From NCBI GenBank assembly GCA_012727425.1, contig JAAYHQ010000035.1, positions 1 to 64,000 on the forward strand: a DNA stretch of 64,000 nucleotides. Direction: 5' to 3'. The translations under genes and the position numbers were made by a program. This document shows positions 1 through 64,000 of this stretch, one piece after another (positions within the stretch are counted from its first letter, which is position 1; each line of letters starts with the position of its first letter). The DNA is from Bacillota bacterium (GTDB lineage: Bacteria > Bacillota > UBA4882 > UBA10575). Below the pieces are notes generated by a model. It made no database searches. It saw only the letters and a program-made list of their open reading frames with translations, and was not told the origin of the DNA.

Positions 1-47
1 AAATATTCACTGAAGGTTCGACTCGGTTCGTCGTAAAAATAAGCCAT
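1..47 (-). CDS. IMP dehydrogenase-like protein, N-terminal fragment cut by window edge
   Basis: Only the first 15 codons lie in the window. They begin at an ATG (47-45) preceded by a strong ribosome binding site (TAAGGAGG, 7 bases upstream). The peptide MAYFYDEPSRTFSEY matches the conserved start (xYEEPSRTFxEYLL) that I associate with the long-form IMP dehydrogenases of Firmicutes, which make XMP in guanine nucleotide synthesis. A consensus promoter lies just upstream. The match rests on a short stretch, so the identity is probable and not certain. Confidence 0.5.
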   Translation of the reverse strand, partial: MAYFYDEPSRTFSEY

Positions 48-82
48 GAAACAGCCTCCTTACCGTTTTTTAAATTCTATCA

Positions 83-111
83 ATTATAAAGAAGTTTTGT
101 CCTGCTGTCAA
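83..111 (-). promoter_or_regulatory. Consensus sigma-A promoter for the leftmost gene
   Basis: On the minus strand TTGACA (111-106) and TATAAT (88-83) are both perfect matches to consensus and are separated by 17 bases. The first ATG lies about 36 bases downstream of the -10, so the leader is short and leaves no room for a riboswitch. Confidence 0.8.
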
Positions 112-302
112 GCCCACGGGAGGTGAATAAATATGTCCGCACTTTTCTTGCTTTTTGTCGTTCCTATTTTCCCCCTAAAAAGGCGATATTCATCAAAACT
201 TGCACAATACTCATTTAACACCATCGATTTATTTTTTATTTCTTTATTGACCGTTTACCCTGTTTTCTTTGCAACCCGGAAGGTGGTTTAAAATTGAATC
301 AA

Positions 303-1031
303 TTACCTAATCGCCGGCGTGTTCTGGTTTTTTTTTATCGCTTCAAACCACTGGTGCCGGCGGAGCGACTCCTTTAGATGCGCACGCATAACCTGTTCGG
401 CCAAATTGGCATCGCGGGAACGTAAAGCCGCGATAATACGGTCATGATAATCAATCCCATCCTGGGAACCGCCTTCGCTCTGGATTGCCTGTTTAATAAC
501 AACTTTACGCAAATGGTTCATCGAACAGACAAAGATCCGGAGCAGACTATTACCGGACAGCTCGGCAATTTTTTCATGAAATTTCAAATCAAGATTAACC
601 CGTTCCTCCAAATCGTCCTGTTTTTTCTCCATCGCCCGGTTGATTTGCGTTAGGATCTCCAAATCCTTTTCCGTGACTCGTTTCGCCGCTAAAAAACAAG
701 CCTGGCATTCAAGCATCACCCTCATCTCGTAGACATCGTTCGCATCGATGTCATACATCACCAACATTCGGCTGATGACATTGGTCAAAATTTGCGGTTC
801 CGGTTTGGAGACATAAGAACCATCACCAATCCGCGAAACAATTAATCCTCGTTCCCGCAATAGTTTTAAAGCTTCACGGATGATATTCCGGCTAACACCG
901 AACTGCTTCGCCAGTTCATTTTCAGAGGGGAGTTTTTGCCCAAACATGCTGGAATCGTTGATAATCATCTCCTCCAGTTTGTCAGCAAGAACTTCGTATA
1001 AATTTACTTTTTTCACTTCAAATTTCCCCAT
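303..1031 (-). CDS. FadR-subfamily GntR transcriptional regulator
   Basis: A 242-aa DNA-binding regulator. Residues about 5-72 form the winged helix-turn-helix (LPSENELAKQFGVSRNIIREALKLL, shown here in part, with the GDGSYV wing). The rest is an all-helical FCD ligand-binding domain (MLECQACFLAAKR, then a later FHEKIAELSGN segment). FCD regulators usually bind a small carboxylate and control its uptake or catabolism. I start at ATG 1031 because GAGGGGAAAG lies directly upstream; a longer reading to 1112 has no ribosome binding site. It lies downstream of the TRAP/aldolase genes on the same strand, so it is their likely repressor, and the operator candidate at 4278-4302 would be its target. 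That link is inferred. Confidence 0.9.
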   Translation of the reverse strand: MGKFEVKKVNLYEVLADKLEEMIINDSSMFGQKLPSENELAKQFGVSRNIIREALKLLRERGLIVSRIGDGSYVSKPEPQILTNVISRMLVMYDIDANDVYEMRVMLECQACFLAAKRVTEKDLEILTQINRAMEKKQDDLEERVNLDLKFHEKIAELSGNSLLRIFVCSMNHLRKVVIKQAIQSEGGSQDGIDYHDRIIAALRSRDANLAEQVMRAHLKESLRRHQWFEAIKKNQNTPAIR

Positions 1032-1262
1032 TCTTTCCCCTCTACTTTCTATAAAAAAATCATTATAACTCATATTATACCAAAGACTTTTTCTTCTATT
1101 TACTAATTCCACGATGAAACCCGGCCTCCTGCCGGAGGTCCATTCTTCACGAAGGTGCGTTCCCCTTCATTGGGCGAAATATCATCCTCTACGTTGACAA
1201 AATATGAAAACACCCTGTTTTTAAGTTGCCCGCCAAATTCTCCCCCTGCCGAGAGGCAAAGA

Positions 1263-1292
1263 AAGGGCTGCCCGCCAAGGCGGGCAGCCCTT
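1263..1292 (-). terminator. Intrinsic terminator after the TRAP operon
   Basis: A perfect 12-bp GC-rich inverted repeat (GGGCTGCCCGCC, two-base loop, GGCGGGCAGCCC) lies just past the dctP stop. Read on the minus strand it is followed by TTTCTTT. It separates the TRAP genes from the downstream regulator, so gntR probably has its own promoter. Confidence 0.75.
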
Positions 1293-1306
1293 CACACCAA
1301 GGTTTA

Positions 1307-2027
1307 CTACCGGTAGCGTTCGACCATTTCCAGGAATTCCTTCATGTTTTGCGCACCGGCGTAATTACTGATGACCTCATATGCGGGTTGCATTGCTTCG
1401 CGGAATTCGGCGATATCGGGATAGGTTACTTTGACGCCGAGTTCAATTAGTTTGTTAAGATAGTCTTCTTCTTGACTCATTACCAATTCACGCATATATT
1501 TCCCGGCGGCGATACTTTCTTCTTTAATGATCTGCTGTTGTTCTTTGGTCAACCGGTCCCATAAATCTTTCCGGATCACATGAACCTGGGAAGAGTAAAT
1601 ATGATTGGTGATTGCTAAATAAGGCTGGGTCTCATACAGTTTATTGGCAAGAATAGTCGAAAGCGGGTTTTCCTGACCATGCACCAATCCCTGCTGTAGT
1701 GCCAAGTACAATTCATTAAAGGCAATTCTTGGAGTACTTATCCAAAGAACCCTGGGTCGGGGTACTCATGTCAATCACCCCAAGAATTGTCTGTTCCAAC
1801 ACTTCCGGAGGTGCGCCCAATTCGTTGTTGGGATAAATCTCAAAAGTGATTTCACCGTTGGTACGTTTCGCCACATTTTCGGCAAACCGCAAGGTCGCCA
1901 AATGACCGGGATGATCTTCCGGGGTGAAATGGGCAAACCTGATCACGACCTTGGCCTGGGTTAATGTACTAAAACTAACGACCAGCAGAACTACGAACAA
2001 AAGACAAGTCAACAACCTTTTGCGCAT
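1307..2027 (-). pseudogene. dctP: TRAP solute-binding protein DctP, disrupted by an internal deletion
   Basis: The intact gene would encode the extracytoplasmic substrate-binding protein of a TRAP transporter, normally about 330 aa. Here a good start (ATG 2027 after AAAGGAGG), a signal peptide (residues 1-25, ending LTQA, with no lipobox cysteine) and the first 100 residues are present (VIRFAHFTPEDHPGH, then NELGAPPEVLEQ). At about 1716 the frame ends in TAA. The C-terminal third continues in another frame with the family motif AFNELYLALQQGLVHGQENP and the usual helical end. Only about 237 residues remain, so roughly 90 central residues are missing and the two parts are out of frame. It cannot make a functional receptor as read. 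An assembly error is the alternative. Confidence 0.85.
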
Positions 2028-2094
2028 GACAGTACCTCCTTTATTTTGTTTAATAATCTTTAATCTTTACCGCTAAATGGAGTTGAAGCGCGAT

Positions 2095-2604
2095 CTATCT
2101 CCCTCCTTCGCCTTTGTTTTTTATGAAGAGATCATCCGCTAAATCACGAATGGTCATTACCCCCATCAGCATCATGGAAACCGGAATACAGGAATACAGG
2201 TAACTAGTAGGCAGGGACAGCGCCGGCGTGGTCGATTTTATCCTTGAGATCCAGCCGATGCTGTAATAAGTAGTGATGGTAAAAAACACCAAACAAATCA
2301 GACCAATCAGGATCCGGATCACCTTCGCCACGGCCCCATCTTTTTTAAACCGGTGTGTGATTACATCCACGTTAAACAGGCTGTTTTTTCGCCACAACTC
2401 GACTGTCCCTAAAAAGGCCATCCAGGCAAAACAAAAGGTGACAACCTCTTCAAACCAAGCCAGACCGGAAACACGGAAATAACGGAGAATAATATTGGCG
2501 ACAAAAATTACGAGTAATGTCCCCAACAGGATGGTACATAACAAACGGAGGATCTTCCCGAGGAATTCTTCAAATTGGTCGTAATCGGCCAGCAATTTTT
2601 GCAC
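2095..2604 (-). CDS. dctQ: TRAP transporter small permease DctQ
   Basis: A 169-aa membrane protein with four predicted transmembrane helices (around residues 18-40, 53-68, 93-113 and 135-155) and the short conserved AWMAFLGTVELWR stretch typical of DctQ. It pairs with DctM to form the membrane part of a TRAP carrier, which imports organic acids using the sodium or proton gradient. The start is GTG 2604, preceded by GGAGGG. It lies between dctM and dctP on the minus strand, with gaps of 19 and 67 bases, and is intact although dctP is not. Confidence 0.9.
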   Translation of the reverse strand: MQKLLADYDQFEEFLGKILRLLCTILLGTLLVIFVANIILRYFRVSGLAWFEEVVTFCFAWMAFLGTVELWRKNSLFNVDVITHRFKKDGAVAKVIRILIGLICLVFFTITTYYSIGWISRIKSTTPALSLPTSYLYSCIPVSMMLMGVMTIRDLADDLFIKNKGEGGR

Positions 2605-2623
2605 CTTTTTCCCTCCTTCCAGC

Positions 2624-3910
2624 TTATAAATAGCCTAACAGTGAAGGTATCCAGAGTGTAAAGTGGGGAATAAAGGTCACCAGTAACAAGACAATGATTA
2701 AGCCAATCACATAGGGCAACGCTTCTCTAGAGAGGGTCCAGAAATTCACCCCGGAAATAGCACTCACCGTATAGAGGCAGACCCCCACCGGCGGCGTAAT
2801 CATGCCGGTCATTAACGCCAAGACGGTGACCACCCCAAACTGGATAGGATCAACCCCCAGCCGGGCCACGATCGGCATAAAGATCGGCAGTGTCATGTAC
2901 ATAATCGCCGTTCCTTCAATAAAACAACCCAAGATCAGATAAATCCCGATCATGATCAGCAAGAGCAGGGCGGGATTGGTCGTCAAGGAAATTAACACAG
3001 CCACCGCCATCTGCGGGATCCGCATATAATTGAGGAACCAGGCAAAGAACCCGGCAATCGCAATAATGAAAAGAACATTGGCCGACTGCTTCACTGTTTC
3101 CCAGAAAATACCGGGGAGTTCGCGGATCTTAATCTCTTTATAAATCAAAACCCCCAAAACCAACGCATAAACACTGGCCACCACACCGGCTTCGGTCGGG
3201 GTAAACTTACCAGCCCCAATCCCGCCAATGATGATGAAGGGACAGATCAACGCGGGAATTGCGTGGAGCAAGCTACTGAAGACTTCCTTTAAAGAAGCCC
3301 GCGGGTCACGGGGATAATTGCGCCGTTTCGCAACAAAATACACCCCGGCCATCAGCGCCAAACCCATTAACAAACCGGGAAGGATACCGGCCATAAACAG
3401 GGCGCCAACAGACGTACTGGTTATACTGGCATAAATAACCAGAGGAACGCTCGGCGGAATAATTGGGCCAATGGTCGAAGAGGCGGCGGTGATCGCCGCA
3501 GAAAACGGCTTCTCATAGCCGGCGTCATTCATGGCCTTGATCTCGATCAGACCGAAACCGGCGGCGTCAGCAACTGCCGTCCCACTCATCCCGGCAAATA
3601 TTATGCTGTTTACGATATTAACCTGACCCAATCCCCCCCACCAATGGCCGGAGATCGCCCTGGCAAATCTGAAAATTCGCTCTGTAATCCCACTGGTATT
3701 CATGAGCTGACCCGCCAGGATAAAGAAGGGTACGGCCAACAACGTAAAACCGGTGGCACCGGAGAACATCCGTTGCGCTGCCATCGTTAAAACGCCTGCC
3801 TTACCTTGGAAGATAAGACTGGCAATCGCGGTCATCCCCATGCTAATCGCGACGGGGACACCCATTAACATCAACAACAACAGCACTGCAACAATCACAA
3901 AAAAGATCAT
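2624..3910 (-). CDS. dctM: TRAP transporter large permease DctM
   Basis: A 428-aa integral membrane protein of normal length for the family, hydrophobic throughout with about 12 transmembrane segments. Recognisable DctM stretches include AVPFFILAGQLMNTSGI, GMSGTAVADAAGFG and the PIIPPSVPLVIYAS loop. It forms the transport channel together with DctQ. ATG 3910 follows AGGAGGAAG. The gene opens the intact part of the operon, 36 bases after the aldolase remnant. Without a working DctP the permease should be idle unless another binding protein serves it. Confidence 0.95.
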   Translation of the reverse strand: MIFFVIVAVLLLLMLMGVPVAISMGMTAIASLIFQGKAGVLTMAAQRMFSGATGFTLLAVPFFILAGQLMNTSGITERIFRFARAISGHWWGGLGQVNIVNSIIFAGMSGTAVADAAGFGLIEIKAMNDAGYEKPFSAAITAASSTIGPIIPPSVPLVIYASITSTSVGALFMAGILPGLLMGLALMAGVYFVAKRRNYPRDPRASLKEVFSSLLHAIPALICPFIIIGGIGAGKFTPTEAGVVASVYALVLGVLIYKEIKIRELPGIFWETVKQSANVLFIIAIAGFFAWFLNYMRIPQMAVAVLISLTTNPALLLLIMIGIYLILGCFIEGTAIMYMTLPIFMPIVARLGVDPIQFGVVTVLALMTGMITPPVGVCLYTVSAISGVNFWTLSREALPYVIGLIIVLLLVTFIPHFTLWIPSLLGYL

Positions 3911-3946
3911 CTTCCTCCTCCTTTGCCGTGTTATTCTAAAGCTCCG

Positions 3947-4226
3947 TCAGGACTTAAAAATATGGCGCAATTGGTTAAGAACGCTTTTCGCTCCTAAAAA
4001 TAGTAAATCCGTGTCGGCCGCGATCGAGATCAAATCAACGCCGCGGTCGCGCCATTGCCTAATCACCTCTTCACTACAGGCGCCATAGGAAACGCCCACC
4101 GGTATCGATCCATAGATAATCAAAACCGAGGTTACCCACCAATTCGGTGATCGTGCTATCATTTAACGAAATGTGCGTTCCAAATGCGGTTTCTCCACGT
4201 TGAATTTTTGCTCTTAGTCTGTTCAT
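3947..4226 (-). pseudogene. HpcH/HpaI-family aldolase, disrupted by an internal deletion
   Basis: Two ends of a class II HpcH/HpaI aldolase (normally about 255 aa, pyruvate-dependent cleavage of hydroxy-keto acids) are joined directly. From ATG 4226 the reading gives MNRLRAKIQRGETAFGTHIS and continues to GFDYLWIDT, the family's N-terminal pattern. That frame stops a few codons later at TAG. In another frame the C-terminal end is preserved: PVGVSYGACSEEVIRQW followed by GVDLISIAADTDLL. About 150 residues, including the catalytic and metal-binding core, are absent and the two halves are out of frame. It was probably the first gene of the TRAP operon, so the substrate may have been a sugar acid. 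This is the second gene of the operon broken in the same way. Confidence 0.75.
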
Positions 4227-4277
4227 CAATCATACCCTAAGCGAGCAGGGTGTTCCACCTCCTTATATCGTTAACAG

Positions 4278-4337
4278 AACCTGTAGTATTGTAGTACAGG
4301 TTAAGTTTAGTATAGCACGCTTTGTTTTTTTTAACAA
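4278..4337 (-). promoter_or_regulatory. Promoter and candidate GntR operator of the aldolase-TRAP operon
   Basis: On the minus strand TTGTTA (4337-4332) and TATACT (4314-4309) are 17 bases apart. Immediately downstream, over the expected transcription start, lies an inverted repeat AACCTGTA-9-TACAGGTT (4278-4302). It also contains TGTACTACA, resembling the TGTA/TACA half-sites of FCD-type GntR regulators. A strong ribosome binding site (AAGGAGGTGG) follows near 4255. Repression by the GntR protein encoded at 303-1031 is inferred. Confidence 0.6.
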
Positions 4338-4474
4338 TACCTTATTTATCGATCTGTTACATTCACCCTATACCGTAATTAAAAAAGTAAACGCACCGTG
4401 TATAGCCAAACGACTCCGGGGAATATTAGTCATGAAATTGTCTAATCCAGTCCACAGAAAGGAAGGGCGAAAAA

Positions 4475-5941
4475 TTGACGGAAGAACAGCACGGACAGAA
4501 TAACCTGGAAAACCACGGCGCAGAACCGGACCGTTTCCGCACCCGGATCATCATTCCCTTACTGGCCGTGGCCTTAGTCGCCTCTTTGGCCTGGGGCTTT
4601 ACCCAGTTCCGCGCCAGGCGCAACTGGGAAATCCGGGCGGAAAATCAATACAACCGGTCCTTTTCCGAATTGTCCATCCACGTCGGGGAGTTGGAAAACA
4701 AACTGGCCGAGGCCCTCGCCTCCAATTCCCGCCCGCACCTGGTCAAGACTTTCTCCGATATTTGGCGCCAAGCCTATCTCTCCCAGGAAGACTTGGGGCA
4801 ATTGCCGTTAACCTCCGTCGAACTAAGTAAAACTAAGGAATTTTTAGCAAAGGTCGGCGCTTTCGCCCATAATATTGTCGCCAAACTAAACCAGAACACG
4901 GATTCCGCGGCGGTACCCGCGGCCACCGGAGAAGGGGTCCAGTATCTGTCTGACCGTGATTGGGACACTTTAAACGCTTTATACCAACAAGCCCGTTACT
5001 TTGCCGACCAGTTGGTTGACCTCCAGGAAAGCATGTTGGAAGGGGACGAAAGGTGGCTGCGGGTCGATCGCCTCACCACCGCGGCCTTGGCGGCCGATGT
5101 CACTGACCGTTTAGAAACCAATAAAATCACCAAAAGTTTTATGATGATGGAGGATGGCTTTAAGCGTCTACCGGAACCGGAAATGGAAGGCAACCTTTTG
5201 AACCTCAAGCCGGTGCCAAAGGGGATCTCCGGGGCGGAGATCTCCCAAGAACAGGGGCGGGAAATCGCCAGTGCTTTTGTGAATAAAGACGAACCCCGGT
5301 ACGAAGTGGCTTATGACGAAAAGATTAACGGTGATCATCCGCTGTACCTCTACACCCTGAAGAAAAAGGACGACAAGGGTAAAGCCGCTGCCGGCGGCCG
5401 CCTGGCGCTAACCGTAAAAGGCGGGCACGTCGCCTGGCTGCTCAAAGAAAGAAACGTCGCCGAAAAAAAACTTTCGCTGGACGAAGCGAAAGAAGCCGCC
5501 CGGAAGTACCTGGAAAGCCGGGACTACCACGGCTTAACCCCCGTCGGGGCGGAAGAATACCGGAATGTGGCTGTTGTTTCCCTCTGTTCCCGGCAGGGCG
5601 AGACGATTATCTATCCGGAGATGATCAAAGTCCAAGTCGCCCTAGATAACGGGGAGATCATGGGGGTTGAAACCATGTCTTATCTGACCTTCCATGATCC
5701 GCAGCGCCGGCTTACCGCCCCCGGCCTCTCCGTAACCACGGCCCGGAGCAGATTAAATAAGCACTTTAACGTAGAAACCGTGCGCGAGGCCGTCATTCTC
5801 AACGACCAGTACGAAGAGGTGCTGGCCTATGAGTGTACTGGGCGGATCGGACAAAACCGTTACCGGGTTTACCTCAATGCCACCACCGGCGAAGAGGAAC
5901 GCATCCACCGGATCGACGAACATGGTAACCAGATTAAATAA
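4475..5941 (+). CDS. ypeB: Spore germination protein YpeB
   Basis: A 488-aa protein, slightly longer than Bacillus YpeB. It has one N-terminal transmembrane anchor (residues about 24-45, IIIPLLAVALVASLAWGF) and an extracytoplasmic part. The middle holds the helical YpeB region (SFSELSIHVGELENKLAEAL, then the VDRLTTAALAADVTDRLETNK segment). The C-terminal half holds three PepSY-type repeats, such as ISQEQGREIASAFV and LSLDEAKEAARKYL. YpeB stabilises and localises the cortex-lytic enzyme SleB in the spore envelope. Start is TTG 4475 after AAAGGAAGGG. The usual partner sleB is not adjacent: the gene stands alone between a divergent TRAP operon and its own terminator. Its presence supports a spore-forming host. 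Confidence 0.88.
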   Translation: MTEEQHGQNNLENHGAEPDRFRTRIIIPLLAVALVASLAWGFTQFRARRNWEIRAENQYNRSFSELSIHVGELENKLAEALASNSRPHLVKTFSDIWRQAYLSQEDLGQLPLTSVELSKTKEFLAKVGAFAHNIVAKLNQNTDSAAVPAATGEGVQYLSDRDWDTLNALYQQARYFADQLVDLQESMLEGDERWLRVDRLTTAALAADVTDRLETNKITKSFMMMEDGFKRLPEPEMEGNLLNLKPVPKGISGAEISQEQGREIASAFVNKDEPRYEVAYDEKINGDHPLYLYTLKKKDDKGKAAAGGRLALTVKGGHVAWLLKERNVAEKKLSLDEAKEAARKYLESRDYHGLTPVGAEEYRNVAVVSLCSRQGETIIYPEMIKVQVALDNGEIMGVETMSYLTFHDPQRRLTAPGLSVTTARSRLNKHFNVETVREAVILNDQYEEVLAYECTGRIGQNRYRVYLNATTGEEERIHRIDEHGNQIK

Positions 5942-6050
5942 AGGCCCAAATTTGATGAGGACAGACCGGGAACTGCACCCGGAACCGGCGGAAAGACCCC
6001 GCCTCCGCCCATCCCCCGCAAAGGACCGGACCGCACCGGTGCCCACAGGA

Positions 6051-6090
6051 ACCAAGGAAAAAACCGGCATTCGCCGGTTTTTTCCTTGGT
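6051..6090 (+). terminator. Long perfect hairpin terminator after ypeB
   Basis: A perfect 18-bp inverted repeat with a four-base loop (6051-6068 and 6073-6090) whose right arm contains TTTTTT. It can terminate ypeB on the plus strand and, being symmetric, may also stop leftward transcription. Nothing gene-like was found in the remainder of 5942-6241. Confidence 0.75.
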
Positions 6091-6241
6091 TGTCCACCAG
6101 TTCAGTCTTTGCGCTCCTCGATAACGAAGAAAAAACCTCTTACCACGCGTTATTCTAAGTCCGTGTCTATTTGGGCCTTAGCGGATTATCTGCCGGGAGC
6201 AGAAGAAGAAACTTTTTGGCCCCGGCAAGGGGGAAGTTCCC

Positions 6242-6682
6242 TCAGCGCCGGAGTAACAAAAAGGCCCCGCCGACCATCAAGAGAATACCTATGATTTTTC
6301 CGGCCGTCAAAGGAACGGTTTCCTGGTTGAAAAGGCCAAAATGGTCAATTAAATAAGCCGTTAGCAACTGGAAAAAGATAATCCCAGTGGTGGCGTTACC
6401 CGCTCCGATTTTGGAGATCGCCACGGCGACTCCGTAGATAATGGCGACGCCGATCGGACCGCCTAGCCAGTAATAATAGGGAATCTCTCCCACTGCGTTG
6501 AGGAAAGACCCCCCTTTAAAGAAGAAAAGGAGAAGACCGCCCACCGTCAATGTGCCAAGTAATTGGATCCCGAAAGTCGCCGGTATTAACCCCAGTTTTT
6601 CCCCTAAATATGAATTAAGGCAGCCTTGAACGGCCATTAAAGCCCCGGCCAAACCAGCAATCAATAAAAAAACAATCGACAT
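6242..6682 (-). CDS. DMT-family transporter (YdcZ/DUF606 type)
   Basis: A 146-aa hydrophobic protein with five predicted membrane helices, starting MSIVFLLIAGLAGALMAVQG and containing the NSYLGEKLGLIPATF and NATTGIIFFQLLTAYLIDHFG stretches typical of the short DUF606 transporters. These half-size members of the drug/metabolite superfamily usually act as dimers; their substrates are not known. ATG 6682 is preceded by AAGGGGTGAGG; the frame stays open upstream without a better start. It is divergent from the ZIP transporter gene at 6788. Confidence 0.85.
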   Translation of the reverse strand: MSIVFLLIAGLAGALMAVQGCLNSYLGEKLGLIPATFGIQLLGTLTVGGLLLFFFKGGSFLNAVGEIPYYYWLGGPIGVAIIYGVAVAISKIGAGNATTGIIFFQLLTAYLIDHFGLFNQETVPLTAGKIIGILLMVGGAFLLLRR

Positions 6683-6787
6683 TGACCTCACCCCTTTTGT
6701 CGACGCTTCCTTTATTCTCCCCGCCCCCACCGAAGCATATCCCGGCATCAGTCATGAATAAGATGGAAGACAAAAGGGGGGTAAAGA

Positions 6788-7528
6788 TTGGGCCTGGTTT
6801 TTTGCGCCGCGGTCCTCGGCTTCTTGGTCGGCGTGAGCGGTGCCGGTTTCGGCGGCCTCGTGTCCGGACTATGTCCGTTGGTCACCCGGAAACAACAAAG
6901 TCTATTAATGGGATCCGCCGGCGGAATAATGCTGGCCGTCGTCATCTGGGACCTCTTCCCGGAAGCTTGGCACCTCAGTCCAGTGCACACGATAACCGGT
7001 CTGACCGTTGGCGCCCTTTTTCTGCTTCTCCTCCGGCGACATGACCAAGCCGCCACCGCCCCCACCCCCGAAGCCCGTTTTACTAAAACCGGCCACTTAC
7101 TGGGCCTCGGGATCGCCTTACACAATTTCCCGGAAGGTCTGGCCGTCGGCACCGTTTTTGCCCATGATCCCTCCTCCGCCCTCTGGTGGCGATTATCCCT
7201 TTTGATGGCCCTACATAATATCCCGGAAGGGATCGCGGTTGCCACCACTTTACGCTTGGGCAAGACCAAATGGTGGCCGATCGCCCGTATTTTATTCTGG
7301 TCCGAAGTTCCCATGGCCATCGGTGCCTTCCTCGGGGGTGTACTCGGCCGGATTGCTCCTCCCTGGTCGGCCACGGCTTTAGGGTTTGCCGGTGGTGCCA
7401 TGCTCACTCTCGTTCTGGTCGAAATGATGCCCCTCGCGACCCGGCTGGCCGGTTGGCCGTCGGCCTTAACCGGCCTTGGCTTGGGTACCGGAAGCGCCCG
7501 CCTCCTGATCCTCTGCCTTGCCGCCTAA
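6788..7528 (+). CDS. ZIP-family divalent metal transporter
   Basis: A 246-aa polytopic membrane protein. The two diagnostic ZIP metal-binding helices are clear: HNFPEGLAVG (around residue 113) and, about 30 residues later, HNIPEGIAVA. The loop between them and the N-terminal glycine-rich helix (GVSGAGFGGL) fit the GufA/ZupT branch, which moves zinc and related metals into the cytoplasm. The start is TTG 6788 after AAAAGGGGGG. No metal regulator is adjacent and no Zur-type box was recognised upstream, so the cation remains open. Confidence 0.9.
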   Translation: MGLVFCAAVLGFLVGVSGAGFGGLVSGLCPLVTRKQQSLLMGSAGGIMLAVVIWDLFPEAWHLSPVHTITGLTVGALFLLLLRRHDQAATAPTPEARFTKTGHLLGLGIALHNFPEGLAVGTVFAHDPSSALWWRLSLLMALHNIPEGIAVATTLRLGKTKWWPIARILFWSEVPMAIGAFLGGVLGRIAPPWSATALGFAGGAMLTLVLVEMMPLATRLAGWPSALTGLGLGTGSARLLILCLAA

Positions 7529-7580
7529 GAATAAAAAAACAAGGGGCGGGTAACCTAAAAAAAAAGGAGGGACAAAAGGA

Positions 7581-7787
7581 TTGCCGCAGAAAGAAGTAAA
7601 AGTAAAATGCTATGTGGACAGCTGCCACTACTGGGGTCAGAACAACATCTGTGTCGCGGATACTATTGAGGTTGACAACCAACGGTTCAACCGGGAGCTG
7701 GAGATCGGAACGCTGGGGGCGGGTTATAACGAGGCCGACACCTCGAAGGCCACCTACTGCCGGACCTTCAAACCCAAAAACGCGTAA
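7581..7787 (+). CDS. DUF1540 domain protein
   Basis: A 68-aa cysteine-containing protein of a family common in spore-forming Bacillota. It shows the conserved pattern VKCYVDSCHYWGQNNIC, then AxxIxV, and a final TYCRTF. The four spaced cysteines suggest metal binding; the function of the family is unknown to me. Start is TTG 7581 with AAAAAGGAGGG upstream. It has its own terminator immediately downstream, so it is probably a single-gene transcript or the end of one with the ZIP gene 52 bases before it. Confidence 0.9.
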   Translation: MPQKEVKVKCYVDSCHYWGQNNICVADTIEVDNQRFNRELEIGTLGAGYNEADTSKATYCRTFKPKNA

Positions 7788-7795
7788 AACCGGCA

Positions 7796-7824
7796 CCGTC
7801 TGTCCCTGTGACAGACGGTTTTTT
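7796..7824 (+). terminator. Intrinsic terminator after the DUF1540 gene
   Basis: A nine-base-pair perfect stem (CCGTCTGTC, five-base loop, GACAGACGG) is followed directly by TTTTTT, eight bases after the stop codon. Confidence 0.9.
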
Positions 7825-7859
7825 CATCCCAACGGCAGGAAAAAAGGGGGTGGTGGATA

Positions 7860-8105
7860 ATTTTAAACCAAGCTCAATGGCGGACGCTGACGGAAGTCCA
7901 AAATCCTGCGGAGGCCGATCTGATCAGAAGCCTCCTGGCCAGTGCCGGTATTAAATGTTTCATTCCCGACCGTAATTTAGGTCTGATTTACGGTGGTGCC
8001 TTTGGTTTTAAGATCCAGGTTCCCGCCGCCGACTGGCCCCAAGCCAAAGCCCTCTTGGCCGCTTCACCTTTAAACCGCGCACCAAACCAACCGACCGAAA
8101 AGTAA
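7860..8105 (+). CDS. DUF2007-like small protein with no ATG, GTG or TTG start
   Basis: This frame is open from 7812 to the TAA at 8103-8105 but contains no ATG, GTG or TTG before the conserved part. The peptide WRTLTEVQNPAEADLIRSLL, followed by ASAGIKCF, LGLIYGGAFGFKIQVP and DWPQAKALLA, matches the DUF2007 pattern (putative signal-transducing protein: xxxNxxEAxLIxxLLxxxGI, then IxVxxxDxxxAxxLL). A ribosome binding site (AAAAAGGGGG, 7841-7850) sits ahead of ATA (7857) and ATT (7860), which are the only plausible starts and give about 81 residues. ATT initiation is known for infC. A sequence error or recent start loss would also explain it. It lies between the DUF1540 terminator and argG. Confidence 0.6.
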   Translation: MLNQAQWRTLTEVQNPAEADLIRSLLASAGIKCFIPDRNLGLIYGGAFGFKIQVPAADWPQAKALLAASPLNRAPNQPTEK

Positions 8106-8196
8106 ATAACCTTATATCTTCTTCCTTAATTAATCCGGCGTTCTTTATTTTAATTTTAGATACTACTTTGACGTCACCACAAAGGAGGGCATAACG

Positions 8197-9396
8197 ATGT
8201 CTGTTTCCAAAGTAGTGTTGGCCTATTCGGGCGGGCTTGATACCTCGATTATTATTCCCTGGTTAAAAGAGAAATACGGTTGTGAAGTGATTGCCTTTGC
8301 CGCCGATGTCGGTCAGGGTGAGGAGCTGGCTCCCCTCCGGGAAAAAGCGCTGCAAACCGGAGCCAGCAAGGTTTACATCGAAGATCTACGCCACGAATTC
8401 GTAACCAGATACATTTTCCCGATGCTCAAGGCTGGTGCGGTCTACGAAGGTAAATACCTGTTGGGGACCGCCATCGCCCGGCCGGTCATTGCCAAGAAAC
8501 AGGTGGAAATTGCCGAAAAAGAGGGGGCGGATGCTGTCGCCCATGGCTGTACCGGAAAAGGCAATGACCAGGTCCGGTTCGAATTGACCTTCCGCGCTCT
8601 CAACCCCCAACTCAAAGTGATCGCCCCTTGGCGGGAATGGTCGATCCGCTCCCGACAGGACGCCATTGCCTATGCGGCCAAAAAGGGGATCCCCGTTCCA
8701 GTCACCAAAGACAAGCCTTATTCCATGGACCGTAACCTCTGGCATATCAGCTACGAAGGGGGTGTCTTGGAAGACCCCTGGCTCCCGGCGGACGAAGAGA
8801 TGTTTAAATTGACGGTGGCGCCGGAAAAGGCTCCCGATACCCCGGAGGAGATTGAGATTGACTTTGAGCAAGGAATTCCGGTGGCGGTCAATGGCCGGTC
8901 CTATTCTCCGGTGGCCCTGATTGAACACCTGAACGCCCTCGGTGGCAAACACGGGATCGGCCGGATTGACATTGTCGAAAACCGTTTAGTCGGTATGAAA
9001 TCACGGGGCGTTTATGAAACGCCCGGCGGCACCATCCTGTACATTGCCCACCGGGAACTGGAGGCCTTGACGTTGGAGCGGGACACGCTGCATTTTAAGG
9101 CACAGCTCAGTCAAAAATATGCCGAACTGGTCTACTACGGCCAGTGGTTCTCTCCGCTCCGTGAGGCCTTAGATGCCTTTGTCGATAAAACGCAAGAACG
9201 GGTGACAGGTACCGTCCGGCTCAAACTGTGGAAAGGCCATTGCCTCCCGGTCGGCCGGAAAGCCCCGTATAGTCTTTACCGGGAAGACCTGGCCACCTTC
9301 GAAGCGGACACCGTTTATAACCAGAAAGACGCCGAAGGGTTCATCAAACTGTTCGGCCTGCCGCAACAGGTCTGGCATCTGGTTAAGAAGGACTAA
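8197..9396 (+). CDS. argG: Argininosuccinate synthase
   Basis: A 399-aa enzyme of normal length that condenses citrulline and aspartate with ATP in arginine synthesis. The N-terminal PP-loop is intact (AYSGGLDTS), as are the GCTGKGNDQ segment that contacts substrate and the [15 protein letters not shown] stretch that follows it. ATG 8197 is preceded by AAAGGAGG. The usual next gene argH is not present: the following 190 bases hold a separate promoter and a folded leader for an unrelated small gene. No arginine-repressor box was recognised upstream. Confidence 0.98.
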
Positions 9397-9468
9397 GCGA
9401 CACCCGGCCGCCTCAAGCCGTGTTCTTCTTTGTTGTCACCCAGTAACACCCTTCCTTTCTTCCTTTCA

Positions 9469-9474
9469 TATAAT
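9469..9474 (+). promoter_or_regulatory. Likely -10 element for the orphan gene at 9589
   Basis: A perfect TATAAT lies 95 bases before the ribosome binding site of the orphan gene. No good -35 hexamer sits 17 bases upstream, so the promoter is only probable. A start near 9481 would place the folded element at 9488-9559 at the extreme 5' end of the transcript. Confidence 0.4.
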
Positions 9475-9487
9475 ACTTTAAGGTAAA

Positions 9488-9559
9488 CGTCCAAGCCGAC
9501 GACCACCCGTACCACCAAGTGGTCATCATGAAGCGTCGGGTTAGTGTGTCCCTTGGACG
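9488..9559 (+). ncRNA. Folded 5' leader of unknown class
   Basis: Three nested inverted repeats form a compact fold. P1 is CGTCCAAG (9488-9495) with CTTGGACG (9552-9559), eight perfect pairs. P2 is CCGACG (9496-9501) with CGTCGG (9534-9539), stacked directly on P1. P3 is ACCAC (9502-9506) with GTGGT (9519-9523). An unpaired 12-base segment (9540-9551) joins P2 to P1. The ribosome binding site of the next gene (about 9568) lies just downstream. It does not fit the riboswitch consensus patterns I could recall, including ZTP, THF, guanidine, preQ1, c-di-GMP and fluoride. Confidence 0.45.
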
Positions 9560-9588
9560 CCCACCGCAAGGAGGAAAGGGGGATAAAA

Positions 9589-9936
9589 GTGGGAACCGGA
9601 CAAAAAGGCGTTCGCCTGATCGTGAATAAAGAGTGGACGCCGGAGACCATTTCCATGCTGGGTAGCGGTTTTTACTACCACTTATCCTATCCCATCGAAG
9701 AAATAGAACCTGAACTCCTTGCCGATATCCGGAAGGCGCTCCTCCCGCCGGGAACGGAGATGGAAATTCTCTTTCAGAAAGACCGCGAGTTACGCCGCGT
9801 GGCCCTGGCTGAACTAGACCGGATCTTGGATTTCCAAACCTTTCTGCGCCTCGAATTTCGTCTGCTGCAGACCTTACCCTCGCTCAAGGAGGTCCGCTCT
9901 TCACCACCTAACGGCTATCTTTTCTATTACAAATAA
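9589..9936 (+). CDS. Unrecognised 115-aa protein
   Basis: I do not recognise this protein. It begins at GTG 9589 with a strong ribosome binding site (AAGGAGGAAAGGGGG). It is soluble, with no signal peptide or membrane segment and no cysteine. An N-terminal part of mixed strands (KGVRLIVNKEWTPETISMLG) is followed by charged helical stretches (EEIEPELLADIRKALLPPG and RELRRVALAELDRIL). It stands alone between argG and ftsE, with a folded leader before it and a good terminator after it, so it is transcribed as a unit. The translation signals and its own terminator make a real gene likely. Confidence 0.7.
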   Translation: MGTGQKGVRLIVNKEWTPETISMLGSGFYYHLSYPIEEIEPELLADIRKALLPPGTEMEILFQKDRELRRVALAELDRILDFQTFLRLEFRLLQTLPSLKEVRSSPPNGYLFYYK

Positions 9937-9964
9937 AAAACCTACCCGCGCGGGTAGGTTTTTT
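9935..9964 (+). terminator. Intrinsic terminator
   Basis: Inverted repeat AACCTACCCG-CG-CGGGTAGGTT flanked by A and T runs, directly at the stop codon of the 115-aa gene. The A/T tract extends the stem and leaves a TTTTTT tail. Confidence 0.9.
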
Positions 9965-10043
9965 GTTCCCCACTTAAAACCGGAAGGAGATTGGTTAGGC
10001 TTGTCGAAAAAGGAACTGATGACCCCATGAAGAGGTGGTTCCG

Positions 10044-10730
10044 TTGCTGATCGCCAAAAATCTTACGAAAATCTACAACAACGGCGTGGTCGCCCTCGAC
10101 CAGGTCTCCCTAACCGTGCAGAAGGGTGAGTTCGTTTTCCTGGTCGGTCCGAGCGGCGCTGGTAAAACCACCTTCCTGAATCTGGTCATCCGGCAAGAGG
10201 TCCCCTCTTCCGGTCTGATTGCCGTCAACCGCCAGAACCTGGCTCACCTTAAAAAAAAGGAGATTGCTTTCCTCCGCCGGAATATCGGCGTTATTTTTCA
10301 AGATTATAAACTCTTACCGCAAAAAACAGTCTACGAGAACGTCGCCTTTGCCTTGGAAGTGATTGAGGCCAAAGCCCGTTCAATCAAACCCCGGGTTTAC
10401 GAAGTTTTGGAACTGGTTGGCCTGTTAAACAAGGCTAATTTATTGCCTTCCGAATTGTCCGGCGGCGAACAACAACGGGTCTGTCTAGCCCGGGCTCTGG
10501 TCAACCGGCCCCTCTTGTTACTGGCCGACGAACCCACCGGCAACCTGGACCCCGACACGTCCTGGGGAATCATGGAGCTCCTCCGGGAAGTCAATAAACG
10601 TGGAACCACCATTGTCATGGCCACCCATAACCAGCAGATTGTGGACCGGATGCGCCGGCGGGTCATCGCTTTAGACCGGGGTAAACTGGTGCGGGATACG
10701 CCCAAAGGAGGTTATACCCTTGAAACCTAG
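10044..10730 (+). CDS. ftsE: Cell division ATP-binding protein FtsE
   Basis: A 228-aa ABC ATPase. Walker A is GPSGAGKTT (around residue 36), the signature is LSGGEQQRVCLARAL and Walker B is LLLADEPTGNLDP, followed by an ATHNQ switch histidine. The early EKGEFVFLVG-like stretch (QKGEFVFLVGPSG) is typical of FtsE. With FtsX it forms the membrane complex that activates peptidoglycan hydrolases at division or, in Bacillus, the elongation hydrolase CwlO. I chose TTG 10044, five bases after AGAGGTGG; GTG 10035 is an alternative. Its stop overlaps the ftsX start. Confidence 0.95.
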   Translation: MLIAKNLTKIYNNGVVALDQVSLTVQKGEFVFLVGPSGAGKTTFLNLVIRQEVPSSGLIAVNRQNLAHLKKKEIAFLRRNIGVIFQDYKLLPQKTVYENVAFALEVIEAKARSIKPRVYEVLELVGLLNKANLLPSELSGGEQQRVCLARALVNRPLLLLADEPTGNLDPDTSWGIMELLREVNKRGTTIVMATHNQQIVDRMRRRVIALDRGKLVRDTPKGGYTLET

Positions 10731-11592
10731 AACCTTCTTTTATTTCCTCCGCGAAGCCCTGCATGGATTGGTCCGCAACCGGGTCATGACCTTAACCGCC
10801 TTGGGGATCATCACCATCGGGCTCTTCCTTTTTGGGCTCTTTTTTTTACTCACCGCCAACCTCCACCATCTGACCGCCTTGGCCTGGGAGGAAGTGGAAA
10901 TTCGTGTTTTTTTGGAACCAACGGTGACGAATCCGGAAAAGATCGGAGCAGAACTGGCGGCCTTGCCCGGAGTAAAAAAGGTGAAATATGTTTCCAAAGC
11001 GGAAGGAGCGGCGGCACTGGAAAAGATGCTCGGCAACCGGAACTTGTTCCTTGATGGTGAAAACCCCTTACCGGCGGCGTTCAACCTCTCCCTCCAAGAA
11101 GCGGCGGACCTTCCAACGCTGGTGCGCATGGCCGAAGCCATCCCCGGTGTGGAAGAAGTCGTTTACAAGCAAGACTTTGTCAAGTTTCTGGAGATTGCCA
11201 TCCGGATCATCATCATCTGCGGACTGGCCCTCCTTTTCTTAACCGGTTTTGCGGTCTTGTACATCATCATCAACACCATCCAACTGACGGTTTATGCCCG
11301 CCGCCAAGAGATTGAGATTATGAAGTTAGTGGGTGCAACCGACGCCTTTGTCCGTTGGCCTTTCGTCCTGGAAGGCATTATCCTGGGCTTACTCGGTGCC
11401 GGTCTGGCCTTACTGATTTTAAGGGAAGGCTACTCCTTCCTGGTCCACAGGATCCAATTCTACCGTCGTTTTTTTCCAATCTTATCTGGGCCGGAGCTTG
11501 AATTTAAACTAATGGTCGTCCTTTTAGGCATGGGTCTTTTCTTTGGCGGCCTCGGGAGCCACGTCTCCCTCAAGAGACATCTTAAAGTTTAA
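10720..11592 (+). CDS. ftsX: Cell division protein FtsX
   Basis: A 290-aa permease-like protein with four transmembrane helices: one near residues 22-46, then a large extracytoplasmic loop, and three in the C-terminal half (around 160-190, 215-235 and 260-285). The loop carries the FtsX pattern VEIRVFLEPTVTNPEKI and VKYVSKAEGAAALEKML. It transmits ATP hydrolysis by FtsE to a cell-wall hydrolase outside. The start is TTG 10720, which lies inside the ftsE stop region, so the two are translationally coupled. No EnvC-like or CwlO-like hydrolase gene follows; an S41 protease comes next. Confidence 0.95.
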   Translation: MKPRTFFYFLREALHGLVRNRVMTLTALGIITIGLFLFGLFFLLTANLHHLTALAWEEVEIRVFLEPTVTNPEKIGAELAALPGVKKVKYVSKAEGAAALEKMLGNRNLFLDGENPLPAAFNLSLQEAADLPTLVRMAEAIPGVEEVVYKQDFVKFLEIAIRIIIICGLALLFLTGFAVLYIIINTIQLTVYARRQEIEIMKLVGATDAFVRWPFVLEGIILGLLGAGLALLILREGYSFLVHRIQFYRRFFPILSGPELEFKLMVVLLGMGLFFGGLGSHVSLKRHLKV

Positions 11593-11668
11593 GTTATAAC
11601 CGCCCTGCTCCCCTCATAAGCTCTTAGGGAACCACCCACGACCGACCAGGATAAAGGAGTCGAAGGGC

Positions 11669-12913
11669 GTGACAAAAAAGCTTGCGCTCCCCCGCCGGCA
11701 GACGATCGGGCTCTGCCTCCTCTTTTTCTTGCTAGCTGCTTTTTGGTTTGGCTTTGCCATAACCCAAGACAAGTACGGAGACCTGAGCTTGGCTTGCCAA
11801 GTGATCCCGTTGCTCAAATTCAAGTTTTACCAGCCGCTGAGCCTTTCCCGCTTGATCCGGACCTATCTGCAAACCGGCAGTGTTCCTGCCCTCCTGGCCA
11901 CCCTGGGGGATCCTTATACCCGGTACCTGACGGCGGCCGAATACAACCAGTTACTGGAAGAGAACAAAGGGGTTTACGGCGGTGTTGGCCTCTACCTCGA
12001 ATATACCGATGGACACTTGATCATTTTCAAAACCATCAACAACTCCCCGGCCGCCCGAGCCGGTCTGCAACCGGGTGACCGGATTACAGCGATCAATCAC
12101 CAACCAACCACAGGCTTGTCCAAAGAAGCCGCCGCCGGGGCCATTCTGGGCCCCCCCGGCACCACCGTCGTCTTGACGATCGAACGGGACGGGGTCTGGC
12201 CGTCCCAAGATGTTACCCTAACCCGGGCCCTCATCGACCCGTCCCTTGAATGGGCAATCCGGTCCGATCCGGAAGTTGGCAAGATCGGCTGGATTACCCT
12301 TACCCAGTTTACCGAGGAAACTGGAGAGGAATTGGGCCGGACCTTACAGATTTTTGCCCAGGAGCAAGTGGCGGGGATTGTTTTGGATTTACGCTACAAC
12401 CCCGGCGGCTTACTCCGCTCCGCACTGGAAGTTGCCAGTGGGCTTCTTCCTGGGGCAGAAGGTCTTCCCCTAGTCGCGCTGGAATACCGGAACCAGGCCA
12501 CTGCGTATTTTTACGCTTACCCCAGCCCCCACCCGTCCTTTCCTCTGGTCGTGCTGATCAACCAGTGGAGCGCCAGCGCCGCGGAGATAGTTGCCGGCGC
12601 GATCCAACACCTGAAAGCCGGAGTCTTAGTGGGCAACACCACTTTTGGGAAAGGTCTGGTTCAGGAGGTGCTTCCCCTGCGGGGGGGCGGTGCCCTTTAT
12701 CTAACGGTCGCCCGTTACCTGACCGCAAGTGGTGCTTCCATCCATCAGACCGGTGTGGAACCCGATATTTACGTAACGCTCCCGTCCGTTCCTGGGGCGA
12801 CCGCCGAAACAACCGACCTTACCCTGCTGCAAACGGTAGATCGCCTCCAAGCCGAAACCGCCCTGCGGGTCCTGAAGCAATTGATCGGCGCCCGCCGCCA
12901 ACCGGCAGCCTGA
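11669..12913 (+). CDS. S41-family carboxy-terminal processing protease (CtpA type)
   Basis: A 414-aa protease with an N-terminal membrane anchor (residues about 12-30). A PDZ domain at about 100-170 contains GVGLYLEYTDGHLIIFKTI and the SPAARAGLQPGDRI substrate-binding motif. The S41 catalytic core follows. The nucleophile serine lies in NQWSASAAEIVAGAI and the general-base lysine in GNTTFGKGLVQ. These enzymes trim secreted or membrane proteins near their C termini. GTG 11669 follows AAAGGAG. It sits directly after ftsEX, an arrangement often seen in Bacillota, where a wall hydrolase is commonly found between them; here that gene is absent. Confidence 0.93.
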   Translation: MTKKLALPRRQTIGLCLLFFLLAAFWFGFAITQDKYGDLSLACQVIPLLKFKFYQPLSLSRLIRTYLQTGSVPALLATLGDPYTRYLTAAEYNQLLEENKGVYGGVGLYLEYTDGHLIIFKTINNSPAARAGLQPGDRITAINHQPTTGLSKEAAAGAILGPPGTTVVLTIERDGVWPSQDVTLTRALIDPSLEWAIRSDPEVGKIGWITLTQFTEETGEELGRTLQIFAQEQVAGIVLDLRYNPGGLLRSALEVASGLLPGAEGLPLVALEYRNQATAYFYAYPSPHPSFPLVVLINQWSASAAEIVAGAIQHLKAGVLVGNTTFGKGLVQEVLPLRGGGALYLTVARYLTASGASIHQTGVEPDIYVTLPSVPGATAETTDLTLLQTVDRLQAETALRVLKQLIGARRQPAA

Positions 12914-12955
12914 GTTGGAACCGATTTCACACCTACGAAGGGGAGAGTGTTCAGC

Positions 12956-13906
12956 ATGAGACCACAGCCCCAAACCAACTTTCCTTCCCCGCGGCGGCGG
13001 TTTTTCCGCCACTGCCTCCTGCCACTTCTGTTCCTGACGTCCCTCGTCGGCCAGTACCTGCTCTGGTCCGTCGTGACGCCACCCTTACCGGCGGCACCCC
13101 GGCCCCCCAGGACCACATCCACGTCAATCTCCACCAGGCCCGCTCTCGCCACCTCCTTTGAACGGCTGTTGCCCGCCGGGCATCTGGAACTCCTGATCCC
13201 GCCGCCTCCCAAAACTCCGGAGCCTCCGCCCGAAGCGCCGGTTCCGCACCGGGCGCGGGTGGCGATCATCATCGATGATCTCGGCTTTGTCCGGGAAGCA
13301 ACAGAAGCCTTTTGGGAACTGGAGATCCCATTAACCTTTGCCGTTTTACCCTGGGGCCGCTATTCGGCGGCCCATGCCCGCGAGGCGCTTGCGCGGAAAC
13401 AGGAGGTTATTTTGCATTTACCCTTGGAACCCCTCGACCCCCAAACCGACCCGGGCCCGGGGGTGCTGCGCACTGATTTTTCCCCGGAAGAGCTACGCCA
13501 ACAGCTCCAGGCCAACCTGGCCGCCGTGCCGGGCATCACCGGGGTGAATAACCACATGGGTTCGAAAGGAACGCAAGACCGGGCATTAATGGAGCTTTTG
13601 ATGGCCGAGTTAAAAAAGGCCGGTTTATTCTTTGTCGACAGCCTGACCATCCCTACTTCAGTGGCCGCCACCGTGGCCCGCAAATATGGAGTACCCACCG
13701 CCGTCCGCGATGTTTTTCTGGACGGGGGTGGGGCCGAAGCCATTCCGGCCCAGATCGGGCTGTTGATCGAAAAGGCCCTTGCTCACGGGTCGGCCATTGG
13801 GATCGCCCACACCCGTCCCGGTGTGGCCGCCGCGCTGCGGGACGCCATCCCCCAGTTCGAAGCCGCCGGGATTGAACTGGTCCATGTTTCTGCGCTTGTT
13901 AAGTAA
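12956..13906 (+). CDS. Divergent polysaccharide deacetylase family protein
   Basis: A 316-aa exported protein. A membrane helix (residues about 17-37) is followed by a proline-rich linker to about residue 95. The catalytic-like domain then begins VAIIIDDLGF. Later motifs are LPLEPLDPQ, NNHMGSKGT (the NHMGS motif of this family), FVDSLT and a final AIGIAHTRPG. This matches the divergent polysaccharide deacetylases (DUF610 type), which share a fold with NodB deacetylases and probably act on cell-wall or exported glycans. ATG 12956 follows AAGGGGAGAG. It is 42 bases after the S41 protease gene and likely in one operon with it and ftsEX. Confidence 0.88.
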   Translation: MRPQPQTNFPSPRRRFFRHCLLPLLFLTSLVGQYLLWSVVTPPLPAAPRPPRTTSTSISTRPALATSFERLLPAGHLELLIPPPPKTPEPPPEAPVPHRARVAIIIDDLGFVREATEAFWELEIPLTFAVLPWGRYSAAHAREALARKQEVILHLPLEPLDPQTDPGPGVLRTDFSPEELRQQLQANLAAVPGITGVNNHMGSKGTQDRALMELLMAELKKAGLFFVDSLTIPTSVAATVARKYGVPTAVRDVFLDGGGAEAIPAQIGLLIEKALAHGSAIGIAHTRPGVAAALRDAIPQFEAAGIELVHVSALVK

Positions 13907-13939
13907 GTTTAACCTCCCGGAAGAGGATTTACTCTTTCT

Positions 13940-13975
13940 GTGTCGAACACGAATGTATGTTCGACACTTCTTTTT
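13940..13975 (+). terminator. Hairpin with T-run that overlaps a LexA-like box
   Basis: A nine-base perfect inverted repeat, GTGTCGAAC (13940-13948) and GTTCGACAC (13959-13967), is followed by TTCTTTTTT. In that reading it terminates the ftsEX-S41-deacetylase operon. The right side also contains the SOS-box-like sequence described separately. Confidence 0.65.
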
Positions 13976-14007
13976 TCCTTGTCTTTTTCCCTCCCCTTTG
14001 TTATACT
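13950..14007 (+). promoter_or_regulatory. LexA-like box and promoter of uvrBA
   Basis: CGAATGTATGTTCG (13950-13963) matches nine of the ten fixed positions of the Gram-positive LexA/DinR box CGAAC-N4-GTTCG. A promoter follows: TTGTCT (13979-13984) and TATACT (14002-14007), 17 bases apart. The uvrB start is 37 bases further. Damage-inducible control of uvrBA by LexA is well established in Bacillus, so SOS control here is a reasonable inference, although the box lies just upstream of the -35 and not over the promoter. Confidence 0.6.
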
Positions 14008-14044
14008 AATTTTTATGTAAACGCTACTGTTTGGAGTTGGTTTA

Positions 14045-16018
14045 ATGTCCGGATTCAAGTTAGTCTCACCTTTCCAGCTTCGTGGTGATCAACCACAGGC
14101 GGTTGCCCAATTGACTGCCGGTCTCGAAGCCGGGATGCGCCATCAGGTCTTGCTGGGCGTTACCGGATCCGGGAAGACCTTTACCATGGCCAATGTGATT
14201 GCCCGGGTCAACCGGCCCACTTTGGTCATTGCCCATAACAAAACCCTAGCCGCCCAGTTATACAGTGAATTCAAGGAGTTTTTCCCCGAAAATGCCGTCC
14301 ATTACTTTGTCAGTTATTACGACTACTACCAACCGGAAGCCTACATCCCCCAGTCCGATACCTATATTGAGAAGGACGCCAGCATCAACCAGGAGATCGA
14401 CCGGCTGCGTCATGCTTCCACTTCCGCCCTCTTCGAGCGACGGGATGTTTTAATTGTGGCCAGTGTCTCCTGCATCTACGGACTGGGCTCCCCCGAAGAT
14501 TACCAGGGGATGACCCTTTCGTTGAAACATGGGGACACCCGGAACCGCGACAAGATCCTCCGCCGCTTGGTGGGGATCCAATATACCCGGAACGATGTGG
14601 GCTTTACCCGGGGAACCTTCCGGGTACGCGGGGATGTGATCGAGATTATCCCGGTCTACGGCGAAACTGTGATCCGGATTGAGCTCTTTGGGGATGAAAT
14701 CGACCGGATCCTGGAAGTCGACCCCTTGACCGGGGAGATTTTGGGCGAAAAAGAGCAGATTACTATCTATCCAGGCACCCACTACGTGACCAGTGAAGAA
14801 AAGTTGAAAGCGGCAATCCGTTCAATCGAAGAGGAACTCGAAACGGAGCTGACCCGATTGCGCGCGTCAGGAAAACTCTTGGAAGCCCAAAGGCTGGAAC
14901 AGCGGACCCGCTTTGACCTAGAGATGCTGCAAGAAGTCGGCTACTGCCAAGGGATCGAAAACTATTCCCGCCATCTCACCGGACGGCAACCGGGCGAACC
15001 CCCAGCTACCCTCCTGGATTATTTTCCCGACGACTTTTTGCTCTTTATCGACGAGTCCCACGTGACCATCCCCCAGCTGCGGGCCATGTACGCCGGAGAC
15101 CGTTCCCGCAAGGAAACCCTGGTTCAATACGGTTTTCGCCTGCCCTCCGCCCTGGATAACCGGCCGCTCCGTTTCGAAGAGTTTGAAAAAGCCATCAACC
15201 AGGTCATTTACGTCTCGGCCACCCCCGCCGCCTACGAGTTGGAGAAGGCCTCGCAAGTGGTCGAACAAGTCATTCGCCCCACCGGATTGCTGGATCCGGA
15301 GGTGGAAGTCCGCCCGGTGAAAGGGCAGATCGATGATCTGATGGAGGAGATCCGCCGGCGGGTGGACCGCCAAGAACGGGTGCTGGTCATTACCTTGACC
15401 AAACGGATGGCCGAAGACTTGACCGAATACTTGGAAGAAGCCGGTTTTCGCGTAAAATACCTCCACTCGGAGATCCACACCATCGACCGGGTTGAGATCC
15501 TGCGCAATCTCCGACTGGGGAAATTCGACGTCCTGGTCGGGATCAACCTGTTACGGGAAGGACTGGACCTCCCCGAAGTAACGTTGGTGGCCATCCTGGA
15601 TGCGGATAAGGAAGGTTTTCTCCGTTCGGAGACCACTTTAATCCAGATCATCGGCCGCGCCGCCCGCCATGTGGACGGAAAAGTGATCATGTACGCCGAC
15701 CAGGTGACCGACTCGATGGCCCGGGCCATTCAGGAGACCAACCGGCGCCGCGCCAAACAGATCCGTTACAACGAAGAGCACAACATTACCCCCGCCTCGG
15801 TCCAAAAAGCGGTGCGCGATCTGATCAGCCTGGAACAGGTGGCCGAAGAAAAAGTGGCCTACCATACCAAACAACAGAAGCTGACCCGGGCCGAAATCGA
15901 GGAGACCATTAACCGGTTGACAGCCGAGATGTTGGCCGCCGCCGAGCGCCTGGAATTTGAGCTAGCGGCCCAATTACGGGATGAACTGAGAGAATGGCAG
16001 AAATTACTGGAGGAATGA
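14045..16018 (+). CDS. uvrB: Excinuclease ABC subunit B
   Basis: A 657-aa DNA repair helicase-like protein of normal length. It has Walker [13 protein letters not shown] (about residue 39), the DNA-clamping beta-hairpin [21 protein letters not shown] (shown to its core), the DESH box, helicase motifs V and VI ([13 protein letters not shown] and QIIGRAAR) and a C-terminal UVR domain that binds UvrC (residues about 615-650). UvrB verifies lesions delivered by UvrA and recruits UvrC for incision. ATG 14045 follows TTTGGAG. It is six bases from uvrA, forming a uvrBA operon behind the LexA-like box. Confidence 0.98.
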
Positions 16019-16024
16019 ACAACA

Positions 16025-18871
16025 ATGAAAAAAGACCGGATCATGATTCGCGGCGCGCGGGTCCATAACCTGAAAAATATTGACCTGGAGATTCCCCGGA
16101 ACCAACTGGTGGTAATGACCGGGATCTCCGGGTCGGGCAAATCTTCGCTGGCCTTTGACACCATATACGCCGAAGGCCAGCGGCGATACGTAGAATCGCT
16201 CTCCGCCTATGCCCGGCAGTTCCTTGGGCAAATGGAAAAGCCCGATGTCGACTACATCGAGGGTCTCTCCCCGGCCATTTCCATCGACCAGAAAACAACC
16301 TCGCGGAACCCCCGTTCCACCGTGGGTACGGTCACCGAAATCTACGACTACCTCCGTCTGCTCTTTGCCCGGATTGGGCAGCCCCACTGCCCCACGTGCG
16401 GTTGTCCCATTACCAAACAGACCGTGGAGCAGATCGTAGATCAAGTCATGGCCCTGCCGGCCGAGACCCGGTTTCATGTCCTGGCCCCGATCGTCCGCGG
16501 ACGGAAAGGCGAATACACCAAGGTCTTCTCCGACCTGAAAAAGGAGGGTTTTGTCCGGGTGCGGGTGGATGGTGAGATTTATAACCTGGATGAGGAGATT
16601 ACCCTCAGCCGCTACAAACAACACTGGATCGAAGTGGTTATCGACCGGCTCATCCTCCGGCCCGGCATTGAACAGCGGCTGGCCGATTCGGTGGAGCTGG
16701 CCCTCGAAATGGCCAAGGGTCTGGTCATTATCGCCCCGCTGGCGGGCGAAGAAACGTTGTACAGCGCAAATTTCGCTTGTCCCCAGTGCGGTTTTAGTTT
16801 TGAGGAGATTACTCCGCGAATGTTCTCCTTTAATTCCCCTTACGGGGCCTGTCCCGACTGTGACGGCCTCGGGTTTAAACTGGAGATTGACCCCGAGAAG
16901 GTTCTGGATAAAAACCGCTCGCTCCGGGAAGGAGCGGTTCTCCCCTGGAGCGCCAATCAGAGTTCCTGGTCCCTCCAGTACTTGCTGAGCGTCGCCCGCC
17001 ATTACGGTCTGGACCCGGACCGGCCGTTGAAGGAAGCCACGTCAACCCAGATCAACGCCATCCTTTACGGTTCCGGGCGGGAAAAGATCCCCGTTGTTTA
17101 CCAAGGCAGCAACGGACGCCAGTGGCGTCAACAGGTCCGGTTTGAAGGCATTATTAACAACCTGAGCCGCCGCTACCGGCAGACCGAGTCGGAGGCGATC
17201 CGGCAGGATTTTGAGAACCGCTTTATGACCATGCGTCCCTGCAGCAGCTGCCACGGAGCCCGCCTCCGGCCGGAAAGTCTGGCCGTCAAGATCAATGCTT
17301 ACAACATCAGTCAGGTCACGGCTTTTTCCATCGCCAAAGCCAAAAAATTTTTTGCCGCTTTGAAGCTGACCGAGAAGGAGCAGCTCATCGCCAGGCAGAT
17401 TTTAAAAGAGATCGATAAACGCCTGGGCTTCCTGGTCGATGTCGGCCTCGACTACCTGACCCTGGACCGGACCGCCGGCTCCCTTTCCGGCGGTGAAGCC
17501 CAACGGATCCGGCTGGCCACCCAGATCGGCTCTTCCCTGGTGGGGGTCTTGTACATTTTAGATGAACCCAGTATCGGCCTGCACCAGCGGGATAACCGCC
17601 GCCTGATCAATGCCCTGCTTAACCTCCGTGACCTGGGCAACACTTTGATCGTGGTCGAACACGATGAAGAGATGATGCGGGCCGCCGATTACCTGATTGA
17701 TATCGGACCGGGGGCCGGGGCCCACGGGGGCGAAGTGGTGGCCGCCGGGGATCTACAGACGATCACCCGTTGTCCCCGCTCGCTGACCGGTGCCTACCTG
17801 TCGGGCCAACGCCAGATCCCCGTTCCGGCCATCCGCCGGCCCGGCAACGGTAAGTTTTTAACGATCAAAGGAGCCCGGGAGCATAACTTGAAGAACATCG
17901 ACGTCTCCATTCCCTTGGGTTGTTTCGTCGCAGTGACCGGGGTTTCGGGCTCCGGTAAAAGCACCCTGATCAATGAGATCCTTTATCCGGTCCTGGCCCG
18001 TGAACTGAACCGGGCGACCACCGTCTACCCGGGCGCCCACGACGGGATCGAAGGCCTCGAACATCTCGACAAGGTAATCAACATTGACCAGTCACCGATT
18101 GGCCGCACCCCCCGTTCAAACCCGGCCACTTATACCGGGGTCTTCGATGAGATCCGGGCCGTTTTTGCCGAAACTCCCGAGGCCAAATTACGGGGGTACA
18201 AGCCCGGGCGTTTTTCCTTTAACGTCAAGGGCGGCCGCTGTGAAGCCTGCACCGGCGACGGAATCATCCGCATCGAGATGCATTTCCTGCCCGACGTCTA
18301 CGTGCCCTGTGAAGTCTGTAAGGGGAAAAGGTATAACCGGGAGACTCTTGAGGTGAAATACCGCGGGAAAACCATCGCCGATATTCTCGAGATGCCCGTC
18401 GAGGAAGCGCTGGCCTTTTTTGCCAACCACCCCCGGATCCAGCGGCGGCTGCAGACCCTATATGATGTGGGGTTGGGCTACATGAAACTGGGACAACCGG
18501 CCACCACCCTTTCGGGGGGCGAAGCCCAACGGGTCAAACTCGCCACCGAACTAGCCAAGCGCAGTAACGGCCGGACCTTTTATATCCTGGACGAGCCCAC
18601 CACCGGCCTGCACTTTGCCGATGTGGAAAAGCTCCTGGAGATCTTGCAACGCCTGGTCGACAGTGGCAACACCGTCCTGGTGATCGAGCACAACCTGGAG
18701 GTGATCAAGACCGCCGATTACCTGATCGATCTGGGTCCGGAAGGCGGCGACCAGGGCGGCCAGGTCGTGGCCCGCGGCACTCCGGAAGAAGTGGCCAACC
18801 ATCCCACCTCTTACACCGGCGAAGTGCTCCGTCCGGTTCTGGGCCTGGTTCCCGTTGGCCAAGAGGCCTGA
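16025..18871 (+). CDS. uvrA: Excinuclease ABC subunit A
   Basis: A 948-aa damage-recognition ATPase with two ABC modules. The first P-loop is [20 protein letters not shown] and the second is [15 protein letters not shown] (about residue 640). Zinc-finger cysteines appear as CPTCGCP, CPQCGF/CPDC and [14 protein letters not shown]. Both LSGGEAQR signatures are present, each followed by its Walker B (ILDEPS and ILDEPT). UvrA dimers scan DNA and load UvrB. The ATG at 16025 is preceded by TGGAGGAATG, overlapping the end of uvrB. Transcription is toward oriC and thus probably head-on to the replication fork. Confidence 0.98.
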
Positions 18872-18931
18872 TGATGCCACTAGGCGACCATCCCCGGACA
18901 CCACACCACCATATAAACCTTTTAATCCCAT

Positions 18932-18988
18932 AAAAAAACGCCCCATGCGCCGGCCCTTGATCGGACCGGACGGGGCGTTCTTTTTTTA
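18932..18988 (+). terminator. Terminator after uvrA, also serving the convergent gene
   Basis: AACGCCCC (18937-18944) pairs with GGGGCGTT (18972-18979), with an inner CCGG/CCGG stem, and is followed by CTTTTTTT. An A-run on the left side lets it work for the convergent GNAT gene as well. Confidence 0.8.
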
Positions 18989-19016
18989 AAATAAGGCCGT
19001 ACAACCACCCAACGGT

Positions 19017-20138
19017 TCACGACAGTTCCTTCCGGTAGATGCGGTAGGTTCGGTAAAGCCGGCCGCCGGCTCCTTCCACCGACCGGATGGATTCCTTGTT
19101 CATCTCGGCAATGGCCGAACCTTCCCCGTAGATATAACCTTTTTGGCGCGCGGCCACCATTAAACGGTGGTAGATCGCACTGTTGACCGCTTTGTTCCGA
19201 AACTTGGGGACAACAAACTGAATGAAGATCCGCGCGCCTGTGATCCGCCGCTTATACCAGAGGTATTTCACCCACCCGAAGGGGAACAAGCGGCCGTTCA
19301 GCCGTTTCAAAACCTGGTTATAATCGGGTAACCCAACCACAAAACCAATGGGTTCCGTCCCGGAACGGGCAATATAGACCAGATCCGCATCCATAAACTG
19401 GACAAGGGTTTGGAATTCCGCCCGGATCTCCGCCAGCGACGGCGGGGTTAAATGCTCCCAGGTGGCGGGCATGGCCAGATCAAGGATCTTTTTAATATCC
19501 CGAATCTCCCGCTCCAACTGTTTCCGGTCAAAACGGTCGATCCGGAACTTATATTTCCGCATCGCGTAGGAGACCACCCGGTCGAACCGCTCCGTATCCA
19601 GGCTCGCCACATCCAGGTAAAAAGCGTAAAGATCCATGTCCTTTTCAAACCCGTAAGCTTCAAAGAAGCTTTCATAGTAAGGGGGATTATAAGAATTCAT
19701 CAACACCGGTGGTCCGTCAAAACCCTGGATTAAAATCCCCCGGTAATCATCGCCGTTAGTCGGAGAAACCGGCCCCACAATACTGGTGATCCCCCGCGCC
19801 TGTAACCACCGGCTGGCCGCGTCAAACAAGGCAAAGGCGACTTTTTGGTCGGCGACCGCTTCAAACAAACTTAAATAACCCTCTTGTTTGTTCTTTTCTC
19901 GATTAAGTTTCCGGTTAATACCGACCAAAACCCGCCCGACCACTTTCTCCCCATCCAGGGCTAGAAAGAAAGTGTGTTCTCCGTTGGCCAGGAGGGGATT
20001 GTTCTTCCCTTGTAAGGTCCGGAGTAGCTGTCCGCGGAGGGGCGGTACCCAGTTGGGATCGTTTTTATAGATGGTCCACGGTAACGCAATGAATTCTTTC
20101 AACCCTTTTACGTCCTGTACCTCTTTAATTTGTAGCAT
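19017..20138 (-). CDS. GNAT-fold acyltransferase-like protein, substrate unknown
   Basis: A 373-aa cytosolic protein. The N-terminal 130 residues (LPWTIYKNDPNWVPPL, FFLALDGEKVVGRVLVGINR) match a family of GNAT-like proteins often annotated as N-acetyltransferase without a known substrate. The stretch GPVSPTNGDDYRGILIQGFD followed by YNPPYYESFFEAYGF is typical of that family. The C-terminal half carries a second GNAT-like region (PIGFVVGLPDYNQ). ATG 20138 follows GGGAGAAAG. Its stop faces the uvrA terminator and the gene is about 20 bases downstream of the DUF819 permease on the same strand, so the two may be cotranscribed. Confidence 0.75.
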   Translation of the reverse strand: MLQIKEVQDVKGLKEFIALPWTIYKNDPNWVPPLRGQLLRTLQGKNNPLLANGEHTFFLALDGEKVVGRVLVGINRKLNREKNKQEGYLSLFEAVADQKVAFALFDAASRWLQARGITSIVGPVSPTNGDDYRGILIQGFDGPPVLMNSYNPPYYESFFEAYGFEKDMDLYAFYLDVASLDTERFDRVVSYAMRKYKFRIDRFDRKQLEREIRDIKKILDLAMPATWEHLTPPSLAEIRAEFQTLVQFMDADLVYIARSGTEPIGFVVGLPDYNQVLKRLNGRLFPFGWVKYLWYKRRITGARIFIQFVVPKFRNKAVNSAIYHRLMVAARQKGYIYGEGSAIAEMNKESIRSVEGAGGRLYRTYRIYRKELS

Positions 20139-20158
20139 TTTCTTTCTCCCGTCTATAC

Positions 20159-21265
20159 TTAGCGTGGCATCAGTAACCAAGCAACCGCAAAGCCCAAATA
20201 ATTACCGATGGCATAACCCACCAGACCACAGGTTAATCCCGGAACGATCACTTCACGGTTTTGGAGCCGCTCCGCAACCGGTCCGATAAAGGCCGGACCA
20301 AAGATCCCCGCGGTCGAAGTGATGATCATGGTATCCGTATCAATCCGGAAGATCCACGCCAAGATTAAATGGATCACGATGGCAGCGGTCATCGCAAAGG
20401 CCGTGTAAAAAAAGATACCCGAAGTCGAACCAAGGATTTCTTGAAAATTTATGTTGGTCCCCAGGGTTAATGAAAAAACAAGGATAAAATACTGCCCAAC
20501 TTCGTAAGTACCTTTAATCTGGCGGATCCACCGGTGAAAAGAAGCGACCACCCCCAGGGTGGTGAGGAACAACATGATAATGCTGACGTCCAGCCCGCCG
20601 GTGGCCAGCAAGGAAACGCCGACACTGATTCCCACACATAACAAGGATAACAAAACAGCAAAGCCCAGTTCGACCTTGGATCCTTCCTCCGCCGTCGCCG
20701 CCACAGCCGGTTCCGCCACTGGGGTCGCGAAGGACGGGAGCAGCTTCCCGATCAACCATTTCGCCCCGGTTATTAAGAACAAGAAATAGAGGCCGCCCAC
20801 GATCGCATCGGCGGTATTGGTTAATAGCAAAGTTTCCTTGCGCACCTGCAAGCCCTGGCCAATAGCCATCAAGTTCGGGGTTCCCCCTGTGTACACCCCT
20901 ACCAACATACCGGATATTTTCCAGTACTCCGGAACCCAGGAAAATAAGAAGGCGGCAAGCACCGCACTGACCACGGCACTGATCGCCACCAGGACAAAGG
21001 AGAGCACTGTCTTCCGCGCCAGTTTTAACCAACGTTGCACGTCGGTGGAGAAGAGGATTAAAGGGATCGCAACCGGAACGGCCAACTCCGATAAGGAAAG
21101 CGCCAGTTGTTTATCGACCGGGACCAAACTTTGGTTTCCAAGCACCATTCCCACCAGGTAACAAAGGAGAATCGGACTGAGAAACTCCAGCTTTTTTGAG
21201 CTGCGCACAAATTTGTTGATTAAAAAAGGGGCAATAAAATAAAAGATGATTTCGATGACTTTCAC
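20159..21265 (-). CDS. DUF819-family membrane protein (YjcL-like)
   Basis: A 368-aa integral membrane protein with about ten transmembrane helices. It matches DUF819: the PILLCYLVGMVLGN start region, GMLVGVYTGGTPNLMAIGQGL and the late TAGIFGPAFIGPVAE stretch. The twofold pattern resembles ion or organic-acid carriers, but the substrate of the family is not established. Start is ATG 21265; GAGGCGATG lies just upstream. It precedes the GNAT gene in the same direction. Confidence 0.85.
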   Translation of the reverse strand: MKVIEIIFYFIAPFLINKFVRSSKKLEFLSPILLCYLVGMVLGNQSLVPVDKQLALSLSELAVPVAIPLILFSTDVQRWLKLARKTVLSFVLVAISAVVSAVLAAFLFSWVPEYWKISGMLVGVYTGGTPNLMAIGQGLQVRKETLLLTNTADAIVGGLYFLFLITGAKWLIGKLLPSFATPVAEPAVAATAEEGSKVELGFAVLLSLLCVGISVGVSLLATGGLDVSIIMLFLTTLGVVASFHRWIRQIKGTYEVGQYFILVFSLTLGTNINFQEILGSTSGIFFYTAFAMTAAIVIHLILAWIFRIDTDTMIITSTAGIFGPAFIGPVAERLQNREVIVPGLTCGLVGYAIGNYLGFAVAWLLMPR

Positions 21266-21390
21266 AACATCGCCTCATTTCACTTCTTTCCCGGGTCAAA
21301 GGCCAGTAACTTGATTTTACAATTACCGTCCTTCGTTTGTCAAGGTAACGTAGGGGAAAGGGCGGGTGATGACAGAAAAAGGGATTTACC

Positions 21391-21419
21391 TTTACATCCC
21401 GGGACCAATTAGGTATAAT
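21391..21419 (+). promoter_or_regulatory. Promoter of the HAD phosphatase gene
   Basis: TTTACA (21391-21396) and TATAAT (21414-21419) are separated by exactly 17 bases. The ribosome binding site AAAGGGAGG of the HAD gene follows about 23 bases later. Confidence 0.75.
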
Positions 21420-21457
21420 TCAAATCAGCCGTTAACGGAAAGAAAGGGAGGTTTTTG

Positions 21458-22186
21458 ATGATCAAACACTTGCTCTTTGATTTAGACGGGACCCTGCTCC
21501 CCATCGATCTGGATTTTTTCTTCCAGGATTACCTTTCCGCCCTCAGCGCCCGCTTTGCTGGCACCATTGATCCGCCGGTATTTCAAGAAAAATTGTTGGC
21601 CAGTACCATGGTGATGATCCAAAGCAATGATCCGCAGTTAACAAACGAGGAAGTCTTTTGGCAAGACTTCCCGGCCCGGATCGGTTTCCCCCGCTCCTTT
21701 CTAGAGCCGATCTTCCGTGACTTCTATGCCAACGAGTACCGCGCGCTTGGCAACAACCTACCGCCGGCCGGCCCGGTCCGGTCTCTTTTGACCTCCGCCT
21801 TGGAACAAGGATTCAGTGTGACCATCGCCACCAACCCGGTTTTTCCCCACAATGCGTTGATCGAACGCTTATCCTGGATCAACTGCCATGATCTCCCTTA
21901 CCGGCTAGTAACGTCCATGGAACAGATGCACTTTTGCAAGCCCAATCCCAACTACTACCAGGAGATCCTGGATCTCCTGACGGCCGAGGCGGAAGAGTGC
22001 ATCATGGTCGGCAATGATATGGAAGAAGACATGATCGCAGCGCAACTGGGGATCAGGACTTGTCTGGTCACCGACCGGCTAATCAATAGGGGAAAAACGA
22101 ACCTTAAACCCGACTACACCTGCCGCCTCGCCGAGCTGCCCCGGATCATCAAGGAACTGCGAACGCTTCCGCCCGCCAAAAACTGA
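21458..22186 (+). CDS. HAD-superfamily hydrolase
   Basis: A 242-aa phosphatase-like protein. Motif I is FDLDGTLL at residue 6, with both aspartates. Motif II is in ATNPVF, where asparagine replaces the usual serine or threonine context. Motif III lysine is in HFCKPNPNYY, and motif IV is VGNDMEEDMIAA. A helical cap sits between motifs I and II (residues about 15-95), so it is a subclass I HAD. The physiological substrate cannot be told. ATG 21458 is six bases after AAAGGGAGG; a TTG one codon earlier is less well placed. It is followed by a terminator shared with metQ. Confidence 0.88.
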   Translation: MIKHLLFDLDGTLLPIDLDFFFQDYLSALSARFAGTIDPPVFQEKLLASTMVMIQSNDPQLTNEEVFWQDFPARIGFPRSFLEPIFRDFYANEYRALGNNLPPAGPVRSLLTSALEQGFSVTIATNPVFPHNALIERLSWINCHDLPYRLVTSMEQMHFCKPNPNYYQEILDLLTAEAEECIMVGNDMEEDMIAAQLGIRTCLVTDRLINRGKTNLKPDYTCRLAELPRIIKELRTLPPAKN

Positions 22187-22197
22187 AGCAAAACAAA

Positions 22198-22226
22198 AAC
22201 CCCTTTGGTCAAGGGGTTAATTTTTT
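22198..22226. terminator. Bidirectional terminator between the HAD gene and metQ
   Basis: AACCCCTT (22198-22205) pairs with AAGGGGTT (22211-22218). T-rich sequence follows on the plus strand and an A-rich tract precedes it, so it can end both convergent transcripts. Confidence 0.75.
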
Positions 22227-22271
22227 CACGAAAAAACATTACAGCTATATATGCTTAAGTTTGGTCCCTGT

Positions 22272-23066
22272 TTAGAACGCAGGCACAATGTCACCACTGT
22301 AGTTTTCAAGGAGATAGGCTTTGACCTCCGGACTGTTCAAGGCCTGGGCCAGTTTCTGCAGGGCCGGATCATTCCGGTCCGCCGTCCGCACTGCCAACAC
22401 ATTGGCGTAAGGAGATTCTGCCCCTTCGATAAACAAAGCGTCCCGGGTCGGAACCAGACCGGCCGGCAGCGCGTAGTTGGTATTGATCACCGCCAGATCA
22501 ACCTCGGGGAGAATCCGTGGCAGTTGGGCAGCCTCCAAGGCCCTGATTTGTAAGTTCTTCGGGTTCTTCGCGATGTCAAGCTCGGTGGCCAGCAGGCCCA
22601 CGCCGGGCTTGAGCTCGATCAAGTTGGCTTGTTCCAGCAACATCAGCGCCCGCCCACAGTTGGTCGGATCGTTCGGCACCGCAACCACCGCCCGGTTGCG
22701 CAACTGGTCCAACTTGGTTATCTTTTTGGAGTAGACACCCATCGGCTCGATGTGTACTTTCGCAATATAAGTTAAATCCAGACGGTGATCCTTGGTAAAC
22801 TGTTCAAGATAGGGGATGTGTTGGAAAAAGTTGGCGTCCAGCTCTCCTTCGGCCAGGGCCAGATTGGGTTGGACATAATCTTGAAACTCGATGATGCGGA
22901 GTTGAATGCCTTCCGCCGCCAACATCGGTTTCACGACCTCCAGGATCTCCGCATGGGGCGTCGGCGAAGCACCCACTTTCAATTCGACCGTCTGGGCCGC
23001 AAAGGCTTGGCTAAGCAGAAGCCCGGTGAGGAGTAGCAGCCCGACCAGAAACCATTTTTTACCCAC
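22272..23066 (-). CDS. metQ: Methionine ABC transporter substrate-binding protein
   Basis: A 264-aa NlpA/MetQ-family protein, recognised by VGASPTPHAEILE near the N terminus, then NFFQHIPYLEQF, PNDPTNCGRALMLLE and the NTNYALPAGL ligand-binding stretch. It captures methionine outside the membrane and delivers it to MetI. The signal peptide (residues 1-24, ending AFAAQ) has no lipobox cysteine, unusual for a MetQ of a single-membrane bacterium. Start is GTG 23066 after GTGGAGG. It is the last gene of metNIQ. Confidence 0.95.
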   Translation of the reverse strand: MGKKWFLVGLLLLTGLLLSQAFAAQTVELKVGASPTPHAEILEVVKPMLAAEGIQLRIIEFQDYVQPNLALAEGELDANFFQHIPYLEQFTKDHRLDLTYIAKVHIEPMGVYSKKITKLDQLRNRAVVAVPNDPTNCGRALMLLEQANLIELKPGVGLLATELDIAKNPKNLQIRALEAAQLPRILPEVDLAVINTNYALPAGLVPTRDALFIEGAESPYANVLAVRTADRNDPALQKLAQALNSPEVKAYLLENYSGDIVPAF

Positions 23067-23099
23067 GAAAATCCACCTCCACTTTACTTTTCTTTTTGA

Positions 23100-23741
23100 T
23101 CAGCGGTGGTTTAACCGGCTGGCCAACCAACCGCCGAAGGATTGAATGCCTTGGACCATAACCACTAACACTAGGACTGTGATCAGCATAATATCGCCCC
23201 GGAACCGCTGATAACCATAGCGAATCGCCAAGTCGCCCAGGCCGCCGCCGCCGACCGCCCCGGCCATTGCCGAGTAACTGATCAGGCTGACCGCCACCAT
23301 CGTCACGCCCAAGACCAAGCCGGGAACCGCCTCCGGAATCAAAACCTTGGTAATGATCTGCCACGTTGAAGCCCCCATGGCCTGGGCCGCCTCGATCACC
23401 CCCCAGTCCACTTCCAAAAGGGCTGTCTCCACCACCCGGGCCATAAAGGGAATCGCACTGACCGTCAGCGGCACAATCGCCCCGGTCGTCCCAATGGAGG
23501 TCCCCACCAGCCAGCGGGTGAAGGGGATGATCGCCACCAACAAAATAATGAAGGGTAAAGACCGGCCCACATTAATCACCACCGAAAGCGTGCGGTGGAC
23601 GACGGGCAATGGTTTAATATGCCGCGGCCCGGTGATCACCAGTAAAATCCCGAGGGGAATCCCAAAAAGGGCAGAGACAACCAAAGCCACCCCCACCATA
23701 TATATAGTTTCAATGGTCGCATTAAGAATCTGCACCCACAC
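23100..23741 (-). CDS. metI: Methionine ABC transporter permease
   Basis: A 213-aa membrane protein with five transmembrane helices and the binding-protein-dependent permease (EAA) loop EAAQAMGASTWQIITKVLIPEA. The stretch NVGRSLPFIILLVAIIPFTR is typical of MetI. GTG 23741 lies inside the 3' end of metN (20-base overlap) after GGAGGTGC, so translation is coupled. Confidence 0.96.
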   Translation of the reverse strand: MWVQILNATIETIYMVGVALVVSALFGIPLGILLVITGPRHIKPLPVVHRTLSVVINVGRSLPFIILLVAIIPFTRWLVGTSIGTTGAIVPLTVSAIPFMARVVETALLEVDWGVIEAAQAMGASTWQIITKVLIPEAVPGLVLGVTMVAVSLISYSAMAGAVGGGGLGDLAIRYGYQRFRGDIMLITVLVLVVMVQGIQSFGGWLASRLNHR

Positions 23742-24780
23742 CAGTAAGCACCTCCAATTTTAACCCCTGCGCGGTCAGATACTTAAGCGCCGCTTCAATA
23801 TTGGTCTCCGCACCGGTTATTTCCACAATCAACGAGCCAAAGGGGGTGTTTTTAATAAAATCCAGCTTCGCATAGAGAATATTGACATCCACGTGGAACT
23901 GGCGGATCACCGAGGAGATGACCGGCTCGCCCGCCACGCCGCCAATGAAAGAGATCCGGACCGTCTTGCCCGGCAGTTTTTCCGGACCAACAGCGGCCAT
24001 CCGTTCTTTAATCTCCGGCGGGATCTCGGTATGCAAAACCCCCTTCATAAACCGGCGGGCCGCCGCCGATCGGGGGTGGGCAAACAGATCAACCACCGAA
24101 CTCTGTTCCACAATCCGGCCGTCATCAATCACGGCCACGGTATCGCAGATTTCTTTGATCACTTCCATCTGGTGGGTGATGAGGACAATGGTTAGACCAA
24201 AACGGCGGTTCACATCCTGGAGCAGCCGCAAGATGGATTTCGTCGTCTCCGGATCCAGAGCAGAAGTGGCCTCATCGCAGAGGAGAACTTCCGGATTATT
24301 CGCCAAGGCCCGCGCGATCCCCACCCGTTGCTTCTGCCCACCGCTAAGTTCCGACGGGTAGGCGTTTATTTTATCGGCAAGCCCGACCAACTCGAGCAGG
24401 GAACGGACCCGTTCATCCCGTTCTTTTGGTTTAACCCCGCTGATCTCCAGGGGAAATGCGATATTCCGGTAGACGGTCCGGGAAGAAAGCAAATTAAAAT
24501 GTTGAAAGATCATGCCGATTTTCCGCCGGGCCGCCCGCAGTTCTTTTCCTTTTAAGTTCGTGATCTCTTGGCCGGCCAACCGGATGGTACCGGATTGCGG
24601 TTCTTCCAATTTATTAATACAGCGGATCAAGGTACTTTTCCCCGCTCCGCTCAAGCCGATAATCCCAAAAATTTCCCCTTTTTTAATCTGTAAGCTGACA
24701 TCCGCCAAGGCGACAACACGTCTCTCGCCCTGTCCGTAGATCTTCGTTACGTTTTCCAACTCGATCATTACTTCTGACAT
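23722..24780 (-). CDS. metN: Methionine ABC transporter ATP-binding protein
   Basis: A 352-aa ATPase. Walker A is GLSGAGKSTLIRCIN, the signature is LSGGQKQRVGIARAL and Walker B is VLLCDEATSALDP. Residues from about 265 to the end form the NIL regulatory domain, which binds methionine and inhibits transport when the cell is replete. It is the first gene of metNIQ, started by ATG 24780 after AGAGGAGG. A good promoter lies 150 bases upstream. Confidence 0.97.
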   Translation of the reverse strand: MSEVMIELENVTKIYGQGERRVVALADVSLQIKKGEIFGIIGLSGAGKSTLIRCINKLEEPQSGTIRLAGQEITNLKGKELRAARRKIGMIFQHFNLLSSRTVYRNIAFPLEISGVKPKERDERVRSLLELVGLADKINAYPSELSGGQKQRVGIARALANNPEVLLCDEATSALDPETTKSILRLLQDVNRRFGLTIVLITHQMEVIKEICDTVAVIDDGRIVEQSSVVDLFAHPRSAAARRFMKGVLHTEIPPEIKERMAAVGPEKLPGKTVRISFIGGVAGEPVISSVIRQFHVDVNILYAKLDFIKNTPFGSLIVEITGAETNIEAALKYLTAQGLKLEVLTGVGADS

Positions 24781-24929
24781 CTGGGACCTCCTCTTCGGGT
24801 GCGGCCACCTTCCCTTTTTAAAATAGCCCCCGGCAAGGGGGGAGCAAAGAAAAAAAGCTTAGAAAAGAAGGAAGAAAAAACAAATTCAAACTAGAAAAGA
24901 AGAATAACTAGCCATCGAAGTTAGAGTTT

Positions 24930-24958
24930 ATTTTACCGTATTCGTTTCTTACTGTCAA
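24930..24958 (-). promoter_or_regulatory. Promoter of metNIQ
   Basis: Minus-strand TTGACA (24958-24953) and TAAAAT (24935-24930) are 17 bases apart. The leader to metN is about 145 bases and holds one small GC hairpin near 24828-24841. I looked for the conserved core of an S-box (SAM-I) riboswitch and did not find it. Confidence 0.75.
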
Positions 24959-24973
24959 TAAAATCGCGCTTAA

Positions 24974-25621
24974 ATCAGACTTTCCTCTACTGCCAGCTTT
25001 ATACAGCTCCGGTTTTCCGGTGCCATGTCCGGTACCTACCAGACCAGCCTCCTGGTGGCAAACGAGGTTAAACAGCTTTATCCCGCTTTTGATCTGGACA
25101 TCATCGACAGTCAAGGCGGTTCTCTCGCCACCGGACTGGTTGTGCTGAAGGCGGCCCAAATGGCCCAAGCCGGTAAAGATAAAGCCGAAATTGCACAGTT
25201 TGTTAAGGACCAAACCGCCCACATGGAACATGTTTTTACCGTCGACAATCTGGATGCCCTTTACCGCGGCGGCCGGCTCAGCCGGACCGGCCGTTTGGTG
25301 GGGAACATCCTTAATATAAAACCCGTCCTCCACGTGGAGAACGGGCGGATCGCGCTCCTGCACTTGGTCCGGGGTAAAAAACGGGCCCTGGAGAAAATTT
25401 TAGCAGTCATGGAAGAACGGTGTGCGAAGGTTAAATCCCAGATAATTGGTATCGCCCACGCCTGCGATCTGGAGGTCGCCTTACAACTTAAAGCCATGAT
25501 TGAAGAACGATTCGGCTTTGACCGCTTTATTATTGATTTAATCAGCGGAGTGCTCGGCGTCCACCTTGGCATCGGCGGGGTGGGTGTTTTCTTCGCCACA
25601 AAAACCTTCGGTGAGGCCTAA
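24974..25621 (+). pseudogene. DegV-family protein lacking its N-terminal domain
   Basis: DegV proteins (fatty-acid binding, as in FakB) are about 280 aa. Here only the last 200 or so residues are recognisable, from SGTYQTSLLVANEV through FTVDNLDALYRGGRLSRTG and LNIKPVLHVENGRI to the C terminus. The frame opens right after a TAA at 24971-24973, and the sequence before ATG 25025 has no ribosome binding site. The first 75-80 residues, including the conserved TDSTSDL segment that contacts the lipid head group, are gone; their place is taken by the metNIQ promoter region. It is most likely a decayed remnant. Its stop overlaps that of the convergent GH73 gene. Confidence 0.75.
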
Positions 25622-26091
25622 TCAATGGCCTCCTCTTCATCAGGGATGTATTTCCGCATGATCTGAATCAATTTCTGAGCGTAGCGCGGATCTTCAGCAT
25701 ACCCGGCCTGCTGGAGCCGGTAGGCAAAGGCCTCCGGATCCTCGGCCACGGCCATTGCCTGTTCGTAACGGGGGTTCTCCGTAATTAACCGGGCATAATC
25801 GGTAAAGGATTCTTCGTAATTATGGTAGGCACGGAAACGAAAGATCTTTTTGACCGGCCGACCGTTGATATATTGTTCATCATAGGCGTAGACGCTTCCG
25901 GCGGGACCCTCCCCTTTAATGTTAAAAAGATTATACGAGTTGCGCCCGGTTTCCAGGTCGGTCACGGGTTTTCTTAACCACCCCGTCTCCAGCGCCGCTT
26001 GGGCCAGGATCGCCCGCCAGTGGATGCCAAAAACCGCGTGGATGGTCTTGGCATAAGGTTTTAACGTCGCCACAAACTCTGCTGGGGTCAT
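25618..26091 (-). CDS. GH73-type glucosaminidase (peptidoglycan hydrolase)
   Basis: A 157-aa single-domain enzyme matching the FlgJ/LytG-like GH73 family: ILAQAALETGWLRK holds the catalytic glutamate (about residue 36), followed by NSYNLFNIKG and FRFRAYHNYEESFTDYARLI. It would cut between N-acetylglucosamine and N-acetylmuramic acid. There is no signal peptide or wall-binding domain, so how it leaves the cell is unclear. ATG 26091 follows AAGGAGG in a good position. It lies downstream of the GH30 gene but is separated by a terminator. Confidence 0.88.
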   Translation of the reverse strand: MTPAEFVATLKPYAKTIHAVFGIHWRAILAQAALETGWLRKPVTDLETGRNSYNLFNIKGEGPAGSVYAYDEQYINGRPVKKIFRFRAYHNYEESFTDYARLITENPRYEQAMAVAEDPEAFAYRLQQAGYAEDPRYAQKLIQIMRKYIPDEEEAID

Positions 26092-26277
26092 GTTCTTTCC
26101 TCCTTGTTTTCCCTCCGGCTCTTAGGTCCTGAACCATTTGCTGATATTATATGTCGCTTCCTCGTTCTTTTAGCAGGGGCAAAAGCACAAACTTGGCACC
26201 GGGGCACTGCCGGTAACCGCCACCCCCGCCCCAACGCGCTGAAAAAACACCCAAAGCAGTAAAAATAAGAAAATAAG

Positions 26278-26310
26278 AAAAACCCTTGATGAAGCTCATC
26301 AAGGGTTTTT
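26278..26310. terminator. Hairpin terminator after the GH30 gene
   Basis: A 12-base perfect stem with flanking A/T extension (AACCCTTGATGA, three-base loop, TCATCAAGGGTT) lies 18 bases past the GH30 stop. The A-run on the plus strand gives a T-run tail on the minus strand. Confidence 0.85.
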
Positions 26311-26327
26311 CACCGATTGGCCGTTCC

Positions 26328-29063
26328 CTATTCGGCCGTTTCGGCGGCCACGACCTCCCTGACCACCACATTATCCACATAATATTCGACACCGGCCCCG
26401 GGTCCTTCCGTATATAACTCGAGGGTTTTTAACGTCCCGTTTACTTGCAGTTCATACCGGCCGCCGACCCAGGTCCACTCCTCGTCGTTCACTGTTGCCG
26501 AACCGACCCAGGTGTAGTTGTCACCCTGGTCATCGGTCCTTTTGACATTGATCCGTCCCGCGTCGTGCATTTTGTTCTTCAGTTTGATCCAAGCAGAGAT
26601 TTCATAGGTGCGGCCCGGCTTCATAATGGTACTCAGATCCTGCGCAATCCCCTGCCAGTTTTCCGTCCGGCCGGTAATCAGGGCGCAGTACGATCCGGTG
26701 TGGGCGGTTTCATCAGTCACCGTAACTTTGCTGGGCCCCCCAAAATTAAACCACCCCTCCAGGGTCCCCGTTTCAAAGCCCGGGTTGACCAAGAGCGAAG
26801 GTTCACTCCCCCAACAGAGGCGTCCTTGAACATAGCCGGTAACCGCCGGCCAGTCCATCATCCCCGCCGGCTGCGGCTGGAAGGAAAAATCATTCTCTTG
26901 CCGGTAGACCCCGCCCAAGCTGGTGATGACCCCGGCCACCTCGATCTGCGCCGCGGGCGGCAGAAGGCCAGCCTCTTCCGTGAAGCCAATCTCCAAGTAA
27001 TGATCGGCTTCGGGGGTTACCCCCGCCATTGGGACCAGGCGGCCCGTCACCACCGCCGCGGGGAGGGTTCCGCCGGTGTAGCTAAACTCCTGCGGTCCAG
27101 CGCCGTCCCGGGTATAATAATAGCGGATCTGGACCTCGGCAAGGTTGACAGGAACACTGCCGTTGTTGACAATGGTGAAGCACAGCTTAATCTGGTTAGT
27201 ATCCACACGGGTGTCCCCGTTGGCCATTTGTACTTTAATCCGCCCGGCCGGCTGTTTATCCGGAGCTTTAAACGCCAACCAAGCCACGCGGCAGGTCGCC
27301 CCCTCGTCCCACGGGGTGAAGACCAGATAGAAATCGTTTACCCCCCGCACCGGCGCGGTTGGGACGGAGATGGTTTGCCAAACCCCTTGCCCGGCAGTGG
27401 CGGCATCCACCACGGAGTAGCGGGCCAAAGGCAGGCCCAGATCCGGACTGTGCAACTTTAATTCCAGTTTCCCCCGGCCCTTGATGGCCACTTTCAGCTC
27501 GCATGTGGCCGGGCCCATACCAAAGTTGAAGTTTTGAAAAGCGGCATAAGCGTGCGGACCGGTCAGGACAATAGCCGTTTCGCCGTCGGGGGTTATTTCC
27601 AAAGCAATCCCCGCCTGGTCATTGAAGGAGTCCGCCGCCAGCGGGGTGAAGATATCGCGGATACTCAACACGCCCGGCAGTTCATGGGCCACCGGGATAA
27701 AAGTGGTCACACTCTTCCCTTTTAAGGCCACGGTAAAGGACCCGTCGACAACGGGAACCGGAGCCAGCTTCGCCAGATCTTCCGTGGCCGAAGTCCGGTA
27801 AGGAACCACGGCGCCGGTCGCCGGAAAATCCCGCAAGGCAAACCGGACCACCCGCTCCTTTTCACCGTTGTTAATCGCCACCAAGGCAAACCGTCCGCTG
27901 GCTTTATCTTTAAACGCGGTGACAAAAATATGGGGCGCTGGGTTGCGATCGGCCTCGAGCCGCACATCCCCAGGCCGGACAAACCGGCTGTAGTTGCCGA
28001 TGGTGTAAAGGCGTTTAAAAGCGGTAAAGGTTTGATAATCCGTATCCAGATGAATTAAGGCCTCTCCCGGTTTATACGCCGCCAACCACCAGAAAAGCCA
28101 GGCGTTGACCTCGGTTATGGTCAAATGATCGTGGAGGAGCTTTGCGTATTTCAAACCATCATCGATCGTCCCGTCATTAAACCCAATATTCGAGACTTCG
28201 GTCTGCCAGATTGCTTTCTGGTGGCTTTTGGCAACCGGAAAGGGGAGCGCCATAAAATCATAAGCATGCACGCCAATGATATCCACCCCGTCCCGGGCTT
28301 CGGGATCGTTCAGGGTGGCCAGGGCATAACTTTCCGTAAAATTCATGGTTTCCGGAATCATCACTTTGACGTCGATGCCTTCCCGTTTTAAGGTGGGTGC
28401 TAAATGGTGCTTAATAAAGTTCCTTAATTGAAGACCGGTCCAGCGGCATGATGAGTAATCGGTGGTTAAATCCGGTTCATTGGCCGGCGAAATGGCATAG
28501 ATTTCGAGCTGGTGGTGCTCCCGGTAGCCCCGGACGTAATTGGCCAGGTATTCGGCGAACGCCTGGTATTTGTCGGGCCGCAATTCCCCGCCTTGAATCA
28601 CACTGTTATTCGTCTTCATCCAGGCGGGGGGACTCCAGGCCGTGCTGACAAACCGGGTGCAGCCCCGTGCCGCCGCCTCCCGCATCAGCCAGATCTGGTC
28701 CTCATCACCGGACCAGTTCCAGACGCCCTCCTCCGGCTGAATGCTTGGCGTCGGACCGTCAATCGCGGCGCCCCAGTCACCCCCGTCCCCAATGATATTC
28801 CGTACAATACTGAGGCCAATCCCTTTTTCCCGCGAAAAAAGCAGATCCAGGATGAGCGCCCGTTCCCTTTCCGGGTAGGCCCACAGGTTAGCAGCTTGAT
28901 GAAAGGCGCCGGATCCCCCAAAACCTTCAATCTCCTGCCTTTCCGCCCACCAGTCTACGGTACAGGTGGGGAGCGCCTCCCGGCCCGCACCGGCCAAGGA
29001 CAGGGCGAGCAAACAGATCATCAGAATAAAACAACCTGTTCTTTTTGTCGTTCGTAAACGCAA
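26328..29063 (-). CDS. Secreted GH30-family glycoside hydrolase with carbohydrate-binding modules
   Basis: A 911-aa exported enzyme. A signal peptide (residues 1-27) precedes a GH30 TIM barrel with its beta-sandwich (about 33-460): EIEGFGGSGAF, TAWSPPAWMK, acid/base E196 in ISPANEPD and nucleophile E289 in IWQTEVSN. The C-terminal half is a string of beta-sandwich modules: one at about 470-610, a CBM3-like domain at about 615-760 (IKVQMANGDTRVDTNQIKL) and a CBM4/9/22-like domain at about 770-905 (NPGFETGTLEGWFNFGG). The architecture suits glucuronoxylan or a related hemicellulose, but the subfamily is not certain. Start is TTG 29063, preceded by GGAGGGG. Confidence 0.85.
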   Translation of the reverse strand: MRLRTTKRTGCFILMICLLALSLAGAGREALPTCTVDWWAERQEIEGFGGSGAFHQAANLWAYPERERALILDLLFSREKGIGLSIVRNIIGDGGDWGAAIDGPTPSIQPEEGVWNWSGDEDQIWLMREAAARGCTRFVSTAWSPPAWMKTNNSVIQGGELRPDKYQAFAEYLANYVRGYREHHQLEIYAISPANEPDLTTDYSSCRWTGLQLRNFIKHHLAPTLKREGIDVKVMIPETMNFTESYALATLNDPEARDGVDIIGVHAYDFMALPFPVAKSHQKAIWQTEVSNIGFNDGTIDDGLKYAKLLHDHLTITEVNAWLFWWLAAYKPGEALIHLDTDYQTFTAFKRLYTIGNYSRFVRPGDVRLEADRNPAPHIFVTAFKDKASGRFALVAINNGEKERVVRFALRDFPATGAVVPYRTSATEDLAKLAPVPVVDGSFTVALKGKSVTTFIPVAHELPGVLSIRDIFTPLAADSFNDQAGIALEITPDGETAIVLTGPHAYAAFQNFNFGMGPATCELKVAIKGRGKLELKLHSPDLGLPLARYSVVDAATAGQGVWQTISVPTAPVRGVNDFYLVFTPWDEGATCRVAWLAFKAPDKQPAGRIKVQMANGDTRVDTNQIKLCFTIVNNGSVPVNLAEVQIRYYYTRDGAGPQEFSYTGGTLPAAVVTGRLVPMAGVTPEADHYLEIGFTEEAGLLPPAAQIEVAGVITSLGGVYRQENDFSFQPQPAGMMDWPAVTGYVQGRLCWGSEPSLLVNPGFETGTLEGWFNFGGPSKVTVTDETAHTGSYCALITGRTENWQGIAQDLSTIMKPGRTYEISAWIKLKNKMHDAGRINVKRTDDQGDNYTWVGSATVNDEEWTWVGGRYELQVNGTLKTLELYTEGPGAGVEYYVDNVVVREVVAAETAE

Positions 29064-29097
29064 AATTTTCCCCTCCTTTCCTTATTATTGATATTTT

Positions 29098-29132
29098 ATT
29101 ATAATTCGGCAAAAATAACAAACGTTTTCGAA
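29098..29132 (-). promoter_or_regulatory. Candidate promoter and LacI/CcpA-type operator of the GH30 gene
   Basis: On the minus strand a TATAAT (29103-29098) lies 35 bases before the TTG start. A near-palindrome centred on AAACGTTT (29120-29127), read CGAAAACGTTTG on the minus strand, covers the -35 region. Central CG palindromes of this kind are bound by LacI-family regulators, including CcpA at cre sites. Substrate or catabolite control of the enzyme is therefore plausible. Confidence 0.4.
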
Positions 29133-29196
29133 ATTTAGGCAGCCATTTTGACCAACTTTCTTATGTGAAAATTAACGCGCACACCACTACACCAAC

Positions 29197-29228
29197 AAAA
29201 AAGCCACCCGCTTGCAAACGAGTGGCGT
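29197..29228 (-). terminator. Terminator of the htrA-rlmH transcript
   Basis: On the minus strand GCCACTCG and CGGGTGGC form a stem with one mismatch around an eight-base loop, followed by TTTTTT (29202-29197). It lies about 80 bases past the rlmH stop. Confidence 0.8.
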
Positions 29229-29310
29229 GAGCGCGTTGCCGGTTTGCCTTGTTATGAGTAAAGTAAACCATAGTTTATTCTCGGTCGGCGCTCGCCGGCC
29301 TGTATCTTCT

Positions 29311-29775
29311 TCATAAATGGTAGGGCTCGCCCCGCAGGATTTTGAACCCACGGTAGATCTGTTCCAATAAAAGCAACCGGAAGAGCTGATGGGGAAAGGT
29401 AAGGTCGGAAAAGGAAAGCCGGTCATCGGCCCGGGCCGTCACCTCCGGCGCGATCCCCGACGCGCCGCCGACCACCATGGATACTTCCTGGCCGCCACTC
29501 TCCCGGTCGGCCAACCACTGGGCAAACCCTTCCGACGTTAGTTTTCGTCCCCGCGGGTCGCAAACGGCCACAAAGGAACGGGGTTTCAGGACGGCGGAGA
29601 TCCTTTTTCCTTCTTCCTTTTGGGCCCAAGCAGGGTCACGCCCCAAGGGGGAATCGGGAACCTCAATGATCTTCAGCTTGGCGTAGGCGGTCAGCCTTTT
29701 TTGGTATTCAGCAATCCCCTGCCGCAGATAATCCTCTTTAATTTTGCCCACCGCCACAATGGTCAAGTGCAACAT
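29311..29775 (-). CDS. rlmH: 23S rRNA (pseudouridine1915-N3)-methyltransferase RlmH
   Basis: A 154-aa SPOUT-class methyltransferase of normal size. It starts MLHLTIVAVGKIKEDYLRQGI and carries the glycine-rich SAM-binding knot VVGGASGIAPEV, LSFSDLTFPHQL and the terminal ILRGEPYHL. It methylates pseudouridine 1915 in helix 69 of the ribosome. It follows htrA by eight bases; this htrA-rlmH pair near the origin is also seen in Bacillus. Confidence 0.97.
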   Translation of the reverse strand: MLHLTIVAVGKIKEDYLRQGIAEYQKRLTAYAKLKIIEVPDSPLGRDPAWAQKEEGKRISAVLKPRSFVAVCDPRGRKLTSEGFAQWLADRESGGQEVSMVVGGASGIAPEVTARADDRLSFSDLTFPHQLFRLLLLEQIYRGFKILRGEPYHL

Positions 29776-29783
29776 GGGGCTCT

Positions 29784-30929
29784 CTACTCCAGCGGTCCCG
29801 CGGTGATCTCGACTTTAAACTTGCGGTTACCCCGGTAAAGCTCCATCGTCACCCGATCCCCGACTTTCAGGTCCAACCCGGCAAAGTTGGCCCCTTCCTT
29901 GATCGTTTCGCCGTTAATCGCCACGATGACATCACCGGCTTTTAACCCCGCTTTGGCCGCCGGTCCCGGGTAGACCCGCGTAATCAGGAAGCCTTGTTCC
30001 ACCGGTAGTTTGATCCGGAAACGTTGTTCAAGATATTGCTTGTTGTTCCCGTCAAACGGGACATAACTGATGCCGATCGCCCCGGGGGGACGCAATTCAC
30101 CCTTGATGATAAGATCAGCAATCTCCCGGGCCTTATCGATTGGAATCGCAAAACCAATCCCTTGGGCCTCTTCGATTATGGCCGTGTTGATCCCAATAAC
30201 TTCTCCTTTACTATTCAACAGTGGACCGCCGGAATTGCCGGGATTAATCGAAGCATCCGTCTGGATTAAATCCCGTAACGCTGTCCGCTCGCCGGTGGCA
30301 ATACTCCGGTTGATCGCACTGACCACCCCGACCGTCACCGTGTTCTTTAACCCTTCACCAATGGGGTTACCAATGGCGATGGCCATCTGTCCAACCCGGA
30401 GATCGGCCGAGCGGCCAAACTTGGCCACGGGATAATTGTCCCCCTCGATCTTAAGCACCGCCAGGTCATTATCGGGATCGGCCCCAACCAGCTTCGCCGG
30501 AAGCTCCCGACCGTCATTGAGAACCACCAGAATCTCTTCGGCCTTCGCAATGACATGGTAGTTGGTGAGAATATGCCCATCCTGGCGAAAGATTACCCCG
30601 GAACCAAGGCCCTGAACCGGTTGGTAACCAACCAGACCAAAGAAGAAATCTTTCACCTCCACCAGACTAGTGGTGGTAATCATCACCACACTGGGGCCGA
30701 CCTTGTCCACCACATCAATGGTGGCTTTTTCGTAGTCGGTGATCTGGAGGGAGGTACTTTCTTGAGCGGGTGTTTCTTGCACTGGTGGTGGCACCACCAG
30801 CGCTTGGCCCAACCCGGTAAACCGCACGGCAAGAAGAACCAGTAAACCGCCCATAAAAGCAGCCGTCAATAATAAAGAGAAGAGACCGGTGCGGGAGTAA
30901 GGGCCTTCCCTTCGGTAGTAGGACGACAT
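29784..30929 (-). CDS. htrA: HtrA/DegP-type S1C serine protease
   Basis: A 381-aa membrane-anchored protease. A helix at residues about 18-40 is followed by a short linker and the trypsin-like domain. The catalytic triad is visible as H in LTNYHVIA, D in DPDNDLAVLKI and S in INPGNSGGPLLN. A C-terminal PDZ domain (about 285-375) includes PAAKAGLKAGDVIVAINGE. It degrades misfolded exported proteins at the membrane. ATG 30929 follows GGAGGGAAAAAAG. It forms an operon with rlmH. Confidence 0.96.
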   Translation of the reverse strand: MSSYYRREGPYSRTGLFSLLLTAAFMGGLLVLLAVRFTGLGQALVVPPPVQETPAQESTSLQITDYEKATIDVVDKVGPSVVMITTTSLVEVKDFFFGLVGYQPVQGLGSGVIFRQDGHILTNYHVIAKAEEILVVLNDGRELPAKLVGADPDNDLAVLKIEGDNYPVAKFGRSADLRVGQMAIAIGNPIGEGLKNTVTVGVVSAINRSIATGERTALRDLIQTDASINPGNSGGPLLNSKGEVIGINTAIIEEAQGIGFAIPIDKAREIADLIIKGELRPPGAIGISYVPFDGNNKQYLEQRFRIKLPVEQGFLITRVYPGPAAKAGLKAGDVIVAINGETIKEGANFAGLDLKVGDRVTMELYRGNRKFKVEITAGPLE

Positions 30930-30994
30930 CTTTTTTCCCTCCGCAAACTAATCTAACCGGTTTACCCGGTTATTCTTCCCCATGGGGGAAAGGT

Positions 30995-32797
30995 TTATCG
31001 CACCCGCGTAATAATTTGTCCGCCGGGGAACTCCGCCCGCAACAGATGGCAAAAGGCCGCAGCCGTCGCCGGCGACAACCAGGACGCCAGCTCATCAAAT
31101 AACAATAAAGGCTGCGTTTCCGCCCAGACCGCTTTGGCCAACGCCAACCGGAAAGCCAGATCCGGCAGATCCTTCCGGGGGAAAGGAACCTCCTCCGCCG
31201 CTCGCCACTGGCCATCGGCCGTCCGTACGGAGAACCGTAATAAATTACCTTCCAACCGGGGCATCAGACCTTGCCCCTGTCCGCCGGTCAAGGTGGCCAG
31301 GAACCGTCCGGCATCGCAGTATAAAGTGAACAGCGCCGCCATTTCACCATCACCGGCCAGTTCGGCACTGCTCCTAACGGCCTCCACCAGGAGCTCCTTT
31401 TTTTGTTTCAACGCCATTAAAGAACGGCGGGCATCCTCCGGCGTCGCTTGCTCCAAGCCGGCCAGGAACGCCGCCAGTTCTTCCGCCACCTGCTTCCGCC
31501 GGCGCCTAATCGCACGCAGCTTTTGAACTTTGGTTTGCACAACCGTGATGTCTTCCCGTCCGGCCAGGGCCAGCAGTTCTTCCCTCTGCCGGCGGAGGAT
31601 TTCTTCCTTTTGCCGCGCCCGTTCCAACTCCTCCCGCCACAGTTCTTCGTCCTCGTCCTCCAGGAGCGACGTCCGTTGCAAACAAGCCAAATCCCTGCGG
31701 TATTGTTCCAAAAGGGCCATTTCGTTGAGAAAATCTTCCGGCTTTTTGTCCTTCAGGAAGAATTTTAGTTCTCTCCGGATCTGGGCCAGCTTTTGCAATA
31801 AGCCGCTGATCCGCCGTTTAATCTCTTCCTCCCGCTCTTTACCGCCAAAACGGGACCACATCCCTTTCCGGCTTTGTTGTTCCAGTGCTTCCTCCAAGAC
31901 TTGCAGCTGTTTATTCAGTTCCGCCCTCTGGGACAAAAGGCGGGTCACCCTTTGTTCCATCTCCGGTGTGTAAAGCGCCGGGTCAAAAGCGGCGATCTTT
32001 TGCCGCAGGGCGGCCTCTTCCTTCTGTAAAATCGCCTTGGTTTCTAACTCTTTCCGTACTTGTTCTTCATAAAAACTCCTTTCTAAAGCGGCGGCCGTAT
32101 ATTCACGGGCCGTTACCGTTAATAAGTCTTCACCGGTGGGCGACAGGAACTTCTCATAGGCGGCGTAACTTCTTTCCTCCTCCGCCAGCTGCTGTCCTTC
32201 CTTTTCTAACCGGTCAAGCTTCGCCAGCAGTTCATCAATGGTGGTTAAATCCAGCTCCGGGCCGTGCGGTCTGTGTTCTACTGCGTTCTCGCCCGCCCGG
32301 CGCAGCAGCGCCGGTAACTGCCGGTGGATTTGGAGTTTCCGGATATGCTCCCGGACCAAAGGCGCGTTTTGGTCAACGGCAAACGTGGTGTTCTGAAAAG
32401 CACCAATGACCGTAAAATCCAAGGGGTTTATAACCTGGAACTCTTGTAAAAGGAGGTCCATCAAGTCCATGGCGGAAAGGGGAAATAACCCTTTTTTCTC
32501 AAGCTTGAAAACCTCCGGCGCCTCACGAGTAAAATTCCGGCCAAGTAAAAAGGGGCCCTTGCAGGTCTCGACCCACATCGCCGCACAGTAATCACCTTTT
32601 TCTGTTGGCGGCATCAACCGCTGACGGCCGGCGGCCTGGTGCGGGGGAAAACCAAACAAAACCGCCCGGATTGCTTCATTGACGGTCTCTTCCCTCTCTT
32701 CTTCCGCATAGGGAACCTCCGTCCAAAAGGGATCAAAGGTGTATTCCCAGTCACGCAGGGGGCCCAAAGCCTTGATCATCAGTTTCTTGATGCGCAC
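30995..32797 (-). CDS. SMC/YhaN-like coiled-coil protein with a degenerate ATPase head
   Basis: A 600-aa protein built like the Rad50/YhaN ATPases: a head piece at each end and a coiled coil from about 185 to 480. The N terminus MRIKKLMIKALGPLRDWEYTF and the later AIRAVLFGFP match YhaN well, but the P-loop that should lie between them (GxxxxGKST) is replaced by YAEEEREETVNE. The C-terminal Walker B is present (QPLLLFDELASWLSP), whereas the SGG-type signature is replaced by FPRKDLPDLAFRLALAKAV. It is thus unlikely to hydrolyse ATP in the standard way. GTG 32797 starts 12 bases after the gyrA stop, so the two are cotranscribed. The role is unknown. Confidence 0.75.
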   Translation of the reverse strand: MRIKKLMIKALGPLRDWEYTFDPFWTEVPYAEEEREETVNEAIRAVLFGFPPHQAAGRQRLMPPTEKGDYCAAMWVETCKGPFLLGRNFTREAPEVFKLEKKGLFPLSAMDLMDLLLQEFQVINPLDFTVIGAFQNTTFAVDQNAPLVREHIRKLQIHRQLPALLRRAGENAVEHRPHGPELDLTTIDELLAKLDRLEKEGQQLAEEERSYAAYEKFLSPTGEDLLTVTAREYTAAALERSFYEEQVRKELETKAILQKEEAALRQKIAAFDPALYTPEMEQRVTRLLSQRAELNKQLQVLEEALEQQSRKGMWSRFGGKEREEEIKRRISGLLQKLAQIRRELKFFLKDKKPEDFLNEMALLEQYRRDLACLQRTSLLEDEDEELWREELERARQKEEILRRQREELLALAGREDITVVQTKVQKLRAIRRRRKQVAEELAAFLAGLEQATPEDARRSLMALKQKKELLVEAVRSSAELAGDGEMAALFTLYCDAGRFLATLTGGQGQGLMPRLEGNLLRFSVRTADGQWRAAEEVPFPRKDLPDLAFRLALAKAVWAETQPLLLFDELASWLSPATAAAFCHLLRAEFPGGQIITRVR

Positions 32798-32809
32798 CGC
32801 TTCACCCCG

Positions 32810-35260
32810 CTATTCACCGTCCTCCTCCTCTTCCTGCCTCCCAACTACCCGGGCCACAGCTACAATCCGGTCATCCCCTTCGAGGTGCATGATTTTGACG
32901 CCTTGGGTATTACGTCCCATGGCCGATATTTCGCTGACGGTGACCCGGATCACTAACCCGCTGGCGTTAATCAGCATTAATTCATGTTCCGGATAGACAA
33001 CACCACCGCCGATGATTTCACCCGTTTTCGCGGTTTGGTTTAAAGTTTTGATGCCGATTCCGCCCCGTGTTTGAATCCGGTACTGCGCTATGGGCGTCCT
33101 CTTCCCGTAACCGTGCTCGGTGATCACCAAAAGATCCGCATCATCCCGGATCACATCCATCCCGACCACTTGATCACCCGGCCGGAGCTGAATCCCTTTC
33201 ACCCCGCGGGCTGTCCGCCCCATTGGCCGGATTTCCGTTTCGGAACAACGGAGCGACAGTCCACACCGGGTGAAAATAATAATCTCCCGTGTTCCATCGG
33301 TAAGACGGACCCCGATCACTTCGTCCCCTTCATCCAAGTTGATCCCGATTAAGCCACTGCGCCGGTTATTGGCATATTGGGAAAGGGGCGTCTTCTTAAC
33401 GATCCCGTTCCGCGTACACACCAGCAGAAAAAGATCCTCGCGGAACTCTTTTACCGGGATATAACTATTGATCTTTTCCCCCGGATTCAACGGAATCAGG
33501 TTTACAATGGCAACTCCCCGGGCTTGGCGCGAAGCTTCCGGAATATCAAAGCCCCGGAGTTGGTAGACCCGTCCCTGGTTGGTAAAGAACAAAACATGGT
33601 CGAGGGTGGAGGTAATGAAGAGATGTTCGACAAAATCCTCTTCTTTTGTGTTAATCCCGGTAATTCCTTTTCCGCCGCGGCGTTGACTCTTATACGTGGT
33701 CACAGGAAGGCGTTTGATGTAACCATTATGGGTGATCGTCACCACGATATCTTCATCAGCGATCAAATCTTCAAGGGAAATATCCTCTTCCCGTGCGGCG
33801 ATCTCGGTCCGCCGCGGATCGGCATATTTTTCTTTAATCGCCAAGAGTTCGTCTTTCACCACTCCCATGATTTTGGCCGGATCGGCCAGAAGCTCCCGGT
33901 AGTAGGCAATGGTCTTCTGGAGTTCGGCGTATTCTTCCTCCAGTTTTTCCCGTTGTAGACCGGTTAAACTCTGAAGCCGCATATCCAAAATCGCCTGGGC
34001 TTGGCGTTCAGACAGGCCAAATTTACTCATTAACGCTTCCCGGGCAATCTCAACCGTCCGTGAGGAACGAATCACCTTGATCACGGCATCAATGTGGTCC
34101 AAAGCAATGCGGAGCCCTTCCACAATGTGGGCCCGTGCTTCCGCCTTGTCCAGATCAAACCTGGTCCGGCGGGTGATAATCTCCTTCTGGTGGTCGAGAT
34201 AATGACGGAGGAGATCCCGTAACCCGAGCACCCGGGGCTCATTGTCGACCAGGACCAACATAATCACCCCGAAGGTGTCCTGCAACTGGGTGTGTTTATA
34301 CAACTGGTTCAGGAGGACATTCGGGTTTGTATCCCGCTTCAATTCGATAACGATCCGCATCCCCGAGCGGTCGGATTCATCCCGCAGATCGGTAATCCCT
34401 TCAATGACCTTGTTCCGCACCAAATCAGCGATCTTCTCGATTAACCGGGCTTTATTCACCTGATAAGGCAGTTCGGTGACGACAATCTGGCTTTTCCCGT
34501 TACTCAAAGTTTCAATTCGGGTCTTGGCCCGGACCCTAATACTGCCCCGCCCGGTAAGATAAGCTTCGCGGATCCCTTCCCGTCCGAGAATAATACCGCC
34601 CGTCGGAAAATCCGGCCCTTTCACCACCTTTATCAAGGCTTCCGGATCGGCTTCCGGGTCATCGATCAACAGCACGGCACCGTCAATCACTTCCCCAAGA
34701 TTATGAGGGGGGATGTTTGTGGCCATCCCGACGGCAATCCCGGCCGCTCCATTCACCAGCAAATTCGGGAAACGGCTGGGCAACACGGTCGGTTCTTCCA
34801 AACTACCGTCAAAATTAGGGACAAAATCGACGGTCTCTTTCTCGATGTCCGTCAACATCTCAACAGCCAGGCGCGATAGACGAACCTCCGTATATCGCAT
34901 CGCCGCCGGCGGATCCCCGTCCACCGAACCGAAGTTACCATGGCCGTCCACCAACGGCATCCGGTACGAAAAATCCTGCGCCATCCGGACAATTGAATCA
35001 TAAATCGCCGCATCGCCATGGGGATGGTAGCGCCCCATCACATCACCAACGATCCGCGCCGCTTTTTTGTACGGTTTATCCGGTGTGGTCCCCGATTCAT
35101 ACATTCCGTAGAGGATCCGCCGGTGGACCGGCTTCAGTCCGTCACGGACATCGGGCAGCGCCCGGCCGACAATCACGCTCATCGCATAACTCAGATAGGA
35201 GCGCTTCATCTCGTGCTCGATTTTGATCGGAACAATCTTTCCTTCCGTAATTTCTGCCAA
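32810..35260 (-). CDS. gyrA: DNA gyrase subunit A
   Basis: An 816-aa subunit that cleaves and rejoins DNA. The catalytic tyrosine is in [11 protein letters not shown]. The C-terminal domain has the GyrA-box QRRGGKG that marks gyrase rather than topoisomerase IV. The quinolone-contact region reads [13 protein letters not shown], so the position equivalent to E. coli Ser83 is alanine. I start at TTG 35260, six bases after GGAGGG (protein [17 protein letters not shown]); longer readings lack a ribosome binding site. It is 77 bases downstream of gyrB in the origin operon. Confidence 0.97.
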
Positions 35261-35337
35261 AGTTATCCCTCCATTGGCTCCCGCCTTCAGCCTGTCTCGT
35301 TTTCCTCGACCGCGGAACACCCGCTCGTCCTTCGGCT

Positions 35338-37314
<1,977 letters not shown>

Positions 37315-37560
37315 CTAACTGGGGATTTGTTCCGACCTTTTTTTCAGCGTATAAGAGGAGATCGGCGACAGGATAATCTGCTGTTCAGTGTAGATCGCCG
37401 ACTTCGGCTTGCCTTCGGCAATATCCACTATTTCCCGGCCGGTCTTCTTTTTCTGGCGCCGCCATTCGACCAGGGCCCCCGGTGTCATTTTTTCCAGATT
37501 CTCCACAAAAATTAACTCGTTAGTCTTGATAATCATCTTACCGCCCACATGTAAAAACAT
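37315..37560 (-). CDS. remB: Extracellular matrix regulator RemB (YaaB)
   Basis: An 81-aa member of the RemA/RemB family, with the characteristic start MFLHVGGKMIIKTNELIFV. The Bacillus protein, encoded at the same place between recF and gyrB, affects biofilm matrix gene expression. ATG 37560 follows AAAGGGGGAAG. The C-terminal half (KPKSAIYTEQQIILSPISS) follows the family pattern. Confidence 0.9.
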   Translation of the reverse strand: MFLHVGGKMIIKTNELIFVENLEKMTPGALVEWRRQKKKTGREIVDIAEGKPKSAIYTEQQIILSPISSYTLKKRSEQIPS

Positions 37561-37597
37561 CTGCTTCCCCCTTTGCCGGTTTTACCGGGTTAAACCC

Positions 37598-38050
37598 TCA
37601 CTTTCGCCCTTGGTGCGCACAGTAAAAACGGATAAAAGCCTGCTTTAAAGTGGGATCTTTGATTATTTCAACCGCGTTGGGCAAGGGCGGATCATGGACC
37701 CGCACCGGTTCTGGCCCGGTTTTTCCGGTCGTTTTTGGCTCCGCATCCGTGGTCAACGCACCAATGGTAATCCGCACACTGCGGACGAAATTTTTCCCCA
37801 AGAAGCAGCGGTATTTGGCGATAATTTCGTTTTTAAAAAAGGTCAGATTATGGGCAAGGGCCGGATCGGGCGTTCTTACCCACAGGATCCCGTTTCTGAC
37901 CCGGTACACTTCGGTTTTATCCTTTAGGGCATCACCAATCACCCGTGGCCAGTAGTAACAGGCCAGCCCTGTTTTGATGTGGGCTTTATCCGACCAACCC
38001 CTTAAAAAGCCCTGCACGATCTCGGTTAAAGGTGTGATCTGTTTAATCAT
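37598..38050 (-). CDS. dciA: DciA-like protein (DUF721), probable helicase-loading factor
   Basis: A 150-aa protein with a DUF721 N-terminal half: YYWPRVIGDALKDKT, then GILWVRTPDPALAHNLTFFKNEII. In many bacteria DciA loads or stimulates the replicative helicase DnaB; the gene commonly lies after recF. The C-terminal tail is proline-rich and variable, with a short terminal helix that may contact partners. ATG 38050 overlaps the recF stop by eight bases. The assignment rests on pattern and gene order. Confidence 0.8.
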   Translation of the reverse strand: MIKQITPLTEIVQGFLRGWSDKAHIKTGLACYYWPRVIGDALKDKTEVYRVRNGILWVRTPDPALAHNLTFFKNEIIAKYRCFLGKNFVRSVRITIGALTTDAEPKTTGKTGPEPVRVHDPPLPNAVEIIKDPTLKQAFIRFYCAHQGRK

Positions 38051-39152
38051 GAATCACTCCACTTTCTACCGTGAATAACTTCAACGGTCCGGTAAAGGCC
38101 GACGTTGCTTTCAGCTCTGTGGTACTGAGGAGGGTTTGGGTCCCCGTCGTTAGTAACCTCAGTAGCTCCCGTTTCCGTTCGTTATCGAATTCGGAAAAAA
38201 CATCATCAAGCAATAAAAGGGGGGCCGTACCCTGAATTTTTTTGATCAGATCCACCATCGCCAGTTTCAAAGCCAAAGCAGCCGTACGTTGTTGGCCTTG
38301 TGAACCATAGATCCGTAGTTCTAGGCGGTGATTCATCATGATCTGCAGATCGTCCCGGTGGGGTCCGACCAGCGTGTATCCGCGCCGGATCTCCTCTTCC
38401 GTACAGGTCCGCAGGAGACCCCGGAACCGCTCCTTGATCCGGTCAAAATCCGGTTCCGCAACCACCTCACGGCCGAATTTATAGGCGCAGCCCAGCGTTT
38501 CCCGCTCATTACTCATCACTTGGTGGTAATGGTTCAGCCAGGGATTGATCTCAGCCAGTGCTTGCTGCCGGTAAAGAATCACCCGGCTCCCTTCCTCCAC
38601 CATGCGGTTGGTCCACACTTCCAACTGGTTAAAGTCACGGGCCCCTTCCTTGAATCTTTTCAATAAGGCATTTCGCTGGTATAATGCCCGGTAAAACCGG
38701 AGGTAAACCTGGCGGTAGTCTGGATAGGCCTGCGCCAAATGTAAATCTAAAAATTCCCGGCGTTTCTCCGGACTACCCTTGATGATCTGCAGATCATCCG
38801 GAGTGAAGATCACCGTATGGACCCGTCCAAACAGCTCCCGTTTGCTTTTATGAACTACGCGGTTGATCTTGACTACCAAGCGGTTCAGAGCGTTACCAAC
38901 CTCAAGGATGAGGTTTTCTTCATCGCTTTGGAATTCTCCTTTTAGATAAAAACCTTTTTTATCCTTTTTAATCAATTCCTCATCCCGCCGGGTTCGGAAG
39001 GAACGGCCCAGCGTTAAATAGGCAACCGCTTCCAAAAAATTAGTCTTCCCCTGGCCATTTTTTCCACACAAAATATTAAGGCAGGGTGACAACTCGACCT
39101 CGGCCGTATCGTAATTACGGAAATTATTAATTTTGATCTTCTTTAAGTGCAC
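38043..39152 (-). CDS. recF: DNA replication and repair protein RecF
   Basis: A 369-aa SMC-like ATPase that loads RecA at gaps. The start MHLKKIKINNFRNYD (GTG 39152, after GAGGGAG) leads to Walker A GKNGQGKTNFLEAV, the signature GSQGQQRTAALALKLA and Walker B LLLLDDVFSEFD. It overlaps yaaA by 26 bases and dciA by eight, consistent with one origin operon. Confidence 0.97.
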   Translation of the reverse strand: MHLKKIKINNFRNYDTAEVELSPCLNILCGKNGQGKTNFLEAVAYLTLGRSFRTRRDEELIKKDKKGFYLKGEFQSDEENLILEVGNALNRLVVKINRVVHKSKRELFGRVHTVIFTPDDLQIIKGSPEKRREFLDLHLAQAYPDYRQVYLRFYRALYQRNALLKRFKEGARDFNQLEVWTNRMVEEGSRVILYRQQALAEINPWLNHYHQVMSNERETLGCAYKFGREVVAEPDFDRIKERFRGLLRTCTEEEIRRGYTLVGPHRDDLQIMMNHRLELRIYGSQGQQRTAALALKLAMVDLIKKIQGTAPLLLLDDVFSEFDNERKRELLRLLTTGTQTLLSTTELKATSAFTGPLKLFTVESGVIHD

Positions 39153-39375
39153 TTTTTTCTCCCTCAACCCGGACCATAAGCTGCAAACCATCGGGCATGG
39201 TTACCACGTCCCGATCTTGTAATTGACGACCTCTTCGGCGTTCCGTCTGGTTGTTTACTTTCACCATTCCCGCCTGAATTAAGGTCTTTGCTTCACCGCC
39301 GGTCATAACTAATCCAGCCAACTTTAGGAATTGCTCAAGGCGGATCGTCTTTCCGGTCACAACAATTGTTTCCAT
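39127..39375 (-). CDS. yaaA: S4-domain RNA-binding protein YaaA
   Basis: An 82-aa protein with a single S4 domain (LEQFLKLAGLVMTGGEAKTLI, then VKVNNQTERRRGRQLQDRDVV). It lies between dnaN and recF as in Bacillus. It is thought to bind RNA or ribosome assembly intermediates. ATG 39375 follows GGGAGGAACG and lies 12 bases after the dnaN stop. Confidence 0.95.
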   Translation of the reverse strand: METIVVTGKTIRLEQFLKLAGLVMTGGEAKTLIQAGMVKVNNQTERRRGRQLQDRDVVTMPDGLQLMVRVEGEKSALKEDQN

Positions 39376-39387
39376 CGTTCCTCCCGC

Positions 39388-40527
39388 TTAATAGTTGAGC
39401 CGCAAGGGCATCAACACGTAAGTATAAGTCGCCACCTCTTTAACGCGTAAGACCGAGGCTTTCATCCCGGCCGATAGATGAAAAACAATCTCTTCTTGAT
39501 CACCGACTGCTTTTAGAAAATCAGTAAGATAATGGGCATTGAAACCGATCGCAAAGGGTTCCCCGTCGTAGGAACAACTCACTTCCTCGTTAAACTGGCC
39601 GCGCTCCGGATCCAAAGCAAAGATGCGCAACCGGTCGGGTTCAAAACTAAGTTTAACCGCTTTATCAATCAGTAAACTACGCTGCAGAGAACTAAGTAAT
39701 ATGGTGCGGTTAAAACGCGCTTCCCCGTCAAAACTTTCGGGAATCACCTGTTCATACCGGGGGAATTGGGCGTTAATCAGCCGTGTATAGTAAATAATCC
39801 CCTTTCCGACCGCATACAACTGCCGGTTAATTAAAAAAAAGAGAATTTCTTCCTCGGGAGAACTGCCAAAAATCCCCGCCATTTCTTTAAGGGAATTTAC
39901 CGGAACCAGGAAACTGTCTTCACTGTTGCCCGTAATGGTTAGATCTTTCACGACTAAACGGTTAATATCAGTCGCAACCAGTCGTAGGCGATCCGGTTTA
40001 TATTCCCAGAGAACACTGGAGAGAAAGGGACGGGAATCATTCGGCGCCGTGGCATAGATGCTTTGGCGGACCGCCTCTTCAAAACTGGCGGTTTCCAGCG
40101 CGAAAAGAAGTTCTTCTCCAGAAAGGCCGGTTTGTTCCTCCAAATAAAGGTGAACCCGTTTTAAGCCGTCAGGGACGGCTGGATACTCTTCCGCCGGCGA
40201 GATATTCAAATTGAAAAAAGTACTTCCTGCTTTGATGGTAAAGGTTTTATCTTCAATCCCCATTTCAATACGGCCAGACGGCAAATGCCGGATCACATCA
40301 AAAAAAGTACGTCCGTTCAGAACAACCCGCCCTGGTGTTATAATGGTGACTTCCGGTACTTTGACCTCAATCCCGTTCTCTAAATCGCTGGCAAAGCAGA
40401 ACAACTGGTCGTCTCTGGTTTCCAAAACTACGCCGTTAAGAATAGGAATACTAGTTTTTGCCGGCAAGACCCGTGTGGTAATTTGTAACACGCGAACCAA
40501 CTCATCCCGTGAACAGAACAGTTTCAT
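39388..40527 (-). CDS. dnaN: DNA polymerase III beta subunit (sliding clamp)
   Basis: A 379-aa clamp of normal length with three repeated domains. It begins MKLFCSRDELVRVLQITTRVLP and ends YTYVLMPLRLNY, matching the conserved LMPxR terminus. As a dimer it encircles DNA and tethers the polymerase. ATG 40527 is preceded by TTAAGGAGGTTAAGGAAG. The gene follows dnaA across an intergenic region rich in DnaA boxes. Confidence 0.98.
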   Translation of the reverse strand: MKLFCSRDELVRVLQITTRVLPAKTSIPILNGVVLETRDDQLFCFASDLENGIEVKVPEVTIITPGRVVLNGRTFFDVIRHLPSGRIEMGIEDKTFTIKAGSTFFNLNISPAEEYPAVPDGLKRVHLYLEEQTGLSGEELLFALETASFEEAVRQSIYATAPNDSRPFLSSVLWEYKPDRLRLVATDINRLVVKDLTITGNSEDSFLVPVNSLKEMAGIFGSSPEEEILFFLINRQLYAVGKGIIYYTRLINAQFPRYEQVIPESFDGEARFNRTILLSSLQRSLLIDKAVKLSFEPDRLRIFALDPERGQFNEEVSCSYDGEPFAIGFNAHYLTDFLKAVGDQEEIVFHLSAGMKASVLRVKEVATYTYVLMPLRLNY

Positions 40528-40827
40528 CTTCCTTAACCTCCTTAAAGGGATTAAGTTACCAACAGAAACGACTTAAATTTAAAGAAAAAAGAAAAGATGT
40601 ATAGATCAAATTAGCCGTAGTAATAGTATACCAGAACATGTGGATAATTCCTTTTCCGCCTGTTCAGGAAGGGATTAACGAAACAAACAACCTGTGGAAG
40701 AAAACCATGGTTTTCAACATCTTCAACTTACCCACAAGCAAAAGTGAATTGTGGATAAGGTAGTAAACAGTTTTTCCCCAAACTGTTCAACAACTTAACC
40801 ACAGGGTTGTCCCCTCTATTTTTTGGG
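40528..40827. other. Origin subregion between dnaA and dnaN (DnaA-box cluster)
   Basis: This 300-base gap holds at least four DnaA-box matches: TGTGGATAA at 40639-40647 and 40750-40758, TTACCCACA at 40728-40736 and TTAACCACA at 40795-40803, along with AT-rich stretches (40560-40635). A hairpin AACAGTTT/AAACTGTT (about 40766-40787) may end dnaA transcription. Together with the cluster upstream of dnaA it makes a bipartite origin of the Bacillus kind. The unwinding element was not pinned down. Confidence 0.8.
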
Positions 40828-42165
40828 TTATTTCTTTAATTGCTGGGTCAAATCTTTAATGGCTTGGTTGACGCTGGGATCGGTCCCCATATACTCTTTG
40901 ACGCGCTCACAACCATGCATCACGGTAGTATGGTCACGACCGCCAAATTCTTCACCAATCTTGGGTAAGGAAGAATCAGTCAATTCACGGGCGAGATACA
41001 TGGCGATCTGTCGTGGTAAGGCAATATTCTGGGTTCGCCGTTTTGACTTTAGATCTTCGACGGTCAGATTAAAGTATTCGGCAACTGCTTGTTGAATAAG
41101 GGGGATCGTAATCCGGGTCGCCTGTTGGGTGGAGATGATATCCCGGAGCACTTCTTCGGCCAACTCGATCGTAATCTCCCGCTTCGTAAGGGAGGAATAG
41201 GCAATAACCCGAATGAGGGCACCTTCCAATTCACGAATGTTCGAGTTAATCAGATTGGCAATATAAGCGACGACATCGTTTGGGAGCTGCCATCCTTCCG
41301 CGGCAGCTTTTTTTTGGACAATGGCGATTCTCGTCTCCAGATCCGGTGCTTGAATATCGGTGATTAATCCCCATTCAAAACGGGAACGCAGCCGGTCTTC
41401 AAGGGTTGGGATCTCCTTCGGCGGCCGGTCGCTGGAGATGACAATCTGTTTACTGGCTTCGTGGAGGGCATTAAAGGTATGGAAAAACTCCTCTTGGGTA
41501 CTTTCTTTGCCGGCAAGAAATTGGATATCATCGACCAGTAATAAATCGACCGTTCGGTATTTGGCCCGAAAGCTGGCGGTTTTATTTTTTTGAATGGCAT
41601 TGATCAATTCGTTGGTAAACTTCTCGGAAGAAACGTAAACCACTTTATAATAAGGGTTATTTTCGATCACAAAATGACCAATTGCCTGCATAAGGTGGGT
41701 TTTACCCAAGCCGACGCCTCCGTAGATAAACAAAGGATTATAGGCACGGGCCGGTGCTTCGGCTACGGCCAGCGAGGCCGCGTGGGCAAAACGGTTACTA
41801 TCCCCAACCACAAAAGATTCAAAAGTGTATTTCGGATTCAGATTCGGCAAATTTTCTTCAGTAGCAAGACCAGTGGGAAGGGTGGAATTGGCCGGTGTTT
41901 CATTGGTATTATTTTTCAGGATGACAAATTTAAGCTGCAAGTCTTCGGGGAGGTATTTCCGGAGGGCGGAGAGAATCGATGGTGCATACCGGCTTTCTAA
42001 TAAATCACGGGCAAATTCGTTAGGGACTTCTATGTATAGGTTGCCTTCTTCAACCTTCCAAGGTCTGGTCGGTTTCAACCAGGTTTCATAGCTTGGTTTG
42101 GTCATCAGGGGTTCCATTTCCTCCTGAACCTTATTCCAGATTATTTCTAAATCTTCCATACCCAT
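40828..42165 (-). CDS. dnaA: Chromosomal replication initiator DnaA
   Basis: A 445-aa initiator. Domain I starts [13 protein letters not shown]; a short variable linker (about 85-110) leads to the AAA+ domain with Walker [18 protein letters not shown] and Walker [14 protein letters not shown]. The C-terminal DNA-binding domain has the signature [18 protein letters not shown] 42165 lies eight bases after AAGGTGG; ATG 42159 is also possible. Flanked on both sides by DnaA boxes. Confidence 0.98.
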
Positions 42166-42177
42166 CGGGACACCCAC

Positions 42178-42544
42178 CTTTCAAACGTGTTCTGATTAAA
42201 AACTATCCACAATATGTGCACAACTTGTGTATAATTTGCGGATAAAGGCGATCAGATTAAGTGTGGCAAGGCTTTTAAGGAGGGGAGAAAAGGCGAAAAA
42301 AAAGAAGTTAAAACCGGGAAAAGTGCCTTTCATAACAATAGAAAACAGGAGTTATCAACATTATCCACAGAAAAAAAGGGGTATCTGTGGATAATGTGAG
42401 ACGCGATGATCATGATACCAAATTCTTTTCGCTTTGACAAATCTGACAATGATACGAAAAAGCGGAAAAAATCCTTTCCGGGGAAAACTTATGGGCTAAA
42501 ACGCCACCAGGGAAGGAATTGTGGATAACTGTCCGGAAGAAATG
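42178..42544. other. Origin subregion between dnaA and rpmH (DnaA-box cluster)
   Basis: DnaA-box matches are CTATCCACA (42203-42211), TTATCAACA (42352-42360) directly followed by TTATCCACA (42361-42369), TGTGGATAA (42386-42394) and TGTGGATAA (42520-42528). The pair at 42361-42370 and 42385-42394 forms a perfect ten-base inverted repeat, TTATCCACAG and CTGTGGATAA. The region also carries the divergent promoters of dnaA and rpmH, which probably makes dnaA self-regulated. Genes on both sides run away from this point, as expected at oriC. Confidence 0.88.
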
Positions 42545-42573
42545 TTGACAACCAGAAAAGACCTATTTATAAT
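42545..42573 (+). promoter_or_regulatory. Consensus promoter of rpmH-rnpA
   Basis: TTGACA (42545-42550) and TATAAT (42568-42573) are perfect hexamers 17 bases apart, in keeping with a strongly expressed ribosomal protein gene. The -35 lies just 16 bases past a DnaA box, so DnaA could influence it. Confidence 0.85.
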
Positions 42574-42615
42574 AAACACGAACCAAGAAAAATGGAAGCC
42601 CAAAGCGAGGTGAAA

Positions 42616-42753
42616 ATGGTGAAAAGGACTTTTCAGCCGAACAAATTGAAGCGGAAGAGAAAGATCGGATTTCTGGTTAGGATGTCTACCCGCGGTGGGC
42701 GACAAGTAATCAAACGGCGGCGCGCTAAAGGACGGAAGGTTTTATCGGCCTAA
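42616..42753 (+). CDS. rpmH: 50S ribosomal protein L34
   Basis: A 45-aa very basic protein: [16 protein letters not shown], then [14 protein letters not shown] and the conserved end [15 protein letters not shown] 42616 and GTG 42619 both fit the GAGGTG ribosome binding site; the GTG gives the usual 44-aa MKRTFQP form. It is at the classic position beside oriC, three bases before rnpA. Confidence 0.97.
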
Positions 42754-42755
42754 GC

Positions 42756-43106
42756 ATGAGAACTTACCAAACGCTGAAGAAAAACCGGGAATTTCAAGAA
42801 ACCTTCAACAAAGGGCGCTCCTATGCCAATTCTGCTTTAGTTCTTTATGTATGCCCGCTCAACGCAGATGAAGGTCTGCTGAAGGTCGCCTTTTGTGTGG
42901 GCAAAAAAATTGGTTCTGCGGTGCGCCGCAACCGGATCCGCCGACGGTTGAAAAATGCTTTCATTGTGCTTCAAGACCGGGTAGCGAGGGGATATTCCGT
43001 GATTATCATCGCCCGTGGGCCAGCCGCACAGTTGGATTATGCTTCACTGGCTGCGTTTTTGCAGGATTTACTGAGCAAAGCTGGTTTGTTAACGAAAGAG
43101 AAATGA
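42756..43106 (+). CDS. rnpA: Ribonuclease P protein component
   Basis: A 116-aa basic protein beginning [20 protein letters not shown] and carrying the RNR motif [17 protein letters not shown]. It binds the catalytic RNA of RNase P and helps 5' maturation of tRNA. Translation is coupled with yidD by an ATGA overlap. Confidence 0.97.
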
Positions 43107-43369
43107 TCCGGAAGGCCATAATTGGATTACTCCGGTTTTACCAGCGTTTTTTATCACCACTGAAACCACGGGCTTATCGCTGCCGGTATTACCCCAGTTG
43201 CTCTCAGTATACCATCGAGGCGCTCAATCGTTTTGGCGTAGCTAGGGGAGTGGTCCTTGGGCTTAGTCGCCTTCTTTCCTGTCACCCCTGGCATCGGGGT
43301 GCCGTGGATCCGGTTCCGGAAAGATGGCCGGGGTGGAAGGGTATATTCCGTCGCAAGAGGGGCTTTTAG
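43103..43369 (+). CDS. yidD: Membrane protein insertion efficiency factor YidD
   Basis: An 88-aa protein with the family pattern [31 protein letters not shown], here quoted in overlap as [10 protein letters not shown] and YYPSCSQY, followed by [13 protein letters not shown]. It assists YidC-dependent membrane insertion. The start is ATG 43103, overlapping the rnpA stop. Confidence 0.96.
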
Positions 43370-43407
43370 CCCTTTTATTTATGGAACGAAAAAGAGCAAG
43401 AAGGGTC

Positions 43408-43431
43408 CCAGGGACGGATTTTGCCCCCTGG
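43408..43431. other. Small hairpin upstream of yidC
   Basis: CCAGGG (43408-43413) and CCCTGG (43426-43431) form a six-pair stem around a 12-base loop in the yidD-yidC gap. No T-run follows, so it is not a typical terminator. It could be a remnant of a small repeat or an RNA processing site. No gene was found in 43370-43571. Confidence 0.35.
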
Positions 43432-43571
43432 TAATAAATTACGTCGGTTGTGAAAAAATATGGAAGAGGAATTCACTGGTGGAAAGAGAATAAGGTCTAA
43501 TGGCGATCCTATTTTTATGGATTATGGCTAAGATTCAAGTAAAAATAAGAGGAAAGAGAAAGGTGTGGAGT

Positions 43572-44219
43572 ATGCGCTTTATATCCTCGCTCATGGCTCA
43601 TATACTGGCGTTCTTCCATGACAGCGTTGGGGTAAGCTGGGGAATGGCAATTATTTTTCTGACTATTTTCGTCAAGGTCATTTTGTTTCCGCTCACCCTT
43701 AGTCAAATCCGGTCAATGGAAGGGATGAAGAAGATCCAACCGGAGATGAAAAAGATCCAGGAGAAATACAAGAACAACCCGGAAGAACAGCAACGGAGGT
43801 TGCTGGAGCTTTATCAGAAGAACAACGTAAATCCGTTGGGCGGGTGTTTGCCTTTACTCATACAACTCCCGATTTTGTGGGCTTTATTCCAAGTGTTAAG
43901 GTTTCCGGAGAATTATAACATTGACTTTTCCAACGCGTATTTCCTAACGATGGATTTAACGCAGAGCAACAGTTATTGGTTGTTGGCGGTTATCTCCGGG
44001 TTGACATCTTTTATCCAACAACGGATGACAACCGTATCGACGGCGGATGCCTCCCAAAACACCATGCTGTATGTGATGCCCATTCTAATCGGGTTTATGA
44101 CTTATACGCTTAAGGCGGGGATTGGCATTTACTGGGTTGCCAGCACCGTGTTGGGAATTGTTCAACAGTGGTTTATCACCAAGTTCTTCCTTCGCGAAAA
44201 GCAACCCGAGCTAAAATGA
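43572..44219 (+). CDS. yidC: Membrane protein insertase YidC/Oxa1
   Basis: A 215-aa insertase of the short, periplasmic-domain-free type usual in Bacillota. Five membrane segments are visible, with the conserved cytoplasmic loop QIRSMEGMKKIQPEMKKIQ and the NPLGGCLPLLIQLPI stretch. No lipoprotein-type N terminus precedes them. ATG 43572 follows AAAGGTGTGGAG. It inserts membrane proteins alone or with SecYEG. Confidence 0.95.
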   Translation: MRFISSLMAHILAFFHDSVGVSWGMAIIFLTIFVKVILFPLTLSQIRSMEGMKKIQPEMKKIQEKYKNNPEEQQRRLLELYQKNNVNPLGGCLPLLIQLPILWALFQVLRFPENYNIDFSNAYFLTMDLTQSNSYWLLAVISGLTSFIQQRMTTVSTADASQNTMLYVMPILIGFMTYTLKAGIGIYWVASTVLGIVQQWFITKFFLREKQPELK

Positions 44220-44258
44220 GGAATCAGTTTTTGGTCCCCTTAAGGAGGTTTATCTAAA

Positions 44259-44888
44259 ATGAAGTCGGTGGAAATTGTCGCCAAAACAAGAGAGGAAGCA
44301 TTGGAATTAGCACTGAAAGAGCTAAACGTTGACGAGAGCCGCGTGAAGGTCGAAGTTTTAGAAGAAACTTCAAGCAAGGGTTTTTTAGGCTTATTAAACG
44401 TAAACCGGGTGAAGATTCGCGCCACGATCAAAGAAGATCTGGCCCAAAAGGCCGTCCGCTTTCTGCGGGAACTCTTGGTTAACATGGGGATTTTGGCCCA
44501 GGTCGAAATGTTCAAACGCCCCGGTTACATTGTGCTTAATATCAATGGTGATGATCTGGGTCGCCTGATCGGCCGTCATGGCCAAACCCTCAATGCCCTC
44601 CAGTATATCGTCAATCTTGTGGTCCACAAAGACAGTGATGAACAAGAGCGGATCATTATTGATGTTGGCGGTTACCGGAAACGACGGGAAGAAAATTTAA
44701 GACGGTTGGCGCAAACGACGGCGGAACGGGTGAAAAGGAGAGGAAGGAGAGAGGTTTTAAACCCGATGACTCCTCAAGAAAGAAGAATTATCCATCTGGC
44801 CTTGCAAAATAATAAAGAGGTTGTTACCCATAGTGAAGGAGAGGACCCCTACCGGCGCGTGGTTATCTCCCCAAAAACCGCACGCTAG
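44259..44888 (+). CDS. khpB: RNA-binding protein KhpB (Jag/EloR)
   Basis: A 209-aa protein with three domains in order: Jag-N (residues 1-50, SKGFLGLLNVNRVKI), a KH domain (about 70-140, GRLIGRHGQTLNALQYI) and an R3H domain (about 145-207, NPMTPQERRIIHLAL). With KhpA it binds RNA and influences cell elongation in streptococci. ATG 44259 follows TAAGGAGG. The yidC-khpB pair is conserved near the origin. Confidence 0.96.
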   Translation: MKSVEIVAKTREEALELALKELNVDESRVKVEVLEETSSKGFLGLLNVNRVKIRATIKEDLAQKAVRFLRELLVNMGILAQVEMFKRPGYIVLNINGDDLGRLIGRHGQTLNALQYIVNLVVHKDSDEQERIIIDVGGYRKRREENLRRLAQTTAERVKRRGRREVLNPMTPQERRIIHLALQNNKEVVTHSEGEDPYRRVVISPKTAR

Positions 44889-44895
44889 GTTGGCA

Positions 44896-44931
44896 AATAA
44901 CACGTGCCTTTCGGGGCACGTATTATTTTTT
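44896..44931 (+). terminator. Terminator after khpB
   Basis: ACGTGCC and GGCACGT form a stem around a TTTCGG loop, followed by ATTATTTTTT. It separates the rpmH-khpB unit from mnmE. Confidence 0.85.
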
Positions 44932-44981
44932 GGTCCGGAAAAATAATAAGGGCGAATTTTTAGAAGGATCAGGGATCGAAA

Positions 44982-46364
44982 ATGTATGAAAGCACGACCA
45001 TAGCGGCAATCTCCACCCCGCCCGGGGAAGGAGGAATTGGGATTGTTCGGATCAGCGGGGCAGAAGCTTTAACCATCGGGGCCAAAATTCTGCGCCACCC
45101 GTCCGGGAAAACGATCGCCACTTGGCCGGAAAGGCAAGTCCGGTTAGGAATAGTCGTCGACCAGGCCGGGGAACCCGTTGATGAAGTTATTTATTTCTAT
45201 TTTCGAGCGCCGCGGAGTTACACCGGGGAGGATGTTCTTGAGATCCAAGGGCACGGTGGATACCAGAATCTAAAAAAAATTCTAACCTCGATTTTGCAAG
45301 CCGGAGCCCGCCTGGCGGAACCGGGAGAGTTTACAAAGCGCGCCTTTTTAAATGGCCGTCTTGATTTAACTCAGGCGGAGGCCGTGATCGATCTTATTCG
45401 GGCGCGGACAGATTTAGCGCAAAAGGTAGCTTTAAAGCAACTGCAAGGCCGCCTGGCGCAGGTCATCAAAGAACAGGAAGAAAAACTGTTGGCTCTTTTA
45501 GTGCCGATCGAAGCGGCCTTGGACTTTCCGGAGGACGAGGTTCCGGATCTACAAAGGGCCCGGGCCCTTGATGAGGTCAGTAAGGTTCGTCGGCGGCTGG
45601 AGCAATTATTGGCCCAGGCCGAACGGGGGATAATTCTGCGCGATGCGGCGACGGTGGTCATTGCCGGCCGGCCCAATGTGGGGAAATCAAGTTTACTCAA
45701 CCAACTTTTGGGTGAAGAAAGGGCGATTGTGACCCCAATTCCCGGGACCACCCGCGATTTTGTCGCGGAGATCGTTGATTTGGAGGGAGTTCCGGTCCGG
45801 TTGATCGACACGGCCGGTGTGCGCCAGATCGACGATCCGGTGGAAAAAGCCGGAGTCGAAAAGGCCCGGCAATTAATGGATGGGGCCGACCTGATTTTGG
45901 CCATCTTTGATGCGGCCACCCCGTTGACGCCGGAGGACCACGAACTGATCCGTTTCCTCAGTGGCAAACCGGCGTTGATCATCTTAAATAAAACCGATTT
46001 ACCGGTTAAAGTCCGTCTTGAACCGCTCTGGGCCGCTTTTCCCCAGGCTCATTTCCTCTCGGTCTCGGCGTTAACCGGGGCCGGGATCGGAGAGCTGAAA
46101 GCGCTGGTTCGCCAGGAATTGATCGGGACTGAAGGCTTGGAAGAGCAGCCGGTGTTAGTGACCAGGGTGCGGCATAAGGACGCAATTGCGGAGGCGCTTG
46201 AACTGTTAGCCCTTGTGCAGCAAGGACTGGAAGAGGAATGGAGCGAAGACCTGCTGGCGGTAAACTTGCGGGCGGCCCTTCAAGCTCTGGGACAGATCTC
46301 GGGGCGATCGGTCTCGGAAGAGATCATCAACGAAATCTTTGCCCAGTTTTGTATTGGCAAATAG
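44982..46364 (+). CDS. mnmE: tRNA modification GTPase MnmE
   Basis: A 460-aa protein. The N-terminal domain binds a folate (ISTPPGEGGIGIVRISG), and the helical region encloses a G domain with GRPNVGKSSLLN, GTTRD, DTAGVR and NKTDL. It ends in FCIGK, the conserved C-terminal C(I/L/V)GK motif needed for catalysis. With MnmG it modifies uridine 34 of several tRNAs. Start is ATG 44982. Confidence 0.98.
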   Translation: MYESTTIAAISTPPGEGGIGIVRISGAEALTIGAKILRHPSGKTIATWPERQVRLGIVVDQAGEPVDEVIYFYFRAPRSYTGEDVLEIQGHGGYQNLKKILTSILQAGARLAEPGEFTKRAFLNGRLDLTQAEAVIDLIRARTDLAQKVALKQLQGRLAQVIKEQEEKLLALLVPIEAALDFPEDEVPDLQRARALDEVSKVRRRLEQLLAQAERGIILRDAATVVIAGRPNVGKSSLLNQLLGEERAIVTPIPGTTRDFVAEIVDLEGVPVRLIDTAGVRQIDDPVEKAGVEKARQLMDGADLILAIFDAATPLTPEDHELIRFLSGKPALIILNKTDLPVKVRLEPLWAAFPQAHFLSVSALTGAGIGELKALVRQELIGTEGLEEQPVLVTRVRHKDAIAEALELLALVQQGLEEEWSEDLLAVNLRAALQALGQISGRSVSEEIINEIFAQFCIGK

Positions 46365-46375
46365 GGAGCGATGCG

Positions 46376-48235
46376 ATGAGAGAAAAATACGATGTGGCGG
46401 TGATTGGAGCCGGCCATGCCGGGTGTGAAGCGGCCAACGCCACCGCCAAAATGGGCTTTAAGACTTTACTGTTAACCATAAATTTCAATAATATTGCGTT
46501 TATGCCGTGTAACCCCTCGGTGGGGGGACCGGGAAAGAGCCATTTGGTCCGGGAGGTCGATGCCCTTGGTGGTCTAATCGGGCGGAATACCGACCGTGCC
46601 CATATCCAAATGCGGGCTTTAAACACCCAAAAAGGCCCGGCGGTCCGTGCTTTGCGAGCGCAGACGGATAAACATCTCTACCAACAGTATATGCAACAAT
46701 ATCTGGAAATGCAACCACTAATCACCATCCGTCAAGGGGAGGTCGTCGCCCTTGATCGCGTTAAGGATCTTTGGCGGCTGACCCTAAGCACCGGAATCAC
46801 TTTCGACGTGCCGGCGGTGGTAATTGCCACCGGCACCTTTTTACGGGGAAGGGTCCATATTGGCCCCTTATCTTTCCCCTCCGGTCCGCAGGGCCAACAT
46901 CCCGCCAATGCACTGGCCGAATACTTAGAAGCGCAAGGCATCAAGTTCAAACGATTTAAGACTGGGACGCCGGCCCGGGTCCGGAGACGGTCCCTTAATT
47001 TTGACGCCATGATTGAGCAGCCGGGTGACTGCTTAAGCCATGGCTTTTCCCATTGGTTGCCTTGGAATCCACGCCAACCGGTATCTTGCTGGTTGACTTA
47101 TACCAATGAAAAAACCCATGCGATCATCCGGAATAACCTTCACTTGGCACCCATGTATTGCGGCGCGATCACCGGGATTGGGACCCGGTATTGTCCGGCC
47201 ATCGAAAATAAAGTGGTCAACTTTCCTGAACGGGACCGGCATCAGGTTTTCATTGAGCCGGAAGGACTGAACACCGATGAGATGTATATCGCCGGGCTTT
47301 CCAGTAGTTTGCCGGAAGAGATCCAAGACCAGTTTATCCGTACCGTACCGGGGTTGGAAGCAGTGGAAATTGTCCGTCCCGGTTATGCCATTGAATATGA
47401 TGTGATTGCACCCGAACAACTCCAAAACAACTTGGCGATCCGAGGCTGGCCGGGAGTATTTTCTGCCGGGCAGATCAACGGTACTTCCGGTTATGAAGAA
47501 GCAGCCGCCCAAGGCATTATTGCCGGGATTAATGCCGGCTTATATTTGAAAGGGGAAGAACCTTTTACCTTGGGACGGAACGAGGCGTACATCGGGGTTT
47601 TAATTGATGATTTAGTAACCAAGGAAAACAATGAACCCTACCGGGTTATGACCTCCCGGGCAGAGTTTCGCCTTTCGCTCCGCCAGGACAATGCTGATTT
47701 ACGCTTGACCGAATATGGTTACCGTTTTAAGCTTATTACTGCCGAAGAATACGATTGTTTCCAGAAGAAGCGCCAGCGAATCGAGAAGAAGTTGAACTAC
47801 TTTAATGAGCACTATATTACGCCCGGCTCGGCGCAGGCCTGGCGTCTTAAAGAGTTAACCGGCGTCGAAGTAAAGCAGAAAACCAGTTTAAAACAGTTGC
47901 TGCGGATGCCGCAAATTCAGATTGCCGACCTTTGGGCTATTATCGATCCGGCCCAAGAGGCGCCCCTTGAGGACGAAGTGGTCGAAAATTTCATCAAATA
48001 CGAAGGTTATTTGGAACGGGAAGCAAAAATGGCGGCCCGTTTGGCAAAGATGGAAGAGAAGAAGATTCCGCCGGACTTTGATTACAGTGTGGTTCCGAAC
48101 CTCTCCTTTGAAGCCCGTGAAAAACTGGAAAAAAGGCGCCCGGCCACCCTTGGTCAAGCGGGGCGGATTAGCGGGGTGAGCCCGGCCGACCTGAGCACCC
48201 TTTTGATCTGGATTAGCAGGAGCAGCAAATCATGA
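46376..48235 (+). CDS. mnmG: tRNA modification enzyme MnmG (GidA)
   Basis: A 619-aa flavoprotein, the partner of MnmE. The FAD-binding motif VIGAGHAGCEAA is at the N terminus, followed by PCNPSVGGPGKSHLVREVDA (family signature) and ATGTFLRGRVHIG. ATG 46376 follows AGGGAGCGATGCG, 11 bases after the mnmE stop. Its stop overlaps the rsmG start. Confidence 0.98.
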   Translation: MREKYDVAVIGAGHAGCEAANATAKMGFKTLLLTINFNNIAFMPCNPSVGGPGKSHLVREVDALGGLIGRNTDRAHIQMRALNTQKGPAVRALRAQTDKHLYQQYMQQYLEMQPLITIRQGEVVALDRVKDLWRLTLSTGITFDVPAVVIATGTFLRGRVHIGPLSFPSGPQGQHPANALAEYLEAQGIKFKRFKTGTPARVRRRSLNFDAMIEQPGDCLSHGFSHWLPWNPRQPVSCWLTYTNEKTHAIIRNNLHLAPMYCGAITGIGTRYCPAIENKVVNFPERDRHQVFIEPEGLNTDEMYIAGLSSSLPEEIQDQFIRTVPGLEAVEIVRPGYAIEYDVIAPEQLQNNLAIRGWPGVFSAGQINGTSGYEEAAAQGIIAGINAGLYLKGEEPFTLGRNEAYIGVLIDDLVTKENNEPYRVMTSRAEFRLSLRQDNADLRLTEYGYRFKLITAEEYDCFQKKRQRIEKKLNYFNEHYITPGSAQAWRLKELTGVEVKQKTSLKQLLRMPQIQIADLWAIIDPAQEAPLEDEVVENFIKYEGYLEREAKMAARLAKMEEKKIPPDFDYSVVPNLSFEAREKLEKRRPATLGQAGRISGVSPADLSTLLIWISRSSKS

Positions 48236-48948
48236 ATAAAGCACAAAGTTTTCTGAACGATGTTTTACAGCCCTTTTCGGCACTGGACAATGTTAAGCGG
48301 GAGAAACTTTATGTTTTTTTAAAACTGGTTTTAGAAGAAAACCGCACCACCAACCTGACGGCGATCACCGATTGGGAAGAAGCAGTTATCAAGCACCTTT
48401 ACGATGCGCTGATGGTCACTGTTTTAACTAAGTGGGAAAAGTGGCGGGAGGTTCTCGACCTCGGTTCCGGGGCGGGACTGCCCGCGGTTCCTTTAGCCAT
48501 AACCTACCCGCAGCAGACCTACTATTTGCTGGAAGCCAGTCAAAAAAAGGCCGCCTTTTTACACCTGGTGAAAGAGCAACTTGCTTTGGAAAACATCGTT
48601 ATTTTAAACGACCGGGCCGAAAATTTGGCCCATAAAAAAACGCTCCGCGGCCGGTACCAGATGGTTACCGCCCGGGCTGTGGCTGAGCTTGCTGTACTGC
48701 TCGAACTAACCATCCCCTTCTGTGCTCCTGGCGGCTATGTTGTGGCCTATAAAGGACCCAACTACCAAACCGAGCTGGAAAAGGCTACACGCGCTCTGTT
48801 GCTACTGGATACGGTCCTGACCGAAGAATGGTCCTACCAATTGCCGTACAATTTGGGCTGGCGCACCCTCCTTGTTTTTCAGAAAAAAAGACCAACTCCC
48901 GAAAAATTCCCTCGACGGCCGGGAATTCCCGCGAAACGACCACTTTAA
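48232..48948 (+). CDS. rsmG: 16S rRNA (guanine527-N7)-methyltransferase RsmG
   Basis: A 238-aa class I methyltransferase with SAM motif VLDLGSGAGLPAVPLAI, substrate-side NLTAITDWEEAVIKHLYDAL and the TARAVAELAVLLEL stretch typical of GidB. ATG 48232 overlaps the mnmG stop (ATGA). A parS site begins two bases after its stop. Confidence 0.97.
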   Translation: MNKAQSFLNDVLQPFSALDNVKREKLYVFLKLVLEENRTTNLTAITDWEEAVIKHLYDALMVTVLTKWEKWREVLDLGSGAGLPAVPLAITYPQQTYYLLEASQKKAAFLHLVKEQLALENIVILNDRAENLAHKKTLRGRYQMVTARAVAELAVLLELTIPFCAPGGYVVAYKGPNYQTELEKATRALLLLDTVLTEEWSYQLPYNLGWRTLLVFQKKRPTPEKFPRRPGIPAKRPL

Positions 48949-48949
48949 A

Positions 48950-48965
48950 TGTTTCACGTGAAACA
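48950..48965. promoter_or_regulatory. parS centromere site
   Basis: TGTTTCACGTGAAACA is a perfect 16-base palindrome identical to the bacterial parS consensus, bound by ParB. It lies in the rsmG-parA gap. Confidence 0.95.
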
Positions 48966-49002
48966 TTTAAAGCAACGAAACAAGTAACGAAAACCAAAGT
49001 AA

Positions 49003-49042
49003 ATGGCGGCATAATCACCTGTGGGCAGCCGCCGTTTATTAT
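49003..49042 (+). terminator. Possible weak terminator upstream of parA
   Basis: GGCGGC and GCCGCC form a stem with a long loop, followed by GTTTATTATTT. The tail is imperfect, so some readthrough from rsmG into parA is expected. Confidence 0.4.
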
Positions 49043-49135
49043 TTCCTTCCGATTTTTAGCAGGAAGATCGGATTACGTTCGCGAACTAAAAAGTGATTCG
49101 AAATTGGTTGTCCAAGAGGCAAGGAGGTAAGCAGG

Positions 49136-49897
49136 ATGGGAAAAGTGTTTGCCATCACGAACCAAAAGGGCGGCGTCGGTAAAACGACCACCGCAGTTAA
49201 TCTCGGCGCCTACCTTGCGGTTTTAGGAAAAAAAGTCTTGGTTCTTGATAATGATCCCCAAGGTAATGCCACCAGTGGTCTGGGGTTACGGAAAAATGAG
49301 ATTAAAAAATGTATCTATGATGTTTTGGTGAGTGAGGTTCCGATTGAAGAGGTAATTCTTCCTACCCAGGTCCCAAACTTACTGGCGGCCCCGGCCACCA
49401 TTCGCTTGGCCGGGGCCGAGGCCGAGCTGGTCGGGATGATGGCCCGCGACCAGCGGCTCCGGCGCTCCCTGGAGCCAGTACGGAATGGATATGACTATAT
49501 TTTAATTGATTGTCCGCCTTCACTAGGCAATCTAACCCTTAATGCCCTGGCGGCGGCGGACGCGGTTATCGTTCCGATTCAATGTGAATATTACGCGCTT
49601 GAAGGCTTAAGTCAACTGATGAAAACTTTACAGTTGGTCCAGAAGTACTCGAACCCGTCGTTGGAAGTGGAAGGGGTGGTTTTAACTATGTATGACCACC
49701 GGACCAACCTGTCGCAACAGGTAGCTGAGGAAGTACGAAACTATTTCAAGGACCGGGTTTACAATGCCGTAATTCCTAGGAACATCCGGCTCAGTGAAGC
49801 GCCCAGCCATGGTCTGCCGATTAATCTGTATGACAGCAAGTCGAAGGGCGCTGAGTCCTATTATGAACTGGCTAAGGAAGTGATCGCCCGTGAGTAA
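49136..49897 (+). CDS. parA: Chromosome-partitioning ATPase ParA (Soj)
   Basis: A 253-aa ATPase with the deviant Walker A KGGVGKTTTAVNLGAYLA, the VLDNDPQGNATSGL segment and Walker B DYILIDCPPSL. It drives segregation of ParB-parS complexes and in Bacillus also tunes DnaA. ATG 49136 follows AAGGAGG. The short form without an N-terminal helix-turn-helix is the chromosomal type. Confidence 0.97.
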   Translation: MGKVFAITNQKGGVGKTTTAVNLGAYLAVLGKKVLVLDNDPQGNATSGLGLRKNEIKKCIYDVLVSEVPIEEVILPTQVPNLLAAPATIRLAGAEAELVGMMARDQRLRRSLEPVRNGYDYILIDCPPSLGNLTLNALAAADAVIVPIQCEYYALEGLSQLMKTLQLVQKYSNPSLEVEGVVLTMYDHRTNLSQQVAEEVRNYFKDRVYNAVIPRNIRLSEAPSHGLPINLYDSKSKGAESYYELAKEVIARE

Positions 49898-50765
49898 AAA
49901 CCGTGCTTTGGGTAAAGGCCTAGGGGCACTCATTTCCCAGTTGGAAGAGGAGGATCTCCAGAACACCCAGGAGATCCCGGTGGTAGACATCGAACCAAAC
50001 CCCTACCAACCCCGGCGGCACTTTGATCCGGAGAGCCTCGCGGAATTAGCCGCTTCCATTAAAGAGCATGGTGTTCTCCAGCCTTTGTTAGTCCGAAGGA
50101 AAGGATCCGGCTATCAGCTTATTGCCGGGGAAAGGCGCTGGCGGGCAGCGCAACAAGCCGGTTTGCGTACGGTTCCGGTTGTGGTGAAAGAGTTGGACGA
50201 CCGGACAATTATGGAGATTGCGCTGGTTGAAAACCTGCAACGGGAAGATTTAAATCCCATTGAGGAAGCTGAGGCCTACCAGCGCCTCATTACGGAGTTT
50301 AACTTGACCCAGGAAGAAGTGGCTAAAGCCGTGGGGAAAAGCCGGTCGGCTGTAGCTAACACCTTACGTTTACTTAACTTACCCGAGGCGGTTCAAAAAT
50401 TGGTTACCAACGGACAACTGACAATGGGGCACGCCCGGGCATTATTAAGCCTTGAACAACCGGAACAGCAGCTTTATCTTAGCGAAAAGATAATTAAAGA
50501 ACACTTGACGGTACGGGAGACGGAAGAATTGGTCCGCCAGGCGCTTCTTTCCGGTGTTTCACGTGAAACATCGACTGGGGAAAAGAAGAGGCAACCAGTA
50601 CGCCAAAGATTAGACCCTAACCTCCAAGCGATTGTTGAGGACATGACCAGGTTGTTTGGAACAAAGGTCCGCATTAAAAGCAGCGGGGAGCGGGGTAAGA
50701 TTGAGATTGAATTTTACTCGCAGGAAGAATTGGCGCGTATAACAGAGCTGCTTTTGAGTTTATAA
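49890..50765 (+). CDS. parB: Chromosome-partitioning protein ParB (Spo0J)
   Basis: A 291-aa CTPase and DNA-binding protein. Near the N terminus are IEPNPYQPRRHFDPESL and the CTP-binding GERRWRAAQQAG. The helix-turn-helix (about 140-170, LTQEEVAKAVGKSRSAVAN) binds parS, and the last 50 residues form the dimerisation domain. GTG 49890 overlaps parA by eight bases. The gene itself contains a parS site (50555-50570), which encodes VSRET. Confidence 0.97.
   Translation: MSKNRALGKGLGALISQLEEEDLQNTQEIPVVDIEPNPYQPRRHFDPESLAELAASIKEHGVLQPLLVRRKGSGYQLIAGERRWRAAQQAGLRTVPVVVKELDDRTIMEIALVENLQREDLNPIEEAEAYQRLITEFNLTQEEVAKAVGKSRSAVANTLRLLNLPEAVQKLVTNGQLTMGHARALLSLEQPEQQLYLSEKIIKEHLTVRETEELVRQALLSGVSRETSTGEKKRQPVRQRLDPNLQAIVEDMTRLFGTKVRIKSSGERGKIEIEFYSQEELARITELLLSL
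50555..50570. promoter_or_regulatory. parS centromere site inside parB
   Basis: A second perfect TGTTTCACGTGAAACA palindrome lies within the parB coding sequence, where it is read as V-S-R-E-T. Bacillus subtilis spo0J also carries an internal parS. Confidence 0.95.
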
Positions 50766-51222
50766 CAAACGGCCATAATTCAATAAACAATTTACTAATT
50801 TAGAGCAAAGTAATATCGTATCTTTAGTTCCGCTTGGGATCGATGGTGATATAAGGTAAGGCCCGAAAGGATGGTTGTCGGGTCATCCCGACCTAATATA
50901 TGGACAGCTATATGGCCAGCTGACGGCCTGCGTGTTAGGGGTTGGTTCGGAGGTTTTAAATTAAACCAATAACATGGCCTGGGAGCCGATACAGAGACGA
51001 AACTTGGCCTGTAGCGAACACCAGTTCGGATAATTATTGTTTGTCTTTGGTGCGCGTTTTGGAGAAAAACCACCTCTCGTTACTTGTTGTCTTTGGCTAG
51101 ACGGAGATAAAAAATACTTTAATTTTTGTTATGATCAAGAAATTCCATTTTATAAAAGGATGTCTTATGATCAGCAAGAATAATATTTATGGACAAAGAT
51201 TGGAGAAGAAGGAGCGTTCATC
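50766..51222 (+). other. 457-bp gap with RNA-like hairpins, no gene recognised
   Basis: No convincing reading frame was found on either strand. From about 50830 to 51030 the sequence is richer in G and C than its AT-rich flanks and contains several short inverted repeats: GTCGGG-TCAT-CCCGAC (50877-50892), GGTTT-6-AAACC (50952-50967) and CGAAC-ACCA-GTTCG (51015-51028). Two GGCCTG/GGCCTGG segments (50975-50982, 51006-51011) could join longer helices. It may be a non-coding RNA gene or a long leader of the DUF4446 gene. It does not match the landmarks I know of tmRNA, RNase P RNA, SRP RNA or 6S RNA. Confidence 0.4.
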
Positions 51223-51732
51223 GTGCAGACAGTGATCGAGTTCTTCAGTAATCTATCACCGCAGGAGAAAGTCATTTGGATCCTTCTCGTTATCCAGGGG
51301 CTTGTTTTTATCCTCCTGTTGGTCACCGGTTTTCAACTACATAAGCTTATGGCCCGCTACAAGTTGCTTCTGACCGGAAACCAGGGAGTAAATCTGGAGG
51401 ATATTCTACTTGACTTGGGAGAAAGGATGAAGAGCGTTGAGGAAAGGCTGCAAAACGGGGAGGTAAAGCTGGACCAGCTTGAGAAGGAGGCCGCTATGTA
51501 TTTGCAGCGTTGGGCGCTTCAACGGTATAAAGCCTTTGCGAACGTAGGCGGAGACCAGAGTTTTTCCCTTGTGCTTTTGGACCGTAATGGCGACGGTATA
51601 ATGCTCAGCAGCATCTACGGTCGGGATGAATCAAGGGTTTATGCCAAATCGATCAGTAACGGAAAGGCGAACTATCCCTTTTCCGACGAGGAACAACAGG
51701 TTCTAGCTGCTGCATTAGAGGGAAGAAAATAA
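51223..51732 (+). CDS. DUF4446 family protein
   Basis: A 169-aa protein with one N-terminal membrane helix (residues about 17-40), a coiled-coil stretch (EERLQNGEVKLDQLEKEAAMYL) and a C-terminal domain ending FSDEEQQVLAAAL. The stretch RYKAFANVGGDQSFSLVLLDRNGDGIMLSSIYGRDES is the family hallmark (seen as YKAFANVGGDQSFS). DUF4446 genes commonly follow parB in Bacillota; function is unknown. GTG 51223 follows AGAAGGAG. Confidence 0.9.
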   Translation: MQTVIEFFSNLSPQEKVIWILLVIQGLVFILLLVTGFQLHKLMARYKLLLTGNQGVNLEDILLDLGERMKSVEERLQNGEVKLDQLEKEAAMYLQRWALQRYKAFANVGGDQSFSLVLLDRNGDGIMLSSIYGRDESRVYAKSISNGKANYPFSDEEQQVLAAALEGRK

Positions 51733-51961
51733 GAAGAAAAGCAAAAAGCAGGAAGGATTTTTTAGGAAAAAGGAGAATATGTAACATACTATTGGCTAAA
51801 GTATGTCGGTTTTGCAAAATCTTCCCTACAGAAGATCAGCATTTTCGACTGCGGCCAGCAAGGACAAGGGAAGGCCAACCGTGCTGAAACGGGAACGGAA
51901 AACCGGAAGATAATGGCGGAAGGATCGTGGCATAATAGACTTAGTAAGCGGTGATAAAAAA

Positions 51962-52363
51962 GTGGTCGAGGACCGGACGACTTTAATCAATAAAATAAAG
52001 AAGTTTTGGCGAAAAAAAAGGGAAGTACATTATACTTTTATGTTGGTTCCCCGCGCATCCGGGGTAACAAAAAGTATTAATATCCCTTTTTTCATCATTG
52101 TCCTTTTTTTCCTGTTGTTTGCGGCTAATGTTTACTTCTTGGTCCGCTACCCCTTACGCCTTTCACAGATTGATGATTTGGACCGTAAAGTTTACCAGCT
52201 GAATGACGTGATTACGCGTAATGACAACGATTTGCGCGTGATAGACCCTTCAATCAAAAAGACAGAAGAATTTGAAGCAATTGTGGCGCAACATAGTGAG
52301 ATTATCAAGCAGATAGAGGCTCTATACCGGTCGATTCAGGACAAAAAAGCTGGTAAGTTTTGA
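51962..52363 (+). CDS. Peptidase-less paralogue of the M23 membrane anchor
   Basis: A 133-aa protein that matches only the N-terminal region of the two M23 proteins downstream. It shares a basic cytoplasmic tail (KIKKFWRKKREVHYTFMLVP), a membrane helix (about 40-60), the NVYFLVRYPLRLSQIDDL junction and a following coiled coil (VYQLNDVITRNDNDLRVIDPSI; compare IDPAI and LDPCI in the others). It stops where the long helical linker and the LytM domain would begin. Its own stop and GTG start with AGCGGTGATA upstream make a real truncated paralogue more likely than random decay. It might form mixed coiled coils with the full-length proteins. Confidence 0.75.
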   Translation: MVEDRTTLINKIKKFWRKKREVHYTFMLVPRASGVTKSINIPFFIIVLFFLLFAANVYFLVRYPLRLSQIDDLDRKVYQLNDVITRNDNDLRVIDPSIKKTEEFEAIVAQHSEIIKQIEALYRSIQDKKAGKF

Positions 52364-52411
52364 ATGCTTCTGTGGTGAGTTGGTGAATTTTCATAAATTG
52401 AGGAGTCAATT

Positions 52412-53401
52412 ATGGAAAGGGAAAAAAGACGCCGACCGGTTGGGTTCTCTTCCCGGCGCCGGAAAAAGGACAAAAGTTATCTTTTGGTGATGCTCCCCAA
52501 CAAACCGGAAAAGGTAAGGAGTGTCTATCTTCCCTTTGTTGTAATTGTCACCTTCTTTTGTTTAATGGGCGTAAATTTCTATTTTTTGATCCGTTATCCC
52601 TTACGGATTGCGGAAATCCATCGTTTAGAGCAGCAGATCATCGCCTGCAAACAGACTATTGCCCGGCAAGAAAAAGAATTGAAAATGATCGATCCGGCGA
52701 TCAGGACAACCCATAAAGTCGGGGAGATCATTAACCAACATAACCGTTTGGCGCTGGATTTAGAGAATAAATATAGCGAAGTTCGCGGAAACACCGGGCG
52801 GACCCGGGTCAGCCGGGGCGGAAGCAGCAGCTACCGTCCCTTCCAATTGCCCCAGTATAAATTGTCCAGCGCTGATACGGAGTTAACCAAACTTAATATT
52901 CTCAATAGCAATCTGGATTTTCTCGAAGAAGAACTAAATAAGACCAGTACACAACTGCAAGATCTGTATGAGCGTTTCAGTGCCTATAACCGGGAGTTGG
53001 ATTATACCCCCACCATATACCCGTTGGCGCAGAAAGGCTATTATTCTTCGTATTTTGGTTACCGGCGCGATCCGGTGACCGGGCAAATAGGTAGTTTTCA
53101 TGAGGGTTTGGATATTGCTGCCCGGGCAGGTACGCCAATCCGGGCGACCGCCGACGGCACAGTGGTCCGTGCGCGTGCTTATGGGACGTACGGGCTAATG
53201 GTCGAGATTAAACATGGTGCTTATGGTTACCGCACCAGGTATGCGCATAACAGCAGAATCCTGGTTCAAGAGGGACAAAAGGTGAAAAAGGGCGATATCA
53301 TTGCCCTTGTTGGCAGTACTGGAAAAAGTACCGGCCCCCACCTTCACTACGAAGTTCTTTTTAATGGTAAACCGGTTAATCCGCTAAACTATATACCGTA
53401 A
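52412..53401 (+). CDS. Membrane-anchored M23 (LytM) endopeptidase, copy 1
   Basis: A 329-aa protein. A basic cytoplasmic N terminus and one membrane helix (about 35-55, ending FYFLIRYPLRIAEI) are followed by coiled coil (about 60-200) and a C-terminal LytM domain (about 210-329). All zinc and catalytic residues are present: H230 and D234 in HEGLDIAA, H279 in RYAH, H310 and H312 in HLHYE. It should cleave peptide cross-links of peptidoglycan. ATG 52412 follows TTGAGGAG. A bactofilin gene follows 19 bases later. Confidence 0.93.
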   Translation: MEREKRRRPVGFSSRRRKKDKSYLLVMLPNKPEKVRSVYLPFVVIVTFFCLMGVNFYFLIRYPLRIAEIHRLEQQIIACKQTIARQEKELKMIDPAIRTTHKVGEIINQHNRLALDLENKYSEVRGNTGRTRVSRGGSSSYRPFQLPQYKLSSADTELTKLNILNSNLDFLEEELNKTSTQLQDLYERFSAYNRELDYTPTIYPLAQKGYYSSYFGYRRDPVTGQIGSFHEGLDIAARAGTPIRATADGTVVRARAYGTYGLMVEIKHGAYGYRTRYAHNSRILVQEGQKVKKGDIIALVGSTGKSTGPHLHYEVLFNGKPVNPLNYIP

Positions 53402-53420
53402 ATGATTAAGGAGGATACTG

Positions 53421-53867
53421 ATGAGAAAAAACAAGCAAGAATCAAACAACAGAGTTGGAAGTAGAAAAATTGACACCTTGATTGGCAAGGATTCCACCTT
53501 TACGGGTAATATAGAGTCGACCGGAACAATCCGGATCGACGGGAAGTTTGAGGGGGAAATCGTCACTAAAGGAGATTTAGTGATTGGGGAAAGTGGTGCG
53601 GTACAAGGGAAGATTAAAGCGGAAAATATAATCATTGCCGGTAAAGTCCAGGGTGAGGTGGAAGCCGCCGGGAAATTGGAGTTAGTGCCGACCGGGAACT
53701 TGCAAGGGGAGGCGAAAATGGCTCTCCTGGTGGTCGAAGAAGGTGCGGTCTTCCAAGGGAACTGCCAGCAGTATAGTAAAGACAGTAAGGAAAAGGGCAA
53801 GTTTTTACCGATTGGTACGCCGTCCGAACCAAAAGGACAACCGCCCAGAGAACAGAACCAGCGTTAA
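53421..53867 (+). CDS. Bactofilin, copy 1
   Basis: A 148-aa bactofilin. The beta-helical core spans residues about 15-115 with the usual repeats (DTLIGKDSTFTGNIESTGTI, IDGKFEGEIVTKGDLVIG, AENIIIAGKVQGEV). Bactofilins polymerise without nucleotide at the membrane and position cell-wall enzymes. The C-terminal tail (from about 118) is charged, proline-containing and probably disordered. ATG 53421 follows AAGGAGG. Next to an M23 endopeptidase it may scaffold that enzyme, as reported for other bactofilin-M23 pairs. Confidence 0.93.
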   Translation: MRKNKQESNNRVGSRKIDTLIGKDSTFTGNIESTGTIRIDGKFEGEIVTKGDLVIGESGAVQGKIKAENIIIAGKVQGEVEAAGKLELVPTGNLQGEAKMALLVVEEGAVFQGNCQQYSKDSKEKGKFLPIGTPSEPKGQPPREQNQR

Positions 53868-53932
53868 GCCACAAGCCATGCTGGACTTGGCTGAGTAATC
53901 CTCAGTGCCGAGTGTGTTTGTAAAACAAGAAA

Positions 53933-54919
53933 ATGACGATGGTGGCAAAGATGAATGAAGTAGATAGCCGGGCTTTTTTTATACGGAAAAAAAGAAGAAG
54001 GAAGAAGGAAAAAGGGTACCTCCTGCTGATTGTCCCCAACAAAAAAGGGAAGATTAAATCAGTGCCCATCCCTTACCTTGTCTTCATCACCTTCTTCGTG
54101 ATAATGACGATCAACCTTTATTATCTCATTCGTTATCCGTTCCGTATTTCGGAGATTTGGCAGCTGGAGCAACATATATTAAATTTGCGCCAGATCATTG
54201 CCAAACAGGATAAAGAATTACGGCGCCTTGATCCATGCATAAAGGCAACCCAGACGATGGCCGGCAGATTAGATGCCACCAATCGTTTTTATGCGGAGAT
54301 GGAGGCAGAGTATGATCGTCTCCGCAACGTAAAGTCCAGAAAAGAAGTGTTAACGTACCGGGAAGTATATTTACCCGGTTACCGACTGTCCAGTGCCGAC
54401 CAGGACTATTCCAAGCTGGAGATTTTGAACAACAATTTGGAATACCTCGAAGAGGAGATTGCGTTTACCAGCTCCGCCTTGGACGAGCTGTTGAATAAAT
54501 ACAAAACTTACGACCGTCAACTTGACTTTATCCCGACGATCTGGCCGTTGGCGCGTGAACGGCGGATTTCTTCCGGTTTTGGTTACCGGCGGCACCCGGT
54601 CCATAAACGGGTGATTCTCCACCAGGGAATTGATATTCCCGCCCGGATCGGAACGCCAGTCCGCGCTACGGCAGAAGGGGTCGTGACGATTGCCGGTAAC
54701 CGGGGCGGGTATGGACTTTTGGTTGAAATTAACCATGGTAACGGATACCGGACGCGTTACGGACATAACAGCCGCCTGGCGGTGCGGGTTGGGCAAAAAG
54801 TGAAAAAAGGACAGATCATTGCCTACGTCGGTAATACCGGGACAAGCACCGGCCCCCATGTTCATTATGAAGTACGCCTTAATAATGTTCCGGTAGACCC
54901 AACACCATTTTTAAATTGA
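53933..54919 (+). CDS. Membrane-anchored M23 (LytM) endopeptidase, copy 2
   Basis: A 328-aa paralogue of the protein at 52412, with the same order of basic tail (KKRRRKKEKGYLLLIVPNK), membrane helix ending NLYYLIRYPFRISEI, coiled coil and LytM domain. The active site is complete: H230 and D234 in HQGIDIPA, H278 in RYGH, H309 and H311 in HVHYE. The two full copies keep matching segments such as YRLSSADQDYSKLEILNNNL (KLSSADTELTKLNILNSNL in copy 1). The start is uncertain: ATG 53933, 53939 or 53951, the last having GGTGG upstream. A second bactofilin follows. Confidence 0.93.
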   Translation: MTMVAKMNEVDSRAFFIRKKRRRKKEKGYLLLIVPNKKGKIKSVPIPYLVFITFFVIMTINLYYLIRYPFRISEIWQLEQHILNLRQIIAKQDKELRRLDPCIKATQTMAGRLDATNRFYAEMEAEYDRLRNVKSRKEVLTYREVYLPGYRLSSADQDYSKLEILNNNLEYLEEEIAFTSSALDELLNKYKTYDRQLDFIPTIWPLARERRISSGFGYRRHPVHKRVILHQGIDIPARIGTPVRATAEGVVTIAGNRGGYGLLVEINHGNGYRTRYGHNSRLAVRVGQKVKKGQIIAYVGNTGTSTGPHVHYEVRLNNVPVDPTPFLN

Positions 54920-54936
54920 AGGGGTCGAGAGCGATT

Positions 54937-55269
54937 ATGGAAGGGAAAAATCAGATTCAGACGATCATTGGGAAAGCCACCTCTTTTCAGGGGACGATTG
55001 GTTCGGAGGAAAATATTCTCATTGAAGGGAAACAGAAAGGTGAGATTATCACCGAGGGAGACCTATATATTTCGGAAACCGGAGAAGTGGAAGGAAAGAC
55101 CCAAGCCAATAATCTTTTACTGGCCGGCGTCTTACACGGGGAGACAAAGGTGAGCGGAAAGATGGAGATATTAGCAACCGGAAAATTTCAAGGTGAGGCG
55201 GAAATGTCCATCTTTGTTGTGGAAGAAGGTGCCGGTTTTCAGGGTGAATGCCGGCAAAACAAAAGGTAA
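54937..55269 (+). CDS. Bactofilin, copy 2
   Basis: A 110-aa bactofilin consisting almost only of the beta-helix core (TIIGKATSFQGTIGSEENI, IEGKQKGEIITEGDLYIS, NNLLLAGVLHGETKV). It lacks the disordered C-terminal tail of copy 1, which may give a different partner or assembly behaviour. I prefer ATG 54937; an upstream TTG 54916 overlapping the M23 stop would add seven residues but has no ribosome binding site. A terminator follows at 55317. Confidence 0.9.
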   Translation: MEGKNQIQTIIGKATSFQGTIGSEENILIEGKQKGEIITEGDLYISETGEVEGKTQANNLLLAGVLHGETKVSGKMEILATGKFQGEAEMSIFVVEEGAGFQGECRQNKR

Positions 55270-55316
55270 TAGCCGAAAGAGGCTTGCCAGTAAAAACGGA
55301 GCGGTATAAGAAAATC

Positions 55317-55344
55317 AAGCCCCTTAAAAGAAAGGGGCTTTTTC
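55317..55344 (+). terminator. Terminator after the M23/bactofilin cluster
   Basis: AAGCCCCTT (55317-55325) pairs with AAGGGGCTT (55332-55340), followed by TTTT. It closes the cluster that starts at 51223 or 51962. Confidence 0.9.
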
Positions 55345-55458
55345 ATATATTAATATATAAATAAAGCAGCGCAGTGGTATGGAACAATCCCAGGTGGTGG
55401 GCGCTAGAAACAGTTTTTGGTACAACCGATCGTACGGAAAAAGGAAAAGGTGAGAAGT

Positions 55459-55869
55459 TTGCGGTTTCAACCTTCAAAAACAAGGGCCCAAAAAATACTG
55501 GCCGCAAAACTACGGGGTGAAAAGATTCATTTTTTAGAAAACCAGTGGCTGGAAGGGCTGGAAGTAGACCTCCTTCTGCCCAATTATTACTTGGTGATCG
55601 AGATTGATGGTTTTTTTCACTTAAGTGCGGGGCAGCAAGAAAAGGATCAACAAAAAGACCAACGGTTGGAAGCGGCCGGCTACCATGTTTTGCGTTTTAC
55701 CAACTCCCAAATCTACCAGAACAGTAAAGAATGCCTGCGGCAGATTAGGGCCTTCATTGACGGCCAGGAGTCACAGCTCAAAAAAGGAGCCTGTCCGGAA
55801 GAGGAGCAGGCTCCATGGCAAAGTAAACTGGCCGCTTATAAAAAGCGGCTTGACCAAGAAGAAGAATAA
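55459..55869 (+). CDS. DUF559 / Vsr-like endonuclease-fold protein
   Basis: A 136-aa protein of the DUF559 family, which shares the restriction-endonuclease fold with Vsr. The pattern TRAQKILAAKLRG, then LEVDLLLPNYYLVIEIDG (catalytic D and E-I-D) and LRFTNSQIYQN is typical (usual form: RVLRFxNxEV). Its role is not known. I favour TTG 55459, after AAAGGTGAG; TTG 55417 would add 14 residues. It is convergent with gcvPB and has no recognisable partner. Confidence 0.8.
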   Translation: MRFQPSKTRAQKILAAKLRGEKIHFLENQWLEGLEVDLLLPNYYLVIEIDGFFHLSAGQQEKDQQKDQRLEAAGYHVLRFTNSQIYQNSKECLRQIRAFIDGQESQLKKGACPEEEQAPWQSKLAAYKKRLDQEEE

Positions 55870-55907
55870 ATAAAAGGCAGAAGTTTAATGGGGGCGGACG
55901 GCGGAAT

Positions 55908-57362
55908 TTACCACTTTAGGACCGGACGGCGTGCCGCTTGCGCCTCGTCTAAACGCCGTACGGGTGTGGTATAGGGTGCTGCTTTTAGTTTCTCCGGTGC
56001 CTTTTTGGCTTGGTCCGCGAGTTCTTTCATGATCGCGACAAAGGAATCCAAGAGGTCAAGGGTGACCGCTTCCGTTGGTTCAATCATTAAGGCTTCGGCG
56101 ACGATTAAAGGAAAATAGATGGTCGGGGGATGGACACCGTAATCCAGAAGGCTTTTGGCCAAATCCAAGGTTCGGACGGCACTGGGGTTATCCTTTAACC
56201 CGCCGAGGACAAACTCGTGCATACAATGGCGGTCATAAGGAAGATGATAGTCTTCCTTTAATAAGGTCTGGAGATAATTGGCGGCCAAGACCGCATCGGA
56301 GGAAACCTGTCTTAACCCGTCAAAGCCAAGGGAATAAATGTAGGCCAGGGCTTTGATGATCACCGTAAAGTGACCCCAAAAACCCTTTACTTTTCCAATG
56401 CTCCGGGGAGCATTATAACTCCACTGAAAGCCGGTTGCTGTCGGGACGACCCGGGGTACCGGTAAATATGGAGCCAGGTGGGCTTTGACGCCCAACGGTC
56501 CGGAACCGGGACCGCCGCCGCCATGGGGGGTGGCAAAAGTCTTATGTAGGTTGAGATGGACGAGGTCAAACCCCATATCACCGGGGCGGGCCCAGCCCAT
56601 GATGGCGTTGAGGTTGGCGCCGTCGTAATAAACCTGACCGCCGATGTCATGGACCATCTGGGTGATGGTTAAAATCTTCTCTTCAAAGAGGCCCAAGGTG
56701 TTGGGGTTGGTCAGCATCAATCCGGCCACCCGGGGTGACAGATAAGGTCTTAGATCGTCGGGTTCGATAATCCCGGCGGGCGACGAAGGGATCTTTTGGA
56801 CTTTGAAGCCGGCCAGTGCCGCACTGGCGGGGTTGGTGCCATGGGCGGAGTCGGGGATCAGAATGATCTCCCGCGCATGTTCACCCTGGTCCCGGAGGGC
56901 TGCTTTAATAATCAACAAACCGGTCAATTCGCCGTGAGCGCCGGCGGCCGGTTGCAACGTAAAGGCATCCATCCCGGTGATTGCCGCAAAGGTTTTTTCC
57001 GCTTCGTGGATTAAACGAAGGGCGCCTTGGATGTGGGCTTCATCCTGTAAAGGGTGGAGGTCACGAAAGCCGGGCAATGCGGCGACATCTTCCAAGAATT
57101 TGGGGTTGTATTTCATTGTGCAAGAGCCCAGTGGATAGAAGCCCTGGTCAACCCCGAAGCTGCGCTGGGACAATTGGGTGAAGTGGCGGGTGACATCCAT
57201 TTCGCTCAGTTCGGGCAAGTTCAGTGGGGTGGTGCGGCGAAAAGAAGACGGAATCAGCTCTTCCTCCGGGGTGGGTGGCAGATCGGAACCGGGGGGAAGA
57301 TAGCCCCGCCGGCCCGGGACGGAAGCTTCGTTCAACAAAACGGGTCCGGCTTTCTTTTTCAT
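55908..57362 (-). CDS. gcvPB: Glycine dehydrogenase (decarboxylating) subunit 2
   Basis: A 484-aa PLP enzyme, the C-terminal half of the split P-protein of the glycine cleavage system. The PLP lysine is in LNLHKTFATPHGGGGPGSGP, preceded by DSAHGTNPASAALAGF. ATG 57362 overlaps the gcvPA stop (ATGA) with GAGAGG upstream. Together with gcvPA it decarboxylates glycine onto the lipoyl arm of GcvH. Confidence 0.97.
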   Translation of the reverse strand: MKKKAGPVLLNEASVPGRRGYLPPGSDLPPTPEEELIPSSFRRTTPLNLPELSEMDVTRHFTQLSQRSFGVDQGFYPLGSCTMKYNPKFLEDVAALPGFRDLHPLQDEAHIQGALRLIHEAEKTFAAITGMDAFTLQPAAGAHGELTGLLIIKAALRDQGEHAREIILIPDSAHGTNPASAALAGFKVQKIPSSPAGIIEPDDLRPYLSPRVAGLMLTNPNTLGLFEEKILTITQMVHDIGGQVYYDGANLNAIMGWARPGDMGFDLVHLNLHKTFATPHGGGGPGSGPLGVKAHLAPYLPVPRVVPTATGFQWSYNAPRSIGKVKGFWGHFTVIIKALAYIYSLGFDGLRQVSSDAVLAANYLQTLLKEDYHLPYDRHCMHEFVLGGLKDNPSAVRTLDLAKSLLDYGVHPPTIYFPLIVAEALMIEPTEAVTLDLLDSFVAIMKELADQAKKAPEKLKAAPYTTPVRRLDEAQAARRPVLKW

Positions 57363-58705
57363 TGTAAACACCTCTCAATCTCTTCGCAAAAGCGGTCCAT
57401 TTCGGCTTTGGTTCGTAATTCGGAAGTATACAAAAGATAAGCGTCGGTCGCAAACGGTTGGCCTGGAGGCAACTTATAGCCGGGGAGGAAACCTTTCTCT
57501 TTCAGTTTCGGGATCAAAGCATCCCCTGCGGTGGGCAGGCCAATCACAAATTCATGGAAAAAGGGTTCGGGAGAAAGGCCCTGTACCGCGGGAATCCTGG
57601 TCAATTGGGCGTAAAGGTAATGGCTGTTGCGAACCGTGGACAGCGCCATCTCTCTTAAACCGGCCGGACCCAGCAAGGCCAGATAGGCGGTGGCGGTTAA
57701 GGCACAGAGCGCCTGGTTGGAACAGATGTTAGACGTAGCTTTTTCACGCCGGATATGTTGCTCCCTGGTTTGCAGCGTTAAGACAAAGCCTTCTTGCCCA
57801 TCCAAATCCGTGGTTTTCCCCACCAGCCGACCGGGCATGTTCCGGAGAAAATGCTTTTTGGCCGTGAAAAAACCGAGGTAGGGTCCGCCAAAGGAAAGGG
57901 GTAAGCCGAACGACTGCGCTTCACCGACCACCAGATCCGCGCCCATCGCGCCGGGGGGTTCCAGAAGGCCAAGGCAGATCGGATCGTTGATATAAACAAT
58001 GGATAACGCGCCGCTGTCCTTAATTAAGGAGAGTAATTTTTTGCTCAACCGCAGACGGCCATAGAAATCTGGATACTGAATGACCACCGCGGCGATTTGG
58101 TCCGAAAGCATGGCGGAGAGCGCGGTTTCGACCTCCGGTTCCGGTGAGGCCAATAGTCTTACCTTCACCGGTAAGTGGGCGGTATAAGTCTGGAGCACCT
58201 GCTGGGCTTCGGGGTGCAGGCCGGAAAGAACAATCACTTCCGGTTTGTTGCTGACGTTATGGGCCAACAAGACCGCTTCGGCCAGAGCGGTTGGTCCGTC
58301 GTACATAGAGGCATTGGCCACTTCCATTCCGGTCAAGTCCGCAATCAAGGATTGGAATTCAAAGAAGGCCTGGAGCAGTCCTTGGCTGATCTCCGGTTGA
58401 TAGGGGGTATAAGCGGTCAGGAATTCGGAACGGTTAACCAAATAGGGCAGGGCGGAAGGAATAGCGTGTTCGTAAGCACCGGCGCCCAGAAAGGAAATGA
58501 GCTGTGAGACCGGGGTGTTCTGTGCGGCCCATTGGGCGAAGAGCTTTTTGACTTCCCACTCATTGCGGGCGGGCAAATCAAAAAAAGCTTGGGCGCGAAT
58601 CGTCTCCGGAATGATCTGAAACAGCGCGGACGGGTCTGGAATGCCAATGACCTTCGCCATTTGACGCCGTTCCGGATCGGTTAAGGGTAAATAAGGATGG
58701 CCCAT
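57359..58705 (-). CDS. gcvPA: Glycine dehydrogenase (decarboxylating) subunit 1
   Basis: A 448-aa protein of normal length for the split form: MGHPYLPLTDPERRQMAKVIG start, FLGAGAYEHAIPSALPYLVNR, TAYTPYQPEISQGLLQAFFE (ENxTxYQPEISQGxLQ family signature). ATG 58705 follows AGAGGTG, eight bases from the gcvT stop. No gcvH lies between gcvT and gcvPA, where it is often found. Confidence 0.97.
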   Translation of the reverse strand: MGHPYLPLTDPERRQMAKVIGIPDPSALFQIIPETIRAQAFFDLPARNEWEVKKLFAQWAAQNTPVSQLISFLGAGAYEHAIPSALPYLVNRSEFLTAYTPYQPEISQGLLQAFFEFQSLIADLTGMEVANASMYDGPTALAEAVLLAHNVSNKPEVIVLSGLHPEAQQVLQTYTAHLPVKVRLLASPEPEVETALSAMLSDQIAAVVIQYPDFYGRLRLSKKLLSLIKDSGALSIVYINDPICLGLLEPPGAMGADLVVGEAQSFGLPLSFGGPYLGFFTAKKHFLRNMPGRLVGKTTDLDGQEGFVLTLQTREQHIRREKATSNICSNQALCALTATAYLALLGPAGLREMALSTVRNSHYLYAQLTRIPAVQGLSPEPFFHEFVIGLPTAGDALIPKLKEKGFLPGYKLPPGQPFATDAYLLYTSELRTKAEMDRFCEEIERCLQ

Positions 58706-58712
58706 TTTTTTT

Positions 58713-59810
58713 TCACCTCTTTCGTTGATAAAACGGAAGTTTGACACATTCGGCGGGCAGGAAGGTGCCACGCAGGCCCAAAGACAGTGGGGTTCCGGGT
58801 GGCGGCACCGGATTGACCAAAGCCATCCCCAGTGCCTTCTGGAGGGTGGGCGAATAGGATCCGGAAGTAATCCGGCCGATCGGTTGCTGATCCCAGTAGA
58901 CGGTTGTCCCCGGCCGGGGGATGGCCGACCGGTCGGCGATTAAACCAATCCGCCGTGGAGTGGCCGGGTCATTCTTCTCCGCCAAAAGCGGTGAACGGCC
59001 GCAAAAATCCGGCTTCTCCCAGGCAATAAAACGTTCTAAACCGGCTTGGACCGGAGAAATTGTAGTGGAAAGTTCATTTCCGTAAAGAGGTAAACCCGCT
59101 TCCAGCCGGAGCAGATCGCGGGCCCCCAGACCGGCCGGAATTAAACCATCCTCCGTGCCAGCACGGAGGAGCGCCGACCATAGGGTAACAGCCAGGGATG
59201 GCGGGGTGTAGATTTCAAAGCCATCCTCGCCGGTGTAGCCGGTCCGCGAAATCACCAGTTCTTCTTTTTCCCATGTTAACCGTTTGAACCGAAAAGATTT
59301 TAACGGCAGAACATCCGGAAAGAGGCGGGCCAGGATGGCGGCTGCGGCTGGGCCTTGGAGTGCCAGGAGCGCGAAGAGCGGGGAATAATCCCGCACTTCC
59401 ACGTCATAACCAGCAGTCTGGGACTGCAGGAAGGACAGGACCGGTTTGGTATTTACGGCGTTCACCACCAAGAGAAATTCCTCATGGCCGATGCGGTAGA
59501 CCAGCAGATCGTCGAGGGTCCCGCCGTCATGGTTGCAAAGGAAAGTATAAATAACCTGATCGGGGTCGACGGCGGCCACATCATTGGTGAGCATCCGGTT
59601 TAAAAAAACCGGGGCGTCCGGACCGGTGACCAGTAATTCGCCCATGTGGGAGACATCAAAAAGACCGGCGTGGTTCCGGACCGCATGGACTTCCTGCAGG
59701 ATACCGGAGAATTGCAGGGGTAGCTGCCAGCCGGCAAAAGTGGTGAAACGGGCGCCTGCTTGTTGATAAATTTCGTAAAGCGGGGTCCTTTGATCGGGGC
59801 TTGGTGCCAA
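58713..59810 (-). CDS. gcvT: Aminomethyltransferase, glycine cleavage T protein
   Basis: A 365-aa folate-dependent enzyme. Recognisable stretches are TPLYEIYQQAGARFTTFAGW, FDVSHMGELLVTGPDA, the folate-site ISRTGYTGEDGFEIY and GLGARDLLRLEAGLPLYGNEL. It transfers the methylene group from the lipoyl arm of GcvH to tetrahydrofolate. TTG 59810 follows AAAGGAG. Only 36 bases separate it from the upstream capA-like gene, which leaves no space for a glycine riboswitch. Confidence 0.96.
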   Translation of the reverse strand: MAPSPDQRTPLYEIYQQAGARFTTFAGWQLPLQFSGILQEVHAVRNHAGLFDVSHMGELLVTGPDAPVFLNRMLTNDVAAVDPDQVIYTFLCNHDGGTLDDLLVYRIGHEEFLLVVNAVNTKPVLSFLQSQTAGYDVEVRDYSPLFALLALQGPAAAAILARLFPDVLPLKSFRFKRLTWEKEELVISRTGYTGEDGFEIYTPPSLAVTLWSALLRAGTEDGLIPAGLGARDLLRLEAGLPLYGNELSTTISPVQAGLERFIAWEKPDFCGRSPLLAEKNDPATPRRIGLIADRSAIPRPGTTVYWDQQPIGRITSGSYSPTLQKALGMALVNPVPPPGTPLSLGLRGTFLPAECVKLPFYQRKR

Positions 59811-59846
59811 ACTGAATCGCTCCTTTACTTTTTTTAAATACTCGGG

Positions 59847-60902
59847 TTAAAAGTGTAACACGGCACGATCCGCCAAGATTTGTAGTTGTGTATTAAACGG
59901 GGCGGAGAGGGTTTGTAACTCCAGTAAAACCCGTTCTGCTTCGGGGCCCGTTAGGGGTTGCGGCTGAAAATGGACTTGGTGGTTATTGATGTTAATCGGG
60001 AAAAAGACGGCTTCTTTGATCCCCGAGGGCGTGCAGCGGACCTGAAGAAGAAGACCGTCTTGCACCCTTCTGCTGTAGGAGGCAAAGATAAAATTGCCGA
60101 GACTGTAGGCGATCAAACCGTGCTTATAAACTTCGACCCCCTGAATGACATGGGGATGATGCCCGACCACCAAATGGGCGCCGGCGTCGATGGCTGTTTT
60201 GGCCAAATCGGCTTGGTATGGTTTGCGTTCTTTCAGCAGTTCGGAACTCCAGTGGAAAGAAACAACCACAATGTCGGCGCTTTGGCGGGCATTTTTTACA
60301 TCGGTGCGCAAATAACGGGGGTCGCCGGGGGCGGTTCCCGCCCGCGTTGCCGTGGCGTTGAATTCTAAAGGAAAGGTATTATTATAAGCGAGAAAAGCAA
60401 TTTTAAGGCCGTTTTTTTCAAGTAGGGCCGGCGTGCGGGCGGCGGCGAGGTTGGGACCCGCGCCGGTGTACGCAATATTATGTTGTTCGAGGAGGGCAAT
60501 GGTTTCGGCCAGGGCGTCGGGGCCATAGTCCATGATATGGTTGTTGGCCAGAGAGACTACGTTTATGTTACCCGCCTGGAGAGTTTTTACGACCTGGGGT
60601 GCGCAACGGAAAGTGAAGGTTTTTTCAACGTAAACTTGGCCCTGGGTGGCAATGGGGGTTTCCAGATTGGCAAAGAACAGATCGCTCTCCTGGCAAAAAG
60701 ATTGCAAGAAACGAAAGGGGTAGGCGGGATCGGAGCACAGGATCTTTTCCAAGTGCCCTCCTGGATAGAGGTCGCCGGCTAGCGTCAGGACCACCTCCGG
60801 TTCGGCGTTTTGGCCATACACGGAGACGGCCAAGAGTAAACCGAGGAGAAGAGTAAAAAAGCCGGAGCAAGAAAAGCCGGAGTAAGAGCGAAGGAATCGC
60901 AC
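59847..60902 (-). CDS. CapA-family metallophosphatase-like protein
   Basis: A 351-aa exported protein: signal/anchor (residues about 10-30), then the CapA (PGA_cap) domain with LAGDLYPGGHLE, FANLETPIAT, ANNHIMDYG, GHHPHVIQGVE and YSLGNFIF, which carry the calcineurin-type metal ligands. Family members include the poly-gamma-glutamate accessory protein PgsA/CapA, but no pgsB or pgsC is near, so the role is open. GTG 60902 is seven bases after AGGAGG. The gcv genes follow on the same strand, perhaps by readthrough. Confidence 0.88.
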   Translation of the reverse strand: MRFLRSYSGFSCSGFFTLLLGLLLAVSVYGQNAEPEVVLTLAGDLYPGGHLEKILCSDPAYPFRFLQSFCQESDLFFANLETPIATQGQVYVEKTFTFRCAPQVVKTLQAGNINVVSLANNHIMDYGPDALAETIALLEQHNIAYTGAGPNLAAARTPALLEKNGLKIAFLAYNNTFPLEFNATATRAGTAPGDPRYLRTDVKNARQSADIVVVSFHWSSELLKERKPYQADLAKTAIDAGAHLVVGHHPHVIQGVEVYKHGLIAYSLGNFIFASYSRRVQDGLLLQVRCTPSGIKEAVFFPININNHQVHFQPQPLTGPEAERVLLELQTLSAPFNTQLQILADRAVLHF

Positions 60903-61218
60903 CGCATAACCTCCTTTTAACACCAGGTTTAATATCTTTTATTATATCACTAAGCCCTTGAAGATGACAGATTTTCATCCTCTTCTTTTGACGATGGCAG
61001 CGCACCCAAAGGCGCACCATGGCGGTGAAGACGCGCGGAATCCTCTCCCCAGAGCGGTTAGGTTCACGAAGGAAATACCCCCAAATAGAGGGGAAAAGCT
61101 ATGTCTATGTTCTGGTCTCCGGAAGAAAAAGCGGGGCATTAAATTTTATTTTTGGCAGGAGTACAGTACGATAAAAGGGAAATAGACTAAGGACCGTAGA
61201 AGGATCGGGGGGAAATAG
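60903..61218. other. Divergent promoter region
   Basis: On the minus strand a TATAAT near 60947-60942, with CTGTCA 18 bases upstream, can serve the CapA-family gene. On the plus strand GCAGGA (61155-61160) followed by AAAAGGGAAATAG stands shortly before the 234-aa gene and resembles a sequence upstream of 51962. No further gene was recognised. Confidence 0.4.
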
Positions 61219-61923
61219 GTGAAGGAGGCCAATTACGAAGAACAGCTGAGTACCGGACAACACGGGGACAATTTGTTGAAGATGCACCGCTTCTTTCCTT
61301 CGGAAGAGGCTGCCAAAGCCTTTCACGAATTGATCGTCTTCACGCAGCGTTCGGAAGAATGGATGAATTATGTAGCGACCGTCTTTGAAGAATTTATTCT
61401 TTGGGAAAAAGCGGTGTTGTCCTTCGATCTTTTACTGGAGCTGTTACTCTTTACCACCTGTGACCGGCTCCTACCGGAAGGGAAGAGTATTATCACGCTC
61501 TATCTTGAACGAAGGCCGGATCTCAGCGGAGAAGAGCGGGCATTCCTTGAACTTTTGCAAGCCAGTCGTTTCAGCCTCTACCAAGTGACCTTTACGGCCG
61601 AGGAGAGTAAGGTCGGGTTTAAAGATCTATTCCGCGGTGACGAGTTACCCATGGTTATGGGCGAAATTACCGCCCCGCCCGGCGACTTCATGATGGGGCG
61701 AGTGATGCCGGTTTCGCTTGGCACGGGGGAACCGTGGCGGCCGGTCATCTTTTTAACGGCCTTAGAAACACCAACGGTGGCGGCGTTGGAAACGGAGGCG
61801 AGAAAATGGTTTTGGCAGTATAGTGTCGCCCATAAAGGATGGGCCACCCAGGAAGAGTTTATTCGCGAGAACGGCTACCGTTTTTTACGGTGGTATCTCG
61901 AGCATAATACCGGTCATCGATAG
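61219..61923 (+). CDS. Unrecognised 234-aa protein
   Basis: A soluble acidic protein without signal peptide. An all-helical N-terminal half (HRFFPSEEAAKAFHELIVF, EEWMNYVATVFEEFILWEK) leads to ERAFLELLQASRFSLYQVTF and then a beta-rich part (VGFKDLFRGDELPMVMGEIT, MMGRVMPVSLGTGEPW). The sequence of helices, FSLYxV, xxxKDLFxGxE and GRVMPV resembles a domain often found in proteins with a C-terminal SEC-C zinc motif, but that motif is absent here. GTG 61219 follows ATCGGGGGG. It lies 21 bases before the dipeptidase gene and is probably cotranscribed with it. Function unknown. Confidence 0.75.
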   Translation: MKEANYEEQLSTGQHGDNLLKMHRFFPSEEAAKAFHELIVFTQRSEEWMNYVATVFEEFILWEKAVLSFDLLLELLLFTTCDRLLPEGKSIITLYLERRPDLSGEERAFLELLQASRFSLYQVTFTAEESKVGFKDLFRGDELPMVMGEITAPPGDFMMGRVMPVSLGTGEPWRPVIFLTALETPTVAALETEARKWFWQYSVAHKGWATQEEFIRENGYRFLRWYLEHNTGHR

Positions 61924-61944
61924 AAAAACAGGGGGTAATGGAGC

Positions 61945-63345
61945 GTGGATTTTTCAGACCGTATACAAAAGGAACAAGCGGAGATGATCTCGACGTTACA
62001 GGAGTTGATTGCGATCCCCAGTGTGAAAGCGGCGCCGGCGGGGGCGGGTGCGCCTTTTGGTCCCGAGATCGCCCGGGCCCTAGAGTATGTGCTGGCTTGG
62101 GGTGAAAGGCAGGGTTTCACCACCAAAAACCTGTCGGGCTACGCCGGCCATCTGGAATATGGAACCGGCGAGAAGCTTGTTGGCGTTCTGGTCCATTTGG
62201 ATGTGGTCCCGGCCGGAGAGGGCTGGCGTTATCCGCCTTTTTCCGGAACGGTTGCCGACGGCAAGATCTACGGCCGGGGAGCCATTGACGACAAGGGGCC
62301 GGCGGTTGCCGTCATGTACGCCTTGAAGGCTTTAAAAGATAGTGGAGTAAAATTGGGGAAGAAGATCCGGATCATCTTCGGTTGCGATGAAGAGAGTGGT
62401 TGGCGCTGTATGGAACACTATTTTCAACACGAAAGAAAACCGGACTACGGGTTTACGCCGGATGCCTATTTCCCCTTGATTAATAGTGAAAAAGGGCAAA
62501 TGGCTTTGAAATTTGAGGGCGAAGCGGCGCCCGGCGGCGACGGGATTGTTTTAAGGACCTTTTCCGGTGGAACCAGACGCAATGTGGTTCCCGAGAACGC
62601 CGAGGCCGTTTTGGTCTTTCCCGATCCGGCCGGACTGGAACGCGGCCGGGCGGCGCTTTTAGCCCAGGGAATCGACGGGATCGAAGTACTGGACCTGCCG
62701 GAAAAGAACCAATTGAAAGTCAGGGCCCGCGGCGTTTCAGCCCATGGAAGCACCCCGGAACTGGGGGATAATGCCGTTATTAAGCTGGCACAAGCTTTGG
62801 CTCCCGTTGAGGGCCGGGGGAACCTTTGGGCGGCGGTCCGTTTTCTCCGGGAACGGATCGGGCGGGAGACCGATGGCCGCGGCTTGGGCATTGCTTGCCA
62901 AGATGAAGTATCGGGTGCTTTAACGCTTAATCTCGGTGTGGTGCGGACCGGGGCCGGGAAGGTCTGGATGGAGGTGGATATTCGTTCACCCCACAGCGCC
63001 AACCATGAGGCCATTAAAAAGAAAGTAGCCGCCCACTTACAGCCTTATGGTTTAAAGATCGTGGAGAGCAGAACAATGGCACCCCACTATCTGCCTGTTG
63101 ACCACCATCTTGTGCAGGTTTTACTCCAGGTCTACCGGGAAGAAACGGGTGACCAGTCGCCACCGGTGGCCACCGGTGGCCGCACCTACGCGGCGACGTT
63201 GGGTAATGGTGTGGCGTTCGGACCCGGTTTTCCAGGCCAACCGGAGATGGCCCACCAAAAAGACGAATATTTTGCGGTCGACGACCTGATGACTTGCACG
63301 CGGATCTATGCGAAAGCCCTCTATGCGTTAGCGAAGGCAGAATGA
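61945..63345 (+). CDS. pepV: M20-family dipeptidase (PepV type)
   Basis: A 466-aa zinc peptidase of the PepV/carnosinase-like branch. Metal ligands and catalytic residues are visible: VLVHLDVVPAGEGW (H and D), GRGAIDDKGPAVAVMYALK (bridging D), FGCDEESGWRCMEHYF (base and ligand E) and a final MAHQKDEYFAVDDL (H). The lid domain lies between about residues 190 and 370. It hydrolyses dipeptides in the cytoplasm. GTG 61945 follows AGGGGGTAATGGAG. Confidence 0.93.
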   Translation: MDFSDRIQKEQAEMISTLQELIAIPSVKAAPAGAGAPFGPEIARALEYVLAWGERQGFTTKNLSGYAGHLEYGTGEKLVGVLVHLDVVPAGEGWRYPPFSGTVADGKIYGRGAIDDKGPAVAVMYALKALKDSGVKLGKKIRIIFGCDEESGWRCMEHYFQHERKPDYGFTPDAYFPLINSEKGQMALKFEGEAAPGGDGIVLRTFSGGTRRNVVPENAEAVLVFPDPAGLERGRAALLAQGIDGIEVLDLPEKNQLKVRARGVSAHGSTPELGDNAVIKLAQALAPVEGRGNLWAAVRFLRERIGRETDGRGLGIACQDEVSGALTLNLGVVRTGAGKVWMEVDIRSPHSANHEAIKKKVAAHLQPYGLKIVESRTMAPHYLPVDHHLVQVLLQVYREETGDQSPPVATGGRTYAATLGNGVAFGPGFPGQPEMAHQKDEYFAVDDLMTCTRIYAKALYALAKAE

Positions 63346-63367
63346 TAAAAATAAGGAGAATCGGGCA

Positions 63368-64000
63368 ATGAGTAAACGGGGAGCAACCCTTTTTTTCCTC
63401 GTCATCCTTTGCTTAAGCAGTGGCCTGTTGGTCCAGGCTGATAAAGGAACGGCGGCGATTCCGGTGGTCATCAAAGAGCGGGCGGGTCTGGATTGGAAAA
63501 ACACCCCGCTTACGGTGGGCGTTCCGGTGGCGGCCGGGGACCGGGATTTTCAGAACCCGCCCCGGGTTTTAGACCAATGGGGCCGGGAGGTGCCCAGCCA
63601 AGCCGTTTTGGTATCCCCGGCTACGGACACCACAGTTCCCCGCTGGTGGCGGATTTCGTTTCTTGGGACAATCAACCGCCATGATTCCCTTGTTTACCGG
63701 GTGGTTCCTGGTGAAGAAAAAAGGGTGCAGCCCCGGGCGGCCGTGCGGGTTGAAAAGACGCCCCACGGATACTTGGTGGCGAATAACTTTTTACAATTGG
63801 AACTAAACACCACCCAACCTTTAGTGGCCAAGGCCTGGTTTGACCCGGGGGGCCGGGGCCTTTTTTCGGAGGAGACATTGTTCATGGCGGTCCCATGGGA
63901 ACTGGGTTTAAAGACCACCACCGGTCATTACACAACCAACAACGGACCGGAGGCCCGGATTACACTGGAAGAAGCTGGGCCGGTGCGGGCGGTTTTCCGG
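63368..64000 (+). CDS. Secreted PcRGLX/YetA-like protein, 3' end outside the window
   Basis: The frame is open from ATG 63368 (after AAGGAGAA) to the window edge, 211 codons. A signal peptide (residues 1-24, ending LLVQA) is followed by VIKERAGLDWKNTPLTVGVP, then PPRVLDQWGREVPSQ and PRWWRISFLGTI. This is the pattern of the N-terminal RIFT-barrel domain of PcRGLX/YetA-like polysaccharide lyases (fGVPfprG, then lxDxxGxxVpxQ). Such proteins act on rhamnogalacturonan or related glycans. With the GH30 enzyme it suggests plant-polysaccharide use. The assignment is tentative as most of the protein is missing. Confidence 0.55.
   Translation, partial: MSKRGATLFFLVILCLSSGLLVQADKGTAAIPVVIKERAGLDWKNTPLTVGVPVAAGDRDFQNPPRVLDQWGREVPSQAVLVSPATDTTVPRWWRISFLGTINRHDSLVYRVVPGEEKRVQPRAAVRVEKTPHGYLVANNFLQLELNTTQPLVAKAWFDPGGRGLFSEETLFMAVPWELGLKTTTGHYTTNNGPEARITLEEAGPVRAVFR

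Follow-up and report, generated by a model that had tools for sequence, protein, structure and literature searches.

A probably unit-duplicated bactofilin–M23 endopeptidase module with an anchor-only paralogue beside parAB in a family of Bacillota

Modules of a bactofilin and an M23 endopeptidase are best known from Proteobacteria with curved or stalked cells. In the LmdC protein, the β-hairpin is required for bactofilin recruitment (PMC10945521). The MFSKKKK sequence is the reported global membrane-targeting motif of bactofilins, and in Caulobacter an overproduced enzyme-free anchor, PbpC1–132, substitutes for the membrane-targeting sequence of BacA (PMC12448750). The F130R exchange in Caulobacter BacA stops polymerisation. 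Paralogous bactofilins BacNOP can co-assemble (PMC5703909). An earlier note on the locus analyzed here gave the positioning of M23 enzymes by bactofilins as known from Proteobacteria and knew of no description of the whole arrangement. The positioning itself is supported, but the module is not mainly proteobacterial: it was found across many phyla, in a total of 226 species (Pohl et al. 2024, PMC10945521), and it is usual in the phylum of the source genome; the single bactofilin–M23 module was already described in the same study. For the tandem bactofilin–M23 duplication and for DUF4446, no description was found in the literature available.

Layout of the locus and its products

The window (the whole stretch of DNA analyzed, 64,000 nucleotides) contains, in the order parA–parB–DUF4446–anchor–M23-1–bactofilin-1–M23-2–bactofilin-2–terminator, a cluster of genes on the plus strand, as is also the case for all features below. 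This order, read earlier from the letters, was reproduced by ORF coordinates and Pfam matches, and the duplication is real and inherited, occurring in 12 genomes of four genera. The proposed parABS neighbourhood was found as well: parA (49136..49897, by ORF and synteny) and parB (49890..50765; PF17762, PF02195, and PF23552) are accompanied by two perfect parS sites, TGTTTCACGTGAAACA at 48950..48965 and a second one within parB at 50555..50570, with 0.01 sites expected at up to two mismatches. The gene for the DUF4446 protein (51223..51732; PF14584, E=1.9e-41, and synteny) is conserved across the class in its position after parB and ahead of the module. The link of the module to ParA/ParB seen here is one of conserved adjacency. 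The cluster is closed by an intrinsic-terminator-like hairpin (55317..55340; nine pairs, five of them GC, followed by a T run). No Rfam match was obtained at 48000–57500, and the sigma-70 promoter scan (nine matches vs. 6.2 ± 2.8 in shuffled sequence) was uninformative.

M23-1 (52412..53401; PF01551, E=2.2e-36; AF2 model) and M23-2 (53933..54919; PF01551, E=1.5e-36) are predicted endopeptidases with 50% identity to each other. Both copies retain the active-site residues, HEGLD/AHN/HLHYE at 230/278/310 in M23-1 and HQGID/GHN/HVHYE at 230/277/309 in M23-2; a degenerate second enzyme is ruled out by the intact HxxxD and HxH motifs. The common plan of tail, helix, coiled coil, and LytM domain was recovered in both as a hairpin motif, transmembrane (TM) helix, coil, and C-terminal M23 domain. 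The AF2 model of M23-1 comprises a helix (residues 40–125) and the LytM domain, with low pLDDT before residue 36, so that the hairpin itself is of low confidence there; the hairpin motif is present in the anchor-only paralogue (ANC), in both M23 proteins, and in every relative with a complete N-terminus. The M23 proteins combine sequence features of the LmdC type: an adjacent bactofilin gene, a hairpin (from its motif and from the model of ANC) leading into the TM helix and coil, an M23 domain at the C-terminus, and the catalytic HxxxD and HxH. The best sequence match of the M23 profile in the PDB was the Csd1 chain of 5j1l (2.7e-44). Taken together, the locus is very likely a bactofilin–M23 morphogenetic module of the LmdC/Csd1 type. 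An active LytM protein paired with a degenerate paralogue, as in Csd1/Csd2, was not found among M23-1, M23-2, and ANC. The orphan M23 proteins of two genomes (G024 and G028) read HCH, with the catalytic motif intact and not degenerate. Identity of the M23 proteins with SpoIIQ was rejected, their scores being 53.9 and 56.2 bits vs. the NCBIfam SpoIIQ equivalog cut-off of 250.

Bactofilin-1 (53421..53867; PF04519, E=6.6e-30) and bactofilin-2 (54937..55269; PF04519, E=3e-22) have the β-helix domain with 103.7 and 79.2 bits, respectively (cut-off 27.9). For bactofilin-2, the ATG at 54937 (110 aa) is a more likely start than the alternative TTG at 54916 because of the start in orthologues. The phenylalanine needed for polymerisation (F130 of Caulobacter BacA) is kept in both, GAVFQG and GAGFQG aligning with GAFFQG of 2n3d. 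The two proteins had been said to differ by a disordered tail. They differ by more than that: the tail of bactofilin-1 carries the class-wide C-terminal motif K-E-[KR]-G-[KR]-x-L...TP, which bactofilin-2 has lost. The MFSKKKK-type targeting motif, common but not obligatory, is missing from both copies (MRKNKQ and MEGKNQ). Bactofilin N-termini in the family read MRKNK, MKREN, or MEGKN vs. MFNKK, MFKRG, or MFGRR in outgroups of the phylum, which keep MF-K/R. The absence of the usual F2 membrane-targeting motif from the family's bactofilins and the loss of the class-wide tail motif in bactofilin-2 are new.

Distribution and duplication history

Of the 16 genomes of the family, 12 carry the tandem pair with the anchor; they belong to a single clade, and the double module is limited to genera g1, g2, g5, and g6. 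Sister genera, the class, and other members of the phylum have a single parAB–DUF4446–M23–bactofilin module; this is the ancestral state in the class. Among the 84 genomes with a bactofilin that were sampled in the phylum, an M23 gene lies directly upstream of the bactofilin gene in at least 73. ANC, both M23 genes (M1 and M2 in the trees), and both bactofilin genes (B1 and B2) are all kept in 12/12 double-module genomes, and a cluster limited to the source genome is ruled out. A scan of named genomes gave mostly other M23 proteins; two matches were family members, both unclassified Bacillota MAGs.

In the M23 tree, M1 (100/99) and M2 (100/100) form sister clades (M1+M2, 100/99) apart from the single copies; they split after the divergence from single-module relatives, and grouping of either with the single copies was rejected (p-AU 0.006). 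The bactofilin tree supports B2 (100/100) and B1+B2 (92/88), the attachment of B2 being weakly placed because its stem is long. Joining B1 to the single copies of the family without B2 was rejected (p 0.023); monophyly of B1 was not (p 0.27). In the tree of a neighbouring gene, double-module genomes form one clade (100/100). Since the M23 duplication falls on the branch to this clade and the bactofilin duplication is compatible with the same branch, duplication of the pair as a unit is probable; we consider it likely, as judged from the trees, that this happened once, in the ancestor of the four genera. Independent acquisition of the second copy is rejected for M23 and disfavoured for the bactofilin. 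The unit duplication suggested in the earlier note is supported, and neither of the outcomes it had set against itself, independent acquisition and a single-genome cluster, was what we found.

The earlier note proposed that the two modules would allow wall-cutting machines with separate locations, possibly for the sporulation septum or the poles. We consider this unlikely. Two full modules are indeed kept together in 12 genomes, and bactofilin-2, without the class-wide tail motif and faster-evolving, has probably diverged in partners. ParABS is organised by bactofilins in Myxococcus, and Spo0A was detected in 21/21 near-relative genomes searched. However, these include genomes with and without the double module, so the second module is not required for sporulation. 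The polymerisation phenylalanine in both bactofilins makes co-polymerisation possible, as BacN/O/P appear to do, and Myxococcus bacM, located beside parAB, did not significantly affect where ParA or ParB was positioned (PMC5703909 for the three Myxococcus statements). Sporulation specificity is disfavoured also at a larger scale: in the phylum sample, Spo0A was absent from 5/84 bactofilin genomes and bactofilin from 51 Spo0A genomes, a weak association (p 0.003) in which kinship is a confounder.

The anchor-only paralogue and membrane attachment

ANC (133 aa; 51962..52363; ortholog set A2) has no Pfam match and no LytM domain, and matches M23-1 at E=1.2e-20. Its AF2 model (mean pLDDT 79) shows a cytoplasmic helix, a β-hairpin (24–28/37–41), and a TM helix with coil (43–129), the layout reported for LmdC (PMC10945521). 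In the same 12 genomes, hairpin conservation was 78% for ANC vs. 60% for M1 and 62% for M2, and ANC exceeded both over the matching region. The dN/dS values were about 0.05–0.12 for ANC vs. 0.09–0.18 and 0.16–0.32 for M1 and M2 over the corresponding stretch, and are only approximate because dS is high (0.4–1.9). ANC is a new element, a hairpin–TM–coil protein without LytM, conserved above the same region of the enzymes. It groups weakly with single-copy N-termini (81/63); a single ANC+M1+M2 clade was not rejected.

Tandem duplicates are often retained for dosage, and the copies could be largely redundant, with the anchor as the leftover of a third copy; a remnant that has lost LytM adjoins a bactofilin in another genus (L142). 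This seems improbable to us, since each of ANC, M1, M2, B1, and B2 is under purifying selection and retained in all 12 genomes, M1 and M2 differ at half their residues, and among the N-terminal modules that of ANC is conserved best, contrary to what decay would produce. Outside the family, 61/65 hairpin anchors had a bactofilin no more than 2.5 kb away, and a bactofilin was present in 64/65 anchor-bearing genomes vs. 84/150 overall (p about 3e-23). This bactofilin linkage elsewhere in the phylum is also new.

The coil register is common to ANC, M1, and M2 and gap-free over residues 61–110, and mixed coiled coils of ANC with the M23 proteins are plausible. By analogy with Csd2 and its partner Csd1, ANC might be chiefly a non-catalytic dimer partner and regulator of the enzymes; its extracellular coil would pair with that of M23-1 or M23-2 and set the number of active LytM domains per filament. 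Csd1 (active) and Csd2 (degenerate) heterodimerise via helical domains, and their genes accompany that of the bactofilin CcmA (PMC5053510), and Csd1 is the best PDB match noted above. Nevertheless, we regard this role as doubtful: Csd2 retains a degenerate LytM domain and ANC has none, the Csd1/Csd2 interface is formed by helices flanking LytM and not by a membrane-proximal coil, and co-conservation of the coil fits a homodimer and a heterodimer alike.

With the anatomy, conservation, history, and bactofilin linkage of the module as read from sequence, our best explanation, which we hold with moderate confidence, is an LmdC/Csd1-type module that would have been duplicated once, plus a truncated anchor copy tethering the filaments. 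Bactofilin filaments at the inner face of the membrane would bind the cytoplasmic β-hairpin of bitopic M23 proteins, and the endopeptidase activity would thereby be concentrated on the adjacent wall. Lacking the N-terminal targeting motif, the family's bactofilins probably rely on bitopic clients for membrane attachment. ANC keeps exactly the predicted bactofilin-binding and membrane-spanning part, which makes a tether its most likely role, one that we assign tentatively; it would probably fill client sites or form coils with the M23 proteins, adding no hydrolase. It is not strictly required for tethering because single-module relatives in the same family, whose bactofilin also lacks the motif, have no anchor-only gene. 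These data suggest that filament tethering may be separated from wall cutting in one family of Spo0A-bearing Bacillota. More speculatively, membrane attachment may have passed from the bactofilin motif to a dedicated enzyme-free anchor derived from M23, with placement and cutting controlled separately; similar anchors would have had origins of their own in other members of the phylum (L143 and possibly L142).

Comparison with known systems

In this Spo0A-bearing lineage, the bactofilin–M23 module is the default and lies beside parAB. The natural anchor-only client splits the predicted bactofilin-binding part from the catalytic part of the enzyme, and offers a natural experiment on the role of the β-hairpin and on how motif-less bactofilins arrive at the membrane. 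As in Myxococcus xanthus, where bacM immediately follows parAB, a bactofilin gene lies downstream of parAB; in the part of that source available, no M23 link is described, and the link to ParABS runs via BacP/PadC (BacNOP–PadC–ParABS) and not bacM (PMC5703909). The locus resembles BacA–LmdC of Hyphomonas neptunium and Rhodospirillum rubrum (PMC10945521) in the M23 gene beside the bactofilin and in the predicted bitopic M23 protein, which runs from a cytoplasmic β-hairpin through a TM helix and a coil to an M23 domain at the C-terminus; it differs in the tandem modules, the anchor-only paralogue, and the location after parAB–DUF4446. With the Csd1/Csd2/CcmA shape locus of Helicobacter pylori (PMC5053510), it shares a pair of M23-type paralogues whose genes accompany a bactofilin gene, and the LytM domain of Csd1 is the best sequence match in the PDB. 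Unlike that locus, in which Csd2 has a degenerate LytM, both M23 proteins here are catalytically intact by motif, the non-catalytic paralogue has no LytM, and there are two bactofilins. Similar to PbpC–BacA of Caulobacter crescentus (PMC12448750), a bitopic client is predicted to bind the bactofilin through its cytoplasmic N-terminus; PbpC, however, is a synthase, and the anchor fragment derived from it is artificial, whereas ANC is a natural gene.

Gene content of the locus and protein architecture

The six genes lay where the earlier note had placed them, with the expected Pfam domains except in the anchor-only gene (51962..52363, +), for which a Pfam search gave no match. A whole-genome search identified this gene as homologous to the N-terminal region of M23-1 (E=1.2e-20). 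As previously claimed, catalytic motifs were complete in both M23-1 (52412..53401, +) and M23-2 (53933..54919, +) and a terminator followed 3' of bactofilin-2; two perfect parS sites marked the parABS neighbourhood. The most likely start of bactofilin-2 is 54937. Throughout the class, the gene for the DUF4446 protein (51223-51732), for which a literature search found no paper, separated parB from the M23-bactofilin module. An inverted repeat, ACATAC-N11-GTATGT (51784-51806), a possible operator, was present in the gap between the DUF4446 and anchor genes.

In its AF2 model the anchor had a short helix and a beta-hairpin (24-28/37-41) on the cytoplasmic side, and a single helix from 43 to 129 spanned the membrane segment and the coil. 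The M23-1 model had helices 40-125 and 157-198 and a LytM domain resembling ShyA, Csd1 and LytM. The hairpin motif, Y-[TL]-h-M-h-h-P-N ... [RK]-S-h-x-[IL]-P, was detectable in all relatives with a complete N-terminus.

Outgroup bactofilins in the phylum begin with MF-K/R, resembling a reported membrane-targeting motif (PMC12448750), and those of the window's family begin with MRKNK, MKREN or MEGKN (predicted start codons). The polymerisation Phe was kept in both bactofilins. A disordered tail had been proposed to distinguish the two; their tails do differ, but it is bactofilin-2 that lacks a class-conserved motif. This DLKERGKxLxxxTP-like C-terminal motif, common to bactofilin-1 (53421-53867) and the single bactofilins of the class in the motif comparison, was absent from 12/12 bactofilin-2 proteins.

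Distribution and duplication history

Bactofilin was found in 27/29 genomes of the class, and nearly all class loci read had the order parA-parB-DUF4446-M23-bactofilin. Among 150 genomes sampled from the phylum, 84 encoded bactofilin, at least 73 of them with an M23 gene immediately upstream on the same strand. The Megasphaera micronuciformis locus (L067) had parA, parB, DUF4446 and M23; bactofilin was not found there. In one Limnohabitans MAG locus (L102:1802-7533), an M23-bactofilin pair was accompanied by a divergent group made up of M23 frames and bactofilin-like frames.

The tandem pair with anchor is not confined to this genome: it occurred in 12/16 genomes of the family, only in genera g1, g2, g5 and g6. 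One other genome (G029) had two modules, on separate contigs.

In the M23 tree, M23-1 (100/99) and M23-2 (100/100) were sister clades (jointly 100/99), and the single copies of genera g3 and g4 fell outside; grouping either clade with single copies was rejected (p 0.006). Bactofilin-2 formed one clade (100/100) with a long stem, joined to bactofilin-1 at 92/88. A grouping of bactofilin-1 with the single copies that left bactofilin-2 outside was rejected (p 0.023); bactofilin-1 as one clade was compatible with the data (p 0.27). Double-module genomes formed one clade (100/100) in the ParA, ParB, DUF4446, RsmG and MnmG tree. One duplication of an M23-bactofilin unit on the branch of this clade accounts for these tree results, in line with the suggested tandem duplication of the module; that both genes were copied strictly at the same time is inferred. 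The anchor formed its own clade (100/100), compatible with more than one parent copy; the single-copy enzymes had the N-terminal modules nearest to its own in sequence.

Maintenance of the anchor and linkage to bactofilin

In comparisons between congeners, where dS was high, the anchor showed approximate dN/dS values of 0.05-0.12, compared with 0.09-0.18 and 0.16-0.32 in the equivalent regions of M23-1 and M23-2, and 0.03-0.06 and 0.07-0.18 in bactofilin-1 and bactofilin-2. Across the same 12 genomes, similarity in hairpin, TM and coil was higher in the anchor than in either enzyme. These results mark the anchor as a maintained protein.

A parallel occurs elsewhere in the phylum: G038, from a different family, encodes a free-standing protein of 120 aa with hairpin, TM and coil but no LytM domain (L143:4466-4828, -). 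With no adjoining bactofilin, it is an independent anchor-only paralogue. In G024, a hairpin-TM-coil frame with a stop and a LytM-end remnant (GPHLHVE) precedes an intact bactofilin (L142:4914-5881, -), and a separate intact M23 lies at L049; LytM loss in progress or decay may account for this frame, as may a fault in the assembly.

A profile of the N-terminal module, trained on bactofilin neighbours, matched 65 places outside the family in the phylum sample (E 1e-6 or better), 61 of them with bactofilin within 2.5 kb. Bactofilin was present in 64/65 anchor-bearing genomes (family included) vs 84/150 overall (p about 3e-23, ignoring kinship and with the profile so trained). The association supports, without proving, a role for the hairpin as the bactofilin-binding part in this phylum.

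Comparison with known bactofilin systems

The duplicated module with its anchor is real, inherited and coherent. By analogy with the LmdC and Csd1 systems, bactofilin filaments would recruit the bitopic endopeptidases via the hairpin; recruitment of LmdC to bactofilin requires its cytoplasmic hairpin (PMC10945521). In Caulobacter, overproduced enzyme-free PbpC anchor can substitute for the bactofilin membrane-targeting motif (PMC12448750). Because of this substitution, the parts the anchor retains and the missing targeting motif, our best guess is that the anchor would act as a tether. The main rival, a Csd2-like dimer partner, is compatible with a tether role.

Two separately localised machines are possible, as is a role of the module in sporulation. 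A further M23 gene lies immediately 5' of an mreB-family gene (G000:C8:45248-46981); since this neighbourhood is SpoIIQ-like, the SpoIIQ gene probably lies there rather than in the M23-bactofilin module. The earlier note knew of no description of the arrangement; rather than an undescribed system, it is a bactofilin-M23 module of known kind, here in variant form.
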